Of a stretch of 46,117 nucleotides of DNA, positions 1 through 46,117 are shown in pieces. Under the pieces are notes generated by a model. That model was not told the origin of the DNA and did no database searches. It saw only the letters and a list, made by a program, of their open reading frames with translations. The DNA is from Verrucomicrobiota bacterium. Lineage in GTDB: Bacteria; Verrucomicrobiota; Verrucomicrobiia; Limisphaerales; JAJOIW01. The stretch is taken from NCBI GenBank assembly GCA_021209225.1, contig JAJOIW010000023.1, forward strand, positions 1 through 46,117. Reading direction: 5' to 3'. Every line of letters begins with the position of its first letter. Position 1 is the stretch's first letter. The position numbers were made by a program, and so were the translations under genes.

Positions 1-534
1 CCCAGAGGATTCTCAGCGGTATCTCATGTTATCGCGGGGGAAATATTGAATGCACTGACCTCAGATTATCGGATGGAGATCATTGAACTTCCTGTGGACG
101 GACGGTTTCCAGACTGTATCACCTACACCCCATCCCCGATTACATTATTCTCACCGCAACCAGTCAGTATGGCAGATGTTGACATTATTGACCTGGAGGA
201 TGGATGGTCCACCGGGACGCATGGTGGACTGAGTGGGTTTACGGAAGGCAGTTTATCACCACAAATTCTTCCGATGGATGTGACCGTTCAGGTTGTGTGT
301 GAAGATGATGGGGGTGGTGCGCCAGGAATCAGTTTTGTGAAAATCAGCTCAAACATGGGGGAATTAAGTTTTCAAACCAGTGCCGGTTCGACCTACACCA
401 TTCAGAAGGCTGGTGTCATGGATGGCGTTTCGCCGTTTGTGGATCTCCAGCAAGTGATAGGGGATGGGCAAATGTTCTCACTTGAAATCCCGCTTGGTCT
501 GGATCAGGAATACTTCCGGTTGCAGATCGAATGA
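1..534 (+). CDS. C-terminal part of a probable secreted protein (partial)
   Basis: The reading frame is open from the first base of the window to the TGA at 532-534, so this is the tail of a gene that starts outside; the first internal start-like codon is a TTG at 46, which I do not take as the true start. About 177 residues are visible. The sequence is rich in Gly, Ser, Asp and beta-branched residues and has no membrane segment. The last 45 or so residues (from STYTIQKAG to EYFRLQIE) resemble the C-terminal beta-sandwich tail common on large secreted or surface proteins of Verrucomicrobiota, which usually ends in a F/Y-Y/F-R-L/V motif. That family link is from memory of the pattern. No catalytic motif is visible and I assign no function. 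It converges on rho, with a strong hairpin between them. Confidence 0.6.
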   Translation, partial: PRGFSAVSHVIAGEILNALTSDYRMEIIELPVDGRFPDCITYTPSPITLFSPQPVSMADVDIIDLEDGWSTGTHGGLSGFTEGSLSPQILPMDVTVQVVCEDDGGGAPGISFVKISSNMGELSFQTSAGSTYTIQKAGVMDGVSPFVDLQQVIGDGQMFSLEIPLGLDQEYFRLQIE

Positions 535-581
535 ACCCCATTTCCATCCCGTCTTCATCGCATGGCGATGCAGGCATGTGA

Positions 582-621
582 AAAAAATATATGCCGGAAA
601 GGAATCCGGCATATATTTTTT
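582..621. terminator. Bidirectional intrinsic terminator between two convergent genes
   Basis: A perfect 17-base inverted repeat (582-598 and 605-621) with a six-base loop AAGGAA. Each arm has a GC core (GCCGGA/TCCGGC) flanked by an A-run on the left and a T-run on the right, so transcripts from either strand give a GC stem followed by U residues. It lies 47 bases after the upstream stop and 37 bases beyond the rho stop, the expected place for a shared terminator. Confidence 0.88.
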
Positions 622-643
622 AAATAGAATAATAATTTTCCGG

Positions 644-669
644 GCTTATTTTCCGAGCTTATTTTCCGA
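644..669. repeat. Tandem 13-bp duplication at the rho stop codon
   Basis: The 13-base unit GCTTATTTTCCGA occurs twice back to back (644-656 and 657-669). A shorter related stretch lies just upstream at 631-642. On the minus strand the unit contains the last rho codons and the TAA stop, so the duplication repeats the end of the gene after the stop. Confidence 0.8.
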
Positions 670-2274
670 GGCTGAGGAGGAATTCTATATTATTGCGGGT
701 GCGTTTCAGTTTATTCAGGAGGAGTTCCATGGATTCGACGGCGGGGACACCGGTTAATGCGCGTCTCAGGATGACCACCTTATCATATTCATCTGGATGA
801 TAGAGGAGTTCCTCTTTGCGTGTTCCTGAGTGTTCCACATTGATGGATGGGAAGATACGGCGATCCACCAGAGAGCGATCCAGGTGCACTTCCATATTTC
901 CTGTTCCTTTGAATTCCTCGAATATCACCTCATCCATCCGGGAGCCTGTATCTATCAGTGCGGTGGCAATAATGGTCAGTGATCCGCCTTCTTCGATATT
1001 TCGAGCGGCACCAAAGAATCTTTTTGGTTTATGTAAGGCATTGGCGTCCACACCTCCGGAGAGGATTTTCCCGAGTGAGGTTGAACGGTGTTGTATGCGC
1101 GGGCGAGTCGGGTGATCGAATCCAGAAGGATGATGACATCCTTTTTATGTTCCACCATGCGTTTCGCTTTTTCGATGACCATTTCGGCGACCTGGATGTG
1201 TCTTTCGGGCGGTTCGTCGAACGTCGAGCTGACCACCTCAGCAGGTTTACAGGTGCGCTCCATATCGGTGACTTCCTCGGGTCGTTCGTCGATGAGGAGG
1301 ATAAAGAGATAACAATCCGGGCTGTTTTTAACGATGGAATTAGCCAGGTTCTGCATGAGAACAGTTTTCCCTGTGCGTGGTGGGGCCACAATCAACCCGC
1401 GGGTTCCTTTCCCGATGGGACACACGAGGTCGAGGACTCTCGCTGAAAGATCTCCTGGACCCGTTTCCAACAGAAATCTCTCGTTGGGGAAGAGTGGGGT
1501 GAGGTTGTCAAAATGAGTCTTGTCTTTGGCTTTCTCCGGGTCCTCTTTATCGACGGCCTCAACCTTGAGAAGGGCAAAAAACCGCTCCTTCTCTTTTGGG
1601 GGGCGAATCTGCCCGGCCACCAGGTCCCCAGTTTGCAGATCAAATCGGCGGATCTGCGAGGGGGAGACGTAGACATCCTCCGGACAAGGCAGGTAGTTAA
1701 AGCTTTGTGAGCGGAGAAATCCAAAGCCCTCAGGCAGAATTTCCAGCACACCTTCGGCGAACAAGGTGCCCTTGCGTTCGGCATTTTTCTGAAGGATCGC
1801 AAAGATCACCTCGTGTTTTTTCATGGTGCCGAAGTTCTGGATGCCGAGGTCTTTGGCAATTTCATTGAGCTCAGTGATCCCCATGCTCTGGAGGGCTGAG
1901 ATATTGACAGTGCGGGGATCTCCAAGATCCGTTGGCTCCATTTGCTGCGCCTTCTCGATTTCCTCAGGGTCTTCGGAGGGCAAGGATTGAGCGAGGACAG
2001 GCGAGGCAGCAGGCTCATCCACTTTGGTTTCGTGCTTCGCATCATCGTGGTTCTCAAGTGGCAGCATATCGCTGTCGTCACGTGATTTCCGGGCGGTTTT
2101 TTTGCGTGCAGCTTTCTTTGAAGCAGCTGGTGGGGTGGTGCCCGAAGTGGAATTCGAGAATGCCTTGGATGACTTAAGTGGCAATTCCTCGTCATGGTCC
2201 TCAACAGGAGTTTTTGAGGCAGATTTTTTGGTAACAGTTTTGCGTTTAACTGTCTTAGTCGTAGTTTTCGGCAT
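659..2274 (-). CDS. rho: Transcription termination factor Rho (one-base frameshift)
   Basis: Rho is a hexameric RNA-dependent ATPase that terminates transcription. From the chosen ATG at 2274 (MPKTTTK) the protein has a long Lys/Ser/Glu-rich N-terminal extension (about 120 residues), a Rho N-terminal helical domain ([10 protein letters not shown]), an RNA-binding cold-shock-like domain ([23 protein letters not shown]), then the ATPase core with Walker A (APPRTGKT), Walker B ([15 protein letters not shown]), the Q-loop (GGVDANAL) and the R-loop/C-terminal segment ([12 protein letters not shown]). The frame breaks at the T4 run at 1066-1069 (A4 on the coding strand). One extra A restores [13 protein letters not shown] and gives 538 residues ending LLSLGK. 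Because both halves are fully conserved, I read this as an intact gene with a sequence error. The low-complexity N-terminal extension is common in Rho of Bacteroidota and Verrucomicrobiota. It lies 125 bases downstream of the glyA fusion gene on the same strand. Confidence 0.95.
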
Positions 2275-2399
2275 TTTTAGGTATGGAATGGACGCACGGA
2301 GCAGAGGTTTCACGCCTTGATGGGGGGTACCTTGCTGTCAGTGAGTGGTTGGAACCAGCAGTTCTATGTTTTTATGGGAAACTTATCCCAGAATGTCAA

Positions 2400-4541
2400 T
2401 CAATAAGGTAATGGGAATTTGTATGTCAGGTCGTGGACACGCTTGAGAACCTCCGATTGAACCTGCGCGTTCTTAATATCCGCGAGCACCTCGGAAATCA
2501 TGTCGGCAATGGCAAACATCTCGTGTTCTTTCATGCCGCGGGTTGTCACTGCCGGGGAGCCGATACGGATACCACTGGCCTTGAACGGGGAGAGGGTTTC
2601 GAAAGGGATGGTATTTTTATTGAGGGTGATACCCGCCATATCCAGAGCGATCTGGCAGTCTTTTCCTGTGAGGCCTTTTTGATTCACGTCGACGAGGAGA
2701 AGGTGGTTGTCTGTTCCACCGCTGACCAATCTGAAACCATTTTTCTGAAGACCGCTGGCCAGCGCGGAGGCGTTTTTCCGCACCTGAGCCTGGTATTCGC
2801 GGAAGGAAGTCTGAGCCGCCTCATGAAAGCATACGGCTTTGGCTGCGATCACGTGTTCCAGAGGTCCACCCTGTATTCCCGGGAAAACCTTTGAATCGAT
2901 GGCTTTGGCGTATTCCTTGCGGCAGAGGATCAATCCTCCGCGCGGGCCGCGAAGGGTCTTGTGGGTGGTCGTGGTGACGAAGTCTGCGTGATGGATTGGC
3001 GAGGGATGTTCTCCTGCCGCCACCAGTCCGGCAATGTGGGCAATGTCCGCCAGCAGCAAAGCGCCGATCTCGCGGGCGATCTCTCCCATTCTGGCAAAAT
3101 CAATTTGTCTGGGGTAAGCACTGGCTCCCACTGTGATCATTTTGGGTTTGTGTTCGCGGGCCATTTCCGCAAGCTGGTCGTAATCGATGCGCTCATCATC
3201 CTGGCGCACGCCATAATGAATGACATCGTAAAAGATTCCGGAGAAGTTCGCGGCATTTCCATGGGTGAGGTGACCCCCGTGTGAGAGGTCCATGGTGAGG
3301 ATTTTATCGTTTGGATTGAGGAAGGCGAAATAGACTGCCATGTTGGCGGAGCTTCCCGAATGGGGTTGGACGTTGGCGTGTTCAGCGCCGAATAACGCTT
3401 TGGCTCTTTCGATGGCGAGAGATTCGATTTCATCGATGAATTCGCATCCGCCGTACCATCGTTTTGATGGGTATCCCTCCGCGTATTTATTGGTGAGCAC
3501 GGATCCTTGGACAGCCATGACTGCGGGGCTGGTGAAGTTCTCACTGGCGATCAATTCGATGTGATGTTGCTGGCGAAGACGTTCCTTTTCAATGCTGGTG
3601 GCAATTTCCGGATCGACGGAGGCAACCAGTGTGTCGGCAAATTTATTAATGCGCCTATGGTGCCGGTCTCCCTCGAATTCCGCGGTTAAAAACGTATCCA
3701 CGATCTGGAGTGCGGTTTGAGTATCGGTGAATGCCTGAGCGAGACAAAGGACGTTGGCGTCATTGTGTTGCCGGCAGAGAGCCGCAACCTGGACATTGGT
3801 AACCAGGGCGGCGCGAATTCCTGGCACTTTATTTGCGGCGATACTCATTCCAACGCCGCTGTTGCACACGAGAATGCCCCTCGAAACATCCCGATTCCGG
3901 ATATGGCGGGTCACCACATTGGAAAAATCCGGGTAATCCGTTGATGTGGCATTGTGGGTTCCTGCATCAATCACTTCAAATCCTTTGGACGAAAGATGGG
4001 ATTTGATGGATTCTTTGAGTTGGAATCCGGCGTGATCTGAGCCAATAGCAATTTTGTTGGAAGGGGCTTCCTGCATCGAGAATGAAGATTGAAGTTCGTT
4101 AATTATAGAATGGATTCCCTGGTTTATCTGGTCCCGACAATAGCGGTAAACCTCGAGTGAACCACCAATCGGGTCCAGGATCTCCTTTTCGTCGGATTCC
4201 ACGTTTTTGTCAAACTCTCTGACTAAAAATATTTTTTCCGATGCATCCGGGAAATAATGCTGCATGGCCATGACATGATTCCAGGTCATACCAAAGATGA
4301 GATCCGCCTCCTGCACCATAGATCGGGTGAGGTGGGAACTTCTTTGTGAAGTGATGTCGACGCCGATTTCCCGGGTGGCTTCAACCGCATTGAGCGATGG
4401 GGGTTGGCCATCCAGGGCATCAATACCGGCTGAGCGAACCCGGAATTTCTGACCCAGGCTGGCCATTGCCTTTTTAAAGAGTCCTTCCGCCATGGGACTG
4501 CGGCAGACATTTCCGGTGCACACAAATAAGATGGTCTTCAT
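2400..4541 (-). CDS. glyA: Three-domain fusion: LMW phosphatase - RpiB - serine hydroxymethyltransferase
   Basis: One uninterrupted 713-residue frame carries three enzymes. Residues 1-150 are a low-molecular-weight protein phosphatase with the P-loop CTGNVCRS (nucleophile C8, R14) and the general acid D123 in DPIGG. The P-loop has Val where the arginine phosphatase YwlE has Thr, which favours phosphotyrosine specificity (inference). Residues about 162-298 are ribose-5-phosphate isomerase B: GSDHAGF, base C226, GMSIAANK, and the HNDAN motif at 259-263. Residues about 303-713 are PLP-dependent SHMT, which makes glycine and methylene-tetrahydrofolate from serine: [17 protein letters not shown], and the PLP lysine K528 in TTTTHK. 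In Bacillus ywlE, rpiB (ywlF) and glyA are separate neighbouring genes in that order, so this fusion mirrors known synteny. An internal Met near residue 155 could start RpiB independently, but there is no stop between the domains. Confidence 0.93.
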
Positions 4542-4648
4542 AACTGATTCAGCCGACGCTCAAGGGGGGGTATTGGAAGGCAGAAGTATGGGTTGGGTCA
4601 AACATCAAATCACTGAGGTCGGTGTGAGGGGGTGCATTTGAAGCTGGT

Positions 4649-5710
4649 TCATCGCTGACGCAGTTGTTTGATGAACCGGATGCCTTTAAGAAAATCAATT
4701 CCACGGGCCAGAATGGGATCGTTTATGGTTTTACTGGTCACTTCACCGGATGCGGTATCTGACGTTTTGAGCAGATCGGCATCGGGACTCAGGTCTCCGG
4801 CGGCTCGGGCATTTTGCTGGTTCTTCAACCGCACCAGATCGGATTCGTTCATCGCTCTCCGCTGGGAATCGGTTTCTGACTCAGAAAAAAATGGGTTGTC
4901 CATGTGGATTTTCTGGATACTGATGGGGGCGTCTATGGCAATATCCGGCTGGATCCCATTTTGGGACAGAATGAATCCATCGGCCATTTTCACCGGGCTG
5001 CGGGCCACTTCAATCGTGCCTCCTCCATCCAGTTCGAATCGTTCAAAATAGAATGTTTGGCCACTGCTTTTCTGGCCGATGACGATGGCTTTTTTGATTT
5101 GTTTGAGGGATGCTGCGGCGAGTTCGGCGGCTCTGGATGTTTCGGTATTGACCAGGACAGCCAGGGGCAGTTGGTTGACGGATTCGGAGGGTTTAGATTG
5201 AAAATCCTCTCCTTTCATCGAGAACAGGGGAGTGGATTCGCCATGGAACAAGCCAATGACCGACGGCACACACTCGTAGCCCTGTCCCTCAGCAAATCGC
5301 AGATCCAGAATAATTCCTTCCAGGGGTTTGAGGTTATTTTGAGAATTTTCTATGGCATTGCGTATTTCAGAATCGGCGCCGGATTCGATTCCGGCGAGCT
5401 GGAGGTAGATGAATGATTCCTCCAAAACCTCAGATTTCCGCAACGAGAGGAGATGGTCCGGTGATTTCTCCGTGTCGGGTTTGGGGTGGACATGAATCAC
5501 CTGGCCATCCAGTTCTTTCAGCAGGCCCCGGACGGCTGCCGCGTCAACGGATTCATGGTCAAATTGATATAAATTCTTCTCCAGCAAATGCAGGAGATTC
5601 TGGAAACGGTTTAACTCAGCGGCTCGCCCACCAGGCAGCATGGCAAGGCAGCCCAGCCCTGCGGCCACGCATAAAACCCGAATGATTCTTGAATTTGTCA
5701 TACACAACAT
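4649..5710 (-). CDS. Exported S41-family (CtpA/Tsp-like) protein lacking the catalytic dyad
   Basis: This 353-residue protein has an N-terminal signal peptide (hydrophobic stretch to about residue 30, GGRAAEL). Its C-terminal half has the S41 protease fold signature: GIILDLR near 133, LAVLVNTETSRAAEL, KAIVIGQKSSG and NGIQPDIAID near 251. In active C-terminal processing proteases the nucleophile Ser lies three residues before a conserved Glu (S-x-x-E) and a Lys follows in FGKG. Here the Ser position is R193 and the Lys position is Q218, so I predict a pseudoprotease. S192 or K214 could substitute only with a shifted register. No PDZ domain is evident; residues 30-130 replace it. ATG at 5710 has a G-rich stretch about 10 bases upstream; ATG at 5701 is an alternative. 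It follows purD by 21 bases, so the two are probably cotranscribed. Confidence 0.75.
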   Translation of the reverse strand: MLCMTNSRIIRVLCVAAGLGCLAMLPGGRAAELNRFQNLLHLLEKNLYQFDHESVDAAAVRGLLKELDGQVIHVHPKPDTEKSPDHLLSLRKSEVLEESFIYLQLAGIESGADSEIRNAIENSQNNLKPLEGIILDLRFAEGQGYECVPSVIGLFHGESTPLFSMKGEDFQSKPSESVNQLPLAVLVNTETSRAAELAAASLKQIKKAIVIGQKSSGQTFYFERFELDGGGTIEVARSPVKMADGFILSQNGIQPDIAIDAPISIQKIHMDNPFFSESETDSQRRAMNESDLVRLKNQQNARAAGDLSPDADLLKTSDTASGEVTSKTINDPILARGIDFLKGIRFIKQLRQR

Positions 5711-5731
5711 AATTATTTGCCCCCATTCCTT

Positions 5732-7046
5732 TCAGGAAATTGAATGATGATACCCGGCAAAAGCCTTGGCTGCAATATCCCGGCGAAAGAATGCCCCTTG
5801 GAAATGGATTTGGTCGACGGCCTGATAGGCGAGATTTCTGGCGGCTTCGAGGGAATGATCGAGAGCGGTGACCCCCAGGACGCGTCCTCCGCTTGTCACG
5901 AGGTTCCCCGAGGAAGTCTCCAGTGCCAGCATGGAAAACTTTAATTCCCGGGATTGCTTCCGCTGCTTCAATTCCGGTGATGGTTCTGCCTTTTTCATAG
6001 GGGCCCGGGTATCCTCCGGAAGCCATCACCACACAGACAGCGGATTTTGTGGACCATTGCAGTTTGTGCTCCCCCAGAGTTCCATCCACGCAGGCCTCCA
6101 TCAGGTCGACCAGGTCATTTTCCAGTCGGGGCAGGTAGATCTGGGTCTCCGGATCCCCAAAGCGGGAATTAAACTCAATCACCTTTGGTCCTGATTTTGT
6201 CAGAATAATTCCCGGGTATATCAGCCCCTTGTACCGGATGCCTTCCAGCCGGCAGCCTTTTATCCATGGGTCCAGAATCGAAGCGGCGGCATCCTGAAAT
6301 GCCTTCTCAGACATGAACGGTGTGGGTGAATAGGTTCCCATGCCTCCAGTATTCGGCCCCAGGTCTCCATCATAGGCAGGTTTGTGGTCCTGTGAGGATG
6401 GGAATGCGAGCCACCGATCCCCATCACACAAGGCATGGATCGACATTTCAAGCCCATCCAGTCTTTCCTGAAGCACCACCCGGTCTCCCGCATCCCCCAG
6501 GGATTTACCCACCATCATGGATTGAATCGCCGATTCAGCCTCAGGCATCGAATGACACACCACCACCCCCTTGCCAAGTGCCAGTCCGTCCGCTTTAACC
6601 GCAACATTTCCATCAAACAGACTGGCAAATCCGATTGCTTCATCCACGGACTGGCACACACGCGATTGAGCCGTCGGAATGCCATGGCGATCCATGAAGT
6701 GTTGGGAAAACCCCTTACTCCACTCGAACCGGGCTGCCGCTTTCGTTGGTCCCCATGCGCGAAAGCCATTGGCCTCGAATGCATCAACCATTCCCGCAGC
6801 CAACGGATCATCCGGGGCAACCACAGTCAAATCCGGCTGAAATTCCATCGCCAACTCCAGCATGCCGGCCACGTCAGTCGCCCTCAACTTCTCACATCGC
6901 ACCGGCACCCCGGATGATTGAACAACTTCTCCAGCCATCCCCCCATTCCCAGGTGCGCAGACGATCTCATGAACGCGTGGCGATCGGGCAATTTTCCAGG
7001 TCAAAGCATGCTCACGCCCGCCACTTCCAATTATCAACACTCTCAT
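5732..7046 (-). CDS. purD: Phosphoribosylamine-glycine ligase (one-base frameshift)
   Basis: GARS joins phosphoribosylamine and glycine with ATP in step 2 of purine synthesis. The protein opens with MRVLIIGSGGREHAL and has the ATP-grasp features VAVKADGLALGKGVVV, LGPNTGGMGTYSP and IEFNSRFGDPETQ. The frame breaks after KVFHAGT. The C-terminal segment LVTSGGRVLGVTA is in another frame. Removing one C from the CC pair at 5920-5921 (G on the coding strand) rejoins the frames with exactly the family spacing between HAGT and LVT, giving 437 residues, normal for PurD. I therefore treat the frameshift as a probable one-base insertion error. It is the first gene of the leftward group purD, S41-like protein, phosphatase/rpiB/glyA fusion, rho. 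SHMT in that group supplies the glycine and one-carbon units that purine synthesis uses. Confidence 0.94.
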
Positions 7047-7404
7047 GATGGCCTCTATTCATCCCAATCCCACCCGGTGAAAACAATCGCAAAATCCAAC
7101 CCATCCCATTCGATTGATGAAAATACCTGTTTTCCAGCCTCAGCAGAAAAAGCGGTTCAATTTTTTCGCTCATATGGGCTATCGTGGGTATTCCTGCGGG
7201 ATGCGGGAGATTTCACCTGCATAGGACAATATTTTCTGTTCCATCCCGCCCATGCGTGGTTGAAAAATGTATTGATGATTCTCATTCAGCCATCGAAATC
7301 CCCGATTTTGATGAGGCGGGAGGGGGATTGTAGAACATTGAGGTTGCAGTGGATGGCATTTTTTATTTGATTAAGTGGTCACGAGAGACGAGACGAGATT
7401 GGTT
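7047..7404. other. Divergent intergenic region, purD / parE
   Basis: These 358 bases separate two divergently transcribed genes and must hold their promoters. I could not find a convincing -35/-10 pair, riboswitch or RNA gene. An in-frame GTG at 7375 could extend parE by ten residues. The codons between 7375 and 7405 are repetitive (GAGACGAGACGAG) and look non-coding. Confidence 0.5.
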
Positions 7405-9228
7405 ATGGCTGAGGCAAAAAAAGCGATTTACGATGAAAGCAAGATACAGACCTTATCGCCACTGGAGCACATCCGGTTGCGGACGGGGATGTATATTGGA
7501 CGGATTGGCGACGGTTCCCACTACGATGATGGATGTTACATTCTGTTGAAGGAAGTGGTGGATAATTCCATCGATGAATTCATCATGGGAAATGGCAGAC
7601 AGATCGAAATCACCGTTGAAGACGAGGTGGTGATGGTGAGGGATTATGGACGTGGCATTCCCTTGGGAAAGGTGATCGAATGCGTCTCCCAGATCAACAC
7701 AGGTGCCAAATACAACAATGATGTTTTTCAGTTCAGCGTGGGATTAAACGGCGTCGGAACAAAAGCGGTCAACGCCTTGTCCAGCGAATTCATCGTCCGC
7801 AGTTACCGGGATGGGAAATTCAAAGAGGCCACATTTGAACGGGGACACCTGATCGAAGAGCATGAAGGAACCGATGCTCAGGAACCCAATGGCACTTTCG
7901 TCTGCTTCTCACCGGATGACAAAATATTCAAAAAATACGAGTTTCGCGAAGAACATCTCGAAAAACGGATGCGGCACTACGCCTACCTCAATTCAGGTCT
8001 CACCATCCTTTTCAATGGAAAGAAGTTCCACTCCAAAAAGGGTCTGCTGGATCTGATCGCTGAAGAATTGAATGGAGATGAACTTTACGAACCCATTCAT
8101 TTCAGTGACCGCACACTGGAATTCGCCTTCACCCACAGTCACAGCCGGTATGGCGAGAATTTCCAGTCGTTCGTCAATGGGCAATTCACCTCCGATGGTG
8201 GTACCCACCTGAGCGCCTTCCGCGAGGGCATCCTTAAAGCAGTCAATGAATATGCAAAAGGGAAATACGAAGGCGATGACGTCCGCGAGTCCATCGTTGG
8301 GGCTATTTCCATACGCCTGCAGGATCCCATGTTTGAATCCCAGACAAAAAACAAACTCGGAAATACTGAAATACGCACGGAGATCGTCAATAGAGTCAAA
8401 GAAATCCTGCTGCAATTCCTTCACAAAAACAAAGAAATCGCGGATCGATTGCTTCAGAAAGTTGAGGATACCCAAGCGCTGCGCCGCGAACTCCAGCAGG
8501 TTAAAAAACTCGCCCGGGAAAGATCCAAAGCCGTTGCCATCCGCGTCCCCCAGCTTCGGGACAGCAAAAACCACCTCGATATCAAAAAAGACAAGGGTTG
8601 GGATACCATGATTTTTCTCACCGAAGGAGCCTCCGCGGCCGGTCCCATCGCCTCGAATCGGGATCCCAACTGCCAGGCCATCTTCACCTTGAAAGGAAAA
8701 CCTCTCAATGTCTGGGATTTAAAACGGGACGCTCTCTATAAAAACGATGAGATGTTTAATTTGATGAAAGCTTTAGGTATCGAGGACGGCATTGATGGGC
8801 TGCGTTATGCCAGGGTTATTCTCGCCACCGATGCGGATGTCGACGGTATGCATATTCGCAATCTCCTTATTACATTCTTCTTCAAATTTTTCGAAGAACT
8901 GGTCCGCCGCGGACATCTCTTCATCCTGGAAACCCCTTTATTCCGCGTCCGCAATAAAAAGGAGAACTATTACTGCTATTCTGAGAAAGAACGTGACGAA
9001 GCCATAAAAAAAATCGGGCGTGGTCATGAAATCACCCGCTTTAAAGGATTGGGGGAAATTTCTCCCTCCGAATTCGGCGCATTCATCAGCCGCCAGATGA
9101 GGTTGAGTCAGGTTGAGTTTGCCCGACGCAGTGATATCATAGAAATACTCGATTTTTATATGGGAAAAAATACTCCCATGCGGAAATCCTTCATCATGGA
9201 AAACCTGGTCGTGCCAGTGGAAGATTGA
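7405..9228 (+). CDS. parE: DNA topoisomerase IV-like subunit B (type IIA ATPase subunit)
   Basis: This is the ATPase/TOPRIM subunit of a type IIA topoisomerase, which with the next gene would pass DNA duplexes and decatenate or relax DNA. From ATG 7405 it has 607 residues. The GHKL ATPase motifs are RLRTGMYIG, LLKEVVDNSIDEF, VRDYGRGIP and GLNGVGTKAVNAL. The TOPRIM domain has the catalytic Glu E407 and the DADVDG acidic triad at 476-480. The EGDSA box reads EGASA, an Ala replacing the usual Asp beside the catalytic Glu. The short length and the wording of the TOPRIM region (SRDPN-like, KGKPLNV, TPLFRVRNKK) match the ParE form of Bacteroidota and Verrucomicrobiota rather than full GyrB. The subunit assignment (ParE rather than a second GyrB) is by resemblance. 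The next gene starts 88 bases downstream. Confidence 0.88.
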   Translation: MAEAKKAIYDESKIQTLSPLEHIRLRTGMYIGRIGDGSHYDDGCYILLKEVVDNSIDEFIMGNGRQIEITVEDEVVMVRDYGRGIPLGKVIECVSQINTGAKYNNDVFQFSVGLNGVGTKAVNALSSEFIVRSYRDGKFKEATFERGHLIEEHEGTDAQEPNGTFVCFSPDDKIFKKYEFREEHLEKRMRHYAYLNSGLTILFNGKKFHSKKGLLDLIAEELNGDELYEPIHFSDRTLEFAFTHSHSRYGENFQSFVNGQFTSDGGTHLSAFREGILKAVNEYAKGKYEGDDVRESIVGAISIRLQDPMFESQTKNKLGNTEIRTEIVNRVKEILLQFLHKNKEIADRLLQKVEDTQALRRELQQVKKLARERSKAVAIRVPQLRDSKNHLDIKKDKGWDTMIFLTEGASAAGPIASNRDPNCQAIFTLKGKPLNVWDLKRDALYKNDEMFNLMKALGIEDGIDGLRYARVILATDADVDGMHIRNLLITFFFKFFEELVRRGHLFILETPLFRVRNKKENYYCYSEKERDEAIKKIGRGHEITRFKGLGEISPSEFGAFISRQMRLSQVEFARRSDIIEILDFYMGKNTPMRKSFIMENLVVPVED

Positions 9229-9316
9229 CCATGAGCCACAATGAATCCCAACTCGTTCTCACTCCCAGGCTGAATAATCTCCTGAGTCCTTATAAATTTT
9301 AAATTTTTGAATTGGC

Positions 9317-11353
9317 ATGGCAGCAGCGAAAAAATCCTCTTCGAATAGAAGAAATCCCGACAATTTAAAACCGTTTTTTGATGGTGTCCCACCCAAGGAA
9401 TTTGGTGTGGATGGCCAGAAAGAGATGATTCAAAAGCGGGTGAATCAGAATTTTCTGGATTATGCATCCTATGTGATACGTGATCGGGCGATTCCGCATC
9501 TGGATGATGGATTGAAGCCTGTTCAGCGGCGGATCATGTGGGTGCTGAAAAAAATGGATGATGGCAAGTTCAATAAGGTGAGCAATGTCACTGGGAACTG
9601 CATGGCATTCCATCCACATGGTGATGCCTCAATCAACGACGCGCTGATCGTGCTTGTCAATAAGTCCTATCTCATAGAGGGGCAGGGGAATTTTGGAAAC
9701 ATATATACTGGTGATAGAGCCGCCGCCGCCCGATATATTGAATGCCGGCTGACTGACCTGGCGCGCGAGGAACTGTTTCAGGATGAACTCACCGAATTTG
9801 TGCCACGCTATGACGGGCGGGACAAAGAACCCGTCACATTGCCAGCTAAATTGCCTGTTCTCCTGATGCTGGGTGCCGAAGGTATCGCCGTCGGACTGTC
9901 CGCACGCATACTCCCACACAATTTTATCGAACTGCTCCAGGCACAAATCGCCATCCTGCAAAAAAAGCCATTTTCGATTGTTCCCGACTTTCCGAAGGGG
10001 GCATTGATGGATGCCTCCATGTATGATGATGGCCGAGGATCCGTCAAAGTCCGTGCCCGCATCGATATTGAAGACGCCTCCACTCTCGTCATACGGGAAA
10101 TCCCACAATCAAGCACATCGGATTCCATTATCACATCCATCGAGGATGCCGCCAAAAAGGGCAAAATCAAAATAAAGTCCATCAATGATTTCACCTCCAA
10201 ACAGATTGAAATTGAATTAAAACTCGCCCCAGGCATTGACGCTGAAAAAACAGTTCAGGCACTTTATGCCTTCACTGAATGTGAAACAAGTATATCGAGT
10301 CGCATCGTTGTGATCGATGGGGATCGACCCGCTGAATTGTCGGTCAGTGAAGTCCTGCAACGCAATACCCAACGTCTGCTCGAACTCCATGAAAAAGAAC
10401 TCAAAATACGCGAAGGCAAATTGCTCGAGGATATTTATTTCCGCACCATTGTGCGGATCTTCATTGAAGAGCGGATTTATAAAAAGATTGAGTCAGCAAA
10501 GACCTCCGAGGAAGTGACCGCCAATGTATACAAAGGTTTCAAACCATTTGAAAAAGACCTGTGGCGTCCACTGGTGGATGACGATATTGAACTCCTCCTG
10601 AAAGTGCCAATCCGTCGCATCTCCCTCTTTGATATCAATAAACATAAACAGGAATTGGAAAAAATTCAGGCCGACCTGGCCGATACGCAAAAGCATCTTA
10701 AAAATGTGGTGAAATACGCCATTTCCCACCTGGATGGGCTGATTAAAAAATACAAAGATCAATACCCGAGGCTCACTCAGATTACCTCATTCGAATCCGT
10801 CACAGCCAAAGAAGTCGTTCATCGCGCCTTTAAAATGGGATATGATCGGGAAAAGGGATATTTGGGTTTCAAGGTGAATGGGGAGGAATTCCAGTTTGCC
10901 GTATCGCAGTTGGACAAAGTTGTGATTGTTACTGGTGATGGTCAGTTTCGTGTGTCTCAAGTGGAAGAGAAAGCATTTGTTGGCAACGACGTATTATATG
11001 TTTCTCCTGCCGCCAAGGAAAAGGAGATGCTCGTGGTCTATAACCTCGATAATATGAGCTACGTCAAAAGATTTCAATTCGGCGGCACCATCCTCAATAA
11101 AATATACAGATTCGTCCCCGAAAAATCCAAGATTTTATATTTTAATGAATTTCTGGATGGGGCTCTGTATATTAAATATGCACCATCGCCAAAGCAGAAG
11201 ATCAATGAGCAGTTTTTATTGACTCAGGACCTGCGGGTTCGTTCGGCAAAAGCTGGAGGCAATCAGATTTCCATTAAAAAAATCAAATCAGTCACTGATT
11301 CCAAGCCACGCGGGTGGGATCAGACGGGGGCAACACGAATTAAATTGGCCTGA
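9317..11353 (+). CDS. parC: DNA topoisomerase IV-like subunit A (DNA cleavage subunit)
   Basis: This 678-residue protein is the breakage-reunion partner of the preceding subunit. It has the winged-helix segment DGLKPVQRRIMW, HPHGDAS, and the active-site tyrosine Y140 in AAARYIECR, which forms the covalent 5-prime phosphotyrosyl link. A coiled-coil tower (about 355-490) follows. The C-terminal domain is short, as in ParC of Bacteroidota-like organisms, and lacks a clear GyrA box, which argues against gyrase. At the position of E. coli GyrA Ser83 (the first residue after HPHGD) there is Ala rather than Ser, a change linked to reduced quinolone binding in other species. Here it looks like the native state. 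The start at ATG 9317 gives a basic, low-complexity N-terminus (AAAKKSSSNRR). It shares strand and operon with parE. Confidence 0.88.
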   Translation: MAAAKKSSSNRRNPDNLKPFFDGVPPKEFGVDGQKEMIQKRVNQNFLDYASYVIRDRAIPHLDDGLKPVQRRIMWVLKKMDDGKFNKVSNVTGNCMAFHPHGDASINDALIVLVNKSYLIEGQGNFGNIYTGDRAAAARYIECRLTDLAREELFQDELTEFVPRYDGRDKEPVTLPAKLPVLLMLGAEGIAVGLSARILPHNFIELLQAQIAILQKKPFSIVPDFPKGALMDASMYDDGRGSVKVRARIDIEDASTLVIREIPQSSTSDSIITSIEDAAKKGKIKIKSINDFTSKQIEIELKLAPGIDAEKTVQALYAFTECETSISSRIVVIDGDRPAELSVSEVLQRNTQRLLELHEKELKIREGKLLEDIYFRTIVRIFIEERIYKKIESAKTSEEVTANVYKGFKPFEKDLWRPLVDDDIELLLKVPIRRISLFDINKHKQELEKIQADLADTQKHLKNVVKYAISHLDGLIKKYKDQYPRLTQITSFESVTAKEVVHRAFKMGYDREKGYLGFKVNGEEFQFAVSQLDKVVIVTGDGQFRVSQVEEKAFVGNDVLYVSPAAKEKEMLVVYNLDNMSYVKRFQFGGTILNKIYRFVPEKSKILYFNEFLDGALYIKYAPSPKQKINEQFLLTQDLRVRSAKAGGNQISIKKIKSVTDSKPRGWDQTGATRIKLA

Positions 11354-11367
11354 AATACGGACTCCGA

Positions 11368-11880
11368 ATGAATGAATCAAACTCAGGATGTGCCAGGCTG
11401 GATAGAATCCTGATGATGGACTTGATCAGCCAGGCATCGGCAAGCCCCAGGTTGCGCAGCCATTTTAATTTTCATACATCCCCAGATTCTGCGGTGAATC
11501 GTCTGGGTATCGCCTTGATACGGGGGACTTATGTGCGTCCGCATCGCCATCCTGAACCCAACAAGTGGGAATCCATCATTGTGCTTTGGGGGCGGGTTCG
11601 GGTTATGACCTACGATCCTGACGGGGTCGTTGCCAGTTTATTTGAGTTGGGAGACGCCACCACCCAGGGTGACAGTCTCGTCGAGATTCCCGCCCAGACC
11701 TGGCACAGCCTCATTCCCATAACCAACCAGGCATTTATATTCGAGTTCAAAGAAGGTCCCTATGCGCCTTTGGGGCCAGAAAATTTTGCGGATTGGTCGC
11801 CGCCGGAGTACGACCCTGCCGCACCCCATTTTCTGGAGTGGGCATCCAGTGCGAGTGTTGGCGACCGTTACTGCAGATAA
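11368..11880 (+). CDS. WbuC-type cupin metalloprotein
   Basis: A 170-residue protein beginning 14 bases after the parC stop. The middle has the WbuC cupin signature: RLGIALIRGTYVRPHRHPEPNKWES, here split as RGTYVRPHRHPEP with two metal-ligand-like His, then a Glu, then a second strand set (QGDSLVEIPAQTWHSL) containing a further His. WbuC-family cupins occur in O-antigen or sugar-modification contexts, but the substrate is not known to me and the neighbours here (topoisomerase, oxidase) give no clue. The C-terminus (APLGPENFADWSPPE) is also typical of the family. No signal peptide, so probably cytoplasmic. It may simply be cotranscribed with parC. No odd codon use or truncation was seen. Confidence 0.75.
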   Translation: MNESNSGCARLDRILMMDLISQASASPRLRSHFNFHTSPDSAVNRLGIALIRGTYVRPHRHPEPNKWESIIVLWGRVRVMTYDPDGVVASLFELGDATTQGDSLVEIPAQTWHSLIPITNQAFIFEFKEGPYAPLGPENFADWSPPEYDPAAPHFLEWASSASVGDRYCR

Positions 11881-11991
11881 CCTTCAGGCCGGCAAAATCC
11901 ATCCCGCTGGCGCATTTAGCTCAATAAATGCAAAGAGTGAGACAAATCCGGTAATGCCGGAAATGAGTGGTACGTCGATTATTTCGGCGTA

Positions 11992-12876
11992 ATGAACAAT
12001 TGGTATCTGAAAGAATGGGCAACGGCCTTGCTGATGTGTGCGGCAATGATGGGCACCCATCCAAAAGCCAGCGCCCAGGACTACGCCCATCCAGACTTTG
12101 ATGGGGCAGGGAAGCTGAAGCCGGAATTTATTAAACAGGGGAAAAAGCTCTATGCCAACCATTGCAGTGGTTGCCACGGAATCAAAGGCGATGGCGAGGG
12201 ACCTGCTGCATATGGACTCTCTCCCAAACCCAGGGATTTTTCCCGGGCTGTTTTCAAATTCAGGTCGACTGATTTTGGCAGTATTCCCACGGATGCTGAC
12301 ATTGAGCGATCCATCCGGGAAGGGATACCAGGCACATCCATGCCCAGTTTCCGACTCTTCGCCGACAATGATATCAAAGCATTGGCTCAATACATCAAAG
12401 TCTTTGATACCACAGGCAAATGGAAGGAGGCCCCCATCAAAGTGGCCTTGGATCCCGAGCCTCAATGGATGCATGACCCGGTGCAATGGAAGACAAAAGC
12501 ATCGGCCGGTAAGGTTACTTTCGACCAGGTATGTGCCGTCTGTCATGGGGCCGGAGGGGCCGGGGATGGTATTGGAGGACAAGCCTTGGTGGATAATTGG
12601 CTTCATCCAGTCAAACCAGCCGACCTCAGAAAACCACATGACATCGGAAGCGGCCCCAGTTTGGAGGATGCCTTCCGTGCCATCACCACCGGCCTCTACG
12701 GCAGCCCAATGGTGGGATATGGGTCCTCATTCGATGCTGAAAAACGCTGGGAACTCGTCGCCTATATCCATTTCCTGCGCCAGTCACACAAAAACCCTGC
12801 TCTGAGTCTTCCTGAAATATCCCAATCCTCATCAACCGAAACCTCTACTAATTCACCCGAGAATGAATTCGAATAA
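11992..12876 (+). CDS. Exported diheme cytochrome c of the cbb3 oxidase cluster
   Basis: A 294-residue protein with an N-terminal signal peptide (hydrophobic ATALLMCAAMMG, cleavage near ASAQ-D at about 29) and two c-type haem sites, C58-S-G-C61-H62 and C181-A-V-C184-H185. Candidate axial Met residues follow each (GTSMPSF, YGSPMVGYG). The stop overlaps the ccoN start by 14 bases, so it belongs to the oxidase operon. In canonical cbb3 oxidases the diheme electron-entry subunit is CcoP, which has an N-terminal membrane anchor. This protein has the two haem domains but seems to have a cleavable signal instead, and it sits before ccoN. I infer it fills the CcoP role or feeds CcoO directly. An uncleaved signal acting as an anchor is possible. 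Confidence 0.85.
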   Translation: MNNWYLKEWATALLMCAAMMGTHPKASAQDYAHPDFDGAGKLKPEFIKQGKKLYANHCSGCHGIKGDGEGPAAYGLSPKPRDFSRAVFKFRSTDFGSIPTDADIERSIREGIPGTSMPSFRLFADNDIKALAQYIKVFDTTGKWKEAPIKVALDPEPQWMHDPVQWKTKASAGKVTFDQVCAVCHGAGGAGDGIGGQALVDNWLHPVKPADLRKPHDIGSGPSLEDAFRAITTGLYGSPMVGYGSSFDAEKRWELVAYIHFLRQSHKNPALSLPEISQSSSTETSTNSPENEFE

Positions 12877-14281
12877 TCCATCCACAGCCAGCAAGTCATT
12901 TCCCATATACGAGGATTTGGTCAAGGCTCACTTCATTGCAGCGATCGTCTATTCCGTCATAGTGGTGCTCACTGGAATGTCCTTTGCGCTTCAGTTTCTC
13001 AGTCTTTATCCCTTTCCTGGAGTGGAATTCCTCTCACCTGGACGGGTTCGCATGACACACACCATGGCGGTTGCTTATGGTTGGTTGGCCAATGGCTTTT
13101 TCGCCATCCTGCACTATGTCATTCCCAAATTGACCGGTAATGCCACATTCTCCAAAAAACTCGGGTGGATTTGCTTTATCGTATTTAATTGCCTGGTTGT
13201 GCTTTCTGAAATACTCATCCTGGCTGGGTATGGTCAGGCAGTGGAGTGGGGGGAGACTCCCGTCATCATGGACCCGCTCATTGCCATAGCGGCCACCTTG
13301 GCCTGCTTCAATTTTCTGGCACCGATCTGGAAGGCGCGGCACAAATCATTTTATGTCTCAGTGTGGTATATCACAGCTGCGCTGGTTTGGGCTCCTCTGG
13401 TCTATGTCATGGGAAATTTCATCCCCCAATACTGGATGCCAGGAAGTGGTGGAGCCGCCATCACATCAATGTACATACATGACCTGGTTGGGCTTTTCGT
13501 CACTCCTCTGGGTGTGGGACTCGTATATTATTTATTGCCAGTCCTGCTCAAAAAACCCGTTTACAGCCACGCTCTATCCTTAACCGGATTCTGGGGACTG
13601 GCATTTTTCTATCCCATGAATGGTGCCCACCACTACCTCCAGAGCCCCATTCCTCTGTGGTCTCAATACGCAGCCATTGTGGCCAGTATAGGTATCCACG
13701 TGGTTGTATACACTGTGATCTTCAATTATTTCGCGACAATGCAGGGCGAGTATAAGCAACTCGTCACTTCCATTCCCGTGAGGTTTATCGCAGTGGGATC
13801 CATTTGTTATCTCCTGACCTGTATTCAATGTGCTATCCAGGTCACCATGAGTGCTCAGGAGATCATTCACTTCACAGATTGGGTTCCAGGCCACGCTCAC
13901 CTTGTCCTTTTCGGGACATTCTCATTCTGGCTATATGCCTGGATCTACTACCTGTGGCCACGCATCTTTAAAACCGAACTCTATTCCCGCACCATGTGTG
14001 AATGGCATTTCTGGTTGGCGGCCATCGGTGTGATTGTCATGTGGCTTGACCTGCTGGCAGCTGGACTCATGCAAGGATTCATGTGGAAAAACCTGGTTCC
14101 TTTCATCAACACTGTCGAGGCCACTAAACCATTCTGGTGGACACGTGCCCTCGCTGGAACCTGCATTCTTGTCAGTGAATTCGTCTTTGTCGTCAATATC
14201 TTCATGACCTGGAAATACAGACGGCAGGCATTCAATGAACAAAAATTGAACGAACCACTCACCCGAACAAAAACCGCCTGA
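12863..14281 (+). CDS. ccoN: cbb3-type cytochrome c oxidase subunit I
   Basis: CcoN is the catalytic, proton-pumping membrane subunit carrying low-spin haem b and the haem b3/CuB centre that reduces oxygen. The 472-residue protein has about 12 hydrophobic segments. It shows the haem-ligand helix HTMAVAYGWLANGFFAILHY, a His pair suited to CuB in NGAHHYLQSPIP, and the helix HFTDWVPGHAHLVLFG, which matches the cbb3 HYTDWTIGHVH region carrying the haem ligands. It has no DxxE-type residues of aa3 oxidases, which supports the C-family. The gene starts inside the end of the diheme cytochrome gene and is followed by ccoO after 40 bases. cbb3 enzymes have high oxygen affinity, so growth at low oxygen is a fair inference. 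Confidence 0.93.
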   Translation: MNSNNPSTASKSFPIYEDLVKAHFIAAIVYSVIVVLTGMSFALQFLSLYPFPGVEFLSPGRVRMTHTMAVAYGWLANGFFAILHYVIPKLTGNATFSKKLGWICFIVFNCLVVLSEILILAGYGQAVEWGETPVIMDPLIAIAATLACFNFLAPIWKARHKSFYVSVWYITAALVWAPLVYVMGNFIPQYWMPGSGGAAITSMYIHDLVGLFVTPLGVGLVYYLLPVLLKKPVYSHALSLTGFWGLAFFYPMNGAHHYLQSPIPLWSQYAAIVASIGIHVVVYTVIFNYFATMQGEYKQLVTSIPVRFIAVGSICYLLTCIQCAIQVTMSAQEIIHFTDWVPGHAHLVLFGTFSFWLYAWIYYLWPRIFKTELYSRTMCEWHFWLAAIGVIVMWLDLLAAGLMQGFMWKNLVPFINTVEATKPFWWTRALAGTCILVSEFVFVVNIFMTWKYRRQAFNEQKLNEPLTRTKTA

Positions 14282-14321
14282 TTTATAACATCCACTCAGA
14301 ATAGAAAGAATTGATTGACTA

Positions 14322-14930
14322 ATGAAATTTTTAGAAAAGTTCAACTTCATCTTCCTGGTGGCGGGACTCGGTTTGCTTGTCACTGCTTTCATCACGCTCG
14401 GACTCATTCCCGCGATGATGACCAAGTCACTCGGAGCTATAGATTATCATCCAACCTCAATCCCTGATGAATTCAAGTCGTATTATGAAAATCTGGAGGA
14501 CTATGAAAAAGCACTCTACCAGGGGCGGGACATCTATATTAAGGAAGCATGCTGGCATTGCCATAGTCAGTATGTCAGACCGGTTGGCAATGAAGCCCTG
14601 CGCTACGGACCCGTCTCCGTGGCATCGGAATACGATAACTCATTGAACCTTCCTCAGCTTTTCGGCACCCGCCGGGTCGGGCCGGATCTCTCCAGAGAAG
14701 GAGGCAAGCGGCCAAACGATTGGCACTTTGTGCACCTCTACAATCCGAAGGATGTTGTGCCGCTTTCCATCATGCCATCCTACAGCTGGTACTTTAACAA
14801 GGACAAGTCTCCCAAGCCCTCCGCCGTGGCTCTCGTCGCATATCTGCAATGGCTCGGCTCACAATTGCCTCAAAATGGCGATACCATTGATCTCAATGCT
14901 TCCACAAATTCCACAGCTGCAAAACTATGA
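14322..14930 (+). CDS. ccoO: cbb3-type cytochrome c oxidase subunit II (monohaem)
   Basis: A 202-residue membrane-anchored cytochrome c. It has one N-terminal membrane helix (FIFLVAGLGLLVTAFITLGLIP, here noted only by its ends F9 to P30), then a periplasmic domain with the haem site C77-W-H-C80-H81 followed by SQYVRP, a hallmark of CcoO. Downstream are the conserved GTRRVGPDLSREGGK and a candidate Met ligand in PLSIMPSYSWYF. It passes electrons from the diheme cytochrome to CcoN. The length is typical. Its TGA overlaps the ATG of the next small membrane gene (ATGA), indicating translational coupling within the oxidase operon. Confidence 0.93.
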   Translation: MKFLEKFNFIFLVAGLGLLVTAFITLGLIPAMMTKSLGAIDYHPTSIPDEFKSYYENLEDYEKALYQGRDIYIKEACWHCHSQYVRPVGNEALRYGPVSVASEYDNSLNLPQLFGTRRVGPDLSREGGKRPNDWHFVHLYNPKDVVPLSIMPSYSWYFNKDKSPKPSAVALVAYLQWLGSQLPQNGDTIDLNASTNSTAAKL

Positions 14931-15235
14931 AAGCACAGTCCAACACATTCGCTCGCGGGGGATTCTTTGCTGTGGTCCTCTGGGTATTCATCATTTCGAT
15001 GATTCTATTGGGGGTGATTACCGTCTATGCAGTCATGCATGACTCCCTCAACACCATGGTCACGGCGGCTGGCATGATTTATATGGTCCTGAGCATTGGC
15101 TTTTTATCTGTCATGTCCTGGGCCTTCATATGCGGTCATCTGGGGGGAGCCAGAGATATAGAGGAACCTAAAATGCAGATTTTTGCTCTCGAAGAGATTT
15201 CATCCAATACGGTTCAACCAAGGAAATCACCCTAA
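14927..15235 (+). CDS. Small two-helix membrane protein in the cbb3 operon
   Basis: I do not recognise this 102-residue protein. It has two clear membrane segments (about 13-37 and 46-68) joined by a short loop (HDSLNTMVTAA), and a polar C-terminus of about 30 residues that includes GGARDIEEPKMQIF. It overlaps ccoO by four bases and the next gene by one base (TAATG), so it is tightly coupled to oxidase expression. Position and topology suggest an accessory or assembly subunit, comparable in place but not in sequence to CcoQ. No metal- or haem-binding motif is seen; a single Cys lies at the end of the second helix (FICGHLGG). Confidence 0.6.
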   Translation: MKAQSNTFARGGFFAVVLWVFIISMILLGVITVYAVMHDSLNTMVTAAGMIYMVLSIGFLSVMSWAFICGHLGGARDIEEPKMQIFALEEISSNTVQPRKSP

Positions 15236-15465
15236 TGCATATCACTGCGTTATATTCTCTTTCAGGCTGCTTTTTCTGCGGCATTGATTCCAGGATCCTC
15301 CTGATTTTTGTTGGCCTCTTTGTCTCGTCCATGATTATGGCCACAACCGCCTTCTTTATCTGGTCTCTGGGTAAAAAAGGTTCCGGCTCGGAATCAATAA
15401 AATATTCAATCCTGGAAAATGAAATTGACGAACCGGTTCCTTCAACGACAAAAAATCACGCATAA
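15235..15465 (+). CDS. Possible CcoS-like cbb3 oxidase assembly protein
   Basis: A 76-residue protein with one membrane helix (about 21-46, ending FFIWSLGKKG). The helix is followed by a short cytoplasmic tail with an aromatic/acidic pattern (SIKYSILENEIDEP). CcoS proteins have the same plan: one helix ending FLWAV-like, then a D/E-rich tail with a Y/R-I/M-L motif. They are needed for cofactor insertion into cbb3 oxidases. Differences are an N-terminal extension with two Cys close together (CFFCG at 12-16), which could bind a metal, and a longer tail. The assignment rests on topology, operon position and a weak pattern match. The start overlaps the preceding stop. Confidence 0.5.
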   Translation: MHITALYSLSGCFFCGIDSRILLIFVGLFVSSMIMATTAFFIWSLGKKGSGSESIKYSILENEIDEPVPSTTKNHA

Positions 15466-15514
15466 ATCATGGCCGGATCACGCAGTTTGAAAATGACAAT
15501 AGAAATTAAAATTT

Positions 15515-15715
15515 ATGGATAAAAATTCGGAGCCAAAATCACCTGCTATGGATGATGAAGTATACATCGAACCTGAATTGGAGGTTACCCCAGAGTCAGG
15601 ACATGGGAAAATGCCATGGTTTCTGTTCATGATATGGACGGTGAATATAATTTTCTATATCTACTATTTCATGAGATATGGGATGCCAAATCTTCAGCAA
15701 TGGTTAAATCGATAA
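15515..15715 (+). CDS. Single-helix membrane protein, possible detached CcoP-type anchor
   Basis: A 66-residue protein with an acidic N-terminal half (MDDEVYIEPELEVTPE) leading into one membrane helix (about 34-53) that begins GHGKMPWFLFMIW and ends with RYGMPNL. The arrangement acidic stretch, then a Pro-Trp, then an aromatic-rich helix with Tyr resembles the N-terminal anchor of CcoP (typically an E-Y-D-N-P-L-P-x-W-W lead into the helix). With the diheme cytochrome encoded separately upstream, this could be the missing anchor as an independent polypeptide. That is inference from pattern and context. A simple CcoQ-like role is the alternative. Confidence 0.5.
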   Translation: MDKNSEPKSPAMDDEVYIEPELEVTPESGHGKMPWFLFMIWTVNIIFYIYYFMRYGMPNLQQWLNR

Positions 15716-16299
15716 AATTATTGGGTAAACCACTCAAGTGGTTGGAGGGACTCCATCAGGATCTGCCAGATGGAGTCCATCATTATCCCACTCTCAAAGG
15801 GAAAAAGCGGTTTTCCGCGCTTGTAGGGTTTAACTATTTTATTTTTGTATATGTATTGTTGCATAAACTGCTGATACCAGCGGCATTATGGGTATTACGG
15901 TTCGATCATTCCTTTGAAGGGTTGGAATTGGGGCTCTGGTACCTATACCATGCTCAGTTTTTGTTTCTGTTCTGGGAAACCAACAGGCGTCCATTCAGCT
16001 TTTTTGCCTCGGTGGCGGTTGCCTGGTTTGGCATGGGATACCTGCCCATCGCTCTTGGATTTGAAATATGGCACAGTTTCAAGTATGGCTTATCCTGGTC
16101 TGCTATCAGCAGTTTACTCTGTTACGGATCATCCGCCATATGGACCTTCTTTCTGGTCTACCGCCTGCGCATGCCCACAACCGCATTCCTGTTTCTCATT
16201 GATGGGCGTATCAAACCGAAGTTGAGGTTGGCCATTCCATTTTTTATCATTGGATTTCTCACTTCTGTCTCGTGGTTATACTTTTTGCACCTGAAGTAG
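15700..16299 (+). CDS. Unrecognised multi-pass membrane protein
   Basis: From ATG 15700, overlapping the preceding gene by 16 bases, this encodes 199 residues with about five hydrophobic segments (near 39-60, 71-85, 93-115, 124-146 and 170-195). It has a soluble N-terminal region containing LHQDLPDGVHHYPTLKGKKR. I do not recognise the family. Basic residues between helices (ETNRRPF, YRLRMPTT, RIKPKLR) fit an inner-membrane protein. No haem, copper or quinone motif is clear, although several His and Trp lie near helix ends. Location suggests a role tied to the oxidase. A 9-bp hairpin begins two bases after the stop. Confidence 0.6.
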   Translation: MVKSIKLLGKPLKWLEGLHQDLPDGVHHYPTLKGKKRFSALVGFNYFIFVYVLLHKLLIPAALWVLRFDHSFEGLELGLWYLYHAQFLFLFWETNRRPFSFFASVAVAWFGMGYLPIALGFEIWHSFKYGLSWSAISSLLCYGSSAIWTFFLVYRLRMPTTAFLFLIDGRIKPKLRLAIPFFIIGFLTSVSWLYFLHLK

Positions 16300-16300
16300 T

Positions 16301-16323
16301 TCAATGTCCAAAGTGGACATTGA
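16301..16323. promoter_or_regulatory. Perfect 9-bp hairpin/dyad between oxidase-cluster genes
   Basis: TCAATGTCC (16301-16309) and GGACATTGA (16315-16323) form a perfect inverted repeat around AAAGT, two bases after a stop codon. No T-run follows, so it is not a standard intrinsic terminator. It could be an operator, an RNA processing/stability element, or a Rho-independent pause for the genes downstream. Confidence 0.5.
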
Positions 16324-16403
16324 GAGCGCTCGTCAAAATGTTTAGTTATATATGAAATCAAATTTGGATTGCCCAGGATTTCCGGGCTTTATAAGGAGTG
16401 GTC

Positions 16404-17216
16404 ATGTTTGATATATTTGTCACAGTTCTGCATGTAGCCCTCTTTTGTGGGATATTGGTATTTGCATTGGCTGTCCGGCATGCGTCCCGTCGACGTAAGG
16501 AAGTGGAAGGGTGCCAGCGTGGGTGCGCTGGATGTGCGTGCCAGGAGAAGAGAAACTCCGTTCAACAGGGAATGCCATCGGCCGGGCCGGGCATTATTCT
16601 GCTGGTATTGGGCTTGATGGCTGGTGGGTTTCTCACTTTGTCCACCCCCCAGGCATCCGGAGATCCGTCGAATGTCAGTCTTCCGGATTACAAAAGAGGG
16701 ATGCGGCTGTGGAGCCTTCCTGTCACGGGTGGAAATATTCATTTTTATCAGGCTCCATCCAAACCTTTAGCATTGATACAGGTGAGTTATTACGCTGAAT
16801 TCGTGCCGGACGCTCAAGTCACTCAAAGCGACCCGTCATCTGTCTGGCCTGATTTCAGGTATATGGAAGTGATACCTGAACCGGGAACGGATGCTGCTTT
16901 GGCTATCGAGCCTTTCCGGCTGGAGGGATATTGGTGGAATCAGAATCTGATTGAGTGGCGTGCCACCATTTCCATGCCTGGGGAATATCATATCAGGCTG
17001 GTGGACCGGAAACTGTCCATAATGAATCACCCCGAGATTCACCTGTCTCTTTCTCCCTACAGCTATCTGAATTTTGGTCGTGAATTTGGAATATTTGTTG
17101 GCGGGTGTCTGTTCGTTGCGGTGGGTTACGTGTTTTTGACTCGGATAATTTCCCAATCATCCACCGGCTCCAATTCAACATCGCGAGCATTGACTGTTCC
17201 GACTGCCAGCCATTGA
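16404..17216 (+). CDS. Membrane protein with Cys-rich loop and periplasmic domain, unrecognised
   Basis: The ATG at 16404 follows a good ribosome site (AAGGAG, five bases upstream). The 270-residue protein starts with a membrane helix (to about residue 25), then a basic Cys-rich cytoplasmic stretch (GCQRGCAGCACQEK, four Cys within 11 residues), a second helix (about 62-82), a roughly 135-residue extracytoplasmic domain rich in aromatics (FRLEGYWWNQNLIEWRA), and a last helix (about 224-243). I do not recognise the family. The Cys cluster could bind a metal or iron-sulfur cofactor. The plan of helix, Cys cluster, helix and exported beta-rich domain recalls FixH/CcoG-type oxidase accessory proteins in concept only. 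It is the sixth gene after ccoN, and copper or haem delivery is a speculative role. Confidence 0.6.
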   Translation: MFDIFVTVLHVALFCGILVFALAVRHASRRRKEVEGCQRGCAGCACQEKRNSVQQGMPSAGPGIILLVLGLMAGGFLTLSTPQASGDPSNVSLPDYKRGMRLWSLPVTGGNIHFYQAPSKPLALIQVSYYAEFVPDAQVTQSDPSSVWPDFRYMEVIPEPGTDAALAIEPFRLEGYWWNQNLIEWRATISMPGEYHIRLVDRKLSIMNHPEIHLSLSPYSYLNFGREFGIFVGGCLFVAVGYVFLTRIISQSSTGSNSTSRALTVPTASH

Positions 17217-17228
17217 TCCAGGATACCT

Positions 17229-17447
17229 ATGAAAAAATTTATAGTCTATTTCACCATTTTTATATTATTGATACTTGGCGGGGTGTGTATCAAGCGTGTC
17301 TTTGGACATCCGGAGTTTGTTGTTTTATTTCATATTCCCGGGGCTGTGTGTCTGGTTCTGGCCGGGATGGCATTGAAGGAGGTCCGGGCGGAAACATATG
17401 CTGAGGAAGTGGCGATTGTCCGCCAGCAGCTGGGTCAGGAGGACTAA
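17229..17447 (+). CDS. Small two-helix membrane protein
   Basis: A 72-residue protein 12 bases after the previous stop, with two hydrophobic segments (about 3-22 and 30-47) and a charged, helical C-terminus (KEVRAETYAEEVAIVRQQL). No family is recognised. It is the last gene of the rightward oxidase-linked group and meets the dus gene tail to tail 43 bases later. I see no terminator in that short gap. Confidence 0.55.
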   Translation: MKKFIVYFTIFILLILGGVCIKRVFGHPEFVVLFHIPGAVCLVLAGMALKEVRAETYAEEVAIVRQQLGQED

Positions 17448-17490
17448 GCTTTCCTGGATGATAAATGCCATGCCATATATTCAGTGAACT

Positions 17491-18543
17491 TCACAAATGG
17501 CATCCTGCCAGAGTATCATTTTCCGGCAGTGATTCCGGGGCAAATGGTGTCATTTCCATCGGGTTTGAATGATTCAGAAATTCATGACATATTCCGAAAA
17601 ATTCATCCAGATTGGCCGCTCTGCGCGTTCGGTGTAGAAATTCCGCCTGGGGTTCAATTCCAAGACCTACAAAGTTCATATACTTTTTCAGATGTTGGAC
17701 ACGTTTATGACTGGCTTCATTTGGGGATGTGACGGCCGCTGCCAGGTTATGGATGTATTCCAGCACGTCGCGCCCTGATGGAATGAATGGGACAACTGAG
17801 TGACTGCGATCTCTGATTTGACTAAAGATCCAGGGATTGCGTATAGCCCCTCTTCCAATCATAAGCCCGGCGGCGCGGGTCTGTTGGATGACGGATTCAG
17901 CTTTCTGGTATGAATATATATTCCCATTTGCCCAGACTGGGCAGGGCATATACTGCACAGCCTTTTGAATAGAATCATAGTTGACACTGGAACGATAGAG
18001 ATCCTTCACAGTGCGCCCGTGGACCGTCAGCAAGTCGATATGCGCCCCGGCAAAAATCTCAAGCAGTTGATCGAATACTTCGGGGGTATCAAAGCCAATG
18101 CGGGTTTTCACCGAAAACTGGATTGAAATGGCATCGCGCAAGGCGTGGATTAATTCGCGAACCTCACTTGGAAACCTGAGGAGTCCTCCCCCGGCCTTCT
18201 TTTTGTAAACGACGGGTGCTGGACACCCCAGATTCAGGTCGACTCCGAGGATATTGTGTTTTTGAAGTTCGCGACTGGTGCGCACCATTGAGGCAATATC
18301 ATTCCCGATGATTTGAGCAATCGCTGGTTTTCCGGTGGGATTCTCGACAATCGATTTGAGGATGTATTTATTTAATTTTGATGTTTCAGTGACCCGGAAG
18401 TATTCTGTGAAATACACATCCGGCCCGCCGTATGTGGAGATGAGTTTCCAGAAGTTCCAGTCCGTCACATCCTGCATCGGGGCCAGTGAGAGTACTGGGC
18501 GGGAGATGGATAGAGAATTTGTCCCAAGGTCGGAATCAGTCAC
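17491..18543 (-). CDS. dus: tRNA-dihydrouridine synthase
   Basis: Dus enzymes use FMN and NADPH to reduce uridines in the tRNA D-loop. The 350-residue protein opens with the FMN-barrel strand SLAPMQDVTD, has the catalytic Cys in DLNLGCPAPVVYKKKAGGGLL (split here as NLGCPAPVV and KKKAGGGLL), then VKTRIGFD, LLTVHGRT, ANGNIYS and MIGRGAIRNPWIF, all standard Dus blocks. I chose the GTG at 18543. It gives a GTGA-type overlap of eight bases with the end of the LD-carboxypeptidase gene and places the first conserved block near residue 16. The frame stays open further upstream to 18771, but that stretch is inside the previous gene. Which Dus subfamily (A, B or C) cannot be decided by eye. Confidence 0.92.
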   Translation of the reverse strand: MTDSDLGTNSLSISRPVLSLAPMQDVTDWNFWKLISTYGGPDVYFTEYFRVTETSKLNKYILKSIVENPTGKPAIAQIIGNDIASMVRTSRELQKHNILGVDLNLGCPAPVVYKKKAGGGLLRFPSEVRELIHALRDAISIQFSVKTRIGFDTPEVFDQLLEIFAGAHIDLLTVHGRTVKDLYRSSVNYDSIQKAVQYMPCPVWANGNIYSYQKAESVIQQTRAAGLMIGRGAIRNPWIFSQIRDRSHSVVPFIPSGRDVLEYIHNLAAAVTSPNEASHKRVQHLKKYMNFVGLGIEPQAEFLHRTRRAANLDEFFGICHEFLNHSNPMEMTPFAPESLPENDTLAGCHL

Positions 18544-19510
18544 GCACGCCACTTTCCTCGATGATAAGAGTTTGGAGTGAAGCGTCCAGTGTGGCCATGA
18601 CTCCCATAGGCAGGGTCGCATTATGTTTAACATGCCCAAAAGGAAGATTGGCCACCACCGGGATACCGAGGTGTTGGAGCCGGTCACGGAAGACCCCTTC
18701 AAGATTGAGTTCTCCCGGGCGGATTTCCTGATCCTCGGGTATATCACATCCCTTGCATTGCCCAATCGCAACCCCTGCGATCTGTTTCAGTATTCCTGTA
18801 TTGTGAAGAAATGTGAGGTATCGATCCATCCGGTATGGAGATTCATTAATGTCTTCGATGAAAAGGATTTTATTCAGGAATGTGGGTTGAAATGCGGTGG
18901 CGACAATGGTCGTCAGAATAGTCAGGTTCCCTCCGATCAATTCACTGGTGACGCGACCATCATGAATTGTATAGACTTCGGATTCCCTATCGCCGTAATT
19001 GGAACATATATCTCCGGGAGGTTCACTTGTACATAATGCTTTCATTGCCTTGTCCACGGTGAACTTATTCTCCTCGTCCCTCACCATGGCTCCATCTATA
19101 TTTGGACCATGAAAAGTCACTAATTTCGACGCCTGATAAATGGCGCAATGCAGGCTTGTAATGTCACTGTAGCCAATGAATGGTTTTGGATTCTCCTGGA
19201 TGACTGAGTAGTCGAGTCGGTTGAGTATGCGGGCCGTGCCATATCCACCGCGTATGGGGAATATGCCGTCGATGGATTTGTCTCTGAAAAGCGACATCAG
19301 ATCCTCGGCGCGAGTTGCATCGGAGCCAGCCAAATACCCGGCTCTTGCCCGGGCGTTGGAACTCAGCACAGGTTCGAAGCCCAGCTTCTTCACTGCCTCG
19401 ACACATTTATCCACGGTTCCTTCATCCTCCGGTGGACTGGCTGGGCTGCAGATACCTATTCTCGATCCCGGATACAGTTTCCTGGGCTTGATTAATTCTG
19501 ATTTACGCAT
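18536..19510 (-). CDS. ldcA: Muramoyltetrapeptide (LD-) carboxypeptidase, S66 family
   Basis: LdcA removes the terminal D-Ala from murein tetrapeptides during cell-wall recycling in the cytoplasm. From ATG 19510 it has 324 residues: an N-terminal domain opening SRIGICSPASPP and IDGIFPIRGGYGTARIL, the nucleophile S115 in FIGYSDITSLH, a Glu near 219 in LFIEDINESPYRMDR, and H293 in PFGHVKHNATLPMG. This Ser-Glu-His order and spacing match the Pseudomonas enzyme (Ser115). A TTG at 19519 could add three residues. It lies directly upstream of dus, with an eight-base overlap, so the two are likely cotranscribed. No signal peptide. Confidence 0.92.
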   Translation of the reverse strand: MRKSELIKPRKLYPGSRIGICSPASPPEDEGTVDKCVEAVKKLGFEPVLSSNARARAGYLAGSDATRAEDLMSLFRDKSIDGIFPIRGGYGTARILNRLDYSVIQENPKPFIGYSDITSLHCAIYQASKLVTFHGPNIDGAMVRDEENKFTVDKAMKALCTSEPPGDICSNYGDRESEVYTIHDGRVTSELIGGNLTILTTIVATAFQPTFLNKILFIEDINESPYRMDRYLTFLHNTGILKQIAGVAIGQCKGCDIPEDQEIRPGELNLEGVFRDRLQHLGIPVVANLPFGHVKHNATLPMGVMATLDASLQTLIIEESGVRD

Positions 19511-19671
19511 GAAAGGCAAAGATGGATTTATATATTATTTTTCTCAGGTCAAGACCCAGGATTTATGTGGGAATCGCGTGGGCAGCAGTTGAATCAGGAT
19601 CATTTATGCATATCAGGCGATCCTGTGGCTGGAGGATCATTTGCACTGTTGTGGGGGAGGTGGGAAAGTGG

Positions 19672-20499
19672 TTATCGAATGGGAGTGGTGCCGGTTCCAT
19701 TGGGGTTGAGCCACTTGGTTCCTGACCAATACCATTGAGATGGCTTAAGAGCTTCGACATGCAGGTCGACAAAGGAAACATTGCTTCGACCACTGGAATG
19801 TCTGGGATGTGGCCCGCCCCAATTGGGATCTCCCGGAGATAGGACACATCCACCGCAGGGCGAGCTGTCGCCTGGATCGTGCACTATCCAGCAACCCGCT
19901 TTTTCAGGTGATTTCTCCGTCACGCACAGGTTCGGATTGCGGGAATTAATAGGCTGAGAACCTCCATCGGTTAAATAGACTGTGGAAGCAGGAAGCCTGA
20001 TATCGCTGGTGCGAAGCTGTGGCCACTTGTCTGATGGCCACACACCGGGCCAATCGCACCCTCCAATACGGAAATTCGCTGCATAATTGGAGACCCATTT
20101 AGCTGCCTGATCACTTGGATACAGCGCAATTCTGTTATTGAATTTGGGCGACCGGGTGGGGCAGAGGACCACATTTGTGGACCTTTGATATTCCTGAATG
20201 AAGTTGAACCACGCTTTTCGAAAATCATTATTTCCCCGCACCTGGAATGTATAGGCATTCCGTCCCTGATTGTCGTCCGCATACAGGGCCCCGAATATCC
20301 CCAATTGTTTGAGGTTATTCATGCATTTTGTCTGTTTGGCTTTTTCTTTGGCTTTTCCGAGAGCGGGGATCAGCATAGATGCCAGAACAGCGATGATGGC
20401 AATAACAACCAGCAACTCAATCAGTGTGAATGCCCTGGGACGGACATTACAAATCTTTATTCCTTTATGCATGAGCTCATTATGGTGCAATTCCGTCAT
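19672..20499 (-). CDS. Prepilin-type (type II pseudopilin-like) protein, verrucomicrobial class
   Basis: A 275-residue protein with a type IV prepilin methylation segment: after a 23-residue leader comes [16 protein letters not shown] with the conserved Glu at position 5. The residue before the Phe is Ala rather than the usual Gly, which may affect processing. Next is a helix with [18 protein letters not shown], then a globular domain ([16 protein letters not shown]) and a tail [16 protein letters not shown]. This tail replaces the H-x9-DG motif found in the large families of such proteins in Verrucomicrobiota, Lentisphaerota and Planctomycetota. Several Cys lie in the C-terminal half (CDW, CPT, CGGC). 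These proteins are exported and of unknown individual function. ATG 20499 has an AAGG ribosome site; ATG 20472 is an alternative with a shorter leader. No secretion machinery genes lie nearby. Confidence 0.85.
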
Positions 20500-20646
20500 G
20501 ATGCCTTGGTTGGCAATTTCGACAATATTTATTTTCTGGTCCCGACCACCAATTTTTCATGATGAGGGGAGGGCTTGAATGCCCTGCAAAGCGTCCAATT
20601 CCCGGGTTGTTCCCGTGGAGTCATACTCAATCCGAACCCGAGGCGG

Positions 20647-21655
20647 CTATTCTGTGGACGCGTTGGATTGGCTGTGACGTCGCAGTTTTTGTCCTATGTG
20701 CTCCTGGTTCCGAAGTTCAGCCAGTTCCACCTGGAGTTGACGAGCCTCAGCCTTGCGGCGATTTTCATCCGATTGTGACTCAAAGCAAAATGGACAGCTG
20801 ACTCCGCGCTGGAAGTGCGGGGATTGCTTATCCTGGTCGCTTATTGGGTGCCGGCAGGCATGACACTGGTCATAATTTCCCGGTTCGAGACCATCCCGCA
20901 CCGTGACACGATTATCGAATACAAAGCATTCCCCCCTGCCACAGGCTTTGGTCCCCCGGGATTTTTTCCAGGTATTTCAGGATGCCGCCCTTGAGATGGT
21001 ACACATTTTCGAACCCGCGGCTGAGGAGGTAGGACGTGGCTTTTTCGCAACGAATCCCGCCAGTGCAGAACATGGCAATCTTTTTCTGCTTTGCATGGGT
21101 GAGTTGATGGTTGACGTATTCAGGGAATTCGCGGAACGTCCGGGTATTGGGATTGAGAGCATTCTGGAATGTGCCAATCTGATATTCGTAATCGTTTCTT
21201 GTATCCACAACCAGGACATCCGGATCGCTGATCAACCGGTTCCAGTCCTCTGGTTCCACATATTGTCCGACGAGGCGGTTGGGATTGGCTTCGTCCACTC
21301 CCATGGTGACAATCTCCCGCTTCAGTTTCACCTTCATACGATAGAAGGGCTTCTCATCCGCCCATGAGAATTTTGCATCGAGAGTGCTGAACCGGGGATC
21401 TTTGCGGAGAAAGTTTAAGATATTTTCTATTCCGTCCCCAGGTGCTCCAATGGTTCCATTGATGCCCTCGTGGGCCAGCAGGATTGTTCCAACCGCCTGG
21501 TTCTGTTCACAGATCCGGAGAATCTTCGGCCTCAAATCCACATAATCGGGCAGCTCCACAAACAAGTACATTGCACAAATAGTATAGCTGCCGGATGTAT
21601 TCCCAGACCTGGCAGACGAGCACGTCCCATGCATGCTTTCATTCGAGTCCATCAT
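20647..21655 (-). CDS. trhO: tRNA uridine-34 hydroxylase TrhO, rhodanese family (one-base frameshift)
   Basis: TrhO (YceA) hydroxylates U34 of some tRNAs on the way to 5-carboxymethoxyuridine. The protein has an N-terminal acylphosphatase-like domain ([20 protein letters not shown]), a rhodanese domain (about 140-235) with [14 protein letters not shown], the active-site C197 in [13 protein letters not shown], and [12 protein letters not shown]. The frame breaks in a six-C run at 20931-20936. Removing one base restores [14 protein letters not shown] and continues into a C-terminal zinc-ribbon-like region with CHACRHP and CPFC pairs, giving 335 residues. The family normally has exactly this continuation, so I read the shift as an error in a G/C homopolymer. 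It lies 148 bases upstream of the prepilin-like gene on the same strand. ATG 21652 is an equally good start. Confidence 0.9.
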
Positions 21656-21851
21656 CTTTCCAAATTCAAAGGAATGTGTTTACCGCATTCATGTCCATCT
21701 ATCCAGCATCAATGTGATGCCATGAACCACCATTTTTCCCAATTCAATTGTCAGTTTCCACTGGAAAAATTGGCTTATGACTCTGACTTGGACACTGTCA
21801 TGCCTGCGGTTTGGCAGGGGGTAGTGAATCCGGAATAAATCCGCTCAATTT

Positions 21852-22925
21852 TCAGGACTGCTTCAGTGAAGGATAATCCGTGTAACCCTCTGCCCCCTGA
21901 GTGTAGAACAGGTTCGGGCGCGGTTCATTGAGAGCCGCTTTTTGTTTAAATCTCTCCGGAAGATCGGGATTGGCAAGAAATGGAACACCAAAAGCAACCG
22001 CATCAATCTGGCCGGATTGTATGGCCTGAGCTGCTTCTTCTGCTGAGTACCCCATATTCGCCACGAGAACTCCCTTGAACCTTTGGCGTATGGGAGTCAG
22101 AATATCCCCAGTCTGCTGTTGGAAAAAATCCGCGCGCATCACATGAAGGTAAGCCAGTCCCATAGGATTGAGTTTTTCCGCCATGTATTCCGATAAGGCA
22201 ACAGGATCGCTATCTGCCATACTGTTATAGGAATTGAGTGGAGAGAGACGCAATCCCACCTTCGATCCACCCCAGATTTCACAGCAGGCCCCCACAACCT
22301 CCATCATCAGCCGGCTGCGATTTTCCAGAGATCCTCCATATGTGCCATGTCGATGATTGGACCCGTCGCGGAGAAATTCATCCAGCAAATATCCATTCGC
22401 CCCGTGGACCTCCACCCCATCAAAACCCGCTTCCAGGGCATTTTGTGCCGCTTTTCTGAAGCCCTGCACGATTTCTGGAATTTCCTCATCCAACAATTCC
22501 CGGGGAGTGACATAAGGTTTTTTCCCTTCTGGAGTATGGACTTCATCATTGGTGATGGGTATGGCACTTGGGGCGACCGGGATCCGCCCATTATTCAGGA
22601 GCGGGTGGCATGCCCGCCCGCCGTGCCAGAGTTGCAATACGATCTTTCCACCCTTCTGGTGGACCTGGTCGGTGATAGTGCTCCAGCCATCCACCTGAGC
22701 TTTGGAATAAATGCCTGGCTCGCGCCAGAAGGCGGAGTTTCCTTCCATCACCATGGTAGCCTCGGCAATGATCAGGCCAGCGGAGCATCTTTGAGAATAA
22801 TATTCCGCCATGACAGGTGTGGGCACATGGTCTGCATCCGCCCGACAACGAGTCAATGGGGCCATCAGGATTCTGTTGGAAAGCTCCAATGATCCGGCTT
22901 TCAATGGTTCAAACAATGTGTTCAT
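21852..22925 (-). CDS. Old Yellow Enzyme family alkene/nitro reductase
   Basis: A 357-residue FMN-dependent TIM-barrel flavoenzyme that reduces activated C=C bonds or nitro compounds using NADPH. Family blocks: ILMAPLTRCRAD (FMN binding Thr), IVLQLWHGGRACH, VEVHGANGYLLDEFLRD, YGGSLENRSR, LRLSPLNSY, MGYSAEEAAQAI and VAFGVPFLANPDLPER. The substrate-binding pair usually read as H-x-x-N/H is H-G-A-N here, as in NemA/xenobiotic reductase-type members. Length and both ends fit the family. The ATG start at 22925 is clear and no signal peptide is present. The physiological substrate cannot be told. The pirin gene next to it is a common companion of stress and detoxification genes, but no direct link is shown. 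Confidence 0.9.
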   Translation of the reverse strand: MNTLFEPLKAGSLELSNRILMAPLTRCRADADHVPTPVMAEYYSQRCSAGLIIAEATMVMEGNSAFWREPGIYSKAQVDGWSTITDQVHQKGGKIVLQLWHGGRACHPLLNNGRIPVAPSAIPITNDEVHTPEGKKPYVTPRELLDEEIPEIVQGFRKAAQNALEAGFDGVEVHGANGYLLDEFLRDGSNHRHGTYGGSLENRSRLMMEVVGACCEIWGGSKVGLRLSPLNSYNSMADSDPVALSEYMAEKLNPMGLAYLHVMRADFFQQQTGDILTPIRQRFKGVLVANMGYSAEEAAQAIQSGQIDAVAFGVPFLANPDLPERFKQKAALNEPRPNLFYTQGAEGYTDYPSLKQS

Positions 22926-22992
22926 TCTTGGATTGTAATGTGTTCAGGAGTGTCAAATGTCTGTCTTCGTGCCCCAAAACTTTGGCACGATT

Positions 22993-23694
22993 TTACTTTA
23001 AATCAAAAAGCAGCGCTTCTGATGGCGATTGTGAGACAATTTCAATCGTCGCGACCTGTTCGATACTGATGCCATCCCCGTCAGAAAGTGAGTGGCCCAG
23101 AATAGTTATTTCTCCATGGATCACCTGAATCCAGACTCCGCGATGAGGTTGTAGTTTATGTTGGATTTGAGTGCCAGGTTGGAGTTTGAGCCGGTAGACG
23201 TAAGCGTCCTGGTGGATGACAGCCGATTGGTTTTCTCCTGTGGGCGAAATAACAAGCGCCGAGGCCAGGTGCTCAGTTTCCGGTTTGGGGTGCCATTCGG
23301 TATAATCCGGTTTCAGTCCAGTCTGATTCGGGCGGATCCAGATTTGCAGCAGGTGGAGTTCCTCTGTTGTCGATGGGTTGAATTCGCTGTGCGTGACCCC
23401 TGTGCCAGCACTCATCAATTGAATCTGTCCAGGTTTGAGTTCCCGCCCATGACCTAAACTATCTTTGTGCGCAATGGATCCAGAGACCACATAGCTGAAG
23501 ATTTCCATATCGCGATGGGGATGAGTGGGGAATCCTGCCCCGGGGGCAACATAATCCTCGTTGATGACACGCAATGTTCGATACCCCATAAAATCTGTAT
23601 CAAGATAATTTGCGAAGCTGAATGAGTGATAGCTTCTCAACCATCCATGATCTGCAAATCCACGGTCTTTTGACCTTCTGACCTCAATTTTCAT
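22993..23694 (-). CDS. Pirin family protein (YhhW-type quercetin dioxygenase-like bicupin)
   Basis: From ATG 23694 this is a 233-residue two-domain cupin. The pirin N-terminal domain has SYHSFSFANYLD, the metal ligands in FPTHPHRDMEIFSYVVSG (His-x-His plus a later His and Glu in GVTHSEFN) and MSAGTGVTHSEFNPS. A pirin C-terminal cupin follows (LQIWIRPN, HRGVWIQVIHGE). YhhW-like members show quercetin dioxygenase activity in vitro; the natural role is unclear. A frame extension to 23739 exists but lacks family similarity. A 6-bp dyad GTGACT...AGTCAC (23720-23739) lies just upstream and could be an operator. It is probably transcribed with the downstream OYE gene (67 bases apart). Confidence 0.9.
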   Translation of the reverse strand: MKIEVRRSKDRGFADHGWLRSYHSFSFANYLDTDFMGYRTLRVINEDYVAPGAGFPTHPHRDMEIFSYVVSGSIAHKDSLGHGRELKPGQIQLMSAGTGVTHSEFNPSTTEELHLLQIWIRPNQTGLKPDYTEWHPKPETEHLASALVISPTGENQSAVIHQDAYVYRLKLQPGTQIQHKLQPHRGVWIQVIHGEITILGHSLSDGDGISIEQVATIEIVSQSPSEALLFDLK

Positions 23695-24013
23695 CTTACT
23701 TTTGCTGGTGAATCTGAAAGTGACTGAATGGACAGTCACGCCATGATCATAGAGTTACCCCAAAGTGGATTCGATTGCTAATGGAGATTTGCTGATGTTT
23801 CCATGCTTTGCGGCCAATCGGGGGGGATCGGGGAAAGTCGGGTTTGATGAATCCATAAGATTGGTTCATGCCATATGGCATCACAGGACAAATCAGGACC
23901 TGTTGAGCCCATATTTGACCCAGCGTCAAATCCCTCGGGACAGTTTATCAGGTACTCCGTGGAACTATCCGACCGTCACTATTTTGAGCTGTCCTGATCA
24001 TCCGGGAGGCGGG
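23695..24013. other. Intergenic region upstream of pirin
   Basis: About 320 bases between the end of the sigma-54 activator gene and the pirin start. I see no gene or terminator with a U-tract. The only structure noted is the inverted repeat GTGACT (23720-23725) / AGTCAC (23734-23739), centred about 36 bases before the pirin ATG. No clear -24/-12 sigma-54 promoter was found despite the neighbouring activator gene. Confidence 0.4.
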
Positions 24014-25426
24014 TCAGACCTTGCCTTGTTTTCTCCAGCGGTAGAGTGTGGTTGGGTGGATGCCGAGTTGGGCTGAAATTAATGAGAGATTCGCATCATT
24101 GTGATCCAATAATTCGCGAGCTTTCATCATTCTTTCTTTTTGGCTTGGGTAGTGCTGAGACTGGGTTGCCTGGCGGTATGGCTGTGACGGAACCATGACC
24201 CCGCCGGTCTGGTAATTGTGGCCGGCATGAGAAGCGAATGCCATATCATCCCACGAGTTATGCCCATCATCCATGTTTCCCACACCAGATAAATGGTTTT
24301 CTGGAACCTCCCACCATTTCGACCGGATGGTTGTGCCGAAATTCATCAACACCAACCGATCCATCGTGCTTTTCAGTTCCCGCACATTGCCAGGCCATTG
24401 GTGAATCTGAAGCTTCTGGATCAGTTCCGGCTCAATCATTTCAAAATTCTTCCCAAACCTCTCATTGGCCCGCTCCATAAAAAGTTTGGCAAAAATCGGT
24501 ATATCCGTCTTCCGCAATCTCAGGGGGGGGATCTTCAATATGATTTCTGACAGACGGAAATATAAATCCCCCCGGAACCTCCCCCGGGCGATCTCCCGAT
24601 CCAATTCCCGATTGGTGGCGGCAATCACCCTGAGATTCACCTTGAAATCCTTATTGCCCCCGACTCTGCGGAAAATGCGTGTTTCCAGGAATCGCAGGAG
24701 TTTTGGCTGCAAGGAATGATCGAGTTCACCGATTTCATCCAGGAAAAGGGTGCCATTATCTGCCTGTTCCACCAGTCCTTTGCGTGCCTGAGCCCCAGTG
24801 AAGGCTCCTTTCTCGGATCCGAATAATTCGGCTTCTATAAGGTCTTTTGGGATGGCAGCACAATTGACAGCCACCAACTCCCGACTCCCCGCTGCTTTGT
24901 GGAGCGCTTCTGCCACCTTCTCCTTACCGGCTCCCGATTCCCCCATAATCAGAACTGTCGCGTCGGTTGGTCCAAGTCGCTGAATATTCTGTCGCAACGA
25001 CACTATCTCAGGACTTCTGCCGATGAGGATCTCATCGGAATTGCTTGTGCGTCCGCCGTACAGCTGAATCCATAATTTTTGTGCATCGGCAGCTCCCTGC
25101 AAAGCGGATATCCATCGTTTCTCAGAATCAGCTTCCTCCACCACATCAAACGCTCCGTCTTTCATGCACCGGACCAGGTCTGCGCTCTCAAGCCGATGCC
25201 CACAAACGATATAAAAGCGATTTGCCAGCGCCAGTTTTTTTCGAATCTCAGGCCATAGTTCCGAGTCCTGGGTGACTTTCCATGTGACTATATATACGGA
25301 TCGCCAGCTTTCTTCGCTGAGGTCAGATATTTGGCTGGTGGCATACTCCTGGCATTGCCAGCCCAGTTCACTGACCCGGCGCAAGTAGCCGTTATTGCTG
25401 CTGTGTTTGAAAAAGGTTGCTACCAT
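24014..25426 (-). CDS. Sigma-54-dependent transcriptional activator with degenerate receiver-like domain
   Basis: From ATG 25426 it has 470 residues. Residues about 11-108 look like a receiver fold (alternating hydrophobic strands, VYIVTWKV, FYIVCGH, GAFDVVEE), but the strand that should end in the phosphorylated Asp (VTWKV) has none, so phosphorylation is unlikely. Residues about 135-375 are the AAA+ domain: Walker A GESGAGKE (162-169), the sigma-54 contact loop GAFTGA (207-212), Walker B TLFLDEI (226-232), and WPGNVREL. After a Gly/Gln/Ser-rich linker, a Fis-type helix-turn-helix lies at about 433-468 (LSLISAQLGIHPTTLYRW). It would open sigma-54 promoters; the signal and targets are unknown. 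The frame extends upstream to a TTG at 25567, but those residues look unstructured. No partner histidine kinase lies nearby. Confidence 0.92.
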   Translation of the reverse strand: MVATFFKHSSNNGYLRRVSELGWQCQEYATSQISDLSEESWRSVYIVTWKVTQDSELWPEIRKKLALANRFYIVCGHRLESADLVRCMKDGAFDVVEEADSEKRWISALQGAADAQKLWIQLYGGRTSNSDEILIGRSPEIVSLRQNIQRLGPTDATVLIMGESGAGKEKVAEALHKAAGSRELVAVNCAAIPKDLIEAELFGSEKGAFTGAQARKGLVEQADNGTLFLDEIGELDHSLQPKLLRFLETRIFRRVGGNKDFKVNLRVIAATNRELDREIARGRFRGDLYFRLSEIILKIPPLRLRKTDIPIFAKLFMERANERFGKNFEMIEPELIQKLQIHQWPGNVRELKSTMDRLVLMNFGTTIRSKWWEVPENHLSGVGNMDDGHNSWDDMAFASHAGHNYQTGGVMVPSQPYRQATQSQHYPSQKERMMKARELLDHNDANLSLISAQLGIHPTTLYRWRKQGKV

Positions 25427-25788
25427 CTGATTGATCGGTTTGTCGCATTCCAACCCAGGATCTGATCGACCCTGGGTCGCTGCAACCGCATTGCATTTCC
25501 TTAATGTCGGCTCGCTGCCGGGTTCATTTATACCTGAGGAATAATTCCAGGCACTCAGGCTGCTCAATCAGATATTCCCTCCATTTTCTGGACACTTTAA
25601 GTAATCATTATTTCTGAAAGGAATATTTGGGGATGGGGTATTTCCCAATGTATCCATCTGGTTGGAAAACTGGGGTAAGGGTTCATCGACTGAGGTGGGT
25701 ACCCTTCAGAATTGGCTCACATGGGCTGATTCAGAAGTGACGATCAACAAATCACCGTGATGGGTTGTCAGTATATGCTGGCAGCCCA

Positions 25789-26535
25789 TCATTCTTTGGA
25801 TTCCGGAGAATGGTGCTCTTCAGAAATGGCAAAATCGAAATACCTGTTCGGGAATGGCTCATCCATCAGGGAAAAATGCCACCATTCCTCCTGGTACGGT
25901 TTGAACCCATGTTGAATCATCAATGTCCTGAGAAGCAGTCGATTGGCCTTTTGTTGAGGAGTTATGATTGGAGAATCGATCCGGGATGCCGGGTCAAAAA
26001 AATCGAAAGGTGTTCCCATATCCAGTTCCGCATGGGGGAAATTTTTTGATGCGATAGTCAGATCGATGGCGCTTCCGCGGCTGTGTCCGGAGCGCCTGGC
26101 AATATATCCCGCATCAAACAAATCCGCTTTGTCCACCTTTGGATAATATGAAGGCTTCATGATGTGATCATCTGGTTCCGTGGACCATCTCACGAAATGG
26201 TCCACTGCCCTTTGTGGGCGGTAACCATCAAAAACCTTGAGCGTGAGTTCATAGGGGCGAAGGGCATCCTGGACATCTTTCAAAGCGGCGGCAGCATCCC
26301 GGGTAAGTATTAAGTGATGTGCATGGTAACCATCCACTGGCTTTCCAATAAAGTTGTTGGGGGTTGCGTAGCGCAGGTCGACTCTGATATCCGGGATGAC
26401 CTCCCGCACACGCACAAATCCTTCAGGCAGGGTTGGCGATAGATGATTCAGTGGCGCAGAATCCTGAGGATCTGCCATCATCGAAGATACCAGAAAACAT
26501 GAAATGAAAAAGCCTATCCACCGGGTTGCATTCAT
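25789..26535 (-). CDS. Exported D-alanyl-D-alanine dipeptidase (VanX/DdpX family)
   Basis: A 248-residue M15D zinc dipeptidase with a signal peptide (FFISCFLVSSMMA, cleavage near 21). Conserved elements: VDLRYATPNNFIG, the substrate Arg in FDGYRPQRAV, zinc ligands H151 and D158 in SGHSRGSAIDLT, and E217-W-W-H220 carrying the catalytic Glu and the third zinc ligand. The enzyme hydrolyses D-Ala-D-Ala. An exported chromosomal copy without vanH/vanA or van regulators points to scavenging or recycling of peptidoglycan dipeptide rather than vancomycin resistance, as for E. coli DdpX (inference). It stands alone; the neighbours are a sigma-54 activator downstream and a PEP-CTERM gene upstream, both on the same strand. 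Confidence 0.9.
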   Translation of the reverse strand: MNATRWIGFFISCFLVSSMMADPQDSAPLNHLSPTLPEGFVRVREVIPDIRVDLRYATPNNFIGKPVDGYHAHHLILTRDAAAALKDVQDALRPYELTLKVFDGYRPQRAVDHFVRWSTEPDDHIMKPSYYPKVDKADLFDAGYIARRSGHSRGSAIDLTIASKNFPHAELDMGTPFDFFDPASRIDSPIITPQQKANRLLLRTLMIQHGFKPYQEEWWHFSLMDEPFPNRYFDFAISEEHHSPESKE

Positions 26536-26572
26536 CCTTCTTCATTTCTGCTCAAAGTCAGGAAATAAATCA

Positions 26573-26595
26573 ACCCGCCATTCTTCTCAGCGGGT
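26573..26595 (-). terminator. Weak hairpin after the PEP-CTERM gene
   Basis: ACCCGC (26573-26578) and GCGGGT (26590-26595) form a 6-bp GC stem around an 11-base loop between the PEP-CTERM stop and the dipeptidase start. On the minus strand it is followed by TGATTTATTT, a broken U-tract, so it may act as a weak terminator. Confidence 0.35.
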
Positions 26596-26629
26596 CGGTC
26601 ACTCGGGCCTGTCTGGGGTGTGGAATGAC

Positions 26630-27310
26630 TCAGGCTTCCCGCCGTCTCTGGGTGTATCCAAATACCAGAATCGTCCCAATGATGAGAGCCAGCGATTCCG
26701 GTTCCGGCACGGCCGTCGATGCAAGTAGCTCCATCTTAATCGCTTCCCCATTATTCAGGTTCTTCCAGTTGCCCAGATTATTATTGATGACTTGAATCTG
26801 GCCTGGAATGGTGCCTTCTCCTCGTGAGCCACTCGCTGGCACGGTCACAAGGCGGAAAATCCCTTCCTTGACGGGATCACTCCCGAATACCAGGAAATAT
26901 TCTTTCCCTCCGGCAAGAGCGAATTGGCTTTCGGGAACAAAATTCTGAAGTCCGGCTTCCCAGTTTCCTTGCAGTCGGACCAGTTCATTTGCCGGGATTC
27001 CCTGACCACTGTCGAAGACACTGGCAAAAAGCCCCTCCTGTTCAAAAAGAAATGAGGTCATTTCCACCTGAATATTGCTGAGAAATAACCCATCCATTGC
27101 CGCTGAAGTTGAGAATGGCTGCGCTACAAACTGCCATCCAGTCGGCGATGTTCCCACGGAAATGTCCCCAGCACTGAAGTTTCCCACCGAATTCGATAAT
27201 AAAAATCCCTGCCCATGGCCAGCCATGATCCCAGCGGAAATGGAGAGTGCGCAGGTCATAAGAATCCGGTAAAATGTCCGGCAATGTTGATTTACAATTC
27301 TGTTCTTCAT
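26630..27310 (-). CDS. PEP-CTERM sorted exported protein
   Basis: A 226-residue protein with a signal peptide (about 13-33, ending MAGHGQ) and a C-terminal PEP-CTERM tripartite signal: VPEPESLALI, a hydrophobic helix (IIGTILVFGY) and a basic end (TQRRREA). The mature part is about 165 residues, beta-rich, with repeated choice-of-anchor-like features (VAQPFSTSAAMDGLFLSNIQ, GGKEYFLVFGSDP). This domain type is frequent in PEP-CTERM proteins of Verrucomicrobiota. Such proteins are thought to be processed by an exosortase and sorted to the envelope or extracellular matrix, often in organisms that make exopolysaccharide. No exosortase gene is in this window. No enzymatic motif is seen. Confidence 0.88.
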   Translation of the reverse strand: MKNRIVNQHCRTFYRILMTCALSISAGIMAGHGQGFLLSNSVGNFSAGDISVGTSPTGWQFVAQPFSTSAAMDGLFLSNIQVEMTSFLFEQEGLFASVFDSGQGIPANELVRLQGNWEAGLQNFVPESQFALAGGKEYFLVFGSDPVKEGIFRLVTVPASGSRGEGTIPGQIQVINNNLGNWKNLNNGEAIKMELLASTAVPEPESLALIIGTILVFGYTQRRREA

Positions 27311-27463
27311 CGCTTCTGCTTCCAGTTGTTGCCGATGCTTGTCGATCTGATTTAATATTTGTCCTGATCATTTAGTCGGCTCATGTGACTTCTGATTAAC
27401 CACTCACGCATGTTGAGGTTGTCAATTCCGCCAAAGTTGGTTGATGGAACTTTCTGAATACTT

Positions 27464-30421
27464 ATGACAAGGATCTTTCTAGATACGGGCAAGCCTCTGC
27501 TGAATGCTGTAGTTCAGCATTTGTTCCGCATTCTGGGGGCACAGGAAATTCTGGACTGGAGTCGGATCTGTCTTATTGTCCCCACCCGTCACTCAGGACG
27601 GCGTCTGCGCGAGGCATTGGCTGTGGAAGCCTCCAGATCTCATCGGGCAATTATTCCTCCAACGATTCACACCCCGGAATCCTTCCTGAACACACTTGTG
27701 AGGTCAGCTCATCCCATTGCCTCCGAAGGCGAACACCTGTGGGCTATGACCAGTGCCCTGCTTTCAATGCGAAGGGATGCCCTGGAACCTTTGATCCCCA
27801 ATTTGCCGGATGCAACGAACTTTACCTGGATGATGGCCATTGCGAGATCCCTCTGCTCATTACGGTCGTCCTTATCTGACAATGGCCTCACAATCCGCAG
27901 GGTTCTCACCCTTCCCGGACTGGACTTGGAAGAAAGTGACAGGTGGCAATGCCTCGCATTGATTGAACAATTCTGCCTGGACATTCTTGATAGGGCGCAA
28001 CGCAGTGACCCCTATACCACCTTGGCAGATCTTCATTCCGGTGGCCAATCAGGGAGTCTCCATTTTGATCGTTTGATTCTAGCGGCCCTTCCCATGCTGA
28101 CGCCGTCCCTTCGCAGGCAGATTATTTTATTGGCTTCCTCGGTGGCGTGTGAAGCCTGGATTTACTCGCATCCTGAGGATGAATCCGACTTTGATGACCT
28201 GGGGTCACCCATTCCGGATCGCTGGCTGTATCGCCCGCTGCCCGCCCACGGTGAACCCTTCCAGGTGGTGCGCTGCCTGGATACCGATTCCATGATGGCT
28301 CAACTCGAGTCCTGGCTTAAAAATGTGGGAAAAGCCAGAGAGTCTATCGCCATAGGTTTGATTGACCCATCCCTGGCTGCTGTGATGGAATCCCGTCTCA
28401 CTGCTTCAGGAATTCCGCTTTTTAACCCAGGAGGGAAACTCTTCCGATACACTGAAATCTTCCATACTCTCCAATGCTGGCGGGCCTATCTCGACCAACC
28501 GGGACTCACGTCCATTATTGACCTCGCCAGAATTGGCATGCTGTCCTCTGTTGCGGCCCCCCATTTGCCCCAATCCGTTCTCCTTGCAGCCATGGATCAT
28601 TTAAGAATCGAATACCTGGTGGAGTCATTGCAGGACATCGATCTCTGGATTTCCCGATTAGTCATTCATCCTTCCGTGCTCACATCGCTTGGTTTAGAGC
28701 ATCGTTCTTTGTCTCCCATGCAGATTCGTAACGATCTTCTTGCTTTTTTTGAATGGGCACAGGCATGGAGGAGGCGGTTTGAATCAGAAGATTGGCGGGT
28801 GGTCATCCAGGAATTTTTAGAGGAGATCTCTTCATCGCGCGCACTGAACACCGGTTCCCCAATCGATAAAAATTTTATCCTGTCCGCCGGCACATTATTG
28901 GCCCAGCTCGATCAGTTGAATGGGGTATCAGAATTATCCGGTGCCTCCTTTTTATCTCTTTTGATGGATACTTTGAGTCATTCGGCTATTTATCCTGAGA
29001 GGTCGGGAGGAGAGATAGATTCTCCTGGTTGGCTCGAACTTCTCTGGGAACCAGCCGGGTTCCTGGTTCTTGTGGGATTCCAGGATCACTGTGTTCCCGA
29101 GTCCCGCACGGCGGATATTTTCCTCCCGGAAAAACTCCGGCTCCGACTGGGCTTGCCAGGCTCAAACGACTTGCTCGCCCGCGATACCTACATCATGCAT
29201 GCCCTGGTCTCAGCACGAATCGATGCCGGCCAGGTCACCGCCTTAACTTCAGATTATGATTCGCGCGGAAACCCGCTGCGTCCATCCAGGCTGTGCTTTT
29301 TATGCGACGATTCCGATCTGCCCGGAAAGGTCTCCTTGTGGATGGGTGAAAAGTCCGCTCCAAAGCCAGACCCGGTGCCCCCATTTCAAAATTCGTGGAA
29401 ACTGAAAATCCCCCCTCCAGTCGCTGCTTCTGGTCTGCCTCCAGCGAGAATGTCGGTCACGGCTTTCAGCAGGTACCTCGAATGTCCATTCCGGTATTTC
29501 CTCTCTCAGGTAATTGGAATGGAACCCATCGACAGCTTTAAAATCGAGATGGACCCAGCAGAATTCGGCAGTTTATTTCATGCTATTCTCGAAGATTATG
29601 GTCGCGATCCCAGTATCCACCTCGTCCAGGATGGCGAAAAAATCCACCAGTATTTTGTCGCTGCTCTCAATCGTCATATCCATCAAATTTATGGATCAAA
29701 ACTGCCTGCCGCCCTCTGGATTCAACACGAAAGCCTGATTCAGAGGCTGTTTCATGTGGCTCAAATCGAAGCCCGGGAACGGGCTCAAGGGTGGCAGATA
29801 CTTCACACAGAAGTCAAAATTCATGAATTGTTGCAGAACTCAACCGCATCCCACTGGAAACTCGGATCCACTCAACTCACTGGAATCATCGATCGTATCG
29901 AATTCAATCCCACCATAAAAAAATTCAGAATTATTGATTTCAAGACATCCAGTACAGCCAGGAACCCCATGTCTGCGCATCTGATGCCATTCCGGAACGG
30001 CGATCCATGGCATGATTCCCTCCCGGAATGGCAAATCCTGAATAAACCTTCCGGCACCAGCAGGCCAAAATCCGAACGCTCGGTCTGGATTAATATCCAA
30101 CTGCCACTCTATGTTTATGCCTTTCAAAAAATGTTCCCGTCCGAGCCATGGCCATTTGTCGGATATTTCAATGTCCCGAAAAATGTGATGGAGACGGAGA
30201 TGGATTTTTGGGATGGGTTTGACGAGGAACATTTAGCGAGTGCTGTTCGCTGTGCTGAAGGAGTCATAAAAAGCCTCACTCAGAATCGCTTCCTGCCCAT
30301 CAATCCATCCTTCCAGAAATTCTTCAAGCGTGAGCCATTCCCTCAATTCATGTTCAATGATGCGAAGCAGATTCTTGATTTGCAGCATTTGAATGAATCC
30401 AGCCAATCCGATCCTGTATGA
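27464..30421 (+). CDS. addB: AddB-like helicase-nuclease subunit with PD-(D/E)XK domain
   Basis: AddAB processes double-strand DNA ends for recombination. This 985-residue protein starts with a degenerate helicase-like region (RICLIVPTRHSGRRLREAL stands where Walker A would be), as in AddB where ATP binding is lost or altered. It ends with a RecB-family nuclease: SVTAFSRYLECPFRYFL, EFGSLFHAILEDYG, D810 in GIIDRIEFN, D825-F-K827 in IIDFKTSS and a Gln-containing helix (QLPLYVYAF). Of the four Cys that hold an iron-sulfur cluster in Bacillus AddB, only the one in LECPF is evident, and the usual C-terminal C-x-x-C cluster is absent, so I predict no Fe-S. The stop overlaps the addA start by four bases (ATGA). 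No recC or recD gene is present. Confidence 0.85.
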   Translation: MTRIFLDTGKPLLNAVVQHLFRILGAQEILDWSRICLIVPTRHSGRRLREALAVEASRSHRAIIPPTIHTPESFLNTLVRSAHPIASEGEHLWAMTSALLSMRRDALEPLIPNLPDATNFTWMMAIARSLCSLRSSLSDNGLTIRRVLTLPGLDLEESDRWQCLALIEQFCLDILDRAQRSDPYTTLADLHSGGQSGSLHFDRLILAALPMLTPSLRRQIILLASSVACEAWIYSHPEDESDFDDLGSPIPDRWLYRPLPAHGEPFQVVRCLDTDSMMAQLESWLKNVGKARESIAIGLIDPSLAAVMESRLTASGIPLFNPGGKLFRYTEIFHTLQCWRAYLDQPGLTSIIDLARIGMLSSVAAPHLPQSVLLAAMDHLRIEYLVESLQDIDLWISRLVIHPSVLTSLGLEHRSLSPMQIRNDLLAFFEWAQAWRRRFESEDWRVVIQEFLEEISSSRALNTGSPIDKNFILSAGTLLAQLDQLNGVSELSGASFLSLLMDTLSHSAIYPERSGGEIDSPGWLELLWEPAGFLVLVGFQDHCVPESRTADIFLPEKLRLRLGLPGSNDLLARDTYIMHALVSARIDAGQVTALTSDYDSRGNPLRPSRLCFLCDDSDLPGKVSLWMGEKSAPKPDPVPPFQNSWKLKIPPPVAASGLPPARMSVTAFSRYLECPFRYFLSQVIGMEPIDSFKIEMDPAEFGSLFHAILEDYGRDPSIHLVQDGEKIHQYFVAALNRHIHQIYGSKLPAALWIQHESLIQRLFHVAQIEARERAQGWQILHTEVKIHELLQNSTASHWKLGSTQLTGIIDRIEFNPTIKKFRIIDFKTSSTARNPMSAHLMPFRNGDPWHDSLPEWQILNKPSGTSRPKSERSVWINIQLPLYVYAFQKMFPSEPWPFVGYFNVPKNVMETEMDFWDGFDEEHLASAVRCAEGVIKSLTQNRFLPINPSFQKFFKREPFPQFMFNDAKQILDLQHLNESSQSDPV

Positions 30422-33400
30422 ATTCTTCCGCCCCACATCAGATGATATTGAATCATGAGATGATCCGAGCCAGTGCTGGTTCGGGAAAAACCCACCAACT
30501 GGCGCTGAGATATATCCGCCTCCTGGCTCTCGGGGCCAATCCGGAATCCATCATCGCTCTCACCTTCACCCGGAAAGCAGCCGGCGAATTCTTCAGCCGG
30601 ATCGCTGAAACCCTGGCCGACTCAGCAAGGTCGACTCAACTTGCTCACAAGCTTCATCCCCAGTTGAATATTTCTCAATGGAACCCGGATCAGGCCTTAC
30701 ACCTCTTAAAGTCATTTCTCTGGTCATCGCCAAAAATCCAATTGGGGACCCTCGATCAGTTCTTTTTTAAAATTCTGTCACAATACTCCTTCGAATTTGG
30801 ATTGCCGACGGGTTTTGTTGTGGCTGATCCTATGGAACTTGAGCGCGAAAATAATCGAATTCTCACTCAGATCCTTCAACCCCGCACCTCCAGGGAGTTT
30901 GTCTCTCACCTCATGGAAACACTGAAAGAAGCCAGCCATGGTATGGAATCCGCCACCGTCACATCCCAGTTAAAACGCTTCATCTCAGAATTCCACCATC
31001 TCTTTTTAACTTGCCCGCATAAGTATCAATGGGGCGACCCCAATACAATTTGGTCCCAGTTCGAGAATCCATCCCGATTGCTGCCGGATTCCGCCAACGA
31101 TTGGACGGAGTTGTTAGCCTACCTCACATCTCAAAACCTGTCCGGGAGTAAAATTGAGCGTTGGTTGGATCTTCAAAAAGTTGTACAGAATTTCAGTCCA
31201 TTGACAAAGATGGAATCGTCTCTGGAGACCCTCCTTAAGAACACTGCTTCGATGCTGACCGATTATCGGAATGGCCGGAATCCCGAACTGACATTTTTCC
31301 GTCCACCTGCCATCCCGTTTCCCGACAGGGGAAAAATTCAGCTCCTTCTGAATGCGCTCAATCCTGTCATCGCGAAGTCCTGGCAAGTGAAGCTTCGACG
31401 AACCCAGGGCCTCTATCAGTTGCTTAGTGATTTTGAATCCCGATATGACTCATATATCCGTCGACGGGGTGTTCTCACCTTCGCCGATCTTCTCCATCTA
31501 CTCAACCCATCCTCCTCCTCCAGATTACTCAGCCAGAAACCGTCCGATGAAAGGCGGTTTAATATTGATTTTCGGCTCGATGCTCGATTTGACCATTGGT
31601 TACTGGATGAATTCCAGGACACCAGTCGAATTCAATGGTCCATTCTTGAAAACCTGCTCGATGAAGTTTTCCAGGATACAAGTGGTGCCAGGTCGGTATT
31701 TATTGTTGGGGACATCAAGCAATCCATTTACGGTTGGCGGGGTGGAGATCATAGGCTTTTTGAATTCATCGAGAGCAGGTATACAGCACATGCCCAGTCT
31801 CCGCTTGTATGCTCCTCTTTGGATTTCTCCTGGCGATCTGGTCCGGAGATTGTCCGATTCATCAACCTGATTTTTCACCCGGATAATTGGGCGGCCCGGA
31901 TGCGGGAACCGGATATACTTTCACAATGGATGTGGAAGGACCACATAACCGCCAGGCCCGACCAGCCTGGACATATAGCGGTGCTCACCCCCGCATCCGC
32001 TGATTCTTTATCACACAACTCTGAATCCATTTCTCTGGAAAAGCTCGGGATTACAATAAATATCGTGAAGCAGATCAATCCAATGGGACGAGGATTAAGT
32101 TGTGCTGTTCTGGTTCGATCCAACCAGGAGGCGCATAATGTCGCTCTGGCACTTCGTGCTGCGGGGATTCCAGCAGCGCTCGCGGCGGATATCCCCATTG
32201 CTTCAGATAATCTGATTGTGCCTGCCATTCTCTCCATGATCCAGTTTCTCATTCATCCACTGGATACTTTTGCATATAATCACTTCTTGATGACGCCATT
32301 GGCTGCATTGTTCAAATCTGAACGCCTCAGTCCCGATGATTTCCATGCCATTCAGCTTTCCCGTTTATTGCGCCTCGGTATCTCCAACTGGATCGATGAT
32401 CTGCTTTCGAAAATCAGTTCAAGTCCCCATCAGCTCGACCCATTTCACTCCAGACGCGCCCATCAATTGTTGGGGGCGGCACAACAATTCGAGGAACTTC
32501 ACAATTCTGGCCTGGATGCATTCATCGAATATATTCAATCCTATACCATTCAGGAACAGGGAAATATCTCCGAAATTCAGGTCATCACCATTCATAAAGC
32601 CAAAGGCCTGGGATTCGATATGGTGGTCCTCCCTCAACTGAATATCGCATTGAACAAGTCCGTTTCACCTTCGCTTCTCACCCATCAGAGTCCGGATACC
32701 GGGAATATAGAATGGGTGACAAATTATCCATCAAAATCTATAACTATGCTGGATCCAGTGGCTTCCCACGTGCTGGCAAAATCTCAATCTCAGTCCACTT
32801 TCCAGGAATTGTGCCTTTTTTATGTCGCATGCACCCGGGCAAAATCTTACCTCTATCTGATAGTGGATTCCTCCCCAGCATCCACGACATCGAGCCTCAT
32901 AAAAATCCAGGACCATATTCACTCTGCTCTGACAAAAGCGAACAGGACTCAATCCATAAACTCCACACAGACTCCGAAGATGGATTTGGATTTGGAAAAC
33001 ACGGTAATCATCTACGAGGATGGCTCATTGGAGGGTCTTCCTCAGATTCAGGAAATGGCCCCAATGAATCCGGTTTTTCCCAGGACTGAAAATTCCACCT
33101 CTCCAATGGAATTGCCATTGATCGGGTCCGGTGACCCGGGTGAATTGTCTGTGCGACTCATCAAGAAGCATCCCAGTCTCCTAGAATTCCAGGGCAATCG
33201 ATCGGTCAAGGCGCGATCTCTCTTCTCGAGGACCAATTCGCATGCCCGTCGACGAGGGCAGTACATCCACTCTCTTTTACAGGCAATTGACTGGATTGAT
33301 GAGTCCCACGATTGGGAGGACGAACTGCGCCAGATCTGGACCAGCCTCAAGGATCCATTCTTGAGTGATATGGCATCTATCCAGGATGATGTCATCCATT

Positions 33401-33717
33401 CACTGCGCGATCCTTCCCGTCGCCAGCATTTCATTTGTCCGGATGATGGTGCCGGGAATGTCACTTTATGGAAAGAAAAGGCCTTTGAAATGGTCCTGGC
33501 CCATGAATGGGTGTCTGGTATCATCGACAGGGTGACTCTGATTCGGGACCCAAGGACCCAACAGATTGAAAAGGCGGTCATTATTGATTTCAAATCGGAT
33601 CAGAGTTTGAACCCGACTCGATACCAATCGCAATTATCCATCTACTGCCTGGCTGTCGCCCGTATTCTGAGTCTCCCAGACGGTTGCGTTCATGGTCAGC
33701 TGGTCAATGTCATATGA
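30418..33717 (+). CDS. addA: AddA-like UvrD/RecB helicase-nuclease subunit
   Basis: A 1099-residue superfamily 1A helicase fused to a nuclease. Motif I is ASAGSGKT (18-25), motif Ia ALTFTRKAAGEF, motif II DEFQDTS (D397), then VGDIKQSIYGWRGG, a Walker-type helicase region ending with VITIHKAKGLGFDMVVLPQ (motif V) and LFYVACTRAK (motif VI). The C-terminal PD-(D/E)XK nuclease has D1037 in GIIDRVTL, D1057-F-K1059 in IIDFKSD and YQSQLSIYCLAVA. Domain order and size match AddA. Coupling to addB by an ATGA overlap supports a two-subunit complex. A short GC hairpin lies just after the stop. No frameshift or missing motif is seen. Confidence 0.9.
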   Translation: MNSSAPHQMILNHEMIRASAGSGKTHQLALRYIRLLALGANPESIIALTFTRKAAGEFFSRIAETLADSARSTQLAHKLHPQLNISQWNPDQALHLLKSFLWSSPKIQLGTLDQFFFKILSQYSFEFGLPTGFVVADPMELERENNRILTQILQPRTSREFVSHLMETLKEASHGMESATVTSQLKRFISEFHHLFLTCPHKYQWGDPNTIWSQFENPSRLLPDSANDWTELLAYLTSQNLSGSKIERWLDLQKVVQNFSPLTKMESSLETLLKNTASMLTDYRNGRNPELTFFRPPAIPFPDRGKIQLLLNALNPVIAKSWQVKLRRTQGLYQLLSDFESRYDSYIRRRGVLTFADLLHLLNPSSSSRLLSQKPSDERRFNIDFRLDARFDHWLLDEFQDTSRIQWSILENLLDEVFQDTSGARSVFIVGDIKQSIYGWRGGDHRLFEFIESRYTAHAQSPLVCSSLDFSWRSGPEIVRFINLIFHPDNWAARMREPDILSQWMWKDHITARPDQPGHIAVLTPASADSLSHNSESISLEKLGITINIVKQINPMGRGLSCAVLVRSNQEAHNVALALRAAGIPAALAADIPIASDNLIVPAILSMIQFLIHPLDTFAYNHFLMTPLAALFKSERLSPDDFHAIQLSRLLRLGISNWIDDLLSKISSSPHQLDPFHSRRAHQLLGAAQQFEELHNSGLDAFIEYIQSYTIQEQGNISEIQVITIHKAKGLGFDMVVLPQLNIALNKSVSPSLLTHQSPDTGNIEWVTNYPSKSITMLDPVASHVLAKSQSQSTFQELCLFYVACTRAKSYLYLIVDSSPASTTSSLIKIQDHIHSALTKANRTQSINSTQTPKMDLDLENTVIIYEDGSLEGLPQIQEMAPMNPVFPRTENSTSPMELPLIGSGDPGELSVRLIKKHPSLLEFQGNRSVKARSLFSRTNSHARRRGQYIHSLLQAIDWIDESHDWEDELRQIWTSLKDPFLSDMASIQDDVIHSLRDPSRRQHFICPDDGAGNVTLWKEKAFEMVLAHEWVSGIIDRVTLIRDPRTQQIEKAVIIDFKSDQSLNPTRYQSQLSIYCLAVARILSLPDGCVHGQLVNVI

Positions 33718-33723
33718 TTTCCT

Positions 33724-33743
33724 GCTATTGCTCCTGCGATAGC
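33724..33743. terminator. Probable terminator hairpin after addA
   Basis: GCTATTGC (33724-33731) and GCGATAGC (33736-33743) pair over eight positions, one of them G-U, around the tetraloop TCCT. CTGATTTTCC follows on the plus strand, a short T-run. It sits seven bases after the addA stop and between convergent genes, so it could serve both. Confidence 0.45.
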
Positions 33744-33767
33744 CTGATTTTCCTGATGGATCTTCTT

Positions 33768-35195
33768 TTAATCTGAATAACCAAAGGTTTTCTTATCTTT
33801 GATCATTTTGACCACCAGCTCTGGAACCATCAGCTCCCAGGATTCATCTTTTTCAGCGATTTTCTGCAGCACATCCCGGGAAAAGTGTGGAAGGCATGAC
33901 TCATCAATATCACGTAATCCCTGAATATACTGGTTTTCCACCAGATATGAATAGAGGTGGCGGAGATTTGGTGCCACACGAAGATTTCCAGCCGTGATCA
34001 GTGATCCTGAGATGGTCCCTAACTGAGGGTAGATGTACAACTTCAAATCATTTTTAAACAGGCGGCCAAAAGATTCCAAAATGCCTCCATCGAGATCCGT
34101 ATAATATTTAGGTTCGAAAATCTCGCGTAATGAAGGAACACCCATCACAATGCCTATCATTTTTTTTGTATGCTGAAACAGGTATGCAGCCAGTCGGTGG
34201 TAGGTGCCAAAGTTGGATATCATCACGTTATGTCCAAGTGCATTCAGCATGTCCGCCCGATGCAGAAAATCAGCATGGTCAATTGAGCCGGAATTGGACA
34301 GATTATTGAGAGTCATTTCCATCAGGACTTCCACCGGTTCTCCTTCCACTGAAGGCTCCTGGATAAATTGGGACTTGGCCGATCGGATCATATCCATGGT
34401 GGCTTTGGTCATTGGCCTGAAACTTCCCCGTTCAATCAGGATGGCTTTTTTATATAAAAGTTCGGCTGGCTGGACCACGAGACCCGAAGAGGAGAAGGTG
34501 GCTGCATTCGTCAGTCCATTTTCCACCAGTTGCAGAGCCATCAATCGGTTGTCGATATCTGGAAAATCTGGCCCGCTGAATTGGATCAGGTCCACCTCCA
34601 CCCTTTTGGTGGATAGGTTGTCCAGCAGTCCCCGAATCACTTTGGATGGCCTGTCGGAATGATAGAGTGCGCCGTAGATCAGGTTGACGCCCATGACTCC
34701 GAGAGCTTCCTGTTGTTGAAGGTTGGTATTATCCCACATGATGACATGCAGGATGATGGTCGATGGCTCATTGCCCGGTTTGCTCTGGAATCGAATGCCC
34801 ATCCATCCGTGGCTGTTGTCATTGGCCATATAGCTCCGGGCCTTGACTGTGTCCGCAAAGCAGAAAAACTGCGTATCTGCCCCTCGTGAATTCTTAAGTC
34901 TCTCGAGCATGAGTCCATATTCATGTTCGATCATATTCTCAAGGCGCTCAATGCTCACATAGCGTTTAGCTGGTCCGTAAATGGAGTCCGAGACAGTCAT
35001 ATCGTATGCTGACATCGTTTTAGCCACTGTCCCAGCTGCCCCACCCACGCGGAAAAAGTTCCTGGCGACCTCCTGCCCCGCTCCTATTTCGGCAAACACT
35101 CCATATTTTGACGGGTCCAGATTGATGCGGAGTGCCTTTTCCCGCGTGTCGACTTTTTCAATCTCCAATTGATTTTCCATAATCCCGATATCCAT
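33768..35195 (-). CDS. Conserved protein of unknown function (about 475 residues)
   Basis: I recognise this as belonging to a long, well-conserved family found in Bacteroidota, Spirochaetota and Verrucomicrobiota. Databases sometimes mislabel it as a TonB-dependent receptor, but no function is known to me. The ATG at 35195 is chosen because GGGAG lies eight bases upstream; other in-frame starts lie at 35219 and (TTG) 35261. The N-terminal block INLDPSKYGVFAEIGAGQEVARNFFRVGGAAGTVAKT (residues about 24-60; seen here as AEIGAGQEVARNFF and GGAAGTVAKT) is very conserved. There is no signal peptide or membrane helix, so it is cytoplasmic. The middle has HSDRPSKVIRGLLDNLSTKR and VVQPAELLYKKAILIERG. 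It contains no Walker, Rossmann or protease motif I can name. It is a single gene, convergent with addA. Confidence 0.6.
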   Translation of the reverse strand: MDIGIMENQLEIEKVDTREKALRINLDPSKYGVFAEIGAGQEVARNFFRVGGAAGTVAKTMSAYDMTVSDSIYGPAKRYVSIERLENMIEHEYGLMLERLKNSRGADTQFFCFADTVKARSYMANDNSHGWMGIRFQSKPGNEPSTIILHVIMWDNTNLQQQEALGVMGVNLIYGALYHSDRPSKVIRGLLDNLSTKRVEVDLIQFSGPDFPDIDNRLMALQLVENGLTNAATFSSSGLVVQPAELLYKKAILIERGSFRPMTKATMDMIRSAKSQFIQEPSVEGEPVEVLMEMTLNNLSNSGSIDHADFLHRADMLNALGHNVMISNFGTYHRLAAYLFQHTKKMIGIVMGVPSLREIFEPKYYTDLDGGILESFGRLFKNDLKLYIYPQLGTISGSLITAGNLRVAPNLRHLYSYLVENQYIQGLRDIDESCLPHFSRDVLQKIAEKDESWELMVPELVVKMIKDKKTFGYSD

Positions 35196-35345
35196 TATTT
35201 CATCTCCCGAAGTGATCATGCGGTCTGTCTGGTCGTTGGCTTGAAGCCAGAAGTAGTTCAACTGCCATATTATTAAGGTTGTGAGTCATCCTTAACCACC
35301 ACCATCGTTTACTTTACCTCGCGGACATGTTCAAAAAGAAAATTT

Positions 35346-35765
35346 TTATTCATCGTTTCGAGAAGACCGAACTTTTTTCCTTTGACTCTTGATTTGCGAT
35401 CTTCTGACCTTGGATTCTCGAATACGTCTTTTGAGTTTTTTCGGGCGTGGGGAGTTGCGTCGGCGAGCTTTTTCCGCTTCCTGGATTTCCGTTTGTCGGG
35501 CGGTCTCCTGTGCCTCCTGCAGGATTTGGATCAATTTCTGGCGAGCCACCTGGCGATTCACCAGTTGCGATCGGGATCCTTGCTCGCTCACGGTCAACCC
35601 GGTCGGGATGTGCCGCAAAGTCACTTTTGTTGATACTTTGTTGACATTCTGGCCCCCAGGCCCGGAGGAACGACTGAAGGTTTCCTCCAGATCCTTATCG
35701 TCCGGATGAACCCATTTATTGTGTTTCTGATTGTTTTTATCTGAACTATCGCCGGTTGGATTCAT
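35346..35765 (-). CDS. Release-factor-like GGQ protein (ribosome rescue)
   Basis: A 139-residue protein with the peptidyl-tRNA hydrolysis loop of class I release factors, G37-G38-Q39 in SRSSGPGGQNVNKVSTKV, followed by the RF-type segment HIPTGLTV and RSQLVNRQVA. A long basic tail follows (ARRRNSPRPKKLKRR and KVRRSQIKSQRKKVR). It lacks the codon-recognition domain, so it cannot read a stop codon. The domain plan and length match ArfB (140 residues in E. coli) and the C12orf65/RF-like family, which free stalled ribosomes. The HIPTG/RSQ wording is closer to RF2-like members than to ArfB itself, so I leave the symbol blank. It lies 150 bases downstream of the unknown 475-residue gene on the same strand. 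Confidence 0.85.
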   Translation of the reverse strand: MNPTGDSSDKNNQKHNKWVHPDDKDLEETFSRSSGPGGQNVNKVSTKVTLRHIPTGLTVSEQGSRSQLVNRQVARQKLIQILQEAQETARQTEIQEAEKARRRNSPRPKKLKRRIRESKVRRSQIKSQRKKVRSSRNDE

Positions 35766-36064
35766 ATGGGCTTTCGTGATTTCCGTATTCCGTCAGTTGC
35801 GGGCTTGGAAACTCATTTGTTCATCCATCACAGCTCCTGGTGAGATACTGAGAATGAGAGTCTTTTCAGAGCCCATTCAGCAGCGAATGACTCCAGCGTC
35901 ATTTGATAGATCCCCTCGCGGGTGATCAAGTTAATTTAACCCGGTCTACCACGGAATTTCCCGGCCTCACTCAGAATTGTACTTTCGCCTTTATGCTGGT
36001 TGAGGGTAGGCTCAGACGAAACGGTCCTCAACCCAGTGCGGGATCATGAATCTTATTATTCCCC
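35766..36064. other. Divergent intergenic region
   Basis: About 300 bases between the GGQ protein and the lipoprotein gene, which read away from each other. I see no gene, RNA or clear promoter; a small inverted repeat ATGAC/GTCAT lies near 35885-35900. Confidence 0.4.
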
Positions 36065-36427
36065 ATGAAGATGAATTATTTCCACGTATTATGTTGTCTC
36101 TTCCTGATTTCAGGCATGAGTGCTTGTTCTCCGGGCAATGCCAGACCCGACATTGTTCAGGAAGGCGTCATATTTTCCGTGGAATACCTCTTGGAAAATG
36201 GGAGGACCGGCGGATTTTACAGAGTCAATAACTCCCAAGCTGTGCCAGGAGGCAATGGATCGTGGAATGTGGATGCTTTCGGCAGGCTGACGCGGGATTA
36301 CCTCATCATTTCCTGGCCTCAAAAGCCCGATCTGGATGAACTGATTATCCCTGCCCATCGACTCGTGAACATCCAGTTCGGAACAGGGGGAATCGAAACT
36401 GTGAATGAATCCCAACCGAGTCCATGA
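36065..36427 (+). CDS. Small putative lipoprotein
   Basis: A 120-residue protein with an N-terminal hydrophobic segment (FHVLCCLFLISGMSAC), in which C21 is preceded by M-S-A, a loose lipobox, so lipid attachment after signal peptidase II cleavage is likely. The mature part is about 100 residues with a beta-strand-like pattern (VIFSVEYLLENGRTGGFYRV, RDYLIISWP, RLVNIQFGTGG). It is not recognised. ATG 36071 (third codon) is an alternative start. The gene overlaps the start of the alpha/beta hydrolase by 23 bases, so the two are probably translated from one message. Confidence 0.6.
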   Translation: MKMNYFHVLCCLFLISGMSACSPGNARPDIVQEGVIFSVEYLLENGRTGGFYRVNNSQAVPGGNGSWNVDAFGRLTRDYLIISWPQKPDLDELIIPAHRLVNIQFGTGGIETVNESQPSP

Positions 36428-37241
36428 AAATGCATTGAGCCATAGGGCACCGTATGCCGGATTATCCACAATTCCTGACTTGAATCTGCAGCACTTATAC
36501 GATCAGACTCGCCACAACATGATTATTAAGAACTCGTTCGGGGAAATACTCGACTATACCAGGCACAATCCCACCGGTGAATCCAGACCGGAAATCGTCG
36601 TGCTCGGCCATGGAGTGACGGCTAACAAAGATCGGCCATTTTTATTGACCCTAGCCACCGCTCTGGCTTCAGCCGGATATGAGACCATACGATTTTCATT
36701 CTCTGGCAATGGTCAATCTCAGGGATTATTTCAGGATTCCTGCCCCACAAAAGAAGTCGGAGACCTGCGTAGTGTGCTCGGGACTATTTCCCATCGGCAC
36801 GTGATTTACATTGGCCACAGCATGGGGGGAGCTGTGGGTTTGTTAGGGTTGAATCAGGGACTCAAACTTCATCGGTTTGTCAGCCTCGCTGGAATGGTCC
36901 ACCCACACCTGTTTGCCCAGACGGAATTTGGTGATGTCAATCCCGATTCCCCCACAGGATGGATGTGGGGCAAACCAGAATGTCCCCTATCCCGGAAATT
37001 TCTGGATGATATGCAGGCGATTGGAACCCTTTTGCCATTGGCTGCTCAGGTCGACATACCTATGTTGATTGTCCATGGAATTGAGGATGATGTGGTGCCT
37101 ATCGCTCATTCCCGGCAATTGGTTCAGGCCAACCCACAAATTTCTCTGATTGAAATGCCGGAAACAGATCACATGTTCAGTGAAAACGGCAGCGATCTCC
37201 TTATGGCACAGCATGTAATTCAGTGGCTCAATCATTCCTGA
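36405..37241 (+). CDS. Alpha/beta hydrolase
   Basis: A 278-residue serine hydrolase-fold protein. It has the oxyanion strand VVLGHGVTANKDRP, the nucleophile elbow G137-H-S139-M-G-G, the acid D228 or D229 in HGIEDDVVP and H256 in ETDHMFS, a complete catalytic triad. The pattern resembles the bacterial esterase/dienelactone-hydrolase-like group; the substrate is unknown. The first ATG (36405) overlaps the lipoprotein gene; an internal ATG at 36519 would remove a weakly structured 38-residue lead. No signal peptide, so cytoplasmic. It ends 560 bases before pelA and I see no functional link to the Pel genes. Confidence 0.82.
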   Translation: MNPNRVHENALSHRAPYAGLSTIPDLNLQHLYDQTRHNMIIKNSFGEILDYTRHNPTGESRPEIVVLGHGVTANKDRPFLLTLATALASAGYETIRFSFSGNGQSQGLFQDSCPTKEVGDLRSVLGTISHRHVIYIGHSMGGAVGLLGLNQGLKLHRFVSLAGMVHPHLFAQTEFGDVNPDSPTGWMWGKPECPLSRKFLDDMQAIGTLLPLAAQVDIPMLIVHGIEDDVVPIAHSRQLVQANPQISLIEMPETDHMFSENGSDLLMAQHVIQWLNHS

Positions 37242-37801
37242 TCGCAGCCATTCAACCCGGAAGTGAGCCGCACTCCCGGATCTCCGTGAAACTGAACAAT
37301 CTCCGCATTAACCGGATGCTGGGCCTGTTGCGCGCTTTTTTTCAAACCTTCCAGACCGATGATCAGTTTCCCCAAAACGCCACTCATCCGGCCATTCGCC
37401 CAATATCCTGGTTTCAGATACGAGCCCCGGAAATCTTCCTCCTTGCCTGAAACTGGTGAATCATTGGCAGGCTCTCTTATTTCTACTCATTGCCGTTCTG
37501 AAATTTCCTTTGACTCAACCTTCCAGCTCCCAGTCAGTTGTATGAATCCCAAGTCCATCCACACCATGGATTCCACTGACCCAGACTGATGGCCGCTCCG
37601 AACCGGCATCAGGACCTGACCAAATATCCCAAAACCCGGAAATCGGCGTTTACTAATAACGTTGGAGTCTAATTTCTGGACAAATCCCTCTCCCAACCAC
37701 AGGTCCCAGCCAATAAAACCGGATATTTTAGGTAAATGGGTCATGCCGAAATCCGACTTTAACCTAGTAAATAAAAGATTCAATTGGGACATGTCGAACA
37801 G
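37242..37801. other. 560-base region upstream of the Pel operon
   Basis: No gene is convincing here. Short frames on the plus strand (to 37589) and a minus-strand frame ending at 37487 that would run into pelA show no recognised family. No c-di-GMP riboswitch core was seen, and no -24/-12 or strong -35/-10 promoter could be named. It must carry the pel promoter unless pelA is read through from the hydrolase gene. It could also hold a decayed gene. Confidence 0.45.
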
Positions 37802-40642
37802 ATGCGAAACATCATAATCAGATTGCTGACCATATCCACATTCCTGGGAAACTTGGGAGCTGAACCATTTTACGTCAATTACAGCAAGGTATTTGATGTT
37901 GAGGAGCTTTCGCGATACAACGTGGCGATCGTCAGTCCAGACGCCGTCTTGTCGGAAGCGGACATTCGCCGTTCCGGCACCAGAATATTCGCCTACCTCA
38001 GTATTGGAGAAGTGGCTTCGGATGCTCCTTACCGACTGGAGGTGGAGAAACTGGGCTTGAACATGCAGGCCAAAAATCAGACATGGGGCTCTGCCATTAT
38101 GGATCCATCTGATCAAAAATGGCGCAAATACCTTGTCGATTCCCTGGCTGTTGCTATCGCATCCAAAGGCTTCTCCGGATTTTTTCTGGACACAGTGGAT
38201 TCATATCAGTTTCTCACTCAAGGTTCGGAGACCCGGAAACAACAATTGGAGGCGGGTGTCGTCGAAATCATTAAAGACTTGAAACGAAATTTTCCTCAAA
38301 TGGACATCCTCCTCAACAGAGGTTTTGACATCTGTCAGCAAGTGACTGAGGAAATCTCAGGCGTGCTGGCTGAAAGCCTCTTTTATACATACAATTTTTC
38401 CACCAAAAAATACGGCCCCACATCAAAATACGACCAGGATTGGCTGTTGGACAAACTCCTGACCATACAGAAATGTGGAACTCCGGTATATATCATTGAT
38501 TATGCTCTCCCGGATCATAGAAATGAAATACAAAATCTCTATGATCAATATGAAAGACACGGTTTCAACTTATGTGTCACAAACGTGGAAATAAATGGAA
38601 TTCTCACTCAACCCAGATCTCTGGAGGCTCGACATGTATTCACCGTTTTTGGAAGTAAATCCTCCAATCCAGCCGAGTCTGTACACTGGCCATCCGATTC
38701 ATTAACTGCCTCCACTATTCAAATGCCCGGCGAATACCTTGGTTTGGAATTTTCTTTCCACAATATCGCTCAGGATGGAATTCCAGAGCCTCTCAACTCA
38801 AATTATAAAGCAGTTATCGTAGACGCCAACCTACAGGTTCCACCAGAACTGGAACAAAACTTTCTCAATTGGCTCCTCCAGGAAAAAAACAAAGGTCGCA
38901 AGATAGTTTTTTGGGGCCAGATTCCATTTTCAAATCCCTCAGTTAAAAGCCTGTTCCTGGATGCTTTCCAGATCCAGGGCACCGGAGAATTCAAATCCAA
39001 TGTGAAAGAAGTAAAATTGCTCGATGCCTCAGAGGATTTTTACTTTGAATCCAAATCCATTCCCGCAGTATACGAATTCATCGACCTTCGAGCACCCATC
39101 GGAAGCACAATCGTTTTATCTTACCTGGGAAAAATGGAGGAAGGATCAAGTATTGAGTTTCATCCAATATTCTATACAGATTGGGGTGCCTTTGCTTACG
39201 TGAATAAATCCATTTTCAAGATTGGTGATGAAATGCACTCATGGTGTATCAACCCATTTCAGTTGATTCAAAATGCCATGAACCTGCCAAATTGGCCTAT
39301 ACCGGACACCACATCCCGCAATGGACTGAGAATACTATATTCACACATTGATGGAGATGGATTTGGAAATCTCTCCGCCGTAACTCCGGGTCATAGATCA
39401 TCTGAAGTCATATTGGACAAAATAATAAACAGATACCCTTACCAGTTTACCAGTTCGATCATTGAAGCAGAAATTCGAGGTCTTATCGAAGGCCAAGATA
39501 AACAGGACATGGACGAACTGATCTCCATAGCAAGAAAAGTATTCAATACAACAAATGTTGAAGCGGCCTCCCACACATTTTCCCACCCATTCTACTGGAA
39601 AAAGGAAGATGGAATCACCGCGGATTATGCTTCTCAGACTCTTCCTTTGAAAACCTCCACCGGTTATACAGAAATAGACCTGTGGAAGGAAATCCACGCT
39701 CCCATCCGGTTTATGGAAGACTTTCTCCTGCCTGAAAACAAGAAAGTTAAAATGATCCTATGGTCAGGCAATTGTATGATTCCAGAGGAGGCCATTCGAA
39801 TGGCCCAATCTCTGGCAATTCAAAATATGAATGGTGGTGAAACGACCATTTCAAGAAGCCACCCATCATTGCTGAAAGTAGCACCAAAATGTCGTGAAAT
39901 CAAAGGTCAACTGCAGATTCATAGTTCTATCCAAAGTGATAACGTCTACCGGCAATTTTATAAAATGAACGGTATTATCCCCACAGCTTATCATTCCGGA
40001 TTTGAAAATGTGCTGCAAACTTTCAGATACACTGAATCACCCAGAAGACTGAAGCCTGTGAATGTTTACTTTCATTGGTTCAGTGGAGACAACTGGGCAT
40101 CACTGAAAGCGGTCGAAACAGTATTGGATTGGTGCCAGAACCGGAATTTGTCGGCCATATCCGCATCACATTATGCTCAGATTATTGAAGATTCAAGAAA
40201 AACAAAAATATATCAACCCAATAGTGACACTTGGATCATCACTAACAATGGAACATGCCGCACTTTCCGACTGGAAACTGGAAGTCAGCTGCCAGACATC
40301 AAGGAATCAGAAAACGTGATTGGATATAACCATGTTAATGGCAAACTATACATTCAGCTGGGAGCACTTCAGAGAACAGTGATAAGACTGGTCTCACGTC
40401 CTGAACAATATCCGTACCTCGAATACTCGACCGGGAATTTTGAATTAATTAAGCGTCAGAAAAATAAAATGATATTCCAGGTCAGCAATCTCACAAAAAA
40501 CAGGATCAAGACATCAGGTTGGGCGCCAGGCATACGAATTACAGTGCAGGTTAATGGAGATGAGTATATTCAAACCACTGATCCCGATGGCTCACTTGAA
40601 ATGACAGTACCAGATCATGCTGAAATCTCCATTCAACAATAA
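37802..40642 (+). CDS. pelA: PelA-like dual glycoside hydrolase / polysaccharide deacetylase
   Basis: PelA trims and deacetylates the Pel polysaccharide (rich in partly acetylated galactosamine) in the periplasm. From ATG 37802 it has 946 residues, matching the 948 of Pseudomonas PelA. It has a signal peptide (cleavage about NLGA-E at 20-21). Residues about 22-260 are the GH114/GH166-type barrel: FAYLSIGEVA, FFLDTVDSYQF (D130), LLNRGFDI and AESLFYTYNF, with E191 aligning to the catalytic Glu of PelA. Residues about 300-500 form the linking domain. From about 507 comes the deacetylase: H515-I-D517-G-D519 and SHTFSH (H591, H595), the metal-binding Asp-His-His set. A C-terminal beta-rich part follows. 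The TTG at 37784 could add six residues but would spoil the signal. pelB begins four bases after its stop. Confidence 0.9.
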   Translation: MRNIIIRLLTISTFLGNLGAEPFYVNYSKVFDVEELSRYNVAIVSPDAVLSEADIRRSGTRIFAYLSIGEVASDAPYRLEVEKLGLNMQAKNQTWGSAIMDPSDQKWRKYLVDSLAVAIASKGFSGFFLDTVDSYQFLTQGSETRKQQLEAGVVEIIKDLKRNFPQMDILLNRGFDICQQVTEEISGVLAESLFYTYNFSTKKYGPTSKYDQDWLLDKLLTIQKCGTPVYIIDYALPDHRNEIQNLYDQYERHGFNLCVTNVEINGILTQPRSLEARHVFTVFGSKSSNPAESVHWPSDSLTASTIQMPGEYLGLEFSFHNIAQDGIPEPLNSNYKAVIVDANLQVPPELEQNFLNWLLQEKNKGRKIVFWGQIPFSNPSVKSLFLDAFQIQGTGEFKSNVKEVKLLDASEDFYFESKSIPAVYEFIDLRAPIGSTIVLSYLGKMEEGSSIEFHPIFYTDWGAFAYVNKSIFKIGDEMHSWCINPFQLIQNAMNLPNWPIPDTTSRNGLRILYSHIDGDGFGNLSAVTPGHRSSEVILDKIINRYPYQFTSSIIEAEIRGLIEGQDKQDMDELISIARKVFNTTNVEAASHTFSHPFYWKKEDGITADYASQTLPLKTSTGYTEIDLWKEIHAPIRFMEDFLLPENKKVKMILWSGNCMIPEEAIRMAQSLAIQNMNGGETTISRSHPSLLKVAPKCREIKGQLQIHSSIQSDNVYRQFYKMNGIIPTAYHSGFENVLQTFRYTESPRRLKPVNVYFHWFSGDNWASLKAVETVLDWCQNRNLSAISASHYAQIIEDSRKTKIYQPNSDTWIITNNGTCRTFRLETGSQLPDIKESENVIGYNHVNGKLYIQLGALQRTVIRLVSRPEQYPYLEYSTGNFELIKRQKNKMIFQVSNLTKNRIKTSGWAPGIRITVQVNGDEYIQTTDPDGSLEMTVPDHAEISIQQ

Positions 40643-40646
40643 ATAT

Positions 40647-42737
40647 ATGAAAGAAACACAGGAAAAATTTCATATTATAAAGCCGGTAAGACTGGTTGGG
40701 CTTATAGCGGCGGTAATCGTATTTCTTTACGTGATAGTACCCTCAAATAAACGCACACTGAACAACGCCCTTGAGGACGGTAACCTGAATGTGGCAGATG
40801 ACGTACTCCATAAAATATCAGAATCTGAGAAACAAAGTGACCCTTTTTACTCTGATAAGGAATTTCAGTTGCTCTTGGCGAAGACATATTCCTCAGTGAA
40901 TGCGAACATCACTGAGGCTGTGCCGACTATCATTGAACAATACAGAAAAAGCAATAAAACTGAGAAAGAAACTATACATACAATCAAGCTGATACGTGCA
41001 GCAGGTCTGCCAGAAAAGGCAGTTCCTATACTGTCTGAATATGAATCTCATTCAGGAAAATCCAACGCTGATCACTCCTCTGAGTTTCTGGAGATCAAAG
41101 TGGTGGTTCTACAGGAAAACAACTTAACATCCTCAGCATTCGATGCGTATCACCAATACTTTAATCAACTCGACACGTTCTCCAAGAATGAGCTTTTCAA
41201 GTTAATCGATCTGGCAAGAGCAGGAAACCGACTCCTGGATGTGGCTGAATTGTCCACAAATAAAATTCTTCTCCAAAATCTTAATAAGGAGGATATAAAC
41301 GATGCGGAAATATATGAAAAACTTGGTAATGTCGCACTGGCAGTGGGGAATAATGATGCAGCCATTAATCACTTCCTGTATTCAATACAATGCGACAACA
41401 CAAAAAATTATCTCCATGCTGAAATTGGAAAAGCCTATGAATGGTCAAACAGACCCGAAACTGCTTTTGAGCACTATATAAAATCTCTCGGGAACAATGA
41501 CAATTACGCTATCGAGCGCTTGTTGGACTTAGCTCAGGGATTGTATAAGACAAAAGATTTAGGACAAGTTCTGGAAAAATTTCCGGATAAAATTCTAAAA
41601 TTGGATAAAGGATTATTTCTTGCCCGTGTTTATATTGAAACAGGTGAACGGCAAAACGCCTACGCATGGTACGAAAAACTCTGCGATTCAGAATCCGCGG
41701 ATGTATCTATTTTTCTGGAATACATAACTATCAGACTTGCCGGTCAGGAATATGAGGAAGCTGTCAGAATAGCAACCAGAGGTCTGGAAAAATTCCCGGA
41801 AGAAATTCATTTCCATGAACTGATTGCTGAAATACTGCTCAACTCACTGCAATATGAAAAAGCTTTCCAGAAATATTACGCGCTCGTTTCCCGTGACCTG
41901 AATCATAATGCCCTCGGTAAAACAATTGACCTTGGAATTGCGCTCGGAAAAGAAAATGATATTACAGATCTCCTGAAAATGCATCGGGCAGCAGGAACAC
42001 TTAAGTCTCCATTTTTATACGAATTGCTGGCCATGAGTGAATTTCGCCATGGCAATTACAAAGCATTCCAGTCCATCATCGAAGAAGGAATAAATCAGAA
42101 CCCATCCAACCATGTCCTCAAGGAAAAACTTATTATCAGTTTCCAGAAACTAGGAAATACCGAGGCTGCTGTAAAGATGATAGAAGATAATCAGAATGAA
42201 TTGTTAAACAACCAGTACATATTGAATTTCTATGTTGATTACCTTCTCAATAATAACAATATTTTAAAAGCTGATAAAATCATCACTGAATTTCCCAGAG
42301 AAGAGAGTAAAAACAATCTGCAGGAGAAATCATTCAAAGATCTCTTCCGGGCCAGAATTGCCACAATTAAGAAAGATTACCCTGAAGCCCTGAGAATATA
42401 CAATGAACTGGAGAGTCAGAATATGCTTCTGGACTATCATTTGATTTCGTTCCTTGAAATTGCCGTGATAGTCAATGACTGGTCACTGGCCAATAAACTA
42501 ATTGATAAAATGTCTGGTATTGACCACGAGGACTATTATGTCCATGCATCCAGGGCTTGCTTATACCAGGGAAACGACACCAGAGCATTAAATTACCTCT
42601 CGCGTGTCACCACTCCAAATAAACTGGCTCACCTATGGAGGGATTTTGGAGATTATTATGAGAATGCTGGAAATAAAAACCAATCAAAATTGGCATACAG
42701 CAAAAGCCTTAAATATTTAGGATTAGAGATTTACTGA
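40647..42737 (+). CDS. pelB: PelB-like N-terminal half: membrane-anchored TPR scaffold
   Basis: A 696-residue protein (ATG 40647, four bases after pelA; 40617 is a less likely overlapping start). A single membrane helix (about 15-35, LVGLIAAVIVFLYVIVP) is followed by roughly 650 residues of helical hairpin repeats. TPR-like motifs include YEKLGNVALAVGNNDAAINHFLYS, AEIGKAYEWSNRPETAFEHY and LRIYNELESQNML (cited by their ends only at 41320-41390, 41415-41475 and 42385-42425). In Pseudomonas a single 1193-residue PelB has an N-terminal helix, 19 TPRs that bind PelA, and a C-terminal outer-membrane barrel. Here the helix and TPRs form a separate protein and the barrel is in the next gene. It is predicted to sit on the periplasmic face of the inner membrane and bridge to the exporter. 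Assignment rests on architecture and operon order; sequence identity is likely low. Confidence 0.75.
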   Translation: MKETQEKFHIIKPVRLVGLIAAVIVFLYVIVPSNKRTLNNALEDGNLNVADDVLHKISESEKQSDPFYSDKEFQLLLAKTYSSVNANITEAVPTIIEQYRKSNKTEKETIHTIKLIRAAGLPEKAVPILSEYESHSGKSNADHSSEFLEIKVVVLQENNLTSSAFDAYHQYFNQLDTFSKNELFKLIDLARAGNRLLDVAELSTNKILLQNLNKEDINDAEIYEKLGNVALAVGNNDAAINHFLYSIQCDNTKNYLHAEIGKAYEWSNRPETAFEHYIKSLGNNDNYAIERLLDLAQGLYKTKDLGQVLEKFPDKILKLDKGLFLARVYIETGERQNAYAWYEKLCDSESADVSIFLEYITIRLAGQEYEEAVRIATRGLEKFPEEIHFHELIAEILLNSLQYEKAFQKYYALVSRDLNHNALGKTIDLGIALGKENDITDLLKMHRAAGTLKSPFLYELLAMSEFRHGNYKAFQSIIEEGINQNPSNHVLKEKLIISFQKLGNTEAAVKMIEDNQNELLNNQYILNFYVDYLLNNNNILKADKIITEFPREESKNNLQEKSFKDLFRARIATIKKDYPEALRIYNELESQNMLLDYHLISFLEIAVIVNDWSLANKLIDKMSGIDHEDYYVHASRACLYQGNDTRALNYLSRVTTPNKLAHLWRDFGDYYENAGNKNQSKLAYSKSLKYLGLEIY

Positions 42738-42759
42738 ACAATTTATTGAATAAACGACA

Positions 42760-44346
42760 ATGAGAACGAGAAGTTTATTAGGAAAACTGGGTTGTGCCAT
42801 TGGTTTGTGTGTCATGGTTGATGGGGTGGCTCAGATTTCCTATGAATCCTACAGCGACCTCGACAGCCTGAGATACGAAATTGGGCAGCAGTTGGAGGCT
42901 GCCCAATCCACTGGTCAGGTCAAAAGTTATGATGATCTGAGCCTCGATACTCTGCGATTATTACTCTATTTGCATGCCAAACTCGGCAATACGGAAAAAG
43001 CCAATGAGGTAAGCGAAGCGGTTTTCAGAAAATCTCCAGATGATAAGCAGGCATTGTTTGCTCTATTGTCCATGAATCTGGAAAGTCAGCAGAAGGATGA
43101 AGTCCTGAGATTGGCCCAAAAACTCAACTCCATGTATCCAGAAGATGGCCAGGTTAAGTACTACCTTGGTCAGGCTTATTACATGAATGGATTTTATAAG
43201 GAGGCCAATTCAATTCTGAGTGAACTTCCAGATTACCAGTTTGAAAATAAACTTTATCCTCAAGAGTTTGACATTGCTGAAAAGGCGTTCATGGGAAGTG
43301 AATGGGCCTATGCTGCCAATATGATATTAAAAGGGTTGGAAGCAGGTGATGGAAGCCTGAGCTTTGACGTGGACTTTGAGCAGAAAGAAAGACTCCAACT
43401 TATTTTTGCCAAAAGACTCGGTCATATCGGGGCGGGTGCTATAGCAAAACTCTTTAACCAGGGCAATGTCTTCGTGACAAAAGCGAATGGGGGACAAGCA
43501 TTGAATGATCGCTATAAAATATATGGAGAGTTTGAGGTTCCCCATATCCAATTGGATGGAACCAGTCTATGGCGTGATTCATCCAGGACATTTGTTCAGG
43601 GGATAATTGGATTGAATTATAATCGAAACAATTGGGATGCGAATTTTCATGCTGGAGCTCATCAGGATGGTGGTATATTCGGTGGCAGTTTCGCAAAAAA
43701 TTTCGACTATGGAAAATCTGTCAGTATCGATGGATTCTATGGCCGGCGGTCCGAGGACACTCTGTTGTTGGAGAGACTGAATGCACGGACGAATGGTGCT
43801 GGAATTTTCGGACAATACTCATTCGATGACAAGTATAAGTCGTATGTCAATGGAAGAATTGAAGGCCGCAACATTGATGTGGACGGTGAAGACTTGTCAA
43901 CAGCTTTTGGTTTATATCTTAATGCTGACCGATTGATCAGCACAAACATCACACAGCTGCGTGGAGGATATCGGGCAAACTACATCACCTATTCCAGCGT
44001 GAATGCCTCCAGTGACGTGATACAGGAAATTGCTTTACCTGGACTGACTCAAACGCAAAGAGGCGAGATATTGTCCAATTCACTGCCGGAGGCGATCCAT
44101 AGACACGGACTGTTCCTGAGTTGGAAAGACTATGTCAACGGTGATTTCAGTTATCATGGTATTGTCGGATACGATTATGACTTTGAACAATCCAGTGGAC
44201 TCTATTATGTCTCCGCCGGATTAGCATACTATATTAACGATAAGTCAAGAATCTCCGCAGATCTGGGTTATTTCAGTGATCCAAGCCTGGGACAGGCAGG
44301 GTCCGATCTTTGGCAGGCACTTGTCTCGTTCCAAATGGGGTTATAA
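42760..44346 (+). CDS. pelB2: PelB-like C-terminal half: outer-membrane barrel with TPRs
   Basis: A 528-residue protein 22 bases after the TPR gene. It has its own signal peptide (LGCAIGLCVMVDGVAQ, cleavage about 25-26). Residues about 45-190 carry TPR repeats (LLLYLHAKLGNTEKANEV, QVKYYLGQAYYMNGFYKEA). Residues about 230-528 show alternating amphipathic strands with many Tyr, Phe and Gly (NRNNWDANFHAGAHQDGG, YFSDPSLGQAGSD), and the last residue pattern VSFQMGL is a typical barrel-end strand. This fits the secretin-like export barrel of PelB (about 880-1193 in Pseudomonas). Summed with the preceding gene the two halves give 1224 residues, close to 1193. The symbol is provisional. No pelC lies between this gene and pelD. 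Confidence 0.75.
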   Translation: MRTRSLLGKLGCAIGLCVMVDGVAQISYESYSDLDSLRYEIGQQLEAAQSTGQVKSYDDLSLDTLRLLLYLHAKLGNTEKANEVSEAVFRKSPDDKQALFALLSMNLESQQKDEVLRLAQKLNSMYPEDGQVKYYLGQAYYMNGFYKEANSILSELPDYQFENKLYPQEFDIAEKAFMGSEWAYAANMILKGLEAGDGSLSFDVDFEQKERLQLIFAKRLGHIGAGAIAKLFNQGNVFVTKANGGQALNDRYKIYGEFEVPHIQLDGTSLWRDSSRTFVQGIIGLNYNRNNWDANFHAGAHQDGGIFGGSFAKNFDYGKSVSIDGFYGRRSEDTLLLERLNARTNGAGIFGQYSFDDKYKSYVNGRIEGRNIDVDGEDLSTAFGLYLNADRLISTNITQLRGGYRANYITYSSVNASSDVIQEIALPGLTQTQRGEILSNSLPEAIHRHGLFLSWKDYVNGDFSYHGIVGYDYDFEQSSGLYYVSAGLAYYINDKSRISADLGYFSDPSLGQAGSDLWQALVSFQMGL

Positions 44347-44379
44347 TACTGGAGTATAAATCAAAAAAACATTTTCACT

Positions 44380-45746
44380 ATGAATAGCAGTCGATCGAGA
44401 AAGTGGTATGAACCCCAGAATGCGTACTGGGATATAGCCGTTATTTTTACAATATTGGCGATCATCAATTTTGTCCTGCGTCCAAAGGATATTGGCATGA
44501 CGCAGATCAATCCATCCCCATATATTCTTCTGCCAGTCCTTATTGGATGTCGATATGGATTTGTCGAAGCCATTAAATCCTGTTTAGTTGTCATTCTCGG
44601 ACATATAATCATTCTGTATGTAACTGAAAAAGCTTCTCTCAGCGATCTTATATACGAACATGGTTTTTTTTTATGCCGGATTGGTTTTTTTTTGGTGGGG
44701 TATGTGGTGAAGTGCACGCATTTTTCATGACTCAGGAAACTGAAATCAAACTCATAAATGACAGACTTGTATCGCGCCATACCTCACTGGAGGAGGTAGT
44801 GTATGAATTAAATCAGATCAAGAAGAAGTTCGAGGAGGAACTGGTTTCTTATGGAAGTGAGACAGCCAGTCTCGACATGGCTCTGCGACGATTGATGGAA
44901 TGCGAAAAAGAGTCCATATACGCTGAGATTTTGAGACTTTTCAACCGGTTTTATGATGTGCAGACAGCGGGCATATACTTGCAGGACAGTTTAAAAACTA
45001 TCAGGAGACAGGCATATATTGGAAGTGATGATGGTTTAACAGAAATAATAAACCTGGATGACGATCTGCTGGCAAGAAAATGCCTTGCAACCAATTGTCC
45101 TGTTTCCATTAAGACATTCAGCGATCTTGATGTGTCACAAATTCATCATCTAGTCGCTTTGCCTGTTTCGACATCATCCAATGAAGCCTCTGGTGTCATC
45201 TTCATAAATGCCATGCCTTTCAACAGGCTCACTGAAGCGAGCGTGGAGGGAATGGAATTGCTGGCTCATTGGGCATCGCGGGCACTTGAGGTCCACCATG
45301 AACGTTGGCTGGTCGAAATGGTGGGTGATCAACGCGTCGATTATAAAGTCATCTCAAATGAAGCATTTTCTGACATCATTCATATAGCCAAACGAACATC
45401 TTCGTCTTACCAGATACCATCATTCATGGTATTACTATATGCCAATGGAGCGGATAAAAACATTGAAGAACAACTCAAAAACAGATTTTTGCCACAAATA
45501 AGGCGCGGAGACTTTGTGACTACCCTGGATCTTCCTTTCAGTAACATAGCCGTGTTATTGCCAGTTGCTGGGAGAAGATCCGTTGAAATATTCCTGGATA
45601 GAATGAACGAAGTGATTTCCTCCAACCCTCAACTTACTGGAAAAATCAGAAACATCACTAAAATTGTAGATGAACATTTTGATCTGATGCAATTCCAATT
45701 GGAAGTCAAAAACATTGGCAACAGGAGAGATAATGCGCTGGTCTAA
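44380..45746 (+). CDS. pelD: PelD-like c-di-GMP receptor (frameshifted)
   Basis: PelD is the inner-membrane c-di-GMP receptor that activates Pel synthesis. The N-terminal 105 residues hold about four hydrophobic segments (DIAVIFTILAIINFVL, YILLPVLIGC, LVVILGHIIILYV, GFFLCRIGFFL). A coiled region follows (TQETEIKLINDRL), then a GAF-type domain (about 165-305; DVQTAGIYLQDS, VALPVST) and a degenerate GGDEF-like domain with the I-site R-R-G-D at 45501-45512. The frame breaks between two nine-T runs (44664-44672 and 44685-44693). One added T rejoins the frames and yields 455 residues, equal to Pseudomonas PelD. The shift is either a read error or reversible slippage. The start at ATG 44380 follows an A/T-rich leader without a clear ribosome site. 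Confidence 0.82.
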
Positions 45747-46117
45747 CTTTTATCTTGCCACTTTGCTGGATATAGTTTCAATAACTATATTATGGAATCC
45801 CGAAAGCAGTCTCATCACTGGTTTAATTGCTCTCGGCATACACATTTTGGCTGTTGTGTCCACTTATTACTTTTTCAAGCCTTTGGCTCCCTCGATAGCT
45901 GGAGTTTATCCAATTCAGTTTCCAGTCATGATTATAGGTTTATGTGGTGCCTTGCCTTTGGTAGGATTATTAGTAATTACTTATTTCGGCATACTGTTCA
46001 AACCGCGGCCAGGTCTGGAGTTGGAAGATAAGCATTTGCGGGTGTATACGAAAGGTATATATCAAATACGTCTGGAAAATCTTAAAAAGCATAAGGTACC
46101 TGATCCGATTATCAAGG
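45733..46117 (+). CDS. pelE: PelE-like membrane protein (5-prime part, runs off the window)
   Basis: ATG 45733 lies 14 bases inside the end of pelD and follows a good ribosome site (AGGAG). The frame stays open through the last base, giving 128 residues. There are about four hydrophobic segments (SNFYLATLLDIV, LITGLIALGIHILAVVS, PVMIIGLCGALPLVGLL and the stretch near 78-92), then a charged soluble start (RPGLELEDKHLRVYTKG). PelE in Pseudomonas has N-terminal membrane helices with a proline-containing pair (FFIPVLG-like; here GALPLVG), then TPRs. Coupling to pelD and operon order support the call. The assignment is by context and topology, as the TPR part lies outside the window. Confidence 0.65.
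   Translation, partial: MRWSNFYLATLLDIVSITILWNPESSLITGLIALGIHILAVVSTYYFFKPLAPSIAGVYPIQFPVMIIGLCGALPLVGLLVITYFGILFKPRPGLELEDKHLRVYTKGIYQIRLENLKKHKVPDPIIK

Follow-up and report, generated by a model that had tools for sequence, protein, structure and literature searches.

The best-studied pseudoproteases are mostly eukaryotic, among them iRhoms, cFLIP and IRBP. The described systems closest to the gene reported here are the bacterial CtpA-type proteases (MEROPS S41A), known from Pseudomonas aeruginosa and Helicobacter pylori. According to two reports, N- and C-terminal dimerisation regions (NDR and CDR) hold CtpA dimers and rings together (PMC11021448, PMC12749690), the catalytic triad of the H. 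pylori enzyme is S300/K325/Q329 with one subunit at rest in each N-dimer (PMC12749690), and His84 is the proposed acid of P. aeruginosa CtpA (PMC11021448). The P. aeruginosa report also gives the PDZ domain, LbcA and NlpI as controls of these envelope proteases (PMC11021448). IRBP (RBP3), an S41 relative, is a four-module retinoid carrier of the vertebrate eye that was acquired from bacteria (PMC10450429), and its modules lost the Ser separately, as seen both in that study and in our profile alignment.

Our analysis concerns a gene that we call psiS41, for pseudo-S41, in a 46,117-nucleotide stretch of a Verrucomicrobiota bacterium (contig JAJOIW010000023.1), referred to below as the window. 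The gene occupies 4649..5710 on the minus strand and encodes 353 amino acids, as supported by the ORF list, the Pfam S41 match and an AlphaFold2 model. Residues 102-258 match Pfam Peptidase_S41 (PF03572; E=3.5e-19, 69.4 bits against a cut-off of 24), which is the only S41 stretch that Pfam finds in the protein, and ten NCBIfam models are listed at E<=1, none of which reaches its own cut-off (the best, prc, scores 59.5 bits against 218.6). In an alignment to H. pylori CtpA (9ku0), which served as the reference for the register, Arg193 (codon 5132..5134) stands in the Ser300 column, Gln218 (5057..5059) in the Lys325 column and Phe222 (5045..5047) in the Gln329 column, and a profile alignment places Gln70 (5501..5503) in the column of P. 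aeruginosa CtpA His84; all four codons lie on the minus strand, and each position is backed by the corresponding family columns. The Ser-Lys dyad of active S41A proteases is therefore absent from the window protein, which bears out the sequence-only reading in its central claim of an S41 homologue that has lost both residues.

The same loss is seen throughout the order, which we infer to be Limisphaerales (Pedosphaera group, Verrucomicrobia subdivision 3). A single-sequence search found psiS41 in at least 112 of 146 genomes, and a search with the family profile arrived at the same count. These genomes yielded 113 aligned rows (G084 is represented twice), one of which, L142 from G120, has a broken frame around the active site, where its letters are meaningless and add one Gly at column 193. 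The nucleophile column contains Gly in 84 rows, Ala in 15, Glu in 5, Arg in 3, Asp and Gln in 2 each, and Val and Phe in 1 each, with Ser in none of the 113. The Lys column contains Gln in 42 rows, Glu in 18, Arg in 15, His in 7, Gly and Ser in 6 each, and other residues in the rest; Lys itself is retained in three rows, none of which has the Ser. From these counts, the loss of Ser is complete and that of Lys nearly so. Arg193 and Gln218 are not conserved among relatives, a question that the sequence-only reading had put forward for checking; as the alignment has it, they are traits of a divergent copy in a family whose usual residue at the nucleophile column is Gly. The His84 column is likewise changed (R in 66 rows, K in 15, Q in 12, and a single His). 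A shift of register that would bring Ser192 and Lys214 into the catalytic positions was checked and fails, since both columns vary across the 113 rows (column 192: S27 R24 A22 T18; column 214: N21 P20 R17 T13 K12) and their neighbours fix the register, with Thr191 in 111 rows, Glu196 in 111, Gly212 in 112, Thr at column 215 in 109 and Gly217 in 110.

The columns that distinguish the inactive group cluster around the old active site. Column 144 is Asp in 104/113 rows and in 18 of 30 inactive rows outside the order, and hydrophobic in 20/20 intact S41; column 140 is Ala in 86/113 rows and Asn in 20/20 intact S41, column 216 is Ala in 93/113 and Phe in 18/20, and column 236 is Ala in 92/113 and Thr in 20/20. 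The window copy has Ala140, Gly144, Ser216 and Ala236, and so is without the family's Asp144. A hydrophobic N-terminus, recognised by a crude score, is present in 101 of 111 members; in the window protein it covers residues 1-30 (5621..5710, minus strand), where model confidence is low, and its sequence is likely that of a signal peptide.

The window protein alone, used as query against the genome contigs, found no relative, and an alignment (A1) used in the same way found 130, of which the best 80 were kept; 56 of these and the window protein form the 57-sequence alignment A2, from which most relatives with long N-terminal extensions were dropped. PF03572 matches all 57 members, and 18 columns are invariant, 7 of them within residues 289-339. 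A profile search of 288 genomes of the phylum reached, among the matches listed, inactive relatives in other orders and classes. In 9 of 29 other genomes, an S41 gene lies within the 1.5 kb flanks of an anchor gene of the LMWPTP-RpiB-GlyA type; all nine, which come from other classes, have Gly at the nucleophile and Asp at the Lys column, and no syntenic orthologue with intact Ser and Lys was found in the 1.5 kb anchor flanks of the 29 genomes.

A tree of 74 sequences, built without the catalytic-loop columns, separates 54 inactive from 20 intact S41 by one branch (support 100/98). Of its rows, 24 were picked by hand from the 113, and the remaining 50 are each the top profile match of one locus (L245 and L282 are identical, L256 and L258 nearly so), and intact S41 far from CtpA lie outside its sample. 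Because inactive and intact rows split on one branch, a single old loss of the catalytic residues fits best; the rows were picked by likeness to the inactive profile, and one origin therefore holds among the sampled sequences. The tree is unrooted and by itself agrees with either loss or gain; loss is the sensible direction because intact S41 are also known from well beyond the phylum. The window copy forms a long branch (1.8), and a loss private to the window, or an artefact of it, is ruled out by the family rows and the tree. Descent from an IRBP-type S41 is less likely than descent from CtpA, given the lower per-module score and the C-terminus shared with CtpA, a comparison made with no IRBP-type bacterial S41 in the tree. 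The sequence-only observation is correct and understates the case: the window gene is a diverged copy within an old Verrucomicrobiota clade of CtpA relatives that are catalytically dead.

Among the 25 closest pairs of psiS41 genes, dN/dS is 0.08-0.25 in 20; two pairs have no finite dS, three involve L142 (0.31-0.40) and in several dS is above 2. The window gene itself has no close relative for such an estimate, and its single frame matches positions 2 to 352 of the family profile. psiS41 is under purifying selection in these close pairs. The suggestion of an exported pseudoenzyme has thus gained good support from the family-wide catalytic loss, the single clade, the selection seen in close pairs and the hydrophobic N-termini.

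The AlphaFold2 model, built from 57 rows, has a mean pLDDT of 85.8 and a pTM of 0.79; it matches CtpA chains (VIA-align) with Z 23-24 and an rmsd of 5-11 Å over 245-276 residues, residues 28-349 aligning structurally with CtpA 41-435. From the N-terminus, and all on the minus strand, the protein comprises a putative NDR homologue (residues 31-70, 5501..5620; profile match and model helices 29-46 and 52-66) that matches chain residues 13-58 of P. aeruginosa CtpA, a short linker in place of the CtpA PDZ domain (residues 71-97, 5420..5500), the S41 core (residues 98-262, 4925..5419; PF03572 and the CtpA-chain match over the whole model), a NEAELVR-type motif that forms the first part of the CDR (residues 287-296, 4823..4852; conservation and alignment with CtpA EADL) and a C-helix of the DPxLARALDLLKG type (residues 329-350, 4661..4726; conservation, alignment with the CtpA C-helix and model helix 332-352). 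Against P. aeruginosa CtpA, the family profile scores 4.1 bits over the NDR, 115 over the core and 10.4 over the CDR and skips the PDZ domain. Homologues of both dimerisation regions thus appear to be present, by matches that are weak when taken alone (4.1 and 10.4 bits), and the C-terminal EADL and LLKGL motifs of CtpA align with psiS41. Mean column conservation is highest in the NEAELVR-type segment (0.695) and the C-helix (0.681), followed by the core (0.55) and the NDR (0.50).

None of the 57 A2 members, a set from which most long N-terminal extensions were dropped, matches a PDZ model at E<=0.1; all six intact S41 compared do. Outside the order, 7 of 26 inactive relatives still match PDZ_6 at E<=0.01, and the dyad was therefore probably lost before the PDZ domain. 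The earlier statement that the rest of the fold is kept is inexact, because the PDZ domain is absent. By descent psiS41 is a member of S41, yet two features that define an active S41A protease, the dyad and the PDZ domain, are both gone.

Of the 34 genomes of the order first scored without psiS41, seven turn out to have psiS41 at the anchor locus in shortened or cut form, nine show a clean loss, seven have no match in the stretch fetched and 11 fall in no class. Five of the seven shortened or cut forms were read (L306, L307, L310, L311 and L313), the remaining two being L315, a fragment at a contig end, and L371. The five have lost the N-terminal region and the hairpin that once bore the Lys, have Gly in the nucleophile column, and retain the core together with SEADLVR-type and DPVLARALDLLK-type motifs, the latter being the C-helix. 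In the nine clean losses purD and the fusion gene are direct neighbours, and these genomes can thus dispense with psiS41. The CtpA of seven clean-loss genomes stops soon after the LLKA-type part of its C-helix, as read from complete tails in L329, L330 and L337 and from the aligned stretch in L347, L356, L360 and L365.

In the window, psiS41 lies between purD (5735..7046, with frame changes near 5908-5922) upstream and, downstream, a LMWPTP-RpiB-GlyA fusion gene (2400..4541; PF01451, PF02502 and PF00464) followed by rho (665..2313, with frame changes near 1066-1072), all on the minus strand. The single frame changes in purD and rho are probably assembly or sequencing indels in an incomplete genome; the loss in psiS41, on the same contig, is nonetheless family-wide. 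A LMWPTP domain is encoded downstream on the same strand in 70 of the 100 loci (of 113) with room for it, purD lies upstream in 53/100, a count that may be low because the search used a piece of the frame-changed window purD, and rho lies downstream in 58/88. Three loci from other classes (L256, L258 and L260) have purD, psiS41, LMWPTP, RpiB and GlyA in that order. Neighbours were clustered at 99 of the 113 loci, the target ORF not having been picked at the other 14, and upstream clusters that look by eye like PurM (9 loci) and PurF (4 loci) suggest a purine operon. The frequent neighbours are purine and one-carbon genes, rho and one cluster after rho. The purine and one-carbon enzymes are cytosolic and indicate no periplasmic partner, and the linkage thus offers no explanation of an exported protein. 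The cluster that follows rho, in 20 of the 99 loci, is lipoprotein-like (L120 2-859 and similar). The fusion gene, which joins LMWPTP, RpiB and GlyA (serine hydroxymethyltransferase), is one ORF in 73 of the 74 loci of the order that have all three domains, and ORFs of fusion-like or RpiB-GlyA-like length recur across the phylum. Elsewhere in the window, genes at 11992-14930 on the plus strand resemble by eye those for cytochrome c and a cbb3-type oxidase, and we take the gene row at 37784-45746, also on the plus strand, to resemble a Pel-type exopolysaccharide cluster, again by eye.

A lead on a possible partner comes from active CtpA. All 57 genomes of the order that were searched have PF03572 matches, which include, among the matches listed, CtpA-length and longer ORFs, and the CtpA of 20 order genomes keeps the Ser and Lys motifs. 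In genomes with psiS41, the CtpA tail typically reads RDxQLxRAxDLLKG, very like the psiS41 helix RDPxLARALDLLKG. In the first 20 genomes the Asp of this CtpA helix is present in 12/13 with psiS41 and in 1/6 without, the replacement being mostly Glu; the residue was picked after seeing these genomes and then checked in 80 more, where it is present in 59/60 with psiS41 and 2/10 without (Fisher p 4e-8, kinship ignored). Over all 100 rows, the Asp occurs in 71/73 genomes with psiS41 and in 3/16 without, the 16 being nine clean losses and seven genomes with no match in the stretch fetched. In other orders and classes the counts are 11/13 and 3/14, the absence of psiS41 in the 14 f66 genomes being inferred, among the matches listed, from a phylum profile search that scored at most seven candidates for most genomes. 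Exceptions occur both among genomes that have psiS41 and no Asp (G071 with Met and G014 with Glu) and among those scored without psiS41 that have the Asp (G036, G109 and G003).

Two genera show the association internally: in g50, no psiS41 was found in G049, whose CtpA has Glu, and G086 has psiS41 and Asp; in g42, the same holds for G130 (none found, Glu) and for G041, G082 and G108 (psiS41 and Asp). When kinship is counted, the supported branches of quick trees leave 4-5 independent contrasts, of which 2-3 agree with the association and 0-1 run against it (median sign-test p 0.25), one pair test having taken all 16 order negatives and about half of the order positives. The link between psiS41 and CtpA is therefore suggestive and stays a lead only, because the independent contrasts are few, and common descent with inheritance could produce the Asp association. 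No CtpA match at E<=1e-70 was found in 4 of 60 psiS41-bearing genomes, which are 90% (G043), 82% (G027), 66% (G062) and 94% (G122) complete, and the search of the genome to which the window belongs, which is 57.7% complete, turned up no S41 beyond psiS41 and one of the tail-specific type. By eye, the active CtpA gene adjoins an ispD-like gene in L332 and L336, and in L336 a tsaD-like gene as well.

The binding or regulatory role proposed from the sequence alone remains plausible, and the probable retention of the dimerisation regions together with the loss of PDZ now makes it more specific. The explanation that we tentatively prefer, and hold with less than even confidence, is that psiS41 is an exported, non-proteolytic descendant of CtpA that acts as an oligomeric binding or assembly subunit through its C-helix, active CtpA, whose rings the homologous helix builds, being the likeliest partner. 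The sequences show that in this descendant of a CtpA-type C-terminal processing protease the dyad is gone throughout the sampled clade, that PDZ is absent in the window's lineage and that selection keeps the rest. The protein would work without cutting, through the C-helix (residues 329-350) and the NEAELVR-type segment, and may enter or cap the CtpA ring as a permanently resting, PDZ-less subunit, thereby setting the assembly or activity of CtpA. We assign this role to the C-helix because the five shortened forms drop the NDR and the Lys hairpin yet keep the C-helix, and because the C-terminal segments are the most conserved; against CtpA as the partner, a shared C-helix would be expected from common descent alone. 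A stricter form of this explanation, in which psiS41 serves the CtpA ring across several classes as a dedicated, PDZ-less and catalytically dead subunit or as its regulator, paired by the C-helix, and in which its loss goes with a change of the CtpA Asp and, in several genomes, with loss of the distal part of the CtpA C-helix, seems rather unlikely. The main rival, which the analogy with IRBP would make possible and which we consider somewhat doubtful, is that the emptied cleft binds a small hydrophobic molecule or peptide, like the modules of IRBP/RBP3, with CtpA uninvolved. IRBP, known to be an S41 relative that does not cut, gives the best whole-chain profile match (3.8e-40 over four modules); its modules have G, T, S and G where the nucleophile would stand and G, S, G and G in the Lys column, and the new acidic residue beside the old site (Asp144) is conserved. 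CtpA is nevertheless far closer per module (115 bits against at most 39.6 for IRBP), conservation peaks in the C-terminal region rather than in the cleft, the five shortened relatives are without part of the cleft, and the window copy has Gly144.

It is also possible, though we think it unlikely, that psiS41 is a homo-oligomeric scaffold whose partner has nothing to do with CtpA and might be, say, a peptidoglycan enzyme or an adaptor lipoprotein. The homologues of the dimerisation regions would serve such a scaffold, some psiS41-bearing genomes have no CtpA match, and a lipoprotein bound at the NDR is reported to activate P. aeruginosa CtpA (PMC11021448); the frequent neighbours, however, are only purine and one-carbon genes, rho and the one cluster after rho (20 loci), and the NDR is missing from the five short forms. 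An enzyme repurposed to catalyse some new reaction in the former active site could account for the conserved polar cleft residues (Asp144, Thr191, Glu196) and for the match of crotonase-type enzymes to the model at Z 10-11, and is very unlikely: intact proteases also have Ser/Thr and Glu at the equivalents of Thr191 and Glu196, Asp144 is absent from the window copy and five relatives no longer have the Lys hairpin. Still less probable is a decaying relic held by its linkage to purD and the fusion gene, to which the nine clean losses and seven shortened or cut forms would point; the low dN/dS of close pairs, the 18 invariant columns in 57 sequences and the presence in 112/146 order genomes all argue against decay. 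Least probable of all is a protease that still cuts by means of other residues, such as Thr191 or a migrated base. Thr191 is indeed kept in 111/113 rows, but this column, two residues before the nucleophile, is Ser/Thr in 20/20 intact S41 too, no substitute base is conserved and, again, five relatives have deleted the hairpin.

Compared with the CtpA-type proteases of P. aeruginosa and H. pylori, psiS41 shares the S41 core, homologues of both dimerisation regions and export, and differs in its changed Ser, Lys, third-site Gln and His84 columns and in the loss of the PDZ domain. To IRBP/RBP3 it is alike in being derived from S41 and in lacking the dyad, IRBP being known for its carrier function rather than for proteolysis, with a residue other than Ser at the nucleophile column in three of its four modules and a changed Lys column in all four; it differs in having one S41 stretch in the window protein in place of a four-module chain, and its per-module similarity to IRBP is much lower than to CtpA. 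The S41 structures of Bacteroides fragilis, Parabacteroides merdae and the Streptococcus agalactiae nisin-resistance protein share the S41 core (Z 17-18) and presumably also have no usual PDZ domain; the nisin-resistance protein scores 34.9 bits against the family profile, and the three proteins are absent from the tree. A search of mostly open-access literature found no paper on a bacterial S41 pseudoprotease in Verrucomicrobia, which leaves novelty unproven. Our results nonetheless describe an ancient-looking bacterial pseudoprotease, spread over several orders and several classes within a single phylum, in which intact CtpA, dead forms with PDZ, dead forms without it, forms also without the NDR and Lys hairpin, and clean loss are all still visible, so that the use of a non-cutting protease can be asked. 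Should the link to CtpA prove right, control by a dead paralogue would be added to the PDZ domain, LbcA and NlpI as ways of governing these envelope proteases.

Follow-up and report, generated by a model that had tools for sequence, protein, structure and literature searches.

In Pseudomonas and other bacteria, the pel gene set serves to produce Pel, a sticky sugar of biofilms, and to carry it out of the cell. Does the end of a contig from an uncultured member of the Verrucomicrobiota encode this system, and in what does it differ from the Pseudomonas arrangement? The stretch analyzed here (the window) is a whole contig of 46117 bp (G000:C218), so that no extension is possible; the contig belongs to a genome bin that is 57.7% complete. 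In its final 8.3 kb, pelA, pelB1, pelB2, pelD and the beginning of pelE follow one another on the plus strand. A first-pass annotation, made from the sequence alone, had claimed pelA, two pelB halves, pelD and a pelE-like gene, and all of these were found on the same strand and in that order. We consider it very likely that the locus is a chromosomal pel operon of which the contig holds the 5′ part (pelA-pelB1-pelB2-pelD-pelE′), with pelF and pelG lost at the contig end. Its features are the following.

37802-40642, plus strand: pelA, encoding a secreted protein of 946 aa with GH166-type alpha-1,4-N-acetylgalactosaminidase and CE21-type de-N-acetylase domains, as predicted from homology and fold
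40617-42737, plus strand: pelB1, 706 aa, the N-terminal half of PelB, a TPR superhelix with a hydrophobic segment at the N-terminus
42760-44346, plus strand: pelB2, 528 aa, the C-terminal half of PelB, with TPRs and an outer-membrane beta-barrel
44347-44379: gap of about 34 bp between pelB2 and pelD, without the pelC that relatives have at this place
44380-45746, plus strand: pelD, with a membrane segment in frame 1 (44380-44730) and a GAF plus degenerate GGDEF c-di-GMP receptor in frame 2 (44673-45746)
44664-44672 and 44685-44693, plus strand: two T9 runs at the pelD frame break, the sole homopolymers of at least nine in the window
45736-46117, plus strand: 5′ part of pelE, with an approximate start codon, cut by the contig end at 46117

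Elsewhere the contig is ordinary chromosome, carrying rho, a protein combining LMW-phosphatase, RpiB and SHMT, purD, gyrase/topoisomerase IV subunits, a cbb3-type oxidase and a nuclease/helicase pair. The combined protein (2403-4541, minus strand) is a single chain of 713 aa that fuses low-molecular-weight phosphatase, RpiB and serine hydroxymethyltransferase; it found near end-to-end matches in 19 of the 20 genomes searched, its own included, and a match from RpiB onwards in the remaining one. A protein of 497 aa (33768-35261, minus strand) showed no Pfam match at E ≤ 1, and its NCBIfam matches were weak and far below cut-off. No Rfam element reached the gathering score within the 46117-bp window, and a 16S sequence was not found in the bin.

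PelA was compared with solved structures at the level of both sequence and fold. Residues 32-874 matched the solved PelA 9cgy by phmmer (E = 4.2e-98), and a further match was obtained with 5tcb, the hydrolase domain from P. aeruginosa (E = 3.7e-27). The AlphaFold2 model, built from eight sequences, reached a mean pLDDT of 76, and its best PDB match by Foldseek was 9cgy (943 columns, E = 1.3e-61); the GH166 and deacetylase folds that the first-pass annotation had proposed are thus not missing from the 946-residue protein. D130 and E191 align with D160 and E218 of P. aeruginosa PelA (PaPelA), and 5tsy, an E218A variant, has an A in the alignment column of E191. For the deacetylase domain, residues have been assigned as base activator, base, metal ligands and acid (PMC12022489); counted by hand along the phmmer alignment against these residues, H515/D517/D519 of the window protein correspond to H515/D517/D519 of PtPelA, H591/H595 to H589/H593 and H758 to H750. 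The catalytic residues named at first pass (E191, D130 and the deacetylase site) are accordingly kept in the alignment to PaPelA and PtPelA. A second-shell, supporting residue, E723 of PaPelA, is replaced by D713. One of the features of Pel membership, a PelA in which both the hydrolase and the de-N-acetylase domain keep their catalytic residues, is therefore present. An alternative start codon for the gene is a TTG at 37784.

The PelB TPR scaffold and outer-membrane barrel, another such feature, are present as two proteins. pelB1 gave TPR family matches and 530 bits with its own profile after iteration, and it occupies the same position in relatives. The pelB2 product, which was aligned with pelB2 from ten relatives, yielded an AF2 model with a pLDDT of 82, and the top Foldseek match of this model was PelB of the PelBC complex (9h80_M, TM-score (target) 0.75), followed by BcsC. 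Both halves proposed earlier were recovered by profile, and the barrel half also by fold. Profile comparison showed the two-protein PelB to be general across Verrucomicrobiota loci, and for other bacteria a divided pelB has been described (PMC7112194).

PelC is an outer-membrane lipoprotein, a hallmark of Gram-negative Pel and essential in Pseudomonas (PMC12141448). Within the window the best score of a PelC profile was 3.5 bits, which is noise, versus 130-190 bits in relatives at the pelB2-pelD position, and the profile had no match elsewhere in the 57.7%-complete bin. In the contiguous same-order operons seen (L036, L035, L153 and L154), pelC always lies between pelB2 and pelD; the same-order locus L145 has the order C-D-E-F-G, and the single-contig genome G597 carries pelA-B1-B2-C-D-E plus PelG. 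In genomes of the same-order family f27 (L039-L046, L146-L152, L155), pelA-B1-B2 are found together, while pelG, and in most of them pelC too, lie at separate loci. Because pelC is dispersed in f27, its absence from the operon is no proof of absence from the genome, and the pelC of this organism may lie elsewhere.

By profile, no PelC was found in several genomes of the phylum that do have PelA, PelB and PelG. One of these is the 99%-complete G560, whose pel genes include a pelFG pair as well as two pelA-like genes (L176, L177). A fusion of PelC to either PelB half in Verrucomicrobiota without detectable PelC was rejected by hhalign, for which the control worked; a divergent PelC that escapes detection is possible. 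We tentatively suggest that a Verrucomicrobiota branch, possibly including this organism, might export Pel without a PelC ring, with PelB made as a TPR protein plus a separate TPR-barrel porin. The operon without pelC and the several genomes lacking a profile-detectable PelC would also suit a Pel-like locus that makes a different polysaccharide, or a Pel polymer with PelC-independent export. However, the hydrolase and deacetylase residues of PelA are those of Pel, and with an incomplete bin and a distant pelC in most f27 genomes the gene may simply lie outside the contig, and we regard this alternative as unlikely. We read the locus as a real Pel operon cut short by the contig end, and as a largely expected addition to a known system.

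The pelD of relatives is a single intact gene of 453-463 aa, to which both window frames align. A PelD profile, built from window frame 2 and Verrucomicrobiota relatives only, matched the PDB PelD (E = 1.7e-16), and R277xxD280 and R310 stand at the places of R367xxD370 and R402 of P. aeruginosa, where they bind c-di-GMP. The RxxD motif and the distal arginine, a third feature of Pel membership, are thus present as residues, with the frame interrupted upstream of them. The pelD claimed at first pass was recovered by profile but is not one ORF, the interruption falling at the two T9 runs. These are 21 bp apart, and a -1 shift at either would restore a PelD of 455 aa.

As the only two homopolymers of this length in 46 kb, located precisely at the break, the runs could suggest a switchable pelD, phase-variable or slippage-decoded, in which they toggle the c-di-GMP receptor and hence Pel; a predicted stem just 3′ of the second run (z = -1.8) did not reach significance. 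However, pelD reads through in the relatives inspected, and two further genes on the contig are broken as well. Both rho (976-2313 and 659-1051, minus strand) and purD (5616-7046, minus strand) are interrupted by a single-base homopolymer change, the homopolymers altered being AAAA and GGGG, which points to indel errors in the assembly. Because rho and purD are broken alike on the same contig, the most likely cause of the pelD break is a homopolymer error of assembly or sequencing. This is the simpler explanation; a programmed frameshift or phase variation was accordingly rejected as the leading reading of pelD, and we consider a switch very improbable.

The frame break and the missing pelC could also reflect a decaying or inactivated locus, with a true frameshift in pelD, pelC lost and the machine no longer made. 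Such decay is seen in the same order: G036 has a clearly broken pelA (L012:8201-10503), with most of the deacetylase domain gone, and its pelG, which lies on a different contig, is broken as well. Nevertheless, pelA, pelB1 and pelB2 of the window are long and intact and keep their active-site residues, and the 1-nt breaks in rho and purD argue for sequencing error rather than decay, which we therefore hold to be improbable here. The first-pass annotation was thus right in calling a Pel operon and overlooked both the interruption of pelD and the lack of pelC.

The pelE fragment was identified among the window ORFs by a pelE profile (E = 1.7e-7); its N-terminal part is what the contig holds, and it begins before pelD has ended, an arrangement that relatives share. 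Since the contig stops inside pelE, pelF and pelG are not visible at the locus. Both had been predicted to follow at first pass, and we likewise predict them downstream of pelE: same-order relatives carry them, but the 57.7%-complete bin yielded no match to PelG and none above cut-off to PelF. PelG matched above cut-off in 15/15 other PelA-bearing same-order genomes tested, the match being fragmentary in G036 and in G048, whose PelA match is itself weak.

A scan of genome contigs for PelA gave no matches with a single PelA sequence and did so with a PelA alignment. PelA was found at E ≤ 1e-25 in 15 of 320 same-order genomes and, in an even sample of the phylum, at 1e-40 in 10 of 388, some of these matches being partial (own genome counted in both). 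Dozens of Verrucomicrobiota pel loci were found in total. The entire pelA-B1-B2-C-D-E-F-G operon occurs at the same-order locus L036 and is spread over contigs in G084 and G119. In the PelA tree, Verrucomicrobiota are separate from Pseudomonadota with a support of 100, and the window PelA forms a long branch (1.34) inside the Verrucomicrobiota group, its nearest sequence in the tree set being another Verrucomicrobiota PelA at 37%. A recent transfer of PelA from Pseudomonadota finds no support in this tree. Within the Verrucomicrobiota group, three rows carry a Pseudomonadota label; they come from genomes of the window's order, and the submitter labels look wrong. L079, L050 and L052, labelled Klebsiella pneumoniae or Proteobacteria, correspond to genomes of the window's order and carry a window-type pelA; these labels are apparently wrong. 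Most of the named same-order contigs bear the label Verrucomicrobia, Verrucomicrobiales or Limisphaerales, which makes the assignment to the phylum sound, and the Verrucomicrobiota origin proposed at first pass is supported by these contigs and the PelA tree. The novelty for the phylum implied there was overstated, as many Verrucomicrobiota genomes carry pel loci, and publications had already described PelA homologues of full length in this phylum (PMC12022489) and a divided pelB in other bacteria (PMC7112194). A detailed description of a Verrucomicrobiota pel operon was not found in the literature searched.

In comparison to pelABCDEFG of Pseudomonas, the window shares the order A-B-(C)-D-E, the domain order and catalytic residues of PelA, the barrel fold of PelB and the c-di-GMP site of PelD. 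It differs in that PelB is two proteins, pelC is absent between B and D, the PelA sequence is distant, and pelF and pelG are out of view, the contig ending first. The same-order operons L036/L068 (JAIPJX010000047) and L035/L048 (JAQBVM010000015) share with it the split PelB, the gene order and a PelA that is 36-37% identical; unlike the window, they have an intact pelD, with pelC lying between it and pelB2, and L036 also has pelF and pelG. L061 (CAMBPV010000028, labelled as a Prosthecobacter debontii MAG) resembles the window in its split PelB and in lacking pelC, with the order A-B1-B2-D-E-F-G, whereas its PelB2 has 903 aa with extra TPRs and its PelD is without the RxxD motif that the window has.

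Gene order, homology, the folds of PelA and PelB2, the catalytic and c-di-GMP residues and the co-occurrence of PelG in relatives are observed features of the Pel system. Points against a Pel operon are the bin without PelG, PelC and an over-threshold PelF, the pelD that does not read through, the pelC missing from its usual place, the long branch of PelA and the exchange of E723 for D713. By homology with characterized systems, the machine is predicted to be active and its polymer to be Pel. PelF, encoded outside the contig, would polymerize a GalNAc-type polysaccharide in the cytoplasm, PelD, PelE and PelG would pass it across the inner membrane, and c-di-GMP bound at the RxxD site of PelD would turn the machine on. 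In the periplasm, PelA would trim and partially de-N-acetylate the chain, which would leave the cell via the two-protein PelB, a TPR scaffold plus a porin of TPRs and barrel.

The locus is thus an ordinary member of the Pel family, and the PelC-less side branch is mildly interesting. Whether the PelC ring is dispensable could be tested in those Verrucomicrobiota that hold PelA, PelB and PelG and in which no PelC is detected. For Pel itself, studied mainly in Pseudomonas and Bacillus, the Verrucomicrobiota add an old, separately evolving branch with a two-piece PelB.
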